Below are positions 1 to 44,198 of a stretch of 44,198 bases of DNA, in pieces (position 1 is the first letter of the stretch; each line of letters starts with the position of its first letter). The DNA lies in NCBI GenBank assembly GCA_947624355.1, contig CANQKI010000007.1:1-44198 (forward strand), in the 5' to 3' direction. Source of the DNA: an uncultured Clostridia bacterium. GTDB lineage: Bacteria > Bacillota > Clostridia > Christensenellales > Aristaeellaceae. Under the pieces are notes generated by a model. That model saw only the letters and a list, made by a program, of their open reading frames with translations. It was not told the DNA's origin and ran no database searches. Both the position numbers and the translations under genes were made by a program.

Positions 1-160
1 GGCCGAAACCATCCCCATGGAGGGGCAGATTGAAACCGTCAGCCCGGCAGCAGCGGCCGCAGCCGGCACGGAGGAAGCAGCCCCTGCGCCTGCCAAGAAA
101 AAGGCAAGCCATGGAACGAAAAAACCGCCCGACGGGCAGGCGGCAGCTGACGCGAAATAA
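1..160 (+). CDS. C-terminal end of a phage structural-region protein (partial)
   Basis: An open frame enters from the left edge and ends with TAA at 158-160, giving about 53 residues. The tail is low-complexity, rich in Ala, Pro, Lys and Glu, and ends KKPPDGQAAADAK. It directly precedes a tape-measure gene, where tailed phages usually encode the major tail protein or tail-assembly chaperone, so one of those is the natural guess. No diagnostic motif is visible, and I found no convincing slippery site leading into another frame. Function is inferred from position only. Confidence 0.5.
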   Translation, partial: AETIPMEGQIETVSPAAAAAAGTEEAAPAPAKKKASHGTKKPPDGQAAADAK

Positions 161-196
161 GAAAGGGGGAAGTGTTATCGCCTCCCCCTTTTCTTT
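157..196 (+). terminator. Hairpin terminator after the first phage gene
   Basis: An A/G-rich 5' arm (GAAAGGGGG, 161-169) pairs with CCCCCTTTTC (184-193) across a 14-nt loop, with T-rich sequence in and after the 3' arm. It begins at the stop codon of the preceding gene. It could stop or attenuate transcription before the tape-measure gene. Confidence 0.5.
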
Positions 197-201
197 ACAT
201 C

Positions 202-293
202 CCGCCAACTGCCATGTTGGCGGCACACTACGCTGCCCTCCGGGCAGCTTCGCAAATAACCAACACAAAGGAGCGGCAATGCCGCTCCTTTGT
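202..293. repeat. Row of three short hairpins between phage genes
   Basis: Three palindromes follow closely: CCGCCAAC with GTTGGCGG (202-223), GCTGCCC with GGGCAGC (232-248), and a 14-bp stem, ACAAAGGAGCGGCA with its complement around a single A (265-293). The whole 161-428 gap shows no gene with a ribosome binding site and coding-like composition. The third hairpin could act as a terminator. Function is unknown. Confidence 0.55.
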
Positions 294-428
294 TATATGC
301 GCCGGGGCGCACCACGTTTCTACAAGCAGCTTGCCGGGGCGGTGCGAAGCCACGCCGAAAGGCGCAAACCCGAAATGAAGGGGGCGAGAGCATAAACGCG
401 CTGCTACGCAGCGCGGATATGCGATGAT

Positions 429-3400
429 ATGAGTGAAGGGATTAAAACCACGGTCGGCATCCAGGGGGACAAGGAATACAAGGCGGCGCTGGCGGACATC
501 AACCGCACCCTGAACGTGCTGAACACCGGCATGAAGGCCAGCCAGGCCGCATTCGGCAGCCAGGCCACGGCCATGGCCGGCATGCAGGATAAATTAAAGG
601 GCCTGAACAGCGTATACGACGCCCAGCGGCAGAAGGTGGACCTGATCGCCGCGCAGCTGGACAAGGCAAAAGCGAAATACGGCGAAAACAGCAGTCAGGC
701 CCAGCAGCTGCAGATTGCGCTGAACCGTGCCACGGCGCAGATGAACGCCACCCGGAACGAGATCACATCCACGGAAAGCGGGCTCCGGATCCTGGCGGAG
801 GCCCAGCAGGCGGCCGGGGGCGAAACGGACGCCGCCAACATGACCCTGAAAGAGGCCGAGGACATCCTGCGGAACGTGGCCGACGAATCCAAGGACCTGG
901 GAAACGCCACCCAAAAGGCCGGGAAAGCGGCCAAGGACGAGGGCCAGGCCGCGGAAAGCGCGTCCAAGGGCAACGACCGGCTGCGGGAGGCCATGGAAAA
1001 GGCGGGCAGCGTGGCCAAGGGGGCGCTGGTGGCCGGGCTGAAAGCGGCGGCGACGGCTGCCGGGGCGGTGGCCACGGCCACGGGCGGGGCCATTGTGAAA
1101 TCCTTCCAGTTTGCCCAGGACGCCGGGGAATACGCGGACAATATCCTGACCATGTCCCAGCAGACAGGGGTGGCGGCCAAGTCCCTGCAGGAATGGCAGT
1201 ACGCCGCCAATTTCATCGACGTTTCGGTGGACGACATGGCCGGGGCCATGTCCCGCCTGACGCGGACGGCGGGGGACGCGGCCAGCGGCAACAAGGCCGC
1301 CCAGAAACAGTTTTCCGACCTGGGCATCGTGATCCAGGACAGCTCCGGCCATATGCGGGACAGCGAATCCATTTTCTGGGACGTGATCGACGCCCTGGGC
1401 AATATCCCGGACGAAACCAAGCGGGACGCCGTGGCCATGGACCTGCTGGGCGAAAGCGCCCAACAGCTGAATCCGCTGATCGAGGCGGGGAGCCGGGCCT
1501 GGCGGGACATGGGCAAAGAAGCCGAAGCCATGGGCGTGGTGTTTTCGGACGAGAACCTGGAAAAAATGGGCGCGTTCGACGACAGCATGCAGCGCTTCAA
1601 GGCGACGGGCACGGCCCTGAAAAACTCCATCGGCCTGGTGATGATTCCGGCCTTCCAGGGGCTGGTGGACACGGCCACAGACAGCATGAGCAAGATCGCC
1701 ATCGCCCTGCAAAACGGCGCGACGCCGGAGGAAATGGACGCGCTGTTCAACGACCTTTTGACCACAGCCGGGGGCGCGCTTAACCAGGTGGCGGGCATGG
1801 CGCAAAAGGCCGCGCCCCTCATTGCCCAGGCCCTCACCCGGGCCATTGCCGCCCTGGGCAAAAACCTGCCCGGCATGCTGGACGCGCTGCTGCCGGCGGC
1901 CATGGGCATATTGCAGACCCTGGCGGACGCGGTGACGGAAAACATCGGGCCCATTACCGACCTGGCGACGCAGGTGCTAAGCTCCCTGGCGGATTTTCTG
2001 ATAGAAAACCTGCCCACCCTGACGGCGGCGGCGGTGCAGCTGCTGGACGGCCTGCTGGACGCCCTGCTGGAAGCCCTGCCCGAGCTGATCACGGCGGGCA
2101 TCGATATGGCGGCCCAATTGGCCGCCGGGCTGGTGCAGGCCATTCCGGACCTGATCGCCAAGCTGCCCGAAATCGTGTCCGCCATCTGGGACGGGCTGAC
2201 GGGGGTGGACTGGGGCACATTGGGCGGCGACGTGCTCACCGCCATTACGGGAGGCCTGGGCGAGCTGGGCGACAGCCTGAGCGACCTGTTCACCGGGGCC
2301 ATCGGGGCCGTGAGCGGCCTGGACTTTGCCTCCATCGGCACCACCATCAAGACCGCCGTCACCGGAATTCTGGGGGACGGCGGTTTTGTGTCCAAAGCTT
2401 TCGAGGACGCCAAAACCAATGTGGAGGGCATTGACTGGGCGGGCCTGGGCGACAACGTGGCCAAAGCGGGCAGCGCATTGGTCAACATGACGGGCGAAGC
2501 CCTGGCGGGCGGGTTCACCGCGGGCTATGCCCTGATTTCCGCTATTGACTGGGGGGCCCTGGGCACCACGGTGGGCGGCATCGCCAACGGCCTGGTGAGC
2601 CTCACCGGGGATGCGGCGGCGGCCGGATTCAAGGCGGCCCACGCGGCCATTGCGGCCATCGACTGGGAGGGCCTGGGAAACACCGTGGGCGGCATTGCCA
2701 ACGGCCTGGTGGACCTGACGGGGGACGCCGCGGCGGCCGGCTTCACGGCGGCCCACAGCCTGATCGATGCCATCGACTGGCCAGGCCTGGGCACCAAGGT
2801 GGGCAATGTGGCCAACGCCTTGATCGACGTGGGCGGCGAAGCCCTGGCCGCGCCCTTTAAGACCGCCGCAAGCGTCATCCAGGGCATCGAGTGGGGCACC
2901 ATCGGCGATTCCATCGCCAACGGGCTGAACCGGGCCTGGGGCATCGTATCCGGCCTGGGGGACGTGGCGCTGGGGTTCGGCGAAGGCGTGGTGGCCGCGA
3001 GCCAGAGCACGGTAAGCGCATTCAAAGACTGGGCCACGAATCTGTGGAAAGACGATCAGGCCAGCGACGCCAACCTGGCCGGGCAGAAAATCATCACGGA
3101 CGCGGCGGCGGGCGTGACGGCCGCGCAGCCGACCCTGGCCGCATCCGCCCAGGACGCGGCCAAAGCGCTGCTCACCGCCCTGCAGGGCGTGCTGACGGCG
3201 GAAGCCCTGCAGGCCGTGGGCCAGGGGGCCGGGGATAATGTCACCACCGGGCTGTACCTGAGCGTTACGGACGCGGAGACCGCCGGGAAAGCCCTGGCCC
3301 AGGCCGTGGTGGACGCGGCGGCCGGGATCCTGAGCGCGACGGCGGGCAGCAGCCTGGGCCAGACCTTCGGCGGCGGAGTGAAAACCGGGGCCAGCGCGTC

Positions 3401-3965
3401 CCTGCGGGCCGCCGTGACGGCAGCGCGCGCCGCCGCCGCCAATGCGGTTAGCAGCGCGGACTTCCCCGGCATCGGCCGCAACATGGCAAAGGGCATTGCC
3501 CAGGGCCTTGACGCCGGCCTGGACACCGTGCGCACGGCGGCCCGGCGCGTGGCCGCAGCGGCCCACAGCGCGGCGCAGGTCGCCCTGGACGAGCACAGCC
3601 CCAGCCGCAAAGGGATGTACCTGGGCCGGATGTACGTGCAGGGCATTGTAGAGGGCGAAGAGGACGCCGAAAACGACCTTGTCAGGGCCTCCAGGGGCCT
3701 GGCGGCGTTAATGGAGGATAATACCGTACCGGACGCAAACGGGCGAACCTGGGGCCTGGGAGCGGCCAATCCGGCCACGGTGGACTATGACCAGATGCGG
3801 CAGGCGTTTATTGACGCCATCCGGCAGACGGGCGTGGGCCACGGGGTGATGATGCTGGACAAGCACACCGTGGGCGGCACGCTGGAGCCCTACAGCAGCC
3901 AGGCGGCCAGGCAGCGGGCTACCCGGACGGCTGCCGGACGGGCCGCGGCGGTTAAAATCAGATAA
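429..3965 (+). CDS. Phage tail tape-measure protein
   Basis: The 1178-residue protein fits a tail-length tape measure, the rod that sets tail length and is ejected into the host with the DNA. Residues 1-150 are charged and predicted coiled coil, starting MSEGIKTTVGIQGDKEYKAA as in many Firmicutes siphophage tape measures. About residues 200-420 look like the globular core. Hydrophobic, Ala/Leu/Gly-rich helices fill roughly 445-590, then four exact-length 38-residue repeats (about 668-819), then another Ala-rich helical part. The C-terminus carries the usual HSPSRKGMYLGRMYVQGI-type segment near residue 1055. No good Shine-Dalgarno precedes the ATG at 429, so translation may be coupled or the start may differ. 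Downstream partners are absent from this locus. Confidence 0.88.
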   Translation: MSEGIKTTVGIQGDKEYKAALADINRTLNVLNTGMKASQAAFGSQATAMAGMQDKLKGLNSVYDAQRQKVDLIAAQLDKAKAKYGENSSQAQQLQIALNRATAQMNATRNEITSTESGLRILAEAQQAAGGETDAANMTLKEAEDILRNVADESKDLGNATQKAGKAAKDEGQAAESASKGNDRLREAMEKAGSVAKGALVAGLKAAATAAGAVATATGGAIVKSFQFAQDAGEYADNILTMSQQTGVAAKSLQEWQYAANFIDVSVDDMAGAMSRLTRTAGDAASGNKAAQKQFSDLGIVIQDSSGHMRDSESIFWDVIDALGNIPDETKRDAVAMDLLGESAQQLNPLIEAGSRAWRDMGKEAEAMGVVFSDENLEKMGAFDDSMQRFKATGTALKNSIGLVMIPAFQGLVDTATDSMSKIAIALQNGATPEEMDALFNDLLTTAGGALNQVAGMAQKAAPLIAQALTRAIAALGKNLPGMLDALLPAAMGILQTLADAVTENIGPITDLATQVLSSLADFLIENLPTLTAAAVQLLDGLLDALLEALPELITAGIDMAAQLAAGLVQAIPDLIAKLPEIVSAIWDGLTGVDWGTLGGDVLTAITGGLGELGDSLSDLFTGAIGAVSGLDFASIGTTIKTAVTGILGDGGFVSKAFEDAKTNVEGIDWAGLGDNVAKAGSALVNMTGEALAGGFTAGYALISAIDWGALGTTVGGIANGLVSLTGDAAAAGFKAAHAAIAAIDWEGLGNTVGGIANGLVDLTGDAAAAGFTAAHSLIDAIDWPGLGTKVGNVANALIDVGGEALAAPFKTAASVIQGIEWGTIGDSIANGLNRAWGIVSGLGDVALGFGEGVVAASQSTVSAFKDWATNLWKDDQASDANLAGQKIITDAAAGVTAAQPTLAASAQDAAKALLTALQGVLTAEALQAVGQGAGDNVTTGLYLSVTDAETAGKALAQAVVDAAAGILSATAGSSLGQTFGGGVKTGASASLRAAVTAARAAAANAVSSADFPGIGRNMAKGIAQGLDAGLDTVRTAARRVAAAAHSAAQVALDEHSPSRKGMYLGRMYVQGIVEGEEDAENDLVRASRGLAALMEDNTVPDANGRTWGLGAANPATVDYDQMRQAFIDAIRQTGVGHGVMMLDKHTVGGTLEPYSSQAARQRATRTAAGRAAAVKIR
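2430..2885 (+). repeat. Four tandem 114-bp repeats inside the tape-measure gene
   Basis: Units begin at 2430, 2544, 2658 and 2772, each encoding 38 residues that start I-D-W-x-x-L-G and continue with GGIANGLV and LTGDAAAAGF-like text. A partial fifth start (IEWGTIG) follows at 2886. Unit number in tape measures generally scales with tail length. Confidence 0.85.
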
Positions 3966-3978
3966 ACATGATGCAGGA

Positions 3979-4007
3979 AGGGCCTCCGGAAGGGGGCTCT
4001 TTTTTTG
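3979..4007 (+). terminator. Rho-independent terminator after the tape-measure gene
   Basis: AGGGCCT (3979-3985) pairs with GGGCTCT (3994-4000), allowing G-T pairs, and is followed by a run of eight T. It starts 14 bp after the tape-measure stop codon. The following 4010-4250 is GC-rich and shows no gene I can support. Confidence 0.65.
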
Positions 4008-4254
4008 TGCGGGCAAAATCGATTTTGGCGGAAGCGGCGCGGGTTTGATGGGGGCGGGTCACGCGGCGATGGGAAAGCGGACGAATTTTTTTCGGCGGCG
4101 CTGGGCGGGGCAGGGCATGCGCGGAGACGCGGGGCGGGGCAGGACGGGAGAAAATGCCCTCCCCCCCTGCCCGCATTTCAAACGCTTGGGGATCGCACAC
4201 CGGCAGGGGCCAGCCCTTTTCAGCGCGAGAGGTTAAAAACTTTCAGGGGGGGAT

Positions 4255-4528
4255 ATTTCATTATTACAATTAAATCGCTTGCCAGATATTACAGTTAAAT
4301 TTTTTTCTGCAATGTGCGGCTCTGCGCCTATAGATGTAGCATTATTTTTATTACAACTATTACAGAAATTACAGATAGAAATAAATGATCGTCTGAAAAA
4401 AATATGCATCGTGCAGAATATTGGGATCATTTTGGGATTATTGCGTGGAAAAAAATTTCTTTAAGCAGGAGGAAAATGTAGAGATATAAACGAAAATTAC
4501 AGTGTTTGCAATGCAAACAGTGTAATTT
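4255..4528 (+). repeat. AT-rich att-arm region with ATTACA repeats and a 35-bp near-palindrome
   Basis: ATTACA recurs many times in both simple and extended forms (ATTACAATTAAA, ATTACAGTTAAA, then three in quick succession near 4350-4378). It ends in a near-perfect palindrome at 4494-4528, whose arms AAATTACAGTGTTTGCA and TGCAAACAGTGTAATTT differ by one base pair. Repeated short sites beside a tRNA-derived core are typical of integrase arm-binding sites. That reading is inference; no gene was seen here. Confidence 0.45.
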
Positions 4529-4564
4529 AACGATAGCAAAAACCTTGTGGCGGCTGGGGTTTCT

Positions 4565-4609
4565 TTCGGGACCAAAAGGTCGTGGGTTCAAATCCCGCCA
4601 CCTCGACCA
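4565..4609 (+). other. attR: 3' fragment of a tRNA-Pro (CGG) gene
   Basis: The segment reads as the anticodon loop (TTCGGGA) through the variable loop, T-arm (GTGGGTTCAAATCCCGC), acceptor strand CACCTCG and ACCA of a tRNA-Pro. The bases 5' of the loop do not pair with the 3' anticodon stem CCAAA, and no D-arm or 5' acceptor strand exists upstream. It is therefore a fragment, not a functional tRNA. Such 3' fragments are the usual duplicated core when a phage integrates into a tRNA gene. Its flanks agree: phage-like DNA on the left, a tRNA-type terminator on the right. Confidence 0.75.
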
Positions 4610-4610
4610 T

Positions 4611-4649
4611 GAAGAACCCCGGCAGACGTAATGTCTGCCGGGGTTCTTC
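4611..4649. terminator. 17-bp perfect hairpin, displaced tRNA terminator
   Basis: GAAGAACCCCGGCAGAC pairs perfectly with its complement (4633-4649) over a 5-nt loop, one base after the CCA end of the tRNA fragment. I read it as the original terminator of the host tRNA-Pro gene, now separated from the intact tRNA by the prophage. Confidence 0.7.
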
Positions 4650-4676
4650 GCTAAAAATCCTCGGGAGGCGGCGGCA

Positions 4677-5810
4677 ATGAACGGACAAAACGGGGCGGAG
4701 CGGCCCGACGGGCTCGTTTCAAAGCTGGACCAGAAAATGCGTTTCGCGGTGCGAAAGGCCCGGGAAACGTCCTTCATCCCCTATACCACGGAAAATGGGA
4801 CCTGGAAGGAAAACGGCATCGGCTGGTGGACCAACGGGTTCTGGCCCGCGTCCATGTGGCAGATGTACCGGATGACAGGGGCCGCCCTCTACCGGGAGGA
4901 AGCGCTGCGGGCGGAAGAAATGCTGGACGAGGCCCTGCGCAATTTCAAAAATCTCGATCACGACGCGGGCTTTCTCTGGCTCATTCATTCGGGGGTGCGG
5001 TACTGCCTGGAGCGGAACCCGGACAGCTTTGACCGCACGCTCTTTGCCGCCACCACCCTGGCCGCCCGGTTCAATCCTGCGGGCAGCGGTTTCATCCGGG
5101 CCTGGAACGGGGGCGACCGGGCGGGCCTGGCCATCATCGACTGCATGATGAACCTGCCCCTGCTCTACTGGGCCAGCCATTTTACCGGCGATCCCCGCTA
5201 CCGGAACATCGCCATGCGCCACGCCGACACCACCATGCGGTACTTCGTGCGGCCGGACGGCTCGTGCAACCACATCGTCATTTTCGATCCGGAAACCGGG
5301 GAATATCTGGACAACCCCGGCGGCCAGGGATACGCTTCCGGCTCCTGCTGGTCCCGGGGGCAAGCCTGGGCCCTGTACGGCTTCACCCTGAGTTCCCTCC
5401 ACACCGGCAAGCGGGAATACCTGGATACCGCCCGGCGCACGGCGGATTTTTTCATCGCAAACCTCCCGGACGACGGCGTGCCCCGATGCGATTTCCGCCA
5501 GCCCGCCCTGCCCGATATCCGGGACAGCGCCGCCGGGGCCATTGCCTGCAGCGGGCTCATGGAGCTGGCCGGGCAATTGGACGAAAAAGAAGCGCTCCCT
5601 TATCAGGAGGCGGCGCTGCGGCTGCTCCGTGCCCTGGAAAAGGAAGCGGACTGGACAGAAAACACCCCGGCCATCCTGCAAAAGTGCACCACGGCCTACC
5701 ACGACGCGGGCGGCCGGCACATCACCATGGATTACGCCGATTATTTTTTCATCGAGGCCGTTCAGAAGCTGCGGGGGGAAAAGCTGCTTTTCTGGAAACC
5801 GTTTTATTAA
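4677..5810 (+). CDS. Glycoside hydrolase family 88, unsaturated glucuronyl hydrolase
   Basis: This cytoplasmic enzyme removes the 4,5-unsaturated uronic acid from disaccharides made by polysaccharide lyases acting on hyaluronan, chondroitin or heparin-type chains. At 377 residues it matches the usual GH88 length for a single (alpha/alpha)6 barrel. The two aspartates of the family are visible: Asp96 in NLDHDAGF and Asp155 in IIDCMMNLPLL. The substrate-site segment GQGYASGSCWSRGQAW lies near residue 215. No signal peptide is seen. GGGAGG sits 7-8 bases before the ATG. Neighbouring nagA fits a role in amino-sugar or glycosaminoglycan use. Chondroitin versus heparin preference cannot be read from this. 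Rhamnogalacturonyl hydrolases (GH105) are related but fit less well. Confidence 0.88.
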   Translation: MNGQNGAERPDGLVSKLDQKMRFAVRKARETSFIPYTTENGTWKENGIGWWTNGFWPASMWQMYRMTGAALYREEALRAEEMLDEALRNFKNLDHDAGFLWLIHSGVRYCLERNPDSFDRTLFAATTLAARFNPAGSGFIRAWNGGDRAGLAIIDCMMNLPLLYWASHFTGDPRYRNIAMRHADTTMRYFVRPDGSCNHIVIFDPETGEYLDNPGGQGYASGSCWSRGQAWALYGFTLSSLHTGKREYLDTARRTADFFIANLPDDGVPRCDFRQPALPDIRDSAAGAIACSGLMELAGQLDEKEALPYQEAALRLLRALEKEADWTENTPAILQKCTTAYHDAGGRHITMDYADYFFIEAVQKLRGEKLLFWKPFY

Positions 5811-5836
5811 AATGTCGAAAAACAGGTTTTCGCTCC

Positions 5837-7216
5837 CTATACCCTGGCGTGCACCCATCCGCCGCTTCGGAACCGAAGCCACAGAAGCAGGCTGCGCACC
5901 CCCAGATCGGCCACCATGGCCCACCACAGCCCGGCCACGCCAAAGCCCAGCACCGTGCCGAACACCCAGGCAAACACGATGCGCACGCCCCACATGGAAA
6001 TGAGGCCGTACAGGAAGGGCACCTTGGTGTCCCCCGCCCCGCGCAGGGCGCCGGACAGCACGATGGAGATGGCGTTGAAGGGCTGCTCAAAGGCGCAGAT
6101 GCGGATCAGCATGGCCCCGATGCGGCGCACCTCCGCGTCCGGAGTCAGCAGGGAAATCAGGAAGGGCGCGAACAGGAACAGCAGCACCCCCACGAAGGAC
6201 AGCAGCACCAGGCACAGGAAATTGGCCCGGCGACCGCTTTCCCAGGCATCGTCGATTTTTCCGGCCCCCAGGTTTTGCCCCACCAGCGTGGTAGCGGCCA
6301 CGGCGAACCCGTTGGCGGGCATATATCCCAGGCTTTCCACCTGAATGGACTGATTATGGGCGGCAAAGGCGGCCATGCCGGTGGTGGACACCATGCGGGC
6401 AAAGGCCATCTGCCCCAGGTTAATGGCGGCCCGCTCCAGGGCGGCGGGATAGGCGATGCGCAGCATCCGCCGGGCCACGCCCCCGTCCCATTTCGCCCGC
6501 CAGTCGATTGACAGGGCCGCCCCCTTCCGCATGGCGGAAAAAATCAGAAACAGGCCGGACAGCCCGGTAGCCATGGCGCTGGCCAGCGCCGCGCCGCCCA
6601 CCCCCATGCCCGCGCCCCACACGGGAACGGACAGGGAAAAGACGGAAATCTGCCGGGGCGCGTAAATCAGGAAGAAATTGAAAATCACGTTCAGCACGTT
6701 GCTCATGATCCCGGCGATCATGGGCGTTTTGGTATTGCCCGCCCCCCGGAGCAGCGCCCCCGTCACCATGCCGGTGTAATGGGGAATAAAGCCCAGGGCC
6801 AGCAGGCGCATATAGACCGTGGCGTCAGCGTAAATGGCGGGGTCGGCATTCATGATGCGGGGCACCAGGGGCGCGGCCAGCAGCATAAGCGCCGTCAGAA
6901 AAACGCTCAGGCACAGGGCCATGCGCACCGCCAGGCCGCCCACCCGGTCGGCCTCCTGCTTCTGCCCCGCGCCGACATACCGGGCCACCAGCGCCGTGCC
7001 GCCCACGCCCAGGGCCTGCACGATGCCCCCCAGCAGCCAGGAGGGCGACGCGTTTACCCCCACCGCCGCCGTGGCCGCCGGGCCCAGGACGCCGATCATG
7101 GCCGCATCAATAAAGGAGATCAGAATCACCGTCATGTTTTCCAGCACGCAGGGCCAGGCCAGGCGCAGCACCTGCCTGTCCGTTTCCCGGTGCCGGGACG
7201 AAAAAGCCGCGAACAT
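5837..7216 (-). CDS. MATE-family multidrug/organic cation efflux transporter
   Basis: The 459-residue integral membrane protein has about 12 predicted helices in two related halves, the normal size for MATE exporters, which use Na+ or H+ gradients to expel drugs or metabolites. The N-terminal part shows ETDRQVLRLAWPCVLENM and IDAAMIGVLGPAATAAVGV, a typical first MATE half; ALRGAGDTK near residue 390 matches the repeated motif of the second half and GALLRGAGNTKTPM that of the first. The ATG at 7216 follows AGGAGG with good spacing; longer readings upstream run through the promoter. It converges on the GH88 gene (26-bp gap). The substrate cannot be inferred. Confidence 0.9.
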   Translation of the reverse strand: MFAAFSSRHRETDRQVLRLAWPCVLENMTVILISFIDAAMIGVLGPAATAAVGVNASPSWLLGGIVQALGVGGTALVARYVGAGQKQEADRVGGLAVRMALCLSVFLTALMLLAAPLVPRIMNADPAIYADATVYMRLLALGFIPHYTGMVTGALLRGAGNTKTPMIAGIMSNVLNVIFNFFLIYAPRQISVFSLSVPVWGAGMGVGGAALASAMATGLSGLFLIFSAMRKGAALSIDWRAKWDGGVARRMLRIAYPAALERAAINLGQMAFARMVSTTGMAAFAAHNQSIQVESLGYMPANGFAVAATTLVGQNLGAGKIDDAWESGRRANFLCLVLLSFVGVLLFLFAPFLISLLTPDAEVRRIGAMLIRICAFEQPFNAISIVLSGALRGAGDTKVPFLYGLISMWGVRIVFAWVFGTVLGFGVAGLWWAMVADLGVRSLLLWLRFRSGGWVHARV

Positions 7217-7264
7217 ACGACCTCCTGCAAAAAGCGTAAAAAATCGGCAAAATCTGCCGCCAGG

Positions 7265-7293
7265 AGTATACCACAATCTTCCCGGAATCGCAA
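7265..7293 (-). promoter_or_regulatory. Promoter of the MATE gene
   Basis: On the minus strand, TTGCGA, a 17-bp spacer beginning TTCCGGG, and TATACT, about 50 bp before the start codon. It is one of five promoters here with a similar spacer. Confidence 0.7.
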
Positions 7294-7397
7294 AGGGGAA
7301 ATCGGGCCAAAATGAAGACGGAGCCCGAAGCGCAGGAGAAATTCCGGCGACGCTTCTGAACGCTCCGGGAGAGCGCGCCGGATGCGGGGCGCTCTCT

Positions 7398-7686
7398 TGC
7401 GCATTGGCTTCGCCAATGCGCATCATCCAAATGCGATTGCTCGCATTTGGATGACCTTCAGATTTTCTTGTTCGCTACGCTCACGGCCAGAAAATCTGCA
7501 AAGAAGGAAAATTTTCTTTCGGAGCGTAAACGCTCCTTCGCAAATTTTCCTCCTCGAACCGGCAAAGCCGGTTCTGCGGATTTCAGTTTTGGTATCGCTA
7601 TCCTGCCAACTTTGCACGTCTGGGCCTGCGGCCCATCCGCGCTACTTAAGCAAATTGCTTGGCTGCGTTCCGGCGTAGCTGCGCCC
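7398..7686. repeat. E element copy 1: string of hairpins with conserved loops
   Basis: This 0.3-kb gap contains consecutive hairpins: GCGCATTGGC with its complement (7399-7421), a 13-bp stem (7424-7453), a 10-bp stem CAGATTTTCT/AGAAAATCTG around the loop TGTTCGCTACGCTCACGGCC (7459-7498), a stem GGAAAATTT/AAATTTTCC with an inner GGAGCG/CGCTCC stem (7506-7550), and GAACCGGC/GCCGGTTC (7556-7574) followed by TGCGGATTTCA. Smaller palindromes follow up to 7660. The same loop and linker sequences recur at 36532-36720 with different stems. No gene is supported in 7294-7719; function unknown. Confidence 0.75.
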
Positions 7687-7719
7687 CGCCTCCACAAAAA
7701 ACTGGATAACTACGGCTTT

Positions 7720-8325
7720 TTACCCAATGGCCTTTCCGATGGCCGTGACGGCGGCGGTGAGGCCCCGGACAATGTCCGGAAGGGGCATGGAAAACACGCC
7801 GGGGGCCGCCTGTTCGGGCACGAAGGGCACATGCATGAAACCGCCCTGAACACCTCTTTTCTCCTGCGCCAGGGTGTGCAGCAGCACGTACATCACATGG
7901 TTGCACACGAAGGTGCCCGCCGTATTGGATAATCCCGCCGGGAGCCCTTCCGCCCGGATGGCCTCTGTCATGGCCCGGACAGGCAGCGTGGCAAAATACG
8001 CGGCGGGCCCATCCGGCACGATGGGCATGTCCACCGGCTGCACGCCGTCATTGTCCGGGATCCGGGCGTCGTCCACGTTAATTGCCACCCGCTCGGGGGT
8101 CAGCCCCGTGCGGCCTCCCGCCTGACCCAGGCACAATACCGCGTCCGGGCTTTCCCCGTCCAGCGCCGCCCGAAGGGTTTCCGCGCTCCGGGCGAAGGAC
8201 GTGGGCAGCAGACGCTTTACGATCCGCACGTTTTCCACCCGGTCCGGCATCCGGCATACCGCCTCCCAGGACGGATTGACCGTTTCACCCCCAAAGGGGT
8301 CAAAACCTGTCAGCAGCAGTTTCAT
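7720..8325 (-). CDS. pcp: Pyroglutamyl-peptidase I
   Basis: This cytoplasmic cysteine peptidase (family C15) removes N-terminal pyroglutamate from peptides. At 201 residues it has the usual length. The catalytic triad is visible: Glu78 in GGRTGLTPERVAIN, Cys141 in SNTAGTFVCNHVMY and His165 in GGFMHVPF. It starts MKLLLTGFDPFGG, the family signature. GAGGAGG precedes the ATG. It begins 9 bp after nagA stops on the same strand, so the two are probably co-transcribed, although their biochemical link is not obvious. Confidence 0.95.
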   Translation of the reverse strand: MKLLLTGFDPFGGETVNPSWEAVCRMPDRVENVRIVKRLLPTSFARSAETLRAALDGESPDAVLCLGQAGGRTGLTPERVAINVDDARIPDNDGVQPVDMPIVPDGPAAYFATLPVRAMTEAIRAEGLPAGLSNTAGTFVCNHVMYVLLHTLAQEKRGVQGGFMHVPFVPEQAAPGVFSMPLPDIVRGLTAAVTAIGKAIG

Positions 8326-8334
8326 AAGTCCTCC

Positions 8335-9465
8335 TCAGTATTTTCTCGCTCCCCGCACCCACGCAGCGGAGACCCGGCAATCATCGTCCATCAGGATAAT
8401 ATCCGCGTCGTGCCCCGGCGTAAGCGAACCCTTTTTGTCCGCCAGGCCGACGGATTCCGCCGGGGTCAGGCTGGCGGCCCGGACGGCCTCGTACATAGGC
8501 GCGTGGGCATAATCCCGCCAGTTCCGCACGGCGTCGTTCAGCTTCAGCACGCTGCCAGCAATGGTGCCGTCCCGGAGGCGGCAGGCCACGCCCTCCACGA
8601 AAATGGGCTGGCCCCCCAGGGTGTATTCCCCGTCCGGCATGCCCCCGGCCCGAGTGCAGTCGGTAATCAGCGTCAGTTTATCCCCCTTGATTTTCCGCAG
8701 CAGGGGGAAAAGCCGCCTGTCTACGTGAAAGGTGTCCGCAATGAGCTCGCAGTATGCGTCTGCCTCCAGCAGGGCGGCCACCGCGCCCGGGGCCCGGTGC
8801 AGCAGGGGCGGCATGGCGTTGAAAAGATGGGTGGCGTGGTTCGCCCCCGCCCGGGCGGCAGCCGCAGCCTGGTCATAATCCGCGTCGGTGTGGCCCACGG
8901 ACAGCACGATATCCGTTTTTTCCTTCAGCACGCGGACGCATTCCTCCCCGCCCGGCATTTCGGGGGCCAGGGTCAGGAGGCGGATCACGTCGGCATAAGG
9001 CAGGATTTTTTCCGCGTCGGGAGGCAGGATGTGCTCCCCCGCCTGGGCGCCCTTGCGCTTGGGGTTGATGAAGGGGCCTTCCGCGTGGCAGCCCAGGATT
9101 TCCGCCCCGTCAAACCCGGCGCTTCGGGATTCCGCCATCAGCCCCTTGATCTGCCCGAAAACGGTTTCCAGCGTATCCCAGGAAACGGTCATGGTGGTAG
9201 GCAGGAAGGACGTGACGCCGTTTGCCAGCACGCCCTTCGCCATGCGGCGCAGGCCGTCCGCGTCCCCGTCGGAAGCGTCGGCCCCCAGATACCCGTGAAT
9301 GTGCACGTCCACAAGCCCCGGGGCCACGTACCACCCTCCGGCGTCGATCACTTCATCCGCCCCCGCCGGATCGCCCAGGCCCGCAATCCGTTCGCCAAAC
9401 AAAAGCGCCTTTCCCGCGATTTCCCCGTCCGGCATCAGAATCCGCCCGTTGACAATGGCCCGCAT
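8335..9465 (-). CDS. nagA: N-acetylglucosamine-6-phosphate deacetylase
   Basis: The enzyme deacetylates GlcNAc-6-phosphate to glucosamine-6-phosphate in amino-sugar breakdown and cell-wall recycling. The 376-residue protein has the amidohydrolase fold with metal and catalytic residues in place: His55 and His57 (DVHIHGY), Glu129 (GCHAEGPF), His192 (SVGHTDA), His213 (ATHLFNAM) and catalytic Asp269 (LITDCTRAGG). AAGGAAGGG precedes the ATG. It is first in an operon with pcp. nagB is not in the window. Together with the GH88 hydrolase it suggests use of host or mucin-type amino sugars. Confidence 0.95.
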   Translation of the reverse strand: MRAIVNGRILMPDGEIAGKALLFGERIAGLGDPAGADEVIDAGGWYVAPGLVDVHIHGYLGADASDGDADGLRRMAKGVLANGVTSFLPTTMTVSWDTLETVFGQIKGLMAESRSAGFDGAEILGCHAEGPFINPKRKGAQAGEHILPPDAEKILPYADVIRLLTLAPEMPGGEECVRVLKEKTDIVLSVGHTDADYDQAAAAARAGANHATHLFNAMPPLLHRAPGAVAALLEADAYCELIADTFHVDRRLFPLLRKIKGDKLTLITDCTRAGGMPDGEYTLGGQPIFVEGVACRLRDGTIAGSVLKLNDAVRNWRDYAHAPMYEAVRAASLTPAESVGLADKKGSLTPGHDADIILMDDDCRVSAAWVRGARKY

Positions 9466-9497
9466 CCGAATCCCTTCCTTATCTTTCGGTTTTTTTC

Positions 9498-9527
9498 ATT
9501 ATAAATCAAACTGCCTCTTCTGTGCAA
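9498..9527 (-). promoter_or_regulatory. Promoter of nagA-pcp
   Basis: Minus strand TTGCAC, 18-bp spacer, TATAAT, about 33 bp before the nagA start. The -35 box touches the T-run of the terminator of the upstream gene. No operator palindrome was recognised. Confidence 0.7.
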
Positions 9528-9567
9528 TAAAAAAGCAAAACTGGGCACCGACAAAATCGATGCCCAG
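9526..9567 (-). terminator. Rho-independent terminator of the GerMN gene
   Basis: On the minus strand a CTGGGCA/TGCCCAG hairpin (9541-9567) is followed by TTTTGCTTTTTTA, 33 bp after the GerMN stop codon. Confidence 0.8.
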
Positions 9568-9599
9568 CAGCCATATGCGATAAACCGCACTTCATTGAT

Positions 9600-10667
9600 T
9601 CAGTCTATTTCAATTACGCCTGGATAATAAGTCATGATCTCGGTGTCCTGGTTGATAAAAGTGGTCTGGGCCTGTTCGGGGGGCTGGTATTCCTGACCGT
9701 CCACGGCGATTTTCACCTGCTTGACGCCCGGGAACTGGGAGGCGGTGAACACGATGGCCCGCAGGGTCTGCACCCCGTTTTCCCCCTCCACGGCTTCCAT
9801 GAATTCCTTGGTGAAGTTGACGGTAACCACGCCGTTTTTCATGCTGACCCCCAGCAGCCCGCAGTCCTTGGGCAGGGGCGCTTCCAGGCCGCTGTCCGCC
9901 TTGGGGCCTTTCGCTAACTCCAGGATGGCGGTGGCCACATCGGGATCGGAATAGACCGTGCGGGTGACGGGCACCAGCATCCGCCCGGAGGACGCCGGGA
10001 AATAAAGCTGCACGGTGTCCGCCCCGGCCGTGGCCAGGGTTTCCACGCTCTCCAGGTTCAGGTCGCTCCCCGTGAACACGCCGGATACGTCCGTGCCGTA
10101 GGTGAGCATGCTGCGCTTCTGCCCGTCAAAGAGGAAGGAAACCTCCTCCACCGTGTCAAATTCGCACAGCGTCTGGGCCACGGACTGCACCATCAGCGTT
10201 TCCTGCTCGGCATTCTGGCAGTTGAGGGCTTCTTCCGAAAGGTCCACCCGGGCCTTGCCGTCGGCAATATCCAGGTCGATCTTCGTGCCCTCGGGCACGG
10301 TGGTTTTGAGGCCCAGCCGGGCGGCGGCCAGGTCGTTCTGCGAGGACGCCACCATCAGGCTGAGCGCCGCCTTGGCAATGCCGTCCGTCTTCTCCACCTG
10401 CCGCGTCACGGGCACCAGATACCCTTCCCCGTCCTGATAATAGACCACGATGGACTGGGTTTCCACCGGCACGTTGCCCGTGGTGACGGTATCGGTGACG
10501 GCGGAGGGCTCCTGCTCCAAAGCGGTATACTGGGCCATCGGTGCGTCGTCCTGCCGCAGGGCCAGGGCCACCACCAGCGCCGAAGCGCACAGAATCAGCA
10601 TTCTTTCCACATCCACCCGGCGGATATTGGGCTTCCATTTCCAATTCTTCAAATTCAGGCCTTTCAT
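9600..10667 (-). CDS. Membrane-anchored protein with two GerMN domains
   Basis: GerMN domains occur in the spore-germination/cortex protein GerM and in surface proteins of Gram-positive bacteria. This protein of about 355 residues has a short basic N-terminus, one membrane segment (about 22-38, MLILCASALVVALAL) and then two GerMN-like repeats, roughly 75-195 and 215-335. Signs are VVYYQDGEGYLVPVTRQV and VQLYFPASSGRMLVPVTRTV at the starts, and RVDLSEEAL and TVNFTKEFMEAV later in each. I chose the ATG at 10667 (AGGA four bases upstream) over a GTG at 10679 whose AAGGAG lies only one base away. A germination or cortex role is inference from the domain. Confidence 0.85.
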   Translation of the reverse strand: MKGLNLKNWKWKPNIRRVDVERMLILCASALVVALALRQDDAPMAQYTALEQEPSAVTDTVTTGNVPVETQSIVVYYQDGEGYLVPVTRQVEKTDGIAKAALSLMVASSQNDLAAARLGLKTTVPEGTKIDLDIADGKARVDLSEEALNCQNAEQETLMVQSVAQTLCEFDTVEEVSFLFDGQKRSMLTYGTDVSGVFTGSDLNLESVETLATAGADTVQLYFPASSGRMLVPVTRTVYSDPDVATAILELAKGPKADSGLEAPLPKDCGLLGVSMKNGVVTVNFTKEFMEAVEGENGVQTLRAIVFTASQFPGVKQVKIAVDGQEYQPPEQAQTTFINQDTEIMTYYPGVIEID

Positions 10668-10777
10668 GAATTCCTGCACACTCCTTCATTGCGTCCTTGC
10701 GCCTATTTGTATGTGGGAAATCGGGAAAGCATGAATGCCTTTTCGGGAGAATTTACATTTGCGGCGCGGGTTTTTGC

Positions 10778-10807
10778 TTGCCTTTCCGGGCAACCATACG
10801 GTATAAT
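10778..10807 (+). promoter_or_regulatory. Promoter of the metallo-beta-lactamase-fold gene
   Basis: TTGCCT, an 18-bp spacer beginning TTCCGGG, and TATAAT. Transcription should begin within or just before the hairpin leader that follows directly. Confidence 0.75.
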
Positions 10808-10808
10808 A

Positions 10809-10876
10809 TTTAGACGACCGGCCCGAAGGGCGGTCGGCCGGGTCGCCGGGCCGCGTACGCGAGCACGACGACAAAC
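10809..10876 (+). repeat. Double-hairpin leader repeat, copy 4
   Basis: The unit starts TTTAG right behind the -10 box, has a first stem GACCGGCCC/GGGCGGTC, a second GTCGCCGGG-type stem closing with GACGAC, and ends ACAAAC just before the ribosome binding site AAGGAGG. It is clearly related to three tandem units at 35369-35589. It may act as an RNA leader; function is unknown. Confidence 0.75.
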
Positions 10877-10891
10877 GCGAAGGAGGAACCA

Positions 10892-11770
10892 ATGAAACGA
10901 TTTCTTGCGTGCTTAATGCTGTGCTGCTGCCTGGCCGCGGCAGCCGGGGCAGAAGTGTACGTAGACAAAGAAAAGCCCGCCGACTGGGAAAACCGCGATC
11001 TCCTTCGCCTGACGGTGTTCCGCACGGGGGAAAGCGACTGCATGCTGCTGGAAGCCGGGGGCGAGGCCATGATGATCGACGGCGGGGCGGACAAATATCG
11101 CGAAAAGCTCCGGGACGCCCTGGCCGCCCGGAATATCACCCACCTCAAATATATTTACAGCACCCATCCCCACGACGACCACATCAACGGCCTGTACCGC
11201 ATCATGCAGTACGGCATCACGGCAGACGAATTTCTCTGCTCCTTCGCCGAAAATTTCAGTTATGTGGATAAGGACCTGAACGTGGATCTGCAGGCCCGCA
11301 CGGTGCGGCAGGCGGAAAAATCCGGCATTCCCTTCCGCCAGGTCATGGCCGGGGACGAAATCGCCCTGGGCGGCGCCACGCTGCACTTTTACCAGTGGTA
11401 CGAAGGCAGCACAATCGACGCCCGGTGCCCCATGACCCGGGTGGAATTCGGGGACGCCGTCCTGCTGCTCACCAGCGATATCATCGGCGAAACCCAGCGC
11501 TATTTCCTGGAAACCCTGCCCCCCGAAGCCCTCAAGGCGGACGTGGTGAAGGCCCCCCACCACGGGCTCACCGCTTTCGTTTCCGAATTTCTGGACGCCG
11601 TGGATCCTTCCTTTATTTTCATCACCAATTACGACGACGATTCCGCCCGGAGAACGGTCAACCAGGCCAATAATCGCAAACTGCCTTACAAACACGCCGG
11701 CTCGGGCACCATCATCCTGGAAACCGACGGCACGGACTGGTATATCGAGCAGCTGGTCAAGCAATTCTGA
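10892..11770 (+). CDS. Secreted metallo-beta-lactamase-fold hydrolase (ComEC-C-terminal-like)
   Basis: The 292-residue protein begins with a signal peptide (about residues 1-20, MKRFLACLMLCCCLAAAAG) and continues with a metallo-hydrolase domain. The metal motif is THPHDDHINGL (His92, His94, Asp96, His97); further ligands are plausible in LLTSDI and KAPHHGLTAF. Stand-alone proteins of this type resemble the C-terminal domain of the DNA-uptake protein ComEC, but no competence genes are nearby and the substrate is unknown (nucleic acid or phosphodiester are possibilities). AAGGAGG sits 6 bases before the ATG. Transcription starts in a double-hairpin leader. Confidence 0.8.
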   Translation: MKRFLACLMLCCCLAAAAGAEVYVDKEKPADWENRDLLRLTVFRTGESDCMLLEAGGEAMMIDGGADKYREKLRDALAARNITHLKYIYSTHPHDDHINGLYRIMQYGITADEFLCSFAENFSYVDKDLNVDLQARTVRQAEKSGIPFRQVMAGDEIALGGATLHFYQWYEGSTIDARCPMTRVEFGDAVLLLTSDIIGETQRYFLETLPPEALKADVVKAPHHGLTAFVSEFLDAVDPSFIFITNYDDDSARRTVNQANNRKLPYKHAGSGTIILETDGTDWYIEQLVKQF

Positions 11771-11794
11771 CAGAATTCGATGCAAAACAAACGC

Positions 11795-11820
11795 CGCCCC
11801 GGCAGATAACTGCCGGGGCG
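11795..11820. terminator. Bidirectional hairpin between convergent genes
   Basis: CGCCCCGGCAG pairs perfectly with CTGCCGGGGCG over a 4-nt loop, 24 bp after the metallo-hydrolase stop and 57 bp beyond the acyltransferase stop. The T-run is weak, so efficiency is uncertain. Confidence 0.65.
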
Positions 11821-11877
11821 ATTCGGGTTTGACTGCATGTGAATCCGGGCCGTTACCCGATTGCGTCCTGCGGGGCC

Positions 11878-12978
11878 CTATCTGCTCCTGTTTCCCACCA
11901 AAACCAGATAAATTCTGTGGAAGTATTTATCCAGAACAACGCTCAAAAGAAGACACAGACAGAATATGACAACCGGTATTCCGAAATACAATACGGTCTG
12001 ACACAAAGCCGTCTGCGGCAAAAGTTTCGTCAGCGCTTTTCTTAAGACTGTCTCATTGCATTCGTGAAACAGGTAAATTGAGAAGCTGTATTTTGCTACA
12101 TACATTAATCCTTTATGCATATTTCCTTCAGGTATTTTTGTGGTGAAACGGTAAAAGAAAATCAGGCCGATGAAAATTGTTATAGAATGAAACAGGTAAT
12201 GTATAGCCGCATCCTTTGTCAGGAAGTCCAGAACAATTGCGAAAATATATGCGATGATAATATAAGATCCTTTTATTTTCTCCACATCGTTGAATTTTAT
12301 TGAATATTTTACGAAATAATATCCCAGGCAAAAATAGATCAAGGCTGATTCGTTAAGAAAGAAAAGATGCGTATGAACATTCAGAATTATCATAAGCAAT
12401 AAAACGGCCAGTACCACTTTTGGAAACCTGTCTATCAATCGTTTAATAACAATCGCCAGAATATTCAGAACCATTAAATCCCTTAGAAACCATAGCTGCT
12501 GACATATGGGAAAGGGATATTGGTCATCAAGAAAACCGAGATACGCATTTGCAAATTCCGCAATACCCCAGTTGGAAATAATCTTATACCCCCGGGAAAA
12601 AAACGGGCTGAAAACCGCAAAATGCTGGGCGACAAAAAATATCAAGATCCACGCAGTGTTAAAAATAAGATATGGAATCAATAAAGATTTTAGTTTCTTT
12701 TTGATATTTTCCACCCAGGTGAATTCTTTTTTATACAGCAGTACCGCAGATATAAAGAAATATCCGGGAACTGCACAGCGGGAGATAATCTGCGAGATGA
12801 TATACTCCACGGAAGCAAGCCACAGAGGAACCTGCAAAACAACATTTTCTCCCGAAAAATGGACCTCTTCTGCGTAGGAATGAATAAAAATCACCATGAC
12901 CGTGAACCAAATTTTAAGAATCCGGATTCTTTCGGATTCTTCGGTACTGATAACGTAGCGTTTGTTTGGAGTTTCCAC
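11878..12978 (-). CDS. Membrane acyltransferase (acyltransferase 3 family)
   Basis: The 366-residue polytopic protein has about ten predicted helices and matches the acyltransferase-3 type that O-acetylates cell-surface polysaccharide, peptidoglycan or lipids. The N-terminus ERIRILKIWFTVMVIFIHSY carries the first-helix His, and AVPGYFFISAVLLYKKE with WFLRDLMVLNIL fit the family. Base composition is AT-richer than nearly everything to its left and right, suggesting acquisition. The start is GTG at 12978 with AGGGGGG 7 bases upstream. Its only visible promoter lies in a segment bounded by inverted repeats and currently points away, so I infer phase-variable expression, off in this sequence. Confidence 0.85.
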   Translation of the reverse strand: METPNKRYVISTEESERIRILKIWFTVMVIFIHSYAEEVHFSGENVVLQVPLWLASVEYIISQIISRCAVPGYFFISAVLLYKKEFTWVENIKKKLKSLLIPYLIFNTAWILIFFVAQHFAVFSPFFSRGYKIISNWGIAEFANAYLGFLDDQYPFPICQQLWFLRDLMVLNILAIVIKRLIDRFPKVVLAVLLLMIILNVHTHLFFLNESALIYFCLGYYFVKYSIKFNDVEKIKGSYIIIAYIFAIVLDFLTKDAAIHYLFHSITIFIGLIFFYRFTTKIPEGNMHKGLMYVAKYSFSIYLFHECNETVLRKALTKLLPQTALCQTVLYFGIPVVIFCLCLLLSVVLDKYFHRIYLVLVGNRSR

Positions 12979-12999
12979 AAAATTCCCCCCTGATTTTGA

Positions 13000-13150
13000 A
13001 AAAGTGTACTTTTCTGTAAGAGGAAAAAGCCACCTGCATTATTTGCTATAGAGCGAAAAAATAGTTTGCGCTAACGTTGACAACCATGCAAATTAGTGTT
13101 ATATTATGCATGGATAGGTAAGTGACAGTTTTACAGAAAAGTACACATTT
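13000..13150. promoter_or_regulatory. Invertible DNA segment with flanking recombination sites
   Basis: A 16-bp perfect inverted repeat, GTGTACTTTTCTGTAA (13004-13019) and its complement (13131-13146), bounds 111 bp. Each repeat contains a dyad around a central dinucleotide: AAAAGT-GT-ACTTTT at 13000-13013 and AAAAGT-AC-ACATTT at 13137-13150, the layout used by serine recombinases. A consensus promoter lies inside and a serine recombinase gene begins beside it. Inversion would turn the promoter toward the acyltransferase. This is a structural inference; inversion itself has not been observed. Confidence 0.8.
13077..13105 (+). promoter_or_regulatory. Consensus promoter inside the invertible segment (off orientation)
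   Basis: TTGACA, 17-bp spacer, TATATT, pointing right, antisense to the recombinase gene. After inversion it would occupy 13045-13073 on the minus strand, with a start about 60 bases before the acyltransferase GTG. Confidence 0.8.
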
Positions 13151-13168
13151 CTGTATAATCACCCCTCT

Positions 13169-13862
<694 letters not shown>

Positions 13863-13914
13863 CCTGTTTTTGTTTCCCGTTTTCCGATGATTTGCTTTCG
13901 TCCTGAAATTCTTT

Positions 13915-16551
13915 CTACAGCCGCTTTTTCTTCTGCATTTTCTCCCACAGTTCCTGGGAGGTTTTGCCCGGGTCGGATGCAGGGGCGGCGGACCGGGGTT
14001 TTTCTTTTTTGGGTTTTTTCGCCTTTACCTTGGGCTCGGCGGATTTTATCGAGGTCTTTTCCCAGGGAAGCCGCCGCTGGGCGATGTCCAATAGAAGAAT
14101 AATCAGTGCCGCCGTCAGCAGGGCGGACGTCAGGCTGCGCCTTGTGCGGGCCGCCGTTTCGGGGAAGGAAAGGAGTTCCTCCGGCGCGGTTACCGCCCGG
14201 CCTCCCGTATCCGCGCTCAGCTTCTGCAATGCCCCCGTGTCCTTTTCCCGCAGGTCGTATTCCCGGGAATAGGAGACCACTGCGCCGCCGGCCAGCCCGG
14301 CCACCGTTTCCCCGTCCTGCCGCACGGTGATTTCCACGGCGTAGGCCCCGGGGGCATCCATGTCAAGCGCCGCCTCGTACCGGGAAGGGGCCGTCCGCTC
14401 CAGAGGGATTTCCAGGGCTTCGCCCTCCGGGCCCGCTACCTGGGCCGAAACGGCGTATTCCGCCCCTGCCATTTCCTCCGGCAGGGTGTAAGTGATTTTC
14501 CCGTCCTCCGCGGTCATTTCCCCCGCCTGTTCCCGGGCGGGCAGTACGTGGGAAAGGAGGCCGCCAAAGAAAGCGGAAGCGTCGCTCCAGTTCAGGAACC
14601 CTTCGCTCCAGCCGCCCTCCACGTCGCTCATCCAGCACAGCACCCGCCCCGCGCCGTACTGCCACCAGGCCAGGATGGGGTCCTCCCGGTCGCTCACCAG
14701 GGACACGGTGGCCAGGGGCTTTTCGCTGGCCGCCAGATAGCCCGTCAGTTGGGGAAAACCTGGAAAATCCGTCAGGCTTTCGTCCGTGACGACGGGGGTA
14801 AAGACCCGGTTCTGCACGTAGGAGCCCGAAATCAGCATGGTTTCCTTGGTGAAAATTTTGGGCACGTTATCGAATTCCCCTGCGGCATAGGCCCGGCCGC
14901 CGCCAAGCTCCGCCAGGCGCATCATGGTGCGCACGTCCGCCCCGCTGCCCACGGCCACCGCCGTCAACGTAATGCCGTTTTCCCGCATGTCCTCCACGAT
15001 CTGGTCGTATCCCTGATCCCCGGATTCGCCGTCCGTCAGGAAAATCACATGCTTGTGGGGAGCGGAAACAGCTTTCAGGGCCTCCAGCCCCATGAGCAGG
15101 GGCGTGTAAAAGGCCGTGCCGCCGCCCGGGCGGATGGTGCCGATCTGGGCCTGGATGGCGGCAATATCCGTCACCTTCGTCATAGGCTGTACCCACTTGC
15201 CCTCGTCGTCAAAGGCGATGACGCCGATGCTGTCCTGCTCGGTGAGCACTTCCGCCGCCCGGCAGGCGGCCTCCTTGGCCACTTCCAGCCGCGTCACGCC
15301 GTACTGCCCCGCCGTCATGGAGCCCGATTTGTCGATAATGAGCAGCAGGGCGGTGGCGGGCAATTCCATTTTGTTTTTCACGTCAATGGTGACGGGCAGC
15401 ATGGTTTCCAGGGTGCTGCCCCGATAGCCCCCCAGGGCGTAGCTCTGGTCGCCGCCGAAAACGGCCACGCCCCGGCCCAGCTCCTTCGCCGCCGTATCCA
15501 GGGCGGCCATCTGTTTTTCCGTCAGGGAATCGGCGTCCACGTTCACCAGGGCCACGGCGTGCCAGGCTCGGTAATCCGCCGCGTTTTCGGGCAATGCGCC
15601 CGGGGCGGCCGTTTCCACCGTCATGCCCGCCGCTTCCAGCATTTTTTTGAGTTCCCGGCCCGCGCCGCTCTTTCCCTCGGCAACCAGCACGGCGGGCGCG
15701 CCCGTCACGGCCACGCAGGCCCCCATCCGGTCGTTCCGGGGCTGGCTGTCCCCGGGCAGCAGCACCTGGGCCTCATAGGTCATCACCCCGGCGTGATCGG
15801 CGGTATCCTGGAAAACGAAGGTGTTTTCCCCCCGGCGCAGGGTCACGTCCCGGCTGCCCGCCGCCGCGTGGTTTTTGTACAGCACGATCCGGGCGTCCCC
15901 CTCCCCCGTGCTGTTCACCGTCACGGTGACGGGGAAGGCCTGGCCCTCATAGGCCGAAGCGGTGGCCTGCACCCGGGTCACCTGGGCGTCCCGCCCGGCG
16001 GCGCTTTCCGCAGTCAAAGTATTGACCGGAATGCCCCGGTCCCGGAGCAGGGCCGCGTCCGCACCCTCCACCAGTCCGTCGCTGATAATGGCAATCCCCC
16101 CGGCGCAGTCCTCGGGCAGCAGCGCCCCGGCCAGCAGCAGGGCCTGCCGCAGGTCGCTGCCGTTGGGGTCGATCGCCGTCTGCACCCCGGCAAAAGCGGG
16201 ATCTTCGGACAGGGGCGTTTCCACCATGGCCCCGTTGCCGAAAGCGATCACCCCGGCCAGCCGGCCGTCCTCCAGGTTGTCCAGGGCCTGCCGGGCCAGA
16301 GCGTCCAGGTTCAGCCCCGAAGCGGAGGCCGACGCGTCCACCAGCAGCCAGGCCGCTTTTTGCCCTGCCGGACCGGGCACGCTGACCCCCGCCAGGCACA
16401 GGGCCAGGAGGGCAATCGATACCTGCCGCAGGGCATGGGAAACCCGGGCCTTCTTCGTGCGGGAAGGCCATTTTTTCGCCATCAGGAAAACCAGCAGGCC
16501 GCACACCGGCCACAGAAGCAGCAGCAAGGGCCGCGCCACATCAAAGAACAC
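13915..16551 (-). CDS. Membrane protein with VWA domain, last gene of the MoxR operon
   Basis: The 878-residue protein has two N-terminal membrane segments (about 7-24 and 42-58) and one near 785-805, with a long lysine-rich cytoplasmic tail (SIKSAEPKVKAKKPKKEK). A VWA domain with an intact metal site (DKSGSM, 407-412; LTDGESG later) is preceded by a degenerate VWA-like segment (LLVDASASAS, near 70-78) and a stretch around 285-390 (VLVAEGKSGAG, VAVFGGDQSYALGGY) resembling the glutamine-amidotransferase-like domains of related proteins. Such proteins accompany MoxR ATPases and DUF58 proteins, a group linked to envelope stress or protein complex assembly. It overlaps the preceding gene by 11 bp. 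The precise role is unknown. Confidence 0.8.
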   Translation of the reverse strand: MFFDVARPLLLLLWPVCGLLVFLMAKKWPSRTKKARVSHALRQVSIALLALCLAGVSVPGPAGQKAAWLLVDASASASGLNLDALARQALDNLEDGRLAGVIAFGNGAMVETPLSEDPAFAGVQTAIDPNGSDLRQALLLAGALLPEDCAGGIAIISDGLVEGADAALLRDRGIPVNTLTAESAAGRDAQVTRVQATASAYEGQAFPVTVTVNSTGEGDARIVLYKNHAAAGSRDVTLRRGENTFVFQDTADHAGVMTYEAQVLLPGDSQPRNDRMGACVAVTGAPAVLVAEGKSGAGRELKKMLEAAGMTVETAAPGALPENAADYRAWHAVALVNVDADSLTEKQMAALDTAAKELGRGVAVFGGDQSYALGGYRGSTLETMLPVTIDVKNKMELPATALLLIIDKSGSMTAGQYGVTRLEVAKEAACRAAEVLTEQDSIGVIAFDDEGKWVQPMTKVTDIAAIQAQIGTIRPGGGTAFYTPLLMGLEALKAVSAPHKHVIFLTDGESGDQGYDQIVEDMRENGITLTAVAVGSGADVRTMMRLAELGGGRAYAAGEFDNVPKIFTKETMLISGSYVQNRVFTPVVTDESLTDFPGFPQLTGYLAASEKPLATVSLVSDREDPILAWWQYGAGRVLCWMSDVEGGWSEGFLNWSDASAFFGGLLSHVLPAREQAGEMTAEDGKITYTLPEEMAGAEYAVSAQVAGPEGEALEIPLERTAPSRYEAALDMDAPGAYAVEITVRQDGETVAGLAGGAVVSYSREYDLREKDTGALQKLSADTGGRAVTAPEELLSFPETAARTRRSLTSALLTAALIILLLDIAQRRLPWEKTSIKSAEPKVKAKKPKKEKPRSAAPASDPGKTSQELWEKMQKKKRL

Positions 16552-18268
16552 GGCGGCTCACCCCCCATTCCACCAGCAGGAGCAGCAGGAAAAGCCCCGC
16601 CAGGTACCCCGTCAGCTCCCGGCCCCCGGACAGGGCGGTGTCCGCCCCGTCGCCGATGCGGCTTTCGGCCACGGTTCGCACGTCGCTTTCCGCCGCGGGA
16701 AGCCGCAGGGCAAAATACCGCTCGGTATCCTGGCCGTCCTGCCGGATGGTCAGGGTGTAGAGGCCGGGCAGGGCCGTATCCGTAAAGGGATGGCTTTCAT
16801 CCCAGCCCGTGGGGGCGGCCGGGGACACGGTTTTCCCGTCCGGCAGGGTAACGAAGGCGCTTTCCTCGTCCCCCGTCAGGGGAATGAGCACGCTTTCGCC
16901 GCACACGCCCTCCCCCACGTCCGCCGCCGTTTCGGGCAGCAGGGAAGACAAAATATTCTGCACCAGAATGGGAAAATCGTACTTCATGGGCAGATTGGAA
17001 TCATTCACCGAAAAGCCCAGGGCCACGGTGCGGCCGGAAGCGGCCAGAACGGCGTTCCCGTCCAGGGTCAGAAGCGTCCGGCCCCCGGCCAGGGGCCGAT
17101 AGGCCCGCACGGCCACGCTGTCCAATGTCAGCCCGGCGGTTATATCGTCCCGTTCGCCAAAGGCCAGGGCGCCGGAGGGTGTCAGGGGCTCCCCGGCGGT
17201 GATTTCCGTCTGCTCCGGGTCTTTGGAAAAAATCAGGGGCGCGGGGCCGTAAATATACAGGTCGGCCCCGGCGGCGGCCCGCTCTTCGTCCCCCACCCGC
17301 ACAACCGTAACGTCTTCCCGCAGTTTCACGGCATTTTCCAGGAACACGCTGGTGTCCCCGCAGAGGGCCACGGTAAAGTTCCGTCCGGCTTTGGGCACGA
17401 AATAAAAGCTGTTGTCGTCCGCAATCGCGTCCGCCTCCCGGATTTCCACCCGGGCATAGGCGCAGTCCGGCACGGAAAAAGAAACTCCCGCCGTTTCCCC
17501 CGCCGGGATGCGGGCCGTTTTCGCATCGCATACCGTTTCCCCGGCATAGCAGACGAACGTCAGGTCGCAATCCCCGCCGTAATTGGCCGCCCGGGCATAG
17601 CCCGCGCCGTTTTCCACGGTAAAGGACAGAATCGCCCGATTTACCAGGCCCTTTTCGGCGTTGTATACCGTTATATGGGGGTTATCCGTGCGGAAATCAT
17701 CCGAAAACACCAGGATGCGCAGCCCTTCCGCCTCCCGCTGCATGGCCTCGGCCAGGGACACGGCGGCGCTCAGGTCCCCCGCCGCGGCCGTGGGCGTCAG
17801 GGCGCGGAGGGCCCGGCGAGCGGCCTCCCGGTCGGTGGAGCGGCTGAGAAGCTGCCGGGTCTCGTTGCCCGCGGCCAGGACGGTGAGGGCGTCGTCCGGC
17901 CCCATGCCCTCCAGGATTCTTCCGGCGGTCTCCTTTGCAAGCTCCAGCCGGGATACGCCCCCCTCCGCTGCCTGCATGCTGGCCGACACGTCAAAAATCA
18001 TCACGGTTTCCCCCGCCATGCCCCCGGGCAGCGCGGGGCGCATGAGGGCCAGAGCCAGCACCGCCGCCATGAGCAGATGCAGGGGCAAAAGAATATTGCG
18101 CCGCAGCTTCTGGAAGGGGCGGCTGGCGGTCAGGTCCCGGGCGGCGCGCCGCCACAGAAAGGTGCTGGGCACAGGGCGGTCCTCGTACCGGCGCTTGAGC
18201 AGGTACAGAAACAGGATGACGCCCAGGCTGAGAAAGGCCCACCCGAAGGCGGGGGCAAGAAAGGTCAT
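16541..18268 (-). CDS. BatA-like membrane protein with VWA domain
   Basis: The 575-residue protein begins with the BatA N-terminal signature: two hydrophobic segments around a basic stretch (GWAFLSLGVILFLYLLKRR, then VPSTFLWRR and ILLPLHLLMAAVLALAL). A VWA domain follows (DVSASMQ, about residue 94). Its metal motif DxSxS is complete, unlike the degenerate first site in the following gene. The middle is extracytoplasmic-looking beta structure and the C-terminus has one final membrane helix (LAGLFLLLLLVEWG). It lies 16 bp after the DUF58 gene in the same operon. By family analogy it assembles with MoxR and DUF58 partners; the substrate is unknown. Confidence 0.82.
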   Translation of the reverse strand: MTFLAPAFGWAFLSLGVILFLYLLKRRYEDRPVPSTFLWRRAARDLTASRPFQKLRRNILLPLHLLMAAVLALALMRPALPGGMAGETVMIFDVSASMQAAEGGVSRLELAKETAGRILEGMGPDDALTVLAAGNETRQLLSRSTDREAARRALRALTPTAAAGDLSAAVSLAEAMQREAEGLRILVFSDDFRTDNPHITVYNAEKGLVNRAILSFTVENGAGYARAANYGGDCDLTFVCYAGETVCDAKTARIPAGETAGVSFSVPDCAYARVEIREADAIADDNSFYFVPKAGRNFTVALCGDTSVFLENAVKLREDVTVVRVGDEERAAAGADLYIYGPAPLIFSKDPEQTEITAGEPLTPSGALAFGERDDITAGLTLDSVAVRAYRPLAGGRTLLTLDGNAVLAASGRTVALGFSVNDSNLPMKYDFPILVQNILSSLLPETAADVGEGVCGESVLIPLTGDEESAFVTLPDGKTVSPAAPTGWDESHPFTDTALPGLYTLTIRQDGQDTERYFALRLPAAESDVRTVAESRIGDGADTALSGGRELTGYLAGLFLLLLLVEWGVSRRVL

Positions 18269-18284
18269 GAATCAAGCGCTCCTT

Positions 18285-19139
18285 TTACAGAATGCCGTTT
18301 CGGGACAGATCGGCCAGAAAGGTTTCCTCAAAATCCCGCCGCCCGTCCAGCAGCAGCCAGGCCATGCTCCTTGTCCGGCAGGCGGCCCGGGTTTCCTCCA
18401 GGAATGAACGCAGCGTATCCCGGTACTGGCGCAGGGCCGCGCCGTCCAGCAGCATGTCCACGTCCGGGGCCCCCTCGGCGTCCCGCAGGCGCAGGGCCCC
18501 CTCCAGATCAGGTTCCATTTCAAAGGCGGACAGCACCTGAACCAGCGCGGCCTCCTGCCGGCGGTACAGAAGAAAATCCAAGGTTTTCCCCATACCCTCT
18601 TCCTGGTACCCGTCGGTAATCAGAAAGGTAAGCCCCTTGGGATAAGGGTCGGCCGAACGCAGGGCGGCGGCCAGGTCGCATGCCCCGGTCATCACCTGCT
18701 CCGCCAGAAAAGCGGACGCCCGGGGATAGGCCGCCCGGCCCGCAAAATACGGGCTCATGAGGGCATTTTTCTCCCGGAGCCACAGGATGCGCAGCCGGTC
18801 GCCCCCCGTCAACGCCAGGTAGGACAGGGCCTCGGCGGCCCGGACGGCGTTTTCCCGCTTGGCCGCCATGGACGCGCTGCCGTCCACCGCCACCGTGACC
18901 AGGGATTCCTTTTCTTCCGTGAACAGCCGGAGAAAGAGCCGGTCGAACCGGGCGTAGGCGTTCCAGTCCACCCGGCGGATATCGTCCCCGGGGGCGTATT
19001 CCCGGAAATCGGAAAACTCGGCGGAGAAGCCCAGGGCTTTCGAACGGCGCACGCCCCCCGCCCCGCCCCGGGCGGGATGGGCGATCCGCAGCCGCAGGGC
19101 ATCCAGCCGGTGCAAATAAGCGTCTGTCAGCATACGCAT
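18285..19139 (-). CDS. DUF58-domain protein
   Basis: The protein of 284 residues carries the DUF58 signature SDFREYAPGDDIRRVDWNAY near residues 43-62, followed by a VWA-like segment (VAVDGSASM, about 82-90; FLITDGYQ later). DUF58 proteins are regularly encoded immediately after MoxR ATPases and are thought to be their partners. Here the ATG lies one base after the moxR stop (TGAaATG), so the two are translationally linked. No membrane segment is obvious. Confidence 0.88.
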   Translation of the reverse strand: MRMLTDAYLHRLDALRLRIAHPARGGAGGVRRSKALGFSAEFSDFREYAPGDDIRRVDWNAYARFDRLFLRLFTEEKESLVTVAVDGSASMAAKRENAVRAAEALSYLALTGGDRLRILWLREKNALMSPYFAGRAAYPRASAFLAEQVMTGACDLAAALRSADPYPKGLTFLITDGYQEEGMGKTLDFLLYRRQEAALVQVLSAFEMEPDLEGALRLRDAEGAPDVDMLLDGAALRQYRDTLRSFLEETRAACRTRSMAWLLLDGRRDFEETFLADLSRNGIL

Positions 19140-19140
19140 T

Positions 19141-20121
19141 TCACCCGGGCAGAACCCTGATCATGAGTTCCGCAATCACCCGTTCCGTGTCCACCCCGTC
19201 GGTGAGGGCCTCGAAATTGAGGGCCATCCGGTGGCGCAGGCAGGCGGGGGCCACGAAACGCAGATCGTCAAAGGCCACGTTGAACCGCCCCTGGTTCAGC
19301 GCCCGCACCCGGGCAGTGGCCAGCAGGGCCTGGGCTCCCCGGGGGCTGGCCCCGAAACGCACGTATTTTTTCGTAATCTCGGGGGCGTCGGCGGTTTCGG
19401 GATGAGTGGCCAGCACGAGACGCAGGGCAGCCTCCTGCACGCTGGGGGCAATGGGCACCTGGCGGGCAACGTCCCGCAGGGCCAGGATCTCCCCGCCGCC
19501 GGCAATCTTTTCCGCCCGGCTGCCCTGGTCCTTCACCGTCCTGTCCACGATGCCGGAGAGCTCCTCCAGCGTGGGGAAGGGCACAATGACCTTGAAGAGG
19601 AACCGGTCCAATTGCGCCTCGGGCAGGGGATAGGTGCCCTCCTGCTCGATGGGGTTCTGGGTGGCCAAAACGAAATAGGGCTGGGGCAGGGGCCTGGTTT
19701 CCCCCGCCACGGTGACCGCCTGCTCCTGCATGGCCTCCAGCAGGGCCGACTGGGTTTTGGGGGTGGCGCGGTTGATTTCATCCGCCAGTACGATGGAGGC
19801 AAACAGGGGGCCGGGCTGGAAGCGGAATTCGCCCCCCGCCTCGGTTTTTACGAAGATATTGGTGCCCGTCACGTCGGCGGGCATGAGGTCGGGGGTGAAC
19901 TGGATACGGGAAAAGGAAAGGTCCAGCACCTTTGACAATGTGCGCACCAGGTGGGTTTTCCCCAGGCCCGGCACCCCCTCCAGCAGCACGTTGCCCCCGG
20001 CCACCACGGCCAGCAGCAGATGCTCCACCACGTTTTCCTGGCCCACCATTTCCTTCCCGATTTCATCCCGGATTTTTCCGTACTGTACGGCGAAATTTTC
20101 GATGTCCTGCTTGGTGTTCAT
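19141..20121 (-). CDS. MoxR-family AAA+ ATPase
   Basis: The 326-residue ATPase shows Walker A EGVPGLGKTHLV (about 48-59), Walker B with ADEINRATPKTQSALLEAMQ (near 110-130), sensor LATQNPIEQEGTYPLPEAQLDRF and the C-terminal lid SPRGAQALL. MoxR ATPases act as chaperone-like remodelers of VWA-containing partners. The ATG at 20121 has AAAGGAG upstream and clears the preceding gene by 17 bp; a longer reading to 20175 would overlap it. It precedes DUF58 and two VWA genes, the classical arrangement. Confidence 0.93.
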   Translation of the reverse strand: MNTKQDIENFAVQYGKIRDEIGKEMVGQENVVEHLLLAVVAGGNVLLEGVPGLGKTHLVRTLSKVLDLSFSRIQFTPDLMPADVTGTNIFVKTEAGGEFRFQPGPLFASIVLADEINRATPKTQSALLEAMQEQAVTVAGETRPLPQPYFVLATQNPIEQEGTYPLPEAQLDRFLFKVIVPFPTLEELSGIVDRTVKDQGSRAEKIAGGGEILALRDVARQVPIAPSVQEAALRLVLATHPETADAPEITKKYVRFGASPRGAQALLATARVRALNQGRFNVAFDDLRFVAPACLRHRMALNFEALTDGVDTERVIAELMIRVLPG

Positions 20122-20138
20122 AAGGCCGCTCCTTTGCT

Positions 20139-21563
20139 TTATTCGGTCAGCGAGGCGAAATAATCGGCCACCCACTGCCGCTCCCGGTTCGTCAGGTTCT
20201 GGCTTTCCGCCGCCCGGGCCGCCGCCTCGGCATACTCCAGCGCCACCTGGTTGTAGGGGACGCTGCCGTCCAGGCTGCCCGCCCCGGGGCCCACGTTCAA
20301 TTGCGCCACGTCCCCCTCGTTCCGGGGGCTTTCGGCGGCCAGCTCGGTCTGGTCCGCGTCCAGGCGGGTGGGATCGTAAATGGATTCATAGGTCCCTTCT
20401 TTATAGCGGGGGTCGTCGGTGCCCGCAAAGCCGGGATCGTCCGCCGCCTCCGAGGTCATATCCTCATTGGTGCTGCCCCGGCCCGCCCCCGTCTGCGCCC
20501 CCTGCATGCCCTCGCCGGCGGCCAGGCCCATGCCCTGGCCCTGCTGCCCGCCAAGGCCCGCCCGGAGATTCTGTAACATTTGGGCGAGAGCAGCCAACTG
20601 GGCGTCGGACAGGCTGCCCGCCGCGGCGGAGAGGCCCTTCAGGTTTTCAAGGGCCGCCGCCAGGTCGCCCATTTTCAGGGCGGCAGCCGCGGCGTTCATC
20701 AAGTCGCCCATTTCGCCGGAAAGGGCCTGGGCCGCCTGTTCCAGGGCTTCCGCGTCCAGGCCGTCCAAGGCGTTTTCCAGGGCTTCTTCATCCCCTGCCT
20801 GCAGAGCCTGCGCCAATGCGTCCAGCCCCTGCCCTTCCAGGGATTGGGCCAGGGCGTCCATGCGTTCCCCGGCAAGGGTATCCCGCATTTTTTCCAGGCG
20901 TTCCTGCCCTTCGTTCAGGGCCAGCAGCGCGTCCGCCGGGTCCTTCGCCTGGAGAAGCTTCCGTTCCAAATCGCCCGTCAGGCGGCGAAGCTCCCGCTTT
21001 TGTTCATCCGTCAGGGCGTTCTCGGGGTCGTCGACGGCTTCCTCCGCCTGCTCCGCCGCTTCCTCCACGATTTTTCGGTACGCGTCGGCCTGCTCCAGAG
21101 CCGCGTTCTGCGGGTTGGGGAGCAGCAGCGCCGCCGCCAGGCACGCCGCCCCGCCCGCCAGGAGCAGGGGCCGCTTCAGCCGCGGACGGGGGATTTTTTT
21201 CACGTCAAAGGCCGCCAGGGCCGCCGCCGCGTCCTGCCGCTGCAGCTGCTCCATGGGCGAATCGCCGGGAAAGGCAAGCGCGGTCTGCAGCCGCTCCTTC
21301 AGGCCGCATTTGTCCCCTGTCCGGGCGGCTTTTTCGTCCGATACGGGCCACAGAAGCGCGCAAAGCGCCCCTGCCGCCGCGCCAACCCCCACGAGGATTA
21401 TTCCCAGGACCGCTTTGTTCCGTACTGGAACAAAGAAGGAAAGCAGCATCAGGATCAGCGCCGCTCCTGCCCCAACGCACAGGCCCAGAGCGCCGCCCCG
21501 CAGGCCGTGAAGCAAGCGGATGCGCCTCTTGAGCGGCCGAAACGCCTTTTTCAGTTCCTTCAT
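20139..21563 (-). CDS. Membrane-anchored coiled-coil protein of MoxR/ABC operons (DUF4175-like)
   Basis: The 474-residue protein has three N-terminal membrane segments (about 25-47, 53-70 and 131-149), then a long Ala/Glu/Leu-rich helical part (about 150-340, with a repeated DALAQxLE-type pattern), a Gly/Gln-rich linker, and a conserved-looking C-terminus VPYNQVALEYAEAAARAAES. This order resembles the DUF4175-like proteins found with MoxR and VWA genes in other bacteria, but the match is from memory and not certain. It overlaps the permease gene by four bases (ATGA). Its role in the complex is unknown. Confidence 0.6.
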   Translation of the reverse strand: MKELKKAFRPLKRRIRLLHGLRGGALGLCVGAGAALILMLLSFFVPVRNKAVLGIILVGVGAAAGALCALLWPVSDEKAARTGDKCGLKERLQTALAFPGDSPMEQLQRQDAAAALAAFDVKKIPRPRLKRPLLLAGGAACLAAALLLPNPQNAALEQADAYRKIVEEAAEQAEEAVDDPENALTDEQKRELRRLTGDLERKLLQAKDPADALLALNEGQERLEKMRDTLAGERMDALAQSLEGQGLDALAQALQAGDEEALENALDGLDAEALEQAAQALSGEMGDLMNAAAAALKMGDLAAALENLKGLSAAAGSLSDAQLAALAQMLQNLRAGLGGQQGQGMGLAAGEGMQGAQTGAGRGSTNEDMTSEAADDPGFAGTDDPRYKEGTYESIYDPTRLDADQTELAAESPRNEGDVAQLNVGPGAGSLDGSVPYNQVALEYAEAAARAAESQNLTNRERQWVADYFASLTE

Positions 21564-22474
21564 TTCCGTTTCCGCACCCGCACTTTCCGGGGCCGCACCA
21601 GCAGGGCGGCGACGCCGCTGAACGCCTCGGCCAGCAGGACCATGCCTCCCATGTTGATGAGGGCCATCCGGCCGTACCCGATCTTTTTCATCATCAGGAA
21701 CAGGGCGTACAGCCGGCCCTGACTGCTGGCAAAGGTGCTCTGCACGGCGGCCACCTGGTCCTCAACCAGCGCCACCAGCCCCACCCCCGGATTCAGGAAC
21801 AGCAGCTTGGGCATCATTTTCACCGCGTCCAGGGGCGTCATGGCGGCGTATTTTGCCGTGTCGTAAAGCCGGTCCGCCATGCCGGGGGTAATGCTGAAAA
21901 ACAGGGGAAGCAGCGTGCTAACGCCGATGAACAACAGCACGATATAGCTGATTACCGTGGCCCCCACAGTGTTTTTCATGAAAGACGAGCACAGCACGCC
22001 CACGGCGGACGCCGCAAAGGCGCACACCAGCAGAAACAGCGTGCCAAGCAGCACGCTCATCAGCCCCACGCCCCCGGGCAGCATGGTGAGGGCCGTAACG
22101 GGCAGGCCGCACAGAATCAGCAGGGCGATGAAAGCAAAGCTCTCCATCCACTTGCCCAGCACGATGGCATAGGAGCCCGTGTTGGTGACCAGCAGCAATT
22201 CCAGCGTCTGCCGCTCCCTTTCCCCGGCGATGGACCCGGCGGTCATGGCCGGGGTAACCAGCACGATCAGGAAAAACTGCGCCAGCATCAGCACGATGTA
22301 TGTAATGAGGCCCATCTGGAAATTGTCGATGGTCACCCGGCTTTCCCGGAGGAAGGGGGACAGCATGGCCAGCACAATGAGCAGCAGCACAAGCACATAA
22401 ATCCCCAGGATCAGCAGCGTTTTCGCCGAGCGCATCCTGCGCAGGGCCGAGGACGCCAGGATGGGGTTAATCAT
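21560..22474 (-). CDS. ABC-2 type transporter permease
   Basis: The 304-residue membrane protein has about six helices. An early helix is followed by a segment with AGSIAGERERQTLELLLVTNTGSYAIVLGKW, the conserved ABC-2 motif. It overlaps the end of the ATPase gene by 8 bp, so both subunits are made together. With the large secreted upstream gene and the downstream MoxR/VWA group it forms a single operon; related gene groups in gliding bacteria and Firmicutes have exporter subunits of this type, but the cargo is not known here. Confidence 0.88.
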   Translation of the reverse strand: MINPILASSALRRMRSAKTLLILGIYVLVLLLIVLAMLSPFLRESRVTIDNFQMGLITYIVLMLAQFFLIVLVTPAMTAGSIAGERERQTLELLLVTNTGSYAIVLGKWMESFAFIALLILCGLPVTALTMLPGGVGLMSVLLGTLFLLVCAFAASAVGVLCSSFMKNTVGATVISYIVLLFIGVSTLLPLFFSITPGMADRLYDTAKYAAMTPLDAVKMMPKLLFLNPGVGLVALVEDQVAAVQSTFASSQGRLYALFLMMKKIGYGRMALINMGGMVLLAEAFSGVAALLVRPRKVRVRKRK

Positions 22475-23405
22475 GGCCCGTCACCTCCATAAAGACTTTT
22501 TCCAGGTTCATGGGCGCCCGGTGGAAATCGTGCACGGGCGCACCGGCGGAAAGCAGGGCCCGCAGAATGTCCGCGCAGGCGTCCTCCTCCCCCTGGAGGC
22601 GCACCCGAAGCAGGTAAGGCTCCTCCTCCGTAATGGCGGTCACACAGGGCATCTGCCGAAGGGCGGTGACGGCGTTTTCCACCTGGGCTTCCCCGCAGCC
22701 CGGAACCAGCCTAATATCCAGCGGCGCGTCGCCGTTCATTTTCCGGGACAGGGCCTCCACCGTGCCCGTAAAGACCAGTTTTCCGTGGTCCAGGATGGTC
22801 AGGCTGTCGCACATTTCGGAAAGCTCAGGCAGGATATGGGAGGAAATCAGCACCGTCTTGCCCATTTCTTTCAGGGTGCGCAAAATTCCCTTCATTTCGG
22901 CCCGGGCCCGGGGGTCCATGCCGGACGCCGGCTCATCCAGAATCAGCAGCCGGGGGTCGTGTACCAGGGCGCGGGCCAGGCACAGCCTTTGCTTCATGCC
23001 CCGGGACAGGGAATTGACGTAGGCCTCCCGCTTGTCGGACAGGCCTACCAGGTCGAGCAGCTGCCCCGTCATCCTGTCCCTGTCCTTTTTGCCCACGCCG
23101 TAGCATCGGGCGTAAAAATCCAGGTATTCCCAGCTTTTCAGGTTATCGTACGCCCCGAAAAAATCGGGCATATAGCCCACCAGGGAGCGGGCTTTCCGGT
23201 TGTTTCTGCCGATCACCGCGCCGTCGATTTCCGCCCGGCCGGAGGAGGCGGGCAGCAGCGTGGCCAGGATGCGCATGGTGGTGGTTTTGCCCGCGCCGTT
23301 GGGGCCCACAAAGCCGTGCAGCTCCCCGTCGCCGATGGTGAGGTTCAGATGATCCAGCGCCAGGAATTTGCCGTAATACCGGGTCAGGCCTTCGATTGTG
23401 AGCAT
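22467..23405 (-). CDS. ABC transporter ATP-binding protein
   Basis: The 312-residue ATPase carries Walker A GPNGAGKTTTM (about 35-45), the Q-loop region YMPDFFGAYDNL, signature LSRGMKQRLCLARAL and Walker B LLILDEPASGMDP, followed by the switch His in ISSHILPEL. The C-terminal extension of about 90 residues is typical of ABC-2 export ATPases. It overlaps the preceding stop by one base (TAATG) and the following permease by 8 bp. It supplies energy to the adjacent permease; substrate unknown. Confidence 0.93.
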   Translation of the reverse strand: MLTIEGLTRYYGKFLALDHLNLTIGDGELHGFVGPNGAGKTTTMRILATLLPASSGRAEIDGAVIGRNNRKARSLVGYMPDFFGAYDNLKSWEYLDFYARCYGVGKKDRDRMTGQLLDLVGLSDKREAYVNSLSRGMKQRLCLARALVHDPRLLILDEPASGMDPRARAEMKGILRTLKEMGKTVLISSHILPELSEMCDSLTILDHGKLVFTGTVEALSRKMNGDAPLDIRLVPGCGEAQVENAVTALRQMPCVTAITEEEPYLLRVRLQGEEDACADILRALLSAGAPVHDFHRAPMNLEKVFMEVTGHD

Positions 23406-25909
23406 TATGGTTCCCTCCCTTCCAGCAGCATGGTGGGGGTATATACGTCGTAATAGCTTTCCACGTCAGTGACGGGCCGGAACTGGATGTACGCCCGGCC
23501 TTCCGCGTCCACGTACTGCTCCGGGTTCTCCACGTCCTTGCCCATGGTGTATTCCACCCATTCCGTCCCGTTATACAGGTACGCCTGGGCCTGGTTGGGC
23601 AGATAATCCGTATAGAAGGCCAGGCGGGTGATTTCGGCCCCCGCCGCTTCGGGCACATGGAACATGAAGACGGGCTTTTCTTTCAGGGGATAGTAATATT
23701 CGTCGACGGCTATGCCCTTGCCGTCGTCATAGGGCACGCCGTTTTCGTCCACCTGGCAGCGGATGGCCGCGTCCGTGCCAGGCACCCGGTAAATCAAATT
23801 GGAGCCCGTCTGCTGGACGAAAGGCACCACGGCGCCAAAAAGCGCGCGCCCGTCCATCCGGTCCACCGCCGTCCCGTCCACGGATACCGCGGGAATGGCC
23901 ACGTCCTCCGTGTAGGCGGCATAGAAGAACTGCCGCGCGGGGTCACGGTTATAGCCGTATGCCGTGGAATAGTACATGCTCATGCTGTTGAGCGCCTGGT
24001 TCATCAGGTCGGCCTCCACGGCGGCGTCCCGGTCCACGGCGTCCCAGTCGACGAGGCCGTTCTTTTGATGGCTCTGCTGGAAATAAAATTCGTAGGTCAT
24101 GGTGTAGGGGTTGAAGGCCGTGCCCGCCAGGGATTCGTACATGCAGCCGTCGTCATAGACCGGGTTTTTTTCGTCCGCAAAAGCGCTCTTTTTCAAAAAC
24201 AGGTCGTACGATTCCCCGTCCTTCAGCGCGGGCACGGTGCAGTAGCCGTACTTGCAGCAGAACACCCCTTTTTTCAGGGTCACGCCCGTACGGTTCATGA
24301 TCGTTCCGTGCAGCCCGTCCGCCGCCATCCATACTTCCGCTTCCACCGGGCCGTCCAGGACGGGCAGGTCCCGGAGCCGGATATTCTGGGATTCCCAGGC
24401 CCGCTCAAAGGAAATGCCCACCCGGCTTTCCTCGCCCTGCATGAACCGGAACCGGATTTCGGTAGGCAGCAGGGGGGTATCCTCGTCACTGTAATACCAA
24501 TAGCTGTGGTTTTCCTGCACGTCCATGGCGCCCTCGTTTACCGATACGGTGTGCATGCCTTTTCCCGCCGTGCCCAGCACCAGGGACGTATCCCGGCTCT
24601 GCACGCCGTCCGCCTCCTGCCTAATCACCGTGATTCCCAGCACCGCCGGGCGGTCGGACCCGCTCTGTCCCGCAATCAGCGTCACCGCCGCCACGGCGGC
24701 CACCGCAAGCAAGGGCAGCGCCAGCCACATGAACTGCCGCTTGTCCTTCCGCCGCAGCAGCAGATAGGCGATTCCGCCGCCCCCCAGCAGCAGCCCCGCC
24801 GCCGTCAGCACAGCCGCCGTCAGGGGCACGGTGTTTTCGATGGGCAGCCGCGCGGCAGCCCCGAAATAGGTTTCATCGGCCGTTCCGCCGGAAAGGCCCT
24901 GCTGGTAGAGGGTGTAGCAGTCCTTGATGAACAGGCGCTGGAAAAAGGTGTGCATGGGCGGCCACTGGACAAGAGCCTTTTCCGCCAATGAAAAGGCGGC
25001 GGTGTAAATCACGCCGTTTCCCGCCGTGCTCCGCCACAGGATGGGCGTGTCCCCGTCCCGGATGAGCGCATCGTCCAACCCCGCCCCGGCCAGCATCATT
25101 TCCTGCCCGGCAGGCTCGCCCGCCGCCTCCAGGTAGGCAAGCAGCGCCTCCGTGGGGTCGGGCTGCTTTTCCGCCGCCCCGGGCGTCAGGCCCGTGTATT
25201 GCGAAAAGGCGGGCCAGCCCGCCGCCGCTCCTGCGCCGCCGCCCAGAATCAGGATATGGCCGTTTTCCAGCCAGCCCTTCAGCGCACTTTGCTGGGCGTC
25301 GGAAAGGGTCCGCATGTCGAACCCGTCGATCACCAGCATGCCAAACGCGCTCATCATATCGGCGGTATCCGGGAAATTATCGGCGGTCAGCGGCACGGTT
25401 TTCATGTATTCGCTGCGCATGAGGGGGTCGTCCGTGGCGTCGATATCCAGGTAAGACAGGCTGCCCGGCTGTTCGGCCAGCACCCCCGCCAGCATGGCGT
25501 CGGGGTTGACCGTGCGCTCGGGTGTCGCGTTGACGGCGCAGATTTTTTCGTCCCCCTGCCAGATTTCCACCGTATACGTATTCTGCCGCACGCCCACCCG
25601 CACGGGCAGACGCACTTCCTTCACCGCGCCGGCGGCCAGGGGCAGCGGGGCCTCGTAACGGTCGTACTGCTTCCGGGAGGCGTAGATGTTCACGCACACG
25701 CGGCCGTCCAGGTCGCCGCCCTTGTTCTCGATGCGGACGGTCAGGGGCATGGTTTTTCCGTACGTCATCAGGCCGTCGTAACCCACCGTCACCTGCACCG
25801 ATAACTGGTCGTTTGGCACCGCGTCGTGCATTCCTTCCGCCAGGCCCCACGCGGGGCACAGCAAAAGACCCGCCAGCAGGGCGCAGCCTATCCGTTTTAA
25901 GAACCGCAA
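23405..25909 (-). CDS. Large secreted/membrane protein, first gene of the ABC-MoxR operon
   Basis: The 834-residue protein starts with a signal peptide (about 1-24). Residues 35-130 look like a beta-sandwich (LSVQVTVGYDGLMTYGKTMPLTVRI). Around 185-235 a GATase-like or Rossmann-type stretch follows (GMLVIDGFDM, GWLENGHILILGGG). Membrane segments lie near 362-382 and 390-412, then a second outside part rich in aromatic residues reaches the C-terminus. The build recalls proteins that accompany ABC-2 exporters in gliding and MoxR-type operons. I recognise no catalytic motif. It ends one base inside the ATPase start. Confidence 0.6.
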   Translation of the reverse strand: MRFLKRIGCALLAGLLLCPAWGLAEGMHDAVPNDQLSVQVTVGYDGLMTYGKTMPLTVRIENKGGDLDGRVCVNIYASRKQYDRYEAPLPLAAGAVKEVRLPVRVGVRQNTYTVEIWQGDEKICAVNATPERTVNPDAMLAGVLAEQPGSLSYLDIDATDDPLMRSEYMKTVPLTADNFPDTADMMSAFGMLVIDGFDMRTLSDAQQSALKGWLENGHILILGGGAGAAAGWPAFSQYTGLTPGAAEKQPDPTEALLAYLEAAGEPAGQEMMLAGAGLDDALIRDGDTPILWRSTAGNGVIYTAAFSLAEKALVQWPPMHTFFQRLFIKDCYTLYQQGLSGGTADETYFGAAARLPIENTVPLTAAVLTAAGLLLGGGGIAYLLLRRKDKRQFMWLALPLLAVAAVAAVTLIAGQSGSDRPAVLGITVIRQEADGVQSRDTSLVLGTAGKGMHTVSVNEGAMDVQENHSYWYYSDEDTPLLPTEIRFRFMQGEESRVGISFERAWESQNIRLRDLPVLDGPVEAEVWMAADGLHGTIMNRTGVTLKKGVFCCKYGYCTVPALKDGESYDLFLKKSAFADEKNPVYDDGCMYESLAGTAFNPYTMTYEFYFQQSHQKNGLVDWDAVDRDAAVEADLMNQALNSMSMYYSTAYGYNRDPARQFFYAAYTEDVAIPAVSVDGTAVDRMDGRALFGAVVPFVQQTGSNLIYRVPGTDAAIRCQVDENGVPYDDGKGIAVDEYYYPLKEKPVFMFHVPEAAGAEITRLAFYTDYLPNQAQAYLYNGTEWVEYTMGKDVENPEQYVDAEGRAYIQFRPVTDVESYYDVYTPTMLLEGREP

Positions 25910-25942
25910 AGTGTCATCCCTCCTTTTTTCCAGGGAGTTTCC

Positions 25943-25948
25943 ATTATA
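25943..25948 (-). promoter_or_regulatory. -10 box of the eight-gene operon
   Basis: TATAAT on the minus strand, 33 bp before the first gene. A clear -35 box at the right distance was not found, so the promoter may need an activator. Confidence 0.45.
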
Positions 25949-26080
25949 AAAGACGAATCAGCTTCGCCTTTTGTTGCATGCTTTTGAAAATTTTCTTGTT
26001 TCTTCGCGGCCCGGCCGCGGACGTATACCGCAATTATTATATAAACAGGCGCTATGCTTGTCAAATTACAAAATTCTTGC

Positions 26081-26109
26081 TTGCTTTTCCGGGAAAAATC
26101 CGGTATACT
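26081..26109 (+). promoter_or_regulatory. Promoter of queT-queF
   Basis: TTGCTT, 17-bp spacer beginning TTCCGGG, TATACT. The expected start near 26116 is a few bases before the riboswitch aptamer. Confidence 0.75.
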
Positions 26110-26127
26110 GGTTCCTGCCCTCGCGGC

Positions 26128-26167
26128 GGACAGTTCGTGACCATCCTGTCCTAAAACAAAACTAGGG
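26128..26167 (+). ncRNA. preQ1-I riboswitch aptamer
   Basis: GGACAG (26128-26133) pairs with CTGTCC (26146-26151) around a short loop containing TTCGTGACCATC, followed by an A-rich tail (AAAACAAAAC) and CTAGGG, the layout of the small preQ1-I H-type pseudoknot. The downstream genes make and import preQ1 precursors, which supports the call. A terminator hairpin follows, so control is probably transcriptional. Confidence 0.85.
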
Positions 26168-26191
26168 ACGAAAGCAGAATTTTGCATTTTG

Positions 26192-26224
26192 CGGCGCGCC
26201 TTGGGATGGGCGCGCCATTTTTTG
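26192..26224 (+). terminator. Riboswitch expression-platform terminator
   Basis: GGCGCGCC (26193-26200) pairs with the same palindromic sequence at 26209-26216 and is followed by ATTTTTTTG, just upstream of the queT ribosome binding site. It would stop transcription when preQ1 is bound, by analogy with known preQ1-I switches. Confidence 0.75.
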
Positions 26225-26242
26225 TCCGAGGAGGTGACGAAA

Positions 26243-26725
26243 ATGGATATGAAAAAACTGACCAATACCCAGAAAATAGCCGTTTCCGGCATGGTCATGG
26301 CCCTCTACATTGTGCTGATGTACCTGACGCAGAGCTTTGCCTTCGGGCAGTACCAGGTGCGCATTGCCACCGGGCTGTACGCCCTTTCCTATCTGTTTCC
26401 GTTCCTGGTTTTGCCGCTGGGGCTGTCGAACCTTCTGTCCAATATGCTGATGGGCGGCCTGGGGTTCTTCGATATCGTGGGGGGCGGCCTGGTGGGCGTG
26501 CTCACTGCCGGTGCCTGCGCGCTGATCGGCAAATTTCACCGCAGCGCCTGGTGGACGGCCCTGCCCGTGACGCTCATTCCCGCGCTGGGGGTGTCCTGCT
26601 GGCTGTCGTACCTGCTGAACGTGCCCTATTTCGCCATGGCGGCCAGTTTGCTGGTGGGCCAGGCCGTCAGCGGCGTCGCCGGCGCGGCGCTGACCCGGAT
26701 CCTCAAGCGCGTATGGAAAATGTAA
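26243..26725 (+). CDS. queT: QueT-type queuosine-precursor transporter (ECF S component)
   Basis: The 160-residue hydrophobic protein has about five or six helices and belongs to the QueT group, substrate-binding subunits of ECF transporters that take up preQ0 or preQ1. It begins [27 protein letters not shown], the usual start, and contains [25 protein letters not shown] and [23 protein letters not shown]. The ATG at 26243 follows GAGGAGGTG. It sits behind a preQ1 riboswitch and 13 bp before queF. The general ECF energy module is not in this window. Confidence 0.88.
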
Positions 26726-26738
26726 GGAGGGATGGCCC

Positions 26739-27236
26739 ATGACCGCGGAAAACGGACGGGCAGCGGAAAACCTGACCCTGCTCGGCAATAAAAAAACGGT
26801 CTACAAAAGCGATTACGCCCCCGAGGTGCTGGAGACCTTCACAAACCGGCACCCGGACAACGATTACTTCGTGAAATTCAACTGCCCCGAGTTCACCAGC
26901 CTGTGCCCCATTACGGGCCAGCCGGATTTCGCAACCATCTATATTTCCTACGTGCCCGGGGAAAAAATGGTGGAAAGCAAGTCCTTAAAGCTGTACCTCT
27001 ACAGCTTCCGCAACCATGGCGATTTCCACGAGGACTGCGTCAACACCATCATGAAGGACCTGATCCGCCTCATGGATCCCAAGTACATCGAGGTCTGGGG
27101 CAAGTTCACCCCCCGGGGCGGCATCTCCATTGACCCCTACTGCAATTACGGCAAGCCCAGCACCCCCTGGGAACAGGTGGCCTGGGACCGCCTCAGCCGC
27201 CACGACCTGTATCCCGAAAAAGTCGACAACCGGTAA
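26739..27236 (+). CDS. queF: NADPH-dependent 7-cyano-7-deazaguanine reductase
   Basis: The enzyme reduces preQ0 to preQ1 on the way to queuosine in tRNA. The 165-residue protein matches unimodular QueF. The thioimide-forming Cys56 ([12 protein letters not shown]) and Asp63 are present, together with the QueF motif ESKSLKLYL (79-87) and the catalytic-site segment [15 protein letters not shown] precedes the ATG. With queT it suggests that the cell imports preQ0 and reduces it; queC, queD and queE are absent from the window, so de novo synthesis elsewhere cannot be excluded. Confidence 0.95.
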
Positions 27237-27240
27237 TGCT

Positions 27241-27955
27241 CCGGGGGCCTGTTCGGCCCCCGGACCCCTGAACCAGGGTACTGAGTACCCTGGACCCACG
27301 GCTGCGGAACGAGGTTGGCGATTGCTTCCAAATCGTGTGCCGCTGGAGCTGTTTTGGGTGTCGTTGAGAGACGCTGGGGCAGCACGAAAGCCAGAAAAAG
27401 CCCGTCGGGGTGAGAGCAAGCTCTCCCCGAGCGGGCATTTTTCTGTCTTTCTCCGGAGGGCAAGCCCTCCGGGCGGCGGCCCATGGCCGCCCTGCCCCGG
27501 CGGACGGATGGCGACAAAACGCCTTGTCGCGTGCGGATCACCGTTGCAAAGCGCAACTTGTTTCCCGTTACGCTCGCAAATCGCTTCACTGATTCCGATA
27601 CAAACGGCAATATAGCAGCGTGCCGCGTGCGAAACATGGGTAACATTTCAGTTACGGATTACGAGAGCTATGAAGAACATTCCCGCAGGCCCAGGGCACG
27701 GCGGCGGTACGCCGCCAGCCCGGACAGGCTTGCCTGTCCGGGGAAAAGGCAGGATAAACCGTGTGGGAAAGCTTGCTTTCCCAATAGGTTTTCCTGCCTT
27801 TTCATTGTGCCCTGGGGCCGTCATGCTGCCGCGTTCCCAAGCTACAGGCGCATATTTTAGCTTTCCTATATCCAAGTCTGTTCGCCAAAAGTGGGGTCCA
27901 GGGGGATCATCCCCCTGGCGGGTAGGTCCGGGAGGCGCGGAGCCTCCCGGGAGCC
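27241..27955 (+). repeat. R1 element copy 1 (about 715 bp, many hairpins, inverted ends)
   Basis: It begins 4 bp after queF. The left end has hairpins CCGGGGGCC/GGCCCCCGG (27241-27263) and CCAGGGTAC/GTACCCTGG (27273-27293), then CGGCTGCGGAAC. The right end, read on the other strand, has the same order: a CCGGGAGGC hairpin (27928-27950), CCAGGGGGAT hairpin (27898-27918), ACCCC and GCGAAC. Inside are further hairpins, such as CGGACAGGC/GCCTGTCCG and GGGAAAGC/GCTTTCCC. No gene with a credible start is seen. Copies 2 and 3 lie at 31621 and 40555. Confidence 0.85.
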
Positions 27956-27985
27956 CCGGAATCAACCCCAATTTTGCGAGATTTT

Positions 27986-28025
27986 ACAACTTGGTGACAA
28001 ACGGACAGCGCTTCTATGTTATAAT
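27986..28025 (+). promoter_or_regulatory. Promoter and operator of the two-component genes
   Basis: ACAAC at 27986 and ACAAA at 27997 are spaced 11 bp, inside TTTACAACTTGGTGACAA. The -10 TATAAT is at 28020-28025, so the second repeat covers the -35 position, as in promoters activated by OmpR-type regulators. The same motif recurs at 30126. Confidence 0.65.
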
Positions 28026-28069
28026 CAATTGATTATAGGTGCGATCCGCATCGAGGGGAGGCGAGGGGA

Positions 28070-28738
28070 ATGGGCCGGGTGCTGGCGGTGGAGGACGAGG
28101 AAGCCATAGCGCGGCTGATTGCCATGGCCATGAAATCGGAAGGGCACCTGTGCGACATTGCCCGGGACGGCCTGGAGGCCGGGCGGATGCTGAGCGGGCA
28201 GAAGTACGATCTGATGATTCTGGACGTCATGCTGCCGGGGCAGGACGGGTTTGAGCTGTTTGAAAAGCTGAATAATCCGCCGCCCACGCTGTTTGTGACG
28301 GCGCGGACGGCGGTGGAGGACCGGGTGCGGGGCCTGAAAATGGGGGCGGAGGATTATCTGGTCAAGCCCTTTGACGTGCTGGAGCTGCTGGCCCGGGCGG
28401 GCAATATCCTCCGGCGGCACGCGGCGAAAGGCGCCGCCGTGCTGACCCTGGGCCATACGAAAATCGACCGGGAGAACCACAGAACCTGGGTGGACGGGCA
28501 GGAAGTGGAATTGACGCGGCAGGAGTTTTCCCTGCTGGAAGCGCTGCTGGCGCATCCGGGCCGGCCCCTTTCCCGGGACCAGCTTTTGAACGATGCCTGG
28601 GGCTATGATTACCTGGGCGGCACCCGCACGGTGGACGCGCACATCCAGCGCATCCGGAAAAAGCTGCATTTGGAGGATTATATCGTGACGGTGCACCGGA
28701 TCGGCTATCGGCTGGAAAAAGGGGAAGAGAACGGGTGA
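28070..28738 (+). CDS. OmpR/PhoB-family response regulator
   Basis: The 222-residue regulator has a receiver domain with acidic residues Asp9/Glu10, phosphoacceptor Asp52 (LMILDVMLPG), Thr77 (FVTART) and Lys99 (YLVKPF). A winged-helix output domain follows (LTRQEFSLLEALLAHPGRPL, GTRTVDAHIQRIRKKL). It overlaps the kinase start by four bases (GTGA). It probably controls its own promoter and that of the secreted protein behind the kinase, because both carry the same 11-bp-spaced repeat. Confidence 0.95.
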   Translation: MGRVLAVEDEEAIARLIAMAMKSEGHLCDIARDGLEAGRMLSGQKYDLMILDVMLPGQDGFELFEKLNNPPPTLFVTARTAVEDRVRGLKMGAEDYLVKPFDVLELLARAGNILRRHAAKGAAVLTLGHTKIDRENHRTWVDGQEVELTRQEFSLLEALLAHPGRPLSRDQLLNDAWGYDYLGGTRTVDAHIQRIRKKLHLEDYIVTVHRIGYRLEKGEENG

Positions 28739-30159
28739 AGCTTTGGCAGAAAAATTTCCTGGCGGCGGTGACGGTATCGCTGGCGACGCTGTTTCTGGTA
28801 TGCGCCGCGCTGATTGTGCAAAACAACCGCCGCATTTTCGAGGCCGCGCGGCTTTCGGCGGAGCAGCGGTTTCTTTCGGTTGTCAGCGCAGTGGAGACCA
28901 GCGCCGCCCTGTACCCCACCGACGTTCAGGCACGGCAGGCGGCCATGGCCCGGGCGCTGTCCGTTTCCTCAGCGCTGGGGGACGGGAGCTTTTTCCTGAC
29001 GACCGGGGACACGCTGCTCTACGGCAGCCGGGCGGATTTCCCCCTGGCCGCGTTTCCGGAAGCGGAGGAAACGCCCGTCTGCGCCTATGTGGACGCGGAA
29101 AACGGCGCGGCGTTCCTGTGCGCCGTGGAAACAGCGGACTGCCGGGTGTACGGCGTATGGGACGGGGAGAGCATCCGCGCGGAGGGGCGGAAAACGGCCC
29201 TGGGCATGGGAATTACGGTGCTGGGGGCGGCGGGGCTGCTGGCCGCGGCGCTGTACGCCCTGTCCCGGCGGATGTTCCGGCCCCTGGCCGCGCTGGAAAA
29301 AGGGGCGCGGGAGATTGCGGCCGGGCAGTACCAGCTGCGCCTGCCCCCGGACCGCACCCAGGACGTAAACGCCCTGGCCCGGTCCTTCAATGAAATGGCG
29401 CAGTCGGTGGAGGGGCACATTGCCGCCCTGGAGGCGGAAAACGAGCGCCAGCGCCGGTTCGTCCGGGACCTGGCCCACGAAATGAAGACGCCCATGACCG
29501 CCATGATGGGCTACAGCGACCTGATGCTGGCGGGCAAGGTGGAAGCGGACGAGCGGCAGGAGGCCTGCCGGTATATTTCCCAGCAGTCCCGGCGGCTCAA
29601 CGAACTGTCGCAAAAACTGATGGAGCTGGCCCGGCTGGAGCAGGGGGAAACATGGGAAAAAACGCCCGTGTCCCTGGCGGGCGTGCTTCGGGCGGCGGCG
29701 GAAACGGCGGGGCCCATGCTGCAAAAAAAGGGCGTTTCCCTGCTGCCGCCCGAAGGGGACGCCGTGCTGCCCGGGGACGAAACGCTGCTTTGCGCCCTGG
29801 CCACCAATCTTTTGACCAATGCCTGCAAGTATTCCCCCGCGGGCGGCGCGGTCCGGTGCGATATCCGGGACGACGGGCGGGAAACCGTTTTGTCCGTCAC
29901 CGATCAGGGACCCGGGGTGCCCGAGGAAGCGTTGTCCATGCTGACGGAAGCCTTCTTTATGGTGGACAAGGCCCGCGCCCGCCGGGAGAACGGCGCGGGC
30001 GTCGGCCTGACGCTGTGCGAACGCATCGCCCGGCTCCACGGGGGCAGGATGCGGTTTGAAAACCTGCGCCCCGGCTTCCGGGCGGCGGCGATTTTTCCCA
30101 AAAATGCCGAATCTGCGCAGGATTTACAACTTCGTGACAACCCGGATACAACGATGTGA
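28735..30159 (+). CDS. Sensor histidine kinase
   Basis: The 474-residue kinase starts with GTG inside the regulator's stop. Order: membrane helix about 8-29, extracytoplasmic sensor domain about 30-155, second helix about 157-176, HAMP, dimerisation domain with His248 (RDLAHEMKTPMTAMMGYSDL), then the ATP domain with N box NLLTNACKYSP, G1 DQGPGVP and G2 GAGVGLTLCERIA. The sensor part has no recognised ligand motif. The operator for the next gene lies in its last 35 bases. Partner of the adjacent regulator. Confidence 0.95.
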   Translation: MKLWQKNFLAAVTVSLATLFLVCAALIVQNNRRIFEAARLSAEQRFLSVVSAVETSAALYPTDVQARQAAMARALSVSSALGDGSFFLTTGDTLLYGSRADFPLAAFPEAEETPVCAYVDAENGAAFLCAVETADCRVYGVWDGESIRAEGRKTALGMGITVLGAAGLLAAALYALSRRMFRPLAALEKGAREIAAGQYQLRLPPDRTQDVNALARSFNEMAQSVEGHIAALEAENERQRRFVRDLAHEMKTPMTAMMGYSDLMLAGKVEADERQEACRYISQQSRRLNELSQKLMELARLEQGETWEKTPVSLAGVLRAAAETAGPMLQKKGVSLLPPEGDAVLPGDETLLCALATNLLTNACKYSPAGGAVRCDIRDDGRETVLSVTDQGPGVPEEALSMLTEAFFMVDKARARRENGAGVGLTLCERIARLHGGRMRFENLRPGFRAAAIFPKNAESAQDLQLRDNPDTTM

Positions 30160-30176
30160 CATGGACCTGTTATGAT
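30126..30176 (+). promoter_or_regulatory. Operator and promoter of the secreted protein gene
   Basis: Three ACAAC repeats begin at 30126, 30137 and 30148, exactly 11 bp apart, within TTTACAACTTCGTGACAACC. TATGAT (30171-30176) lies 17 bp after a -35 position covered by the third repeat. The 11-bp phasing suits a head-to-tail OmpR-type dimer array. Confidence 0.65.
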
Positions 30177-30227
30177 GAAACCGTTCCCGGGAAAGGAAAA
30201 GATCATGACAGAAGGAGATGTTGCACA

Positions 30228-31601
30228 ATGAAGATGGTTAAACGAATCGGCGCTTTGACGCTGGCCCTGTGCTGCGCAGCGGCGCTGTGCCTGGGGCTGG
30301 CCGCGCTGTCCGACGGCGTATTCCGGGGGTATCTGGAGCCCTGGCCCGCCATGGCCCAGGCGGAAGAAAAGGAACAGGCGCCGCAGGAGACGGAGCCGCC
30401 TCAGGAAACGGAGCAGACGGATCAGTCCGAAAGGACGCTGTACTGGCTTGTGCAGCCAACCGCTGCGCCCACGGCCACACCCTCCCCGGCCCCGGCCGCC
30501 GCTCCAGAAACGGAAGGCGATGTGCCGCAGGCCGAAACAAGCGTCGTTTTCCCGGACCCGAATGACGCGGCCGCCCTGCTCAACGGCATTGCCCAGGCGG
30601 CGGCCACGGTGCGGCCCAATCAATACCTGCTGGAGGATACCCTGTGGGTGGAAAAGGCCGTGACCGATCCCAACGCGCTGGCGGTCACGCCCCCCTTCTT
30701 CGATACCCTGCGCAAGCTGTACAAAAGCACCATGGGCGTGGATTTGCCCGCGGAGGGCTATGCCTGGCGCGTGTTTTACGACCAGGGGGGCGACCTTTGC
30801 GCCCAGCTGCTGCCCCAGGATATGGTGCTCCGGCAGATGAACGGGGAAACGGATTTCATGGAGTACCGGATCTATTTCGATGCTGTCGCTGACGGGACCG
30901 GTTTTGCGGCGGAGGAAAGCTATGCCTGGTCCGCCAGCGTAGAGGGCTTCCGCATGACCGCCAATCAGTGGAGCGAAAAGCTGTACGGCGATATCCGGGA
31001 AATGCTCCGGGGCGTCTGCGAACCCGAGGAACGAGTCATTACCAGGATTCAGGCGGAAAACGGCCGTCTGCGCTATTGCCTGCAGGGGGTAAATGACCCG
31101 CAGCAAGTGGATTACCTGGAATACTTCGTTCCGGGTTATGATGAGGACGGCGACCGGGCGATCCGCAAGCAGGCCTTCCGGCAGCTGGCGAACATTCTCT
31201 ACCGGTGCCGGGACTACCTGCCCGTGCGGAACGCGGAGGATGAGCGCGACAACCTGATGAACCGGGATATTCTGCTGGCGGAGCTTGCCCAGATCGCGGA
31301 GCGGGAAATGACCGCAACGACCGTGGAACGGAGCGCTGCCGGGCTGGGAGATTCCGGAACCTGCCAGGCCGTGCAGGTGAACCTGGCTTACGAGGCATTG
31401 CCCAACGGCCTGAAAATCTGTATGGCATGGGCAGATATGGAAGAGCCGAACGGCCGGACGCTGGAGAGCCTGATTTTCGATTCCGACGGCACGGTGTACG
31501 CCCGCTTCAACGGCCCGGCAGGGCAGTCCGCGCCCTGCGCTATCGGTCATTTCGAGTGGGACGACAGTCTCGCCCTGGCGCTGGATTTGGATACGGATTG
31601 A
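30228..31601 (+). CDS. Secreted protein of unknown function, likely target of the two-component system
   Basis: The 457-residue protein has a signal peptide (about 1-22) followed by a low-complexity linker rich in Glu, Gln, Thr, Pro and Ala (about 45-95), as in surface-tethered proteins. The rest is a soluble domain of mixed helix and strand, with FDTLRKLYKSTMGVDLPAEGYAWRVFYD near 155-185. I recognise no family. AGAAGGAGATG precedes the ATG at 30228. It follows the kinase and has its own operator. It may be an envelope output or an accessory sensor of the system. Confidence 0.75.
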   Translation: MKMVKRIGALTLALCCAAALCLGLAALSDGVFRGYLEPWPAMAQAEEKEQAPQETEPPQETEQTDQSERTLYWLVQPTAAPTATPSPAPAAAPETEGDVPQAETSVVFPDPNDAAALLNGIAQAAATVRPNQYLLEDTLWVEKAVTDPNALAVTPPFFDTLRKLYKSTMGVDLPAEGYAWRVFYDQGGDLCAQLLPQDMVLRQMNGETDFMEYRIYFDAVADGTGFAAEESYAWSASVEGFRMTANQWSEKLYGDIREMLRGVCEPEERVITRIQAENGRLRYCLQGVNDPQQVDYLEYFVPGYDEDGDRAIRKQAFRQLANILYRCRDYLPVRNAEDERDNLMNRDILLAELAQIAEREMTATTVERSAAGLGDSGTCQAVQVNLAYEALPNGLKICMAWADMEEPNGRTLESLIFDSDGTVYARFNGPAGQSAPCAIGHFEWDDSLALALDLDTD

Positions 31602-31620
31602 ATGGGTTTTTCCGGGGCCC

Positions 31621-32514
31621 CCGGGGGCTTGTTCAGCCCCCGGACCCCTGAACCAGGGGATTGAATCCCCTGGACCCGCGGCTGCGGAACATTGTTGGCG
31701 ATTGCCTCAAAGTTGTGTGCCGCTGCTGCTTGTGGGTGTGGTTGAGAGACGCCGGGGCAGCACGAAATCCAAAAGCCCGACCGAGATGCGTGCAAGCACG
31801 CCCTACGGATCGGGCATTTTGTCTTTCTCCGGAGGGCAGGCCCTCCGGCTGGCGGCCTATGGCCGCCGTGCCCCGGCGAACGGGTTGCGATAGAATATCT
31901 TGTCGCGTGCAAGCGCCGTTGAGAAGCAATACGCATTTCCAATTACACTTGCAGAGAGTTTCGTTAAACCTGCTGCTTGAAGCGGTCAAGATGTTTGCCG
32001 CGTGCAAAGCGTCATAGCGAAACATAACTTGTTTTCCGCTGTGCTCGCAAGGCGTTTCGTTTATCCTGATGCAAACGACAGTAGAGAAACTTGCTGTGAA
32101 CAAAGCATTGAAAGAAAGCGCTGCATGCTTTTGCTTCGCCTGTAAAGCGTTTCGGATAATGAAAACAAAGCAGCTTGCCGCGTGCGAAACTTGGACAGCG
32201 ATTAAGCAGCGCAACACAAGCGCAATGCAGAACACCCGCGCAGGCCCAGGGCACGGCGGCGGAACGCCGCCAGCCCGGAGGGCTTGCCCTCCGGGGGAAA
32301 AGGCAGGTGAACCGTGCGGGAGAAAGCTCGCTTTCTCTCCGTCAGGTTCCCTGCCTTTTCTGGGTGCTCTGCGGTCGTTTCGTAATTGCGTACCCAAAGT
32401 TACAGGCGCACACTCCAGTTTTCCTGCGTTCCGCCTGTTCGCCAAAAGTGGGGTCCAGGGGGATCATCCCCCTGGTGGGTGGGTCCGGGAGGCGCGGAGC
32501 CTCCCGGGGACCCC
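31621..32514 (+). repeat. R1 element copy 2 (about 895 bp)
   Basis: It has the same order as copy 1, starting 19 bp after the secreted-protein gene and ending near the convergent M20 gene. Stem bases differ from copy 1 in paired fashion: CCAGGGGAT/ATCCCCTGG (31653-31673), CCGGAGGGC/GCCCTCCGG (32275-32294) and GAGAAAGC/GCTTTCTC (32320-32337). It is longer because the middle carries about three degenerate units of roughly 96 bp (anchored by TTGYCGCGTGC at 31899, 31995 and 32174, with a worn anchor near 32090), against one unit in copy 1. Confidence 0.85.
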
Positions 32515-32549
32515 TGGCAGGATCCGGGACAGCACCCCTCGCCCTGTGC

Positions 32550-33818
32550 TCACGAAAGCAGCATCTGCCGGAAGAAAGCAACGCCGCGAAGGAGGTTTTC
32601 GATGCTCAGGCGTTCGTTGGGCCGGTGCATGCGGCGCATTTCGTCGGCGGGCAGGATAAAGGGGCTGAAGCGGTACACAAAGGGGCAGATTTCCTCCATG
32701 CGCCGGGCGTCGGAAGCGTCGGTCAGGAGGTAAGGGGCAATAGCGGTTCCGGGAAAGTGCACCTGAATAGCGGTGGTCAGGGCGTCCCAGGCGCGGCCCT
32801 GGGCAGGGGACAGGGCGCTGGGCTCGTCCATTTCGTCCACGGTGACGAGAATGCGGTCGTCGCCGATCACGCGTTCCACGCGGCCCAGCAGCTCCCGGGC
32901 GCTTTCGCCGGGGAGGATGGCGGCCTGAAAAGTCATGGCGGCCGTTTCGCCCAGGCGCGCGTCGCCCCGGAGGGCGGAGAGGCGCAGCTCGGTGCGGGTA
33001 AGGGCGCGGCCGTAATGGGTCTGCTCCAGTTTCCGGAGCAGGGGCTGGCGCATCAGGCGGGGGTGCGCGGCGCAGAAGCGGGGAAAGCCCGCCATTTCGC
33101 CGGACAGCGCTTCCAGCATATCTGCCACGGGCCCGGCAATGCGGGGCGCGAAGCGCATGCGCAGCAGCCGGTCGGCGGAGCGGAGCAGGGCCTCGGGCGC
33201 GTTCTCGCCCTGGGCGGTCAGGGTAAAGCGCATGCGTCCTTTTTCGCATACGCCCACCAGCGCGGCGTTTTTTTCCAGCAGCGCGGGCAGATCCGTCACC
33301 GCGCCGCCCTCGTCCAGGGCGAAAGCGGGCCGGATGTTCCGCGCCTTGAGCAGGTCTGCCATTTTGCGCATGCTGCCGCCCCGCACTTCCTCATCGCAGG
33401 AAAAGGCGAAATACAGGTCCGCCCGGGGCCGCGTGCCCGCTTCCATCAGGGATTCCGCCGCCGTCAGCAGGGCGATGAGATGGCCCTTCATATCCGCCGT
33501 ACCCCGGCCGTACACGAACCCGTCCCGGATCTCCCCCGAAAACGGGGGCAGCTCCCAGCGGCCGGGCTGCAGGATCGGGGCCACGTCCAGGTGCGAAAGA
33601 AAAAGAAGCGGCGGCGCGTCCTCCACGCCGGGCAAGCGCAAAAGCAGGGCGCGCCCGTCCGTCCACAGGGTTTCGGCCTTGGCAAAGAACAGGGGGAACA
33701 GCTCCCGGAGCACGGTATGCAGCTGCGTAAAGGGCGCGTCCGGCTGGCCGGCCAGGGTAGGCTGCTGCACGGCCAGGGCCAGGGCCCGGGCAGCCCGTTT
33801 TTCCGCGGCAAACTGCAT
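32550..33818 (-). CDS. M20-family metallopeptidase
   Basis: The 422-residue enzyme is a di-zinc peptidase or deacylase. Metal and catalytic motifs are visible: LFLSHLDVAP (His and Asp), YGRGTADMKGH (bridging Asp) and SCDEEVRGGS (general base Glu pair). A dimerisation insert follows, then LTDASDAR and the C-terminal His segment. It most resembles carboxypeptidase-S-like or N-acyl-amino-acid hydrolases; no signal peptide is seen. GGAGGAAATCGCC precedes the ATG at 33818; longer readings cross the divergent promoter. Substrate unknown. Confidence 0.88.
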   Translation of the reverse strand: MQFAAEKRAARALALAVQQPTLAGQPDAPFTQLHTVLRELFPLFFAKAETLWTDGRALLLRLPGVEDAPPLLFLSHLDVAPILQPGRWELPPFSGEIRDGFVYGRGTADMKGHLIALLTAAESLMEAGTRPRADLYFAFSCDEEVRGGSMRKMADLLKARNIRPAFALDEGGAVTDLPALLEKNAALVGVCEKGRMRFTLTAQGENAPEALLRSADRLLRMRFAPRIAGPVADMLEALSGEMAGFPRFCAAHPRLMRQPLLRKLEQTHYGRALTRTELRLSALRGDARLGETAAMTFQAAILPGESARELLGRVERVIGDDRILVTVDEMDEPSALSPAQGRAWDALTTAIQVHFPGTAIAPYLLTDASDARRMEEICPFVYRFSPFILPADEMRRMHRPNERLSIENLLRGVAFFRQMLLS

Positions 33819-33924
33819 GGCGATTTCCTCCGGTCTTCCTTTGTTTTTTCCTTTATAAATTTCTCCTTTTTTCACGACGTTCCTTTCTGATGCGTGAAAA
33901 AAAGAAGTTTTTTTTGAAAAGATA

Positions 33925-33953
33925 TGGCAACAAGCGTGGGAACATGATATAAT
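33925..33953 (+). promoter_or_regulatory. Promoter of the small protein and pfkA
   Basis: A weak TGGCAA, 17-bp spacer and TGATATAAT, an extended -10 box, 35 bp before the small gene. Confidence 0.6.
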
Positions 33954-33987
33954 GACCCTGCGTTTCATTCGGAAGGAGGGGAGCGGT

Positions 33988-34206
33988 ATGCCCAAGACAG
34001 CGTCCTGGAAAGTGATCCACATGGCGCGCAGTGAAAAGCGCGCGGAGGAGATTCTGGCGCTGCTGGAGCGCGAAGGGATTCTGGCCCGGAGCCGGCAGGT
34101 GTACCGCACCGTTTCCTCGGAAGAAAACTATTATGAAATTATGGTGCTCGGTGCGGAGGCGATGGAAGCGCGGCAGCTTCTGATCGAAAATAACCTCCTC
34201 ATGTAA
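33988..34206 (+). CDS. Small conserved protein upstream of pfkA (DUF2007-like)
   Basis: The protein of 72 residues, starting MPKTASWKVIHMARSEKRAEEILALLEREGILARSRQVY, has a beta-alpha-beta pattern like the DUF2007-type putative signal-transducing domain. AAGGAGGGG precedes its ATG. It ends 24 bp before pfkA and is probably co-transcribed with it. Small genes of this kind are common in front of pfkA in Clostridia, but the function is unknown. Confidence 0.6.
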   Translation: MPKTASWKVIHMARSEKRAEEILALLEREGILARSRQVYRTVSSEENYYEIMVLGAEAMEARQLLIENNLLM

Positions 34207-34230
34207 CCGGAAAAGGAGAATGTGATTCCC

Positions 34231-35280
34231 ATGCCCAACATCGCGGTACTGACCAGCGGCGGCGACAGCCCCGGCATGAACGCCGCCGTTATGAGCGTCG
34301 CCCGGAACGCGGCGTATTACGGCCTGAGCCTCATCGGCATCAAGCGCGGGTACAACGGCCTGCTGGGCCGCTCTAAAAACCCGGAGGACGACTATGTCCG
34401 GATGCATCTGGACACCGTTCTGGATATTGCCGACCTGCCGGGCACCTGGCTGCGCACCGCCCGCTGCCGGGAATTTCTGGACCCCGAAGTGCGGGAAAGG
34501 GCCGTGAAAACGCTGCATAACCTGGACGTGAACGGGCTGGTGATCATCGGCGGTGACGGCAGCTTCAACGGCGCCATGCGCCTGTGCGAACTGGGCGTGC
34601 CCTGCATCGGCATTCCCGGCACCATCGACAATGACCTGGCCTATACCGAAATGACGTTGGGCTACGATACCGCCGTCAACGTGTGCGTGGATGCCGTGCG
34701 CGCCATCCGCGCCACCTCCCGTTCCCACGACCGGCCCCATGTGGTGGAGGTCATGGGCCGGGACTGCGGGGATATCGCCCTGGCCACGGCCGAAGCGACG
34801 GGCAGCGAAATCGTGGTGGTGCCCGAAGTGAAATGGAAGGTGGACGACGTGGCCGCCCAGCTGAACCGCCACATTGCCCAGGGCAACACCCGGGCCACCG
34901 TGGTGGTGGCGGAAGGGTGCTGGCGGTCCATGGCGCCCTTTGACGTATATAAATTCCTGCTGCCCTACGGCAAGGAAGTCTATCAGGGGGAGCCCATGAC
35001 GGCCAACCGCTTTGCCAGCGTGCTCAAGCGCAAGTGCGGCATGATCGAGGCCCGGTCCACCGTCATCGGCTATACCCAGCGGGGCTGTTCCCCCACCGCC
35101 CGGGACAGCATGTTCGCCTTTGAGGCGGGGGCCATGGCCGTGCAGCTGCTCAAGCAGGGCATCAGCAACCAGGTGATCGGCGTAAAGAACGGCCGCACCT
35201 TCCATATGCCCATCGACAAAGCCCTGGCCGAAAAGAAGCACTTCAACAAAAAACTGTTCCGGCTCATCAATTCCCTGTGA
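34231..35280 (+). CDS. pfkA: ATP-dependent 6-phosphofructokinase
   Basis: This glycolytic enzyme phosphorylates fructose-6-phosphate. Motifs: TSGGDSPGMNAAV (ATP site, about 9-20), GGDGS (107-111) with the Gly that favours ATP over pyrophosphate, and PGTIDND (129-135) with the catalytic Asp. The length of 349 residues is a little longer than the short bacterial Pfk, with an insert around 235-250. I prefer ATG at 34231 over a GTG at 34222 that lies only three bases from AAGGAG, although the spacing to the ATG (12) is long. Confidence 0.93.
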   Translation: MPNIAVLTSGGDSPGMNAAVMSVARNAAYYGLSLIGIKRGYNGLLGRSKNPEDDYVRMHLDTVLDIADLPGTWLRTARCREFLDPEVRERAVKTLHNLDVNGLVIIGGDGSFNGAMRLCELGVPCIGIPGTIDNDLAYTEMTLGYDTAVNVCVDAVRAIRATSRSHDRPHVVEVMGRDCGDIALATAEATGSEIVVVPEVKWKVDDVAAQLNRHIAQGNTRATVVVAEGCWRSMAPFDVYKFLLPYGKEVYQGEPMTANRFASVLKRKCGMIEARSTVIGYTQRGCSPTARDSMFAFEAGAMAVQLLKQGISNQVIGVKNGRTFHMPIDKALAEKKHFNKKLFRLINSL

Positions 35281-35301
35281 TTTTTCGGAATGCAGAATGT
35301 G

Positions 35302-35328
35302 CCCCTGCCCCGTTCAGGCAGGGGTATT
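35302..35328 (+). terminator. Terminator of pfkA
   Basis: CCCCTGCC (35302-35309) pairs with GGCAGGGG (35317-35324) and is followed by TATTTT, 21 bp after the stop codon. Confidence 0.8.
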
Positions 35329-35337
35329 TTCAATTCA

Positions 35338-35366
35338 TTGCATTTTTTCCGGAGCCATGGTATAAT
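35338..35366 (+). promoter_or_regulatory. Promoter of smpB
   Basis: TTGCAT, 17-bp spacer with TTTTCCGG near its start, and TATAAT. The three leader repeats start 3 bp after it. Confidence 0.75.
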
Positions 35367-35368
35367 AA

Positions 35369-35589
35369 GTTTAGGATTTTTGCAAAGCAAAAATCCGGGT
35401 CGCTGGGCCACGAAAGTGAGCACAGCGACAAACCGTAGATCAGGTTTAGGCGACCGGCCCGCAGGGCGGTCGGCCGGGTCGCCGGACCGCGTATGCGTGC
35501 ACGGCGACAAACCGAAACTATGGGTTTAGGATTTTTGCAAAGCAAAAATCCGGGTCGCCGGGCCGCGAATGCGTGCACGGCGACAAACC
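35369..35589 (+). repeat. Three tandem double-hairpin leader repeats before smpB
   Basis: Units at 35369-35434, 35444-35513 and 35524-35589 each run GTTTAGG, hairpin 1, GGGTCGC-type hairpin 2, ACAAACC. Hairpin 1 is GATTTTTGC/GCAAAAATC in units 1 and 3 but GACCGGCCC/GGGCGGTC in unit 2, so stems were swapped while flanks stayed. Hairpin 2 is GTCGC...GCGAC in all. A fourth unit precedes the metallo-hydrolase gene at 10809. The gap 35281-35608 holds no gene besides these. They would form the smpB 5' leader. Confidence 0.8.
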
Positions 35590-35608
35590 AGCAAGGAGGC
35601 GTGCCGGC

Positions 35609-36079
35609 ATGGCGAAAAAAACGGGCGTCAAGCCCATTGCCCAGAACCGCAAGGCCCGGCACGATTACTTCATCGAGGAAAGCCTGGAGTGCGGCATCGA
35701 GCTGAAGGGCACGGAGGTCAAGTCCATGCGCCAGGGCAAAGTGAACCTGAAAGAAAGCTTTGCCATGGTGAAGGACGGGCAGGTGTTCGTGCAGGGCATG
35801 CACATCAGCCCTTACGAGCAGGGCAGCATTTTCAATACCGACCCCCTGCGGCCCAAGCGCCTGCTGCTCCACAAAAGCGAGATCCGCAAGCTGGGCGCCC
35901 AGGTGCAGCGGCAGGGGTATGCGCTGGTGCCGCTGGACGTATATCTCAAGGACGGACGGATGAAAATGAACCTGGGCCTGTGCGTGGGCAAGCATCTGCA
36001 CGACAAGCGGGCCAGTATGGCGGAGCGGGACGTGAAGCGCGAAATGGAGCGGGCTTTGCGCAACAACCGCGGGGAATGA
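35609..36079 (+). CDS. smpB: SsrA-binding protein
   Basis: SmpB binds tmRNA and brings it to stalled ribosomes for trans-translation. The protein of 156 residues contains [31 protein letters not shown] and [20 protein letters not shown], both family hallmarks. AAGGAGG precedes the ATG at 35609. Its RNA partner ssrA follows 69 bp later. It lies behind an unusual leader of three structured repeats, which may regulate it. Confidence 0.97.
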
Positions 36080-36148
36080 CCGTCATCACGGCGGGGCGGC
36101 ATGCCGCTTCGCGTGAAAGGGCAAAGGCAGCGCCGGAGCCCGATACAA

Positions 36149-36494
36149 GGGGGTGCACCGGTTTCGACGGGGATCGTCGGGGGCATGGTAAGCGAGCCGC
36201 GGACCCTGGCCGCGTAAAAACGGGGAACTTAAAATTAACTGACAACAATCAGTACGCTTTCGCCGCTTAATGCGGCGCGTCGGCCCTGAGCGCCTACGGC
36301 TCAGCCACCCGGCGTCATTGATGTAGGGAACGGGGTCATGTAAGCTTTGCCATGGCCCGGCACCATGAAGCTACCAAATCCGTAAGCCCGGCAGGGGGCG
36401 CACGGAGGCGGGAATGTCAAAACCCTGCCTGCGCTCGGAGAAGACTGTGATCCTGAATCTTCGGACAGGGGTTCGATTCCCCTCACCTCCACCA
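36149..36494 (+). ncRNA. ssrA: Transfer-messenger RNA
   Basis: The tRNA-like ends match: 5' GGGGGTGCACCGG with 3' CACCTCC-A-CCA, and a T-arm (GACAGGGGTTCGATTCCCCTC) near the end. The tag reading frame ends DNNQYAFAA-stop (TAA near 36270), ending in the usual hydrophobic AA. By alignment with other tmRNAs the resume codon is probably GAC; a first Asp is also known from other clostridia. The pseudoknot region follows to about 36440. It lies next to smpB. Confidence 0.95.
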
Positions 36495-36531
36495 CCACGT
36501 CGTCGCAAGCTGCATATCGCTTGCGGCAACT

Positions 36532-36758
36532 CAGGGTGTCAAAAAAAAGTTTTTGACACCCTGCGATGGAAGGACGTTTTCACGTCCTTCCATCGACTGC
36601 ATCATTTTCCTGTTCGCTATGCTCACGGCCGGAAAATGATAGAGGTAGAAGTCATACTGACTTCTCCTCGGGGCGGCGAACCCGCCCCTGCGGATTTCAA
36701 ATGAAGGGGCTTCGGCCCCTTCATGCATCCCCAAAGTTAAGATACATTTTTTGACAGG
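36532..36758. repeat. E element copy 2 inserted between ssrA and its terminator
   Basis: Hairpins in order: GGGTGTCAAAAA/TTTTTGACACCC, GATGGAAGGACG/CGTCCTTCCATC, ATCATTTTCC/GGAAAATGAT around the loop TGTTCGCTATGCTCACGGCC (36601-36640), AGAAGTC/GACTTCT, GGGGCGG/CCGCCCC (36670-36688) followed by TGCGGATTTCA, and TGAAGGGGC/GCCCCTTCA. Loop and linkers match copy 1 at 7459-7585 while stems differ. A 36-bp near-identical direct repeat (36495-36530 and 36759-36794) flanks it. Confidence 0.75.
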
Positions 36759-36764
36759 CCACGC

Positions 36765-36801
36765 CGCCGCAAGCTGCATATCGCTTGCGGCGACCTTTTT
36801 T
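36765..36801 (+). terminator. Rho-independent terminator of ssrA
   Basis: CGCCGCAAGC (36765-36774) pairs with GCTTGCGGCG (36783-36792), followed by ACC and seven T. A near-copy of the hairpin without the T-run lies directly after the tmRNA (36501-36527). Confidence 0.75.
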
Positions 36802-36841
36802 GCCCGTCGGATTTTGACGTTTTTTTGTGCGTATCCGCCCC

Positions 36842-36870
36842 TGTACAGAATGGAAAAAGTGTGGTATAGT
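36842..36870 (+). promoter_or_regulatory. Promoter of the HAD hydrolase gene
   Basis: TGTACA, 17-bp spacer, TATAGT, about 100 bp before the gene. A short GCCGC/GCGGC hairpin followed by GGCTTTTT (36903-36927) in the leader might attenuate transcription. Confidence 0.55.
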
Positions 36871-36971
36871 AAAGGTGGTCAAATCTGGTCAAGAAATGGA
36901 CGGCCGCGCCATGATGCGGCGGCTTTTTCGCGGAAATTTTGAAAAAATCAAGAAATGTGGGGGAAATCGGC

Positions 36972-37655
36972 TTGATACAGGCAGTGATATTTGACCTGAA
37001 CGGCGTTCTGGTGACCACGGATCTTTGTCATTTTCACGCGTGGGAGCTGATGGCCCGGGAGCATGGGATTCCCTTCGACGCGGACGTGTACGCCCGCATC
37101 CGGGGCCTGAGCCGTCAGGCGGCCATTGAAATCATTCTGGAGAAATCGAAACGCCATTATACCGAGGGGGAAAAGCTGGCGCTGACCACCCGGAAAAACG
37201 ATTTATACCTGGGCATGATCGCGGGCATGAACGAGGAAAACCTGCTGCCCGGGGCCATCGACGCGGTGATGGGTCTGCGGGAAATGCGAATTCACACCGC
37301 TGTCTCATCATCCAGCCAGAATGCCCGGCAGATCCTGTGCCAGCTTGGCATCACGGAGCTGTTTGACACGGTGGTGGACGGCAACCAGGTGGGCAACCTG
37401 AAGCCCGATCCCGAGGCATTTCTGCTGACGGCGCAGAAACTGAAGGTGAAGCCCGAACACTGCCTGGTGATCGAGGATACGGCGGAGGGCGTGGAGGCCG
37501 CGCACCGGGGCGGCATGCTGTGCCTGGCCGTGGGCGGCGCGGCCCAGGACGGGGCGGCCGATTTCCGGAGCGATACCCTGGCCCATGTGGATGTGCCCGG
37601 CCTGGTGCGGCAGGAAAACGCGCGGCATATTGTCAGAACGCCGGCAGAAGTATAG
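36972..37655 (+). CDS. HAD-superfamily beta-phosphoglucomutase-like protein with altered DxD motif
   Basis: The 227-residue protein has the cap and core of beta-phosphoglucomutase-like HAD enzymes: FHAWELMAREHGIPFD in the cap, SSSSQNA after it, KPDPEAFLLTAQKL with the Lys, and VIEDTAEGVEAA with the metal-binding acids. The first motif reads IFDLNGVL: nucleophile Asp8 is present but the second Asp, the acid/base in phosphomutases and many phosphatases, is Asn10. Activity may be changed. I chose TTG at 36972 (GGGGGA 7 bases upstream), matching the usual MIQAVIFD start; GTG at 36957 and TTG at 36939 are alternatives. Confidence 0.8.
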   Translation: MIQAVIFDLNGVLVTTDLCHFHAWELMAREHGIPFDADVYARIRGLSRQAAIEIILEKSKRHYTEGEKLALTTRKNDLYLGMIAGMNEENLLPGAIDAVMGLREMRIHTAVSSSSQNARQILCQLGITELFDTVVDGNQVGNLKPDPEAFLLTAQKLKVKPEHCLVIEDTAEGVEAAHRGGMLCLAVGGAAQDGAADFRSDTLAHVDVPGLVRQENARHIVRTPAEV

Positions 37656-37666
37656 ACTGTTTTGCG

Positions 37667-37694
37667 AAAAAGCGCGAAAACCCCGCGCTTTTTT
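37667..37694 (+). terminator. Terminator of the HAD hydrolase gene
   Basis: AAAAAGCGCG pairs with CGCGCTTTTTT across an 7-nt loop, 11 bp after the stop codon. Confidence 0.8.
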
Positions 37695-37727
37695 GCTGCC
37701 AATAAATGAATTTCTTGGCCCGTGCCC

Positions 37728-37756
37728 TTGCAATTTCGGGGAAGAGGGGTTATACT
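37728..37756 (+). promoter_or_regulatory. Promoter of tldD-pmbA
   Basis: TTGCAA, 17-bp spacer beginning TTTCGGGG, TATACT, about 48 bp before tldD. Confidence 0.75.
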
Positions 37757-37804
37757 GAAAGGGCAAAATTTGGATGCAGTGCATTTTTGAGAAGGAGGTC
37801 AATC

Positions 37805-39184
37805 ATGCTCACACAATCCACAGCACAGGCCGTCATTGCCGAAGCGCTGAAAACCGGCGGGGATTTCGCCGAGATTTTCCTGGAAGACCGGGTCAACAAC
37901 AACCTGTCCATGCTTTCGGGCCAGGTGGAGCGGGTGAATTCCAACCGGCTTCACGGCGCGGGCGTCCGCGTGTTCAGCGGCCATGAGGGCGTGTATGTGT
38001 ACACCAACGATACGTCCGAAAAGGGCCTGATGGACTGCGCCCGCCGGGCCGCGTCCGCCATCCGTGCCAAGCGGGATTACGCCCCCAAGGCCCTCATGTG
38101 GCAGCAGACGCCCAGCATTCACCTGATCCGGGAAATGCCCGACACTGTGAAGGGCGCCCGGAAGGTGGAAAAGCTCAAGGAGGCCCAGGCCGCCCTGAAG
38201 GATTATCCCGAAGTGGTGCAGGCCAACGTGAATTACCTGGATTCCGTGCAGAACGTGTGGATCGCCAACAGCGAGGGGCTGTTCACTTCCGACACCCGGG
38301 TCTACACCCGGTTCACCTGCTCGGCCATCGCGTCCAACGGCTCGGAAAACCAGACGGGCTTTTTCGGCCCGGGCGGCATGCAGGGCTTTGAAATTTTCGA
38401 TACCAAAATCGACCCCAAGGCTGTGGCCAAGGTGGCCGCCGAGCAGGCCGTTACCATGCTCCACGCCCCCGAGTGCCCCGCCGGCGTGATGCCCGTGGTT
38501 ATCGACAACGGCTTTGGCGGCGTCATTTTCCACGAGGCCTGCGGCCATTCCCTGGAGGCCACTTCCGTGGCCCCGGGCAACAGCGAATTCTGCGGCAAGC
38601 TGGGCCAGAAGGTTGCCGGCAGCAAGGTGACCGCCATCGACGACGGCACCCTGGCCAACGAATGGGGCAGCGAGAACATCGACGACGAGGGCACCCCCAC
38701 CACCAAGCTGGTGCTCATCGAAAACGGCATTCTCAAAAACTACATGGTGGATAAGCTCAACGCCCGGAAGATGCAAATGCCCGTTACGGGCAGCGGCCGC
38801 CGCCAGGGCTACATGTTCGCCCCCACCTCCCGCATGCGCAACACCTATATCGCCGCGGGGGACGACGACAACGACGAAATCATCGCCACCATGGGCGACG
38901 GGCTGTACGCCAAATCCATGGGCGGCGGCTCTGTGGAGCCCACCACCGGCAAATTCAATTTCGCCGTCAGCGAGGGCTATCTGGTCAAGGACGGCAAGAT
39001 CGTGCATCCCGTGCGGGGCGCGTCCCTCATCGGCCGGGGCAGCGAGATCCTGCCCCTCATCGACCGTGTGGGCAAGGATATGCAGATGGCTCAGGGCATG
39101 TGCGGGTCCCTCTCCGGCAGCGTGCCCACCAACGTGGGCCAGCCCATGATCCGCGTCAGCTCCATGACCGTGGGCGGGCGCTGA
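37805..39184 (+). CDS. tldD: TldD metallopeptidase subunit
   Basis: TldD is the zinc-carrying subunit of the TldD/TldE protease, which degrades unfolded peptides and matures some ribosomal peptides such as microcins. The protein has 459 residues, the usual length. The metal motif HEACGH is at 243-248 (GVIFHEACGHSLEATSVAP), and the C-terminus has the expected GNFNFAVSEGYLVKDGK-like and LSGSVPTNVGQPMIRVSSM segments. AAGGAGG precedes ATG 37805. It is 22 bp before its partner pmbA. No precursor peptide gene was seen nearby, so a housekeeping role is the simplest reading. Confidence 0.95.
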   Translation: MLTQSTAQAVIAEALKTGGDFAEIFLEDRVNNNLSMLSGQVERVNSNRLHGAGVRVFSGHEGVYVYTNDTSEKGLMDCARRAASAIRAKRDYAPKALMWQQTPSIHLIREMPDTVKGARKVEKLKEAQAALKDYPEVVQANVNYLDSVQNVWIANSEGLFTSDTRVYTRFTCSAIASNGSENQTGFFGPGGMQGFEIFDTKIDPKAVAKVAAEQAVTMLHAPECPAGVMPVVIDNGFGGVIFHEACGHSLEATSVAPGNSEFCGKLGQKVAGSKVTAIDDGTLANEWGSENIDDEGTPTTKLVLIENGILKNYMVDKLNARKMQMPVTGSGRRQGYMFAPTSRMRNTYIAAGDDDNDEIIATMGDGLYAKSMGGGSVEPTTGKFNFAVSEGYLVKDGKIVHPVRGASLIGRGSEILPLIDRVGKDMQMAQGMCGSLSGSVPTNVGQPMIRVSSMTVGGR

Positions 39185-39206
39185 GGAAAAGGAGGCAGAA
39201 AAGAAA

Positions 39207-40550
39207 ATGACCGTTGATTCTTTCATCCGCGCTACCCTCGATCGGGCGCAGGCCGCCGGCATTGCCGCCGCCGAAATCTATCTTGCTTCCCGGGACAGCT
39301 TCCGCGCCATGTGCCAGCAGGGGGCCATCAATAATTATACCGTGAACAGCACGAGGGGCCTGTCCCTGCGGGGCCTGTACAACGGCAAAATGGGCTATGC
39401 CGCCACCGAAGCCCTGGACGAGGAAGCGGTGGAGCAGCTGGTTCAGGGCGTGATCGAAAGCGCCGAGCTCACAGAGGATACCGATATTCAGGAAATCTAT
39501 CCCGGCGACAAGGAATATCCCGAAAACAACCCGTACGCCGCCGCCCTGGACGAAGTGGACGAACAGCGGAAGCTGCAGCTGGTGCTGGATATGGATAAGC
39601 TCTCCAAGGAGCAGGATCCCCGCATCGTGGCCCTGGCCTACAACATGGTGTCCACCTCCGCCGGGGCCGTGCGCATTGTGAATTCCTACGGCCTGGACCT
39701 GAGCCACAAGGACAATATGGCCGTGGCCGTGGTGGAAGCCGTGGCCAAGGAGGGCGACCGGGTCGCCACCGGCTCGGGCTTTAAGGCCACCCGGGATTTT
39801 GACGAACTGGACCCGCAGAAGCTGGTAACCGAGGCCGCGGAGGACGCGATCTTCATGCTGAAGGCCGAGCCCGTCAAGAGCGGCGTGTACCGCGCCATTA
39901 TCCACGCCAAGTGCATGCCCGACCTGCTGGGCACTTTCGCGGGCGTGTTTTCCGCCGAGGCCGCCCAGAAGGGCATGAGCCTGCTGGCCGGCAAGGAAGG
40001 CGAAATCATCGCTTCCGAGGCCGTTACCCTCATGGACGATCCCCTGCTCAAGGACGGCCTGGCCAGCTGCCCCTTTGACGACGAGGGCGTGGCCGCCTAT
40101 ACCAAGCCCGTCATCGAAAAGGGCAGACTGATGACCCTGCTCCATAACCTCAAGACCGCCCGGAAGGCCGGGGTCAAGACCACCGGCAACGCTTCCCGGC
40201 CCGGCTATGCGGGGGCGGTGGGCGTGTCCCCCAGTAATTTCTATTTTGCCCCCGGGGAAAAGACCCTGGATCAGCTCATGGCCGATATGGGCGACGGCCT
40301 CGTCATTACCGAGGTCAGCGGCCTCCATGCCGGCGCGAACATGATCAGCGGCGATTTCTCCCTCATCGCCCAGGGCTATACCGTCAAAAACGGCAAGAAG
40401 GACGCCCCCGTGGACCGTATTACCGTGGCGGGCAATTTCTACCAGCTTTTGAAGAACATCCGCGCCGTGGGCAGCGACCTGACCTTCTCCGGCTCCCCCA
40501 TGGGCAGCCCCTCCGTGGACGTGGGCGAAATTTCCGTGGCCGGGAAGTAA
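39207..40550 (+). CDS. pmbA: TldE/PmbA metalloprotease partner subunit
   Basis: The 447-residue protein is the non-catalytic partner of TldD, lacking an HExxxH motif as expected. Family segments are visible: YTVNSTRGLSLRGLYNGKMGYAATEALDE early, and GLHAGANMISGDFSLIAQGYTVKNGK near the C-terminus. AAGGAGG lies upstream of the ATG. It forms an operon with tldD. An R1 fragment begins directly after its stop codon. Confidence 0.95.
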   Translation: MTVDSFIRATLDRAQAAGIAAAEIYLASRDSFRAMCQQGAINNYTVNSTRGLSLRGLYNGKMGYAATEALDEEAVEQLVQGVIESAELTEDTDIQEIYPGDKEYPENNPYAAALDEVDEQRKLQLVLDMDKLSKEQDPRIVALAYNMVSTSAGAVRIVNSYGLDLSHKDNMAVAVVEAVAKEGDRVATGSGFKATRDFDELDPQKLVTEAAEDAIFMLKAEPVKSGVYRAIIHAKCMPDLLGTFAGVFSAEAAQKGMSLLAGKEGEIIASEAVTLMDDPLLKDGLASCPFDDEGVAAYTKPVIEKGRLMTLLHNLKTARKAGVKTTGNASRPGYAGAVGVSPSNFYFAPGEKTLDQLMADMGDGLVITEVSGLHAGANMISGDFSLIAQGYTVKNGKKDAPVDRITVAGNFYQLLKNIRAVGSDLTFSGSPMGSPSVDVGEISVAGK

Positions 40551-40554
40551 CGCT

Positions 40555-40732
40555 GTGGGGGCTTCGCCCCTCAACCCCACCAGGGGGATGATCCCCCTGG
40601 ACCCCGCATTTGCGGAACAGGGTTGACGTAAAATACAAACAATGTGCCGCTGTTGCGTTGAGGCGTCGTTTTGAGATGCCGAGGCAGCGCGAAATCCAGA
40701 AAAAGCCCGTCGGATGAAGAGCAAGCTCTTGC
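40555..40732 (+). repeat. R1 element copy 3, truncated
   Basis: It has the left end of R1: GGGGCTTCGCCCC hairpin, CCAGGGGGAT/ATCCCCCTGG (40580-40600, stem bases again changed on both sides), GCATTTGCGGAAC, then about 130 bp matching copies 1 and 2 up to AAAAAGCCCGTCGG and AGAGCAAGCTCT. The next stem loses its 3' arm and DNA of a different kind follows, so the copy was cut at about 40732. Confidence 0.8.
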
Positions 40733-40737
40733 GTTTA

Positions 40738-40843
40738 CTTTTATAAGGAACTAATCATCATAATCAAACTCGAAGACTGGCAGAACGTAGTGCTCAAGGA
40801 ATCCCATGGCAATAACTGTTCCTGTCAAGAGGTAAGAATATGA
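40738..40843 (+). pseudogene. C-terminal fragment of an unidentified mobile-element gene
   Basis: An open frame without a credible start ends LEDWQNVVLKESHGNNCSCQEV and stops with TGA overlapping the ATG of tnpV, as co-translated genes do. Its beginning is replaced by the truncated R1 element. I do not recognise the family; coding nature is inferred from composition and the overlap. Confidence 0.4.
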
Positions 40844-41220
40844 TGAAGAATTTCTTTGAAAAATCCGATGAACGCAATACCGAAAGTAAAGATGAAGAAC
40901 TTCGTACCAGTCTGGTGCGTGACAGCAAAGATCAGCGCCCTATCGGAAGATGGGGCAGAATGCACGGCAATTACCTGAAAGCCATGCATCCGGAATTGTA
41001 CGAACACCTCATCTTGAACGGAAGCCTTCATAGGCATTTAGCAGATGCCAACGAGAGAGCCGAATCGATGATGGAACGTCTGATTGATCAGATGAAGCAG
41101 CAAGAGGGCATTACGGAACGCCTGAAAGCAGAATAGCCCATGGCGTGGATCGGCAAAATGAACAACATCCGAAGCCGGGCAGAGGAAATCGTGCAGAACG
41201 AAGTCATCCATAACCTGTAA
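40840..41220 (+). pseudogene. tnpV: TnpV-type transposon protein interrupted by an in-frame TAG
   Basis: TnpV is a small protein encoded in mobilizable elements of Firmicutes. The first 98 residues contain PIGRWGRMHGNYLKAMHPEL and an acidic helical part (ANERAESMMERLIDQM), as in TnpV. An amber codon at 41134-41136 ends this frame, but the same frame continues with MAWIGKMNNIRSRAEEIV and stops at 41220, and that segment is the usual TnpV C-terminus. TAG is used as a normal stop elsewhere (the HAD gene ends with it), so this looks like a nonsense mutation rather than recoding. The family call is from memory of conserved text. Confidence 0.65.
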
Positions 41221-41227
41221 ACAACAT

Positions 41228-41268
41228 GGCCGCTGGCAAGATCGGAAAGATCGTGCCAGCGGCCTTTC
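41228..41268 (+). terminator. Terminator after tnpV
   Basis: GGCCGCTGGCA pairs perfectly with TGCCAGCGGCC (41254-41264), followed by TTTCAAT, 7 bp after the stop. Confidence 0.75.
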
Positions 41269-41332
41269 AATACTAATATGAAGAAAAAATTTTTTCAGAT
41301 CCAGATACGCTTTTCGCATCGGGCAGGCTCTC

Positions 41333-41361
41333 TTGCTTTTACTTCCATTTTCGCATATAAT
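41333..41361 (+). promoter_or_regulatory. Promoter of the accessory AAA+ operon
   Basis: TTGCTT, 17-bp spacer, TATAAT. A leader of about 120 bases follows, with a long-range stem GTGAAGTACC (41398-41407) and GGTATCTTCAC (41434-41444) that has one bulged base. Its role is unknown. Confidence 0.7.
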
Positions 41362-41488
41362 ACCCATGTGGAATGGTGTCGAAAATGGTGGGGAAGGGTG
41401 AAGTACCTGTTTGGCAGACATGGCAGCATGAGGGGTATCTTCACTTGAAACGCACAAACAAATACATTTAGTCAGGAGATGAAGATAC

Positions 41489-41931
41489 ATGATTGAAGAA
41501 TTTCAGTCGTTCAATGCGCAGAATGATGAACGGACTTTGAAAATATCAAAGATTCTGGTGAAGGCAGCCAAAGAAACGCACGCGGTCATCACCAAGTCCG
41601 AGGCAAAGTGCAGCGCTGCCCGGAGAAGCATTGCGACACATGATAAAGATGCCATGTGGCAAACGCTTCAGGAATACATCCGCGATTATGCCGATTTTAT
41701 CAACAGTATGTCGGCATGGACTGGAATCGTCCTTCACAAGGTTGACAAAGCGATGTATGATCAGCTTTCTCCGAATGACGTTGAGAATCAACTGCAAATC
41801 ATGATCGGATTCGTTTATGCAAAAGAAGCAATGGACAGCGTATTTCAAGAACCCTTTAAGCAGTGCGTGGAAAAGCTTCTGAAGCAAAGCAAGCTGTTCG
41901 ATAACGACGAGTTAAAGCGTCTGCTTTTCTA
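41489..41931 (+). CDS. Hypothetical protein, first gene of the accessory operon
   Basis: The protein of 147 residues is predicted almost fully helical (MIEEFQSFNAQNDERTLKISKILVKAAKETHAV and so on), with many charged residues and no membrane segment or known motif. AGGAG precedes the ATG. Composition is less GC-rich than the core genes, though not as AT-rich as the two genes after it. The gap to the next gene is about 42 bp, so the three are probably one transcript. The role is unknown; a helical adaptor or regulator for the ATPase is only a guess. Confidence 0.65.
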
Positions 41932-41973
41932 ATTTGCCGAAGAAACTATAAATCTATTGGAATGAGGTGCGCT

Positions 41974-42912
41974 ATGAGCGATACTAGATCAAAAGATTTT
42001 AATATTTATTATCTGAATTTCAGCAAGGCGTATGAAATTGCTATGATGATAAATAACGTGATTTTGACAAAGATAAAACGCGATAACACGTCAGAATACG
42101 GTAAAGAACTTGGCTATACAGCGGCTGTGTCTGCACAAGGCACAAAAAATTTTTTGGAAGGGATAAAATCATCTATTTCGGCTGAAGCCAAAGAAACTTC
42201 ATACTCATCAATGAAAGTTGTTGAATCTCTTGATGTAAAAACTACTAAATCAATTTTGCTACGCCGTGTTATAGAAAAGTGCGCAACAATTGAAAATTTT
42301 GAAAATGTATCCGAGGGCGATTTAATTAAAATTGATGGAGTCAAACTTGAACTTCTTGATGAGGAGAGCCTTCGCCAATTTTTAGTTTTAAGGCGAGATG
42401 CACTCAAGGGGATGCGAGTTGAAGGAATGGAAGTTAACAATCTAATTGCCTCAATGTTACAAGACTATGCATATATTCTTAAAGGAATTTTTCCTGTAAC
42501 AGACAAGTGCGACAATCCCGCGGAAATCATGTTAAAAATTCCGATGGATGTAAAGTCAGAATTCGAAAGCAAATATAGTATTGATGATTTGTTGATTGGG
42601 CATGTATCTGTTGTTGGAATTTATAAAGGCATCACAGAGAAAGACTTCATTTTGTCCAGTACGTTCTCATATTTACAAGAAGTAGGAACAAGGCAGAAGA
42701 AAAACGAAATGGAAACGGCAAAAATAATTAAGAGCAATACACCTGCTCAAATAAGCAGCCCAGCTTCTGAAAAAGATAATACTAAATACCATTTTATTGA
42801 TACTTTAGCAATTATTCAAGATGTAGCTTTTCATTATCAAGAGTCGCCTGAAAAGAAACTTCATTGGTGGAATAAGGTAGGACTATGGTTAAGTAGATTA
42901 GGAGGAAAATGA
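41974..42912 (+). CDS. Unknown protein of the accessory operon (possibly DUF6414-like)
   Basis: The 312-residue protein is AT-rich in coding and lacks membrane segments except a short amphipathic C-terminal end (LHWWNKVGLWLSRLGGK). The N-terminal half has YLNFSKAYEIAMMINNVIL and MKVVESLDVKTTKSILLRRVIEKC, followed by a small beta part (DLIKIDGVKLELLD). This order resembles DUF6414-type proteins sometimes seen in defence islands, but that is a weak recollection. GAGGTG precedes the ATG at 41974. It lies 4 bp before the ATPase gene, so they are tightly coupled. Confidence 0.6.
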   Translation: MSDTRSKDFNIYYLNFSKAYEIAMMINNVILTKIKRDNTSEYGKELGYTAAVSAQGTKNFLEGIKSSISAEAKETSYSSMKVVESLDVKTTKSILLRRVIEKCATIENFENVSEGDLIKIDGVKLELLDEESLRQFLVLRRDALKGMRVEGMEVNNLIASMLQDYAYILKGIFPVTDKCDNPAEIMLKIPMDVKSEFESKYSIDDLLIGHVSVVGIYKGITEKDFILSSTFSYLQEVGTRQKKNEMETAKIIKSNTPAQISSPASEKDNTKYHFIDTLAIIQDVAFHYQESPEKKLHWWNKVGLWLSRLGGK

Positions 42913-42916
42913 TTCT

Positions 42917-44198
42917 ATGAAGAAATATACTTTGTATACCTATAGCGGAATTTCTGATTTGCGAAAAATTGATGAAACACATGAAGTATTCCCTTTTGTT
43001 TTTAAGGAAACATCAGCTGCGCTGCAACACAGCCACAATATGTGCATAGAAATAACGGCATTAGTATATTATTTGCGTTCATGCCCCCAAGATCGGTATT
43101 TGGCTTACATTAACTTAAAAGACATGACAGAGGAAACAACAGTTATTGTTGATGAAACTATAGCTAATGATGCGATTGCTTTATTTCCGCTTCTGTTTTC
43201 TGGAACGGCCAGATATAATGAGCCTGAGATTATTTCTGAAGAATGTTCTAAAGAATTGTTCTTACCTTGGATGCGTAAACCTATATATACATATAATAGC
43301 AATATTGAATTAGATCATATCATGGAATATGCTAATAATAGATCTATCCCGATCATGACATTCTCACAAGCTTCAGAAAACGCAAAAACAGCGACCCAAA
43401 AGGTTAATCATTCTGCAACAATGGAACTTTTGGATTTAACCTCAGTGTTATATGCTGTTGAGAGCAATAAAAGTTTGATATATCTGATAGAATCTGTTTT
43501 AAATGTCTATCCAAACATCAGTGTCATTGTCAGAACAGCACAAGTCAACAATTTGATGAAGTACTTTCCTCTGTATTTCGAAGAGCAAAAATCTGTATAT
43601 GAACTCCTTCCTGATTTAAAAGAAACAAAAGAAAGCGTACAAGTTCCAGATAGTATTGTACATATAACTGACTTTGACAGAGAACGTTTCGAGTCATTCT
43701 TCTCATGGTTTAACCATAGCTTAGTTGGTCATAAACATTTTAAGGAAAGGTTGAAGCATACTTTAAAGAATTTCGTTGCACTATGCAAGGCAAAAGAGCA
43801 AAAAGTTTTTTCAGTTTTTTTGTTTGGTGTATCTGGGATAGGAAAAACAGAGGTTGCACGCTTAATTGCAAACGGCCTTTGCGAAGGCAGCTATTTGGCG
43901 AAAATTAATTTTCAGAATTATAGTAGTCAGGATGCTCTTAATAGCCTAATTGGCAGTCCTGCAGGCTATATTGGTTGTGATCATGGCGAATTATGCGATA
44001 AGATTGGGAAGACCAAAGTAGGTATTCTTCTTTGCGATGAATTCGAAAAAGCAACGCGTCCGGTATTCTTATTCTTTTTGGAGTTGCTTGAAGAAGGACA
44101 TTTTACAGATTCTATGGCAAGAGAATATGACCTTGAAGGATTTATCATTGTGTTTACTTCCAATATTCAGACCCAAAAAGAATTCGAAGAAAAAATTC
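42917..44198 (+). CDS. ClpA/B-type AAA+ ATPase with a novel N-terminal region (partial)
   Basis: The frame opens at ATG 42917 (GGAGGAAAATG upstream) and runs off the right edge after about 427 residues. Residues 1-270 match no family I know and have mixed helix and strand. From about 280 a AAA+ domain of the second Clp module type follows: lead-in LVGHKHFKERLKHTL, Walker A GVSGIGKT (304-311), then INFQNYSSQDALNSLIGSPAGYIG as in ClpB pore-loop text, Walker B ILLCDEFEKA (about 370-379) and FTSN at sensor 1. Only one AAA+ module is seen before the cut. Genetic isolation in an AT-rich mobile region suggests a defence or conflict role, an inference. Confidence 0.8.
   Translation, partial: MKKYTLYTYSGISDLRKIDETHEVFPFVFKETSAALQHSHNMCIEITALVYYLRSCPQDRYLAYINLKDMTEETTVIVDETIANDAIALFPLLFSGTARYNEPEIISEECSKELFLPWMRKPIYTYNSNIELDHIMEYANNRSIPIMTFSQASENAKTATQKVNHSATMELLDLTSVLYAVESNKSLIYLIESVLNVYPNISVIVRTAQVNNLMKYFPLYFEEQKSVYELLPDLKETKESVQVPDSIVHITDFDRERFESFFSWFNHSLVGHKHFKERLKHTLKNFVALCKAKEQKVFSVFLFGVSGIGKTEVARLIANGLCEGSYLAKINFQNYSSQDALNSLIGSPAGYIGCDHGELCDKIGKTKVGILLCDEFEKATRPVFLFFLELLEEGHFTDSMAREYDLEGFIIVFTSNIQTQKEFEEKI

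Follow-up and report, generated by a model that had tools for sequence, protein, structure and literature searches.

Known recombinase switches and the locus in the window

Invertases of the Hin/Gin type, such as that of the Salmonella flagellar switch, are small serine recombinases that invert promoters between inverted dyad sites, and the sites of Hin are dyads with a non-palindromic 2-bp core. The Sin and gamma-delta resolvases use a directly repeated, multi-site res, with deletion as the outcome. Hin inverts about 1 kb, as described in PMC12529663, and is regulated by a Fis-bound enhancer, as described in PMC3798978. Mpi of Bacteroides, a serine recombinase acting on invertible promoters of surface genes, is described as serving at least 13 regions (PMC5903667). 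PinQ of E. coli, whose inversion alters phage sensitivity, inverts 1.8 kb, yields a chimeric protein and affects phage adsorption according to PMC12529663; the same source describes recombinases as often adjoining anti-phage genes, with a role in phage defence that is unknown. Among Clostridia, short invertible regulatory segments have been described as the RecV switches of C. difficile and in the hCom2 catalogue of invertons. Where the invertases are described, RecV, like the Clostridia-linked invertase group, is a tyrosine recombinase (PMC5903667; PMC11892184), and the word "serine" occurs 0 times in the main text of PMC11892184. As these sources present the field, promoter switches of serine recombinases are already known, and so are short invertible segments of Clostridia, with tyrosine recombinases.

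We analysed a stretch of 44,198 nucleotides from an uncultured Clostridia bacterium, here called the window, in which a small serine recombinase gene and an acyltransferase gene lie on either side of a short segment bounded by inverted sites. Judged from sequence comparisons, this locus is very probably a phase-variation promoter switch flipped by the adjoining recombinase. A first-pass annotation had read it as a promoter flip-switch, and that reading is supported by the conservation of the sites, loop and promoter, by the occurrence of both orientations among relatives and by helical phasing. The locus resembles Hin/Gin in its small serine recombinase, in the predicted inversion of a promoter and in inverted dyad sites with a non-palindromic 2-bp core, but here the recombinase lies outside a 137-bp segment and is nearer in sequence to Sin. 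Unlike Mpi with its many regions, each recombinase here seems to own its switch, and the window recombinase scores 49 bits against the NCBIfam Mpi model (NF009949), which has a cut-off of 272. PinQ is likewise a small serine recombinase, whereas here a promoter would flip ahead of defence or surface genes. The arrangement of the Sin and gamma-delta resolvases was considered and rejected, because the locus has one inverted pair, downstream of the gene.

Organization of the locus

The perfect 16-bp inverted repeat around 111 bp that the first-pass annotation described was found at 13004-13019 and 13131-13146, and reaches 20 nt at 95% identity if extended. It is the longest perfect inverted repeat of the window at spacings of 20-400 nt, the runner-up being 12 bp, and the 16-mer has two exact matches in the 2.81-Mb assembly, both in the repeat pair. 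At five places with partial matches elsewhere in the genome, which were read or scanned for repeats, no matching pair was found. Each repeat belongs to a 24-bp imperfect dyad centred on GT/AC, again as the annotation had it. The left crossover site (12995..13018, + strand) consists of TTTGAAAAAGTG followed by TACTTTTCTGTA, with the core GT at 13006-13007, and the right crossover site (13132..13155, 24 bp), which lies 13 nt past the recombinase stop, reads TACAGAAATGTG followed by TACTTTTCTGTA on the - strand, with its core at 13143-13144. The putatively invertible segment between the crossover centres (13007..13143) measures 137 bp, or 13 helical turns at 10.5 bp. The flipped contig was not found in the 2.81-Mb assembly, where one orientation is present, and the exact loop pattern had 0 matches in viral contigs.

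The two flanking genes, both on the - strand, are those that had been named. The recombinase (13169..13774, 201 aa from a probable ATC start at 13774-13772) matches PF00239 (E 3e-28) over model positions 1-144 of 145, and with a length of about 200 aa it is a small serine recombinase. The AT3-family acyltransferase (11878..12978; PF01757, E 7e-30) is 366 aa long with a GTG start, has seven TM-like segments that exceed the hydropathy cut-off, and is the predicted target of the switch.

Within the segment lies the anticipated TTGACA-17-TATATT promoter, at 13077..13105 on the + strand, with 11/12 consensus matches and a TG ahead of the -10. It points right, antisense to the recombinase, and faces the recombinase 3' end (the OFF orientation), with its -10 ending 38 nt from the distal crossover centre. 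Promoter-like matches numbered four in 4.5 kb as compared with 3.0 expected, so that a lone match is not rare. Inverting 13007-13143 in silico left both 24-mers unaltered and brought the -10 to 66 nt, and the expected transcription start to about 59 nt, before the acyltransferase GTG, in line with the roughly 60 bases estimated earlier. A promoter ahead of a gene, enclosed by inverted repeats, gives the locus the layout of an inverton. The promoter scan listed no match on the - strand from 12284 to 15500, which bears out the statement that the acyltransferase has no other visible promoter; the terminator scan listed none between recombinase and acyltransferase, and with no terminator listed there, readthrough from the one into the other may occur. 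A second promoter-like match, TTTACA-18-TATAAT (13130-13159, 11/12), is formed by the right repeat plus its fixed flank and also points right, antisense to the recombinase.

Conservation of the sites and promoter among relatives

A scan of species genomes yielded at least 552 encoding relatives among at least 597 matched stretches, from which the 80 best were retained. When searched with a consensus derived from these same sites, 61 of the 80 best homologues, and the window too, showed an inverted 24-bp pair behind the recombinase. The gap between the recombinase match and the start of site 1 is 13-25 nt in 61 of these 62 loci and 36 nt in one, and at each of positions 10-14 of site 1 (GTGTA) at least 60 of 62 carry the consensus base; the outer half of the distal site is less conserved across the recombinase family. 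No pair was detected in 19 of the 80 homologues, 13 of which had enough DNA to show one; six of the 19 are on contigs that stop before the second site, and four of those six show the first site. Of 151 distinct loci searched without a consensus, 74 had a pair that scored no lower than the 99th percentile of 290 shuffles; at least three of the 74 (L052, L118 and the hairpin contig L088) are not real site pairs, and some of the pairs found with the consensus score under this bar.

The best promoter score was at least 9.75 in 79% of 61 loops (L088 excluded) versus 4% of 1,220 shuffled loops, and in 55 of the 61 the distance from the end of the -10 to the distal crossover centre is 37-42 bp. At this conserved place the promoter points toward the recombinase in 47 loops, toward the next gene in 11 and is unclear in three, these orientations in assemblies being majority states. 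The 11 of 58 toward the next gene correspond to a two-sided binomial p of 2e-6, in a test that treats the loci as independent, which is not quite true. An earlier scan without the place rule had given 41, 14 and 7 of 62.

Both orientations among relatives

Twenty-six pairs of loops are at least 70% identical, and seven of them align better when one loop is reverse-complemented, with identities of 0.72-0.98 inverted versus 0.54-0.62 the other way. The inverted comparisons are L070/L087, L049 with L068, L073 and L088, L019/L027, L045/L055, and L062/L090; because L049 takes part in three of the seven, once against the hairpin contig L088, they amount to five independent comparisons. The loops of L070 and L087 are 98% identical inverted, with flanks of 100% and 95%, and L049 inverted is 88% identical to L073 and 85% to L068, with flanks of 89-94%. 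In the weaker inverted pairs (0.80, 0.73 and 0.72) the flanks are less certain, the downstream DNA differing in L062/L090 (0.59) and being short or different in L019/L027 (0.35). When L049 is compared with L068 and L073, and L070 with L087, the inner half-sites are swapped and the outer half-sites remain with the flanks. Since the inner half-sites travel with the loop and the outer ones stay, the crossover is placed within the GTGTAC core.

Contig L088 folds back through the segment with 60-bp arms, an assembly oddity that needs a flipped junction. In 9 of 80 loci the contig ends no more than 250 bp past the recombinase match on the downstream side, where the next 2,750 bp would lead one to expect 0.9; on the upstream side 1 of 80 ends within the same distance (Fisher p 0.018). 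Because two of these nine contigs stop just short of the first site and one is pairless, we take this excess as supporting evidence only. The inversions between relatives could be old events, and by analogy with these relatives flipping probably takes place in this organism. Looking in relatives for the same gene pair with the segment reversed, as the first-pass annotation had suggested, returned none in a DNA search of 300 genomes of the family. Outside the window's own genome this search matched almost only the C-terminal part of the recombinase, and no other of these genomes has the window's acyltransferase with this switch at the DNA level.

Helical phasing of the sites

Switch sites lie about 105-230 bp apart across loci. 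In 86 loci, which form 31 loop clusters (one of them chaining 39 loops at a loose 66% identity), the centre-to-centre distances gather near 105, 115, 137, 147, 168 and 209. At a period of 10.5 bp the phasing R is 0.66, and it peaks at 0.69 with a period of 10.3 bp; 0 of 5000 jittered sets reached either value. The spacing classes 121-124, 154-156, 186-187 and 229 fit multiples of 10.5 bp more poorly. The site spacing follows the DNA helix. Since the distance from promoter to distal site is nearly fixed and loop length varies, turns are added behind the promoter. Such close, phased sites point to synapsis in which the loop would be tightly bent, possibly with the help of HU, and the phasing makes it possible to test cleanly how a serine recombinase brings together sites 10-22 turns apart.

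Genes behind the switches and their spread

In the available DNA, 57 of the 61 switch-bearing relatives have an open reading frame behind the switch; in 44 of the 57 the first one is same-strand and begins no more than 150 nt from site 2, and in eight it lies on the opposite strand. Forty of the 57 first genes were scanned against Pfam, and 10 first plus 8 second genes against PADLOC. Clear defence genes were found behind the switch in 9 of 40, with two further weak cases (L053 and L096). Defence genes in this position include MmeI-type genes (L038, L040), BrxA and then BrxC of a BREX system (L042), an HKD plus Snf2 helicase gene (L049), a type II/IIG methyltransferase as second gene (L051), cytosine methylases (L057 and L080, in L080 followed by a restriction enzyme) and type II methyltransferases (L087, L093). 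Acyltransferases lie behind the switch in L029, L032 and L069 and SLH or LRR surface proteins in L030, L047, L062 and L074, and the remaining first genes are mixed or without a family. Since the loci were picked by recombinase similarity, these counts do not represent a sample of all genomes. Two candidates for a close relative of the window acyltransferase were rejected, namely the L029 gene, the one other PF01757 gene seen behind a switch (BLASTP E 0.09, with the Pfam family alone in common), and the family-less gene of L027.

On a tree of 122 recombinases, labels for the partner gene need at least five changes, as counted on hand-picked labelled rows with no shuffle control, and we give this count no weight. 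In the window's family, 60 of 308 genomes have recombinase homologues at E<=1e-50, as do 51 of 391 in its class, and 12 of 29 genomes from its genus have matches at E 1e-3, the window's own genome being included in each count; some distant homologues have no detectable site pair. The switch, the recombinase end and 300 bp downstream are identical in L071 (Ruminococcus turbiniformis) and L072 (Lactonifactor longoviformis), and such identity across two genera suggests recent transfer.

Start codon of the recombinase

An SD sequence, AAGGAGG, lies at 13783-13789 of the window and is followed 8 nt later by an ATC in frame with the conserved YGYIRVS motif. The sole in-frame upstream ATG, GTG or TTG in the window is an ATG 21 codons before YGYIRVS; this codon, the start of the longest recombinase ORF, is at 13828, inside a terminator-like hairpin (13819..13862, - strand) that has a 14-bp perfect stem and a 12-nt loop, followed by the T-run in which the ATG lies. 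The hairpin is the probable terminator of an upstream VWA gene, and is absent from the terminator scan, which had a loop limit of 8. On these signals, the window recombinase likely starts at the ATC at 13774-13772.

With the stricter placing, ATC or ATA stands three codons ahead of the motif in 23 of 142 loci, eight of which are without an in-frame ATG, GTG or TTG. A wider rule applied to 145 loci gave 99 with ATG, GTG or TTG at an SD, 34 in which only a non-canonical codon stands at an SD (ATC in 25, ATT in 5 and ATA in 4) and 12 undecided; eight of the 34 have a canonical codon without an SD within 10 codons. All but one of the 34, the window included, fall among the 84 closer loci (at least 70% identity). 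In 14 of the 145 loci there is an upstream in-frame stop with no ATG, GTG or TTG in between, two of these (L148 and L175) being near-copies and two resting on ATT with 10-nt spacing. Relatives with an apparent AUC start (AUA or AUU in some) include L018, L022, L025, L033, L041, L043 and L146. In 16 hand-picked ATC/ATA loci compared pairwise, the nucleotide identity upstream of the SD is 0.27; past the start it is 0.88/0.91/0.64 by codon position. Because one of the search peptides, AEKEDGNI, spans the start region, the sampling favours non-AUG loci, and frameshifting may operate instead of a non-AUG start. On the 122-recombinase tree the start-codon labels need 12 changes, six of them forced by starred branches; shuffled labels need 30 on average, and 0 of 500 shuffles were as low as 12. 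A paralogue on contig C98 of the same genome starts with ATG, so that a non-AUG start would be a trait of the gene and not of the genome. Starts at AUC, AUA and AUU are inefficient, and the non-AUG start, if real, would be an instance of a start codon retained because it limits the supply of an enzyme that rearranges DNA. Among the papers listed in the literature searches, which covered neither bioRxiv preprints nor Jiang et al. 2019, no report of an AUC-started invertase was found, nor of a recurrent non-AUG start.

Proposed mechanism and alternative readings

In the mechanism that we propose, the recombinase (13169-13774) would bind the two 24-bp dyads as dimers, pair the sites by looping about 13 helical turns of DNA, and cut at the central GT/AC, after which rejoining would invert 13007-13143. 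In the assembled orientation the promoter would face away from the acyltransferase (OFF) and give an RNA antisense to the 3' end of the recombinase; in the inverted state (ON), transcription from it would begin about 59 nt upstream of the GTG of the acyltransferase. The AUC start codon would probably keep the recombinase scarce. Antisense RNA made only in OFF would explain the 47:11 OFF excess in assemblies, since ON would relieve the antisense RNA and so speed the return to OFF. Transcription, low recombinase expression from AUC, the antisense feedback and the effect on acylation are all what we infer from the DNA.

Sin resolvase is the closest solved relative of the recombinase (2r0q, E 3e-26), and in an Enterococcus plasmid homologue with 52% identity a palindromic GTATAC site lies upstream, with no clear pair downstream, both of which fit a reading of the repeats as res-like sites for repression or resolution, with no inversion and with the promoter as an antisense regulator of the recombinase. 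We hold this to be very unlikely, given that the two sites stand in inverted orientation and share one non-palindromic GT core, and that loops occur in both orientations with half-sites exchanged. It is also unlikely that a once-active switch is now locked in this strain, with the acyltransferase silent or expressed by readthrough. The single orientation in the assembly and a weak left outer half-site (TTTGAAAA vs TACAGGAA) point that way, but the inner half-sites of the window's pair are perfect, the recombinase frame is open, and the distal outer half is less conserved throughout the family anyway. Because promoter-like matches are about as common as expected, the whole arrangement might be a chance repeat beside an unrelated promoter; to this we give next to no weight, since none of 60 Markov-1 random windows contained a repeat longer than 15 bp, the longest measuring 12-15 bp in 55 of them and less than 12 bp in five, and since the site pair is conserved in 61 of the 80 best homologues.

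Returning to the promoter switch, we tentatively propose, with a confidence just short of even, that such loci form a gene-swapping class of self-contained Clostridia phase switches, in which one recombinase, with its own helically phased flipper, has spread to positions before anti-phage or surface genes and is throttled by a recurrent AUC, AUA or AUU start and by an antisense RNA made in OFF only. Among the papers listed in the literature searches, no report was found of this serine family as a gene-swapping switch before defence genes, or of its helical phasing. If the proposal is true, a recombinase next to defence genes would in many cases serve to turn them on and off, and would not be prophage debris. 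For part of those recombinases it would give a testable answer, namely promoter switches before BREX, restriction-modification and surface-modification genes, with costly defence on in only some cells.

Related recombinase loci

The homologues on an Enterococcus plasmid and on two phage contigs showed no convincing downstream pair. On the Enterococcus faecalis plasmid (L201), a perfect 24-bp palindrome, TTTCAAAAAGTATACTTTTTGAAA, lies at 2350-2373, about 120 bp upstream of the recombinase gene, and resembles a resolvase site. The paralogue in the genome of the window (L013, G000:C98; recombinase at about 290-917, - strand, 56% identical) has its own, different inverted repeat, AAAGTAGACTTT, at 151-278, 114 bp centre to centre. 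By eye, no clear promoter is seen at the conserved place in this paralogue, and the gene that follows its repeat begins like a secreted protein, the contig ending 150 bp beyond. Past the recombinase stop of L081 there is a single degenerate site (GTGTGG) with no partner, which is perhaps the scar of a lost switch; L083, whose recombinase is identical to that of L081 over the compared columns, has a pair.
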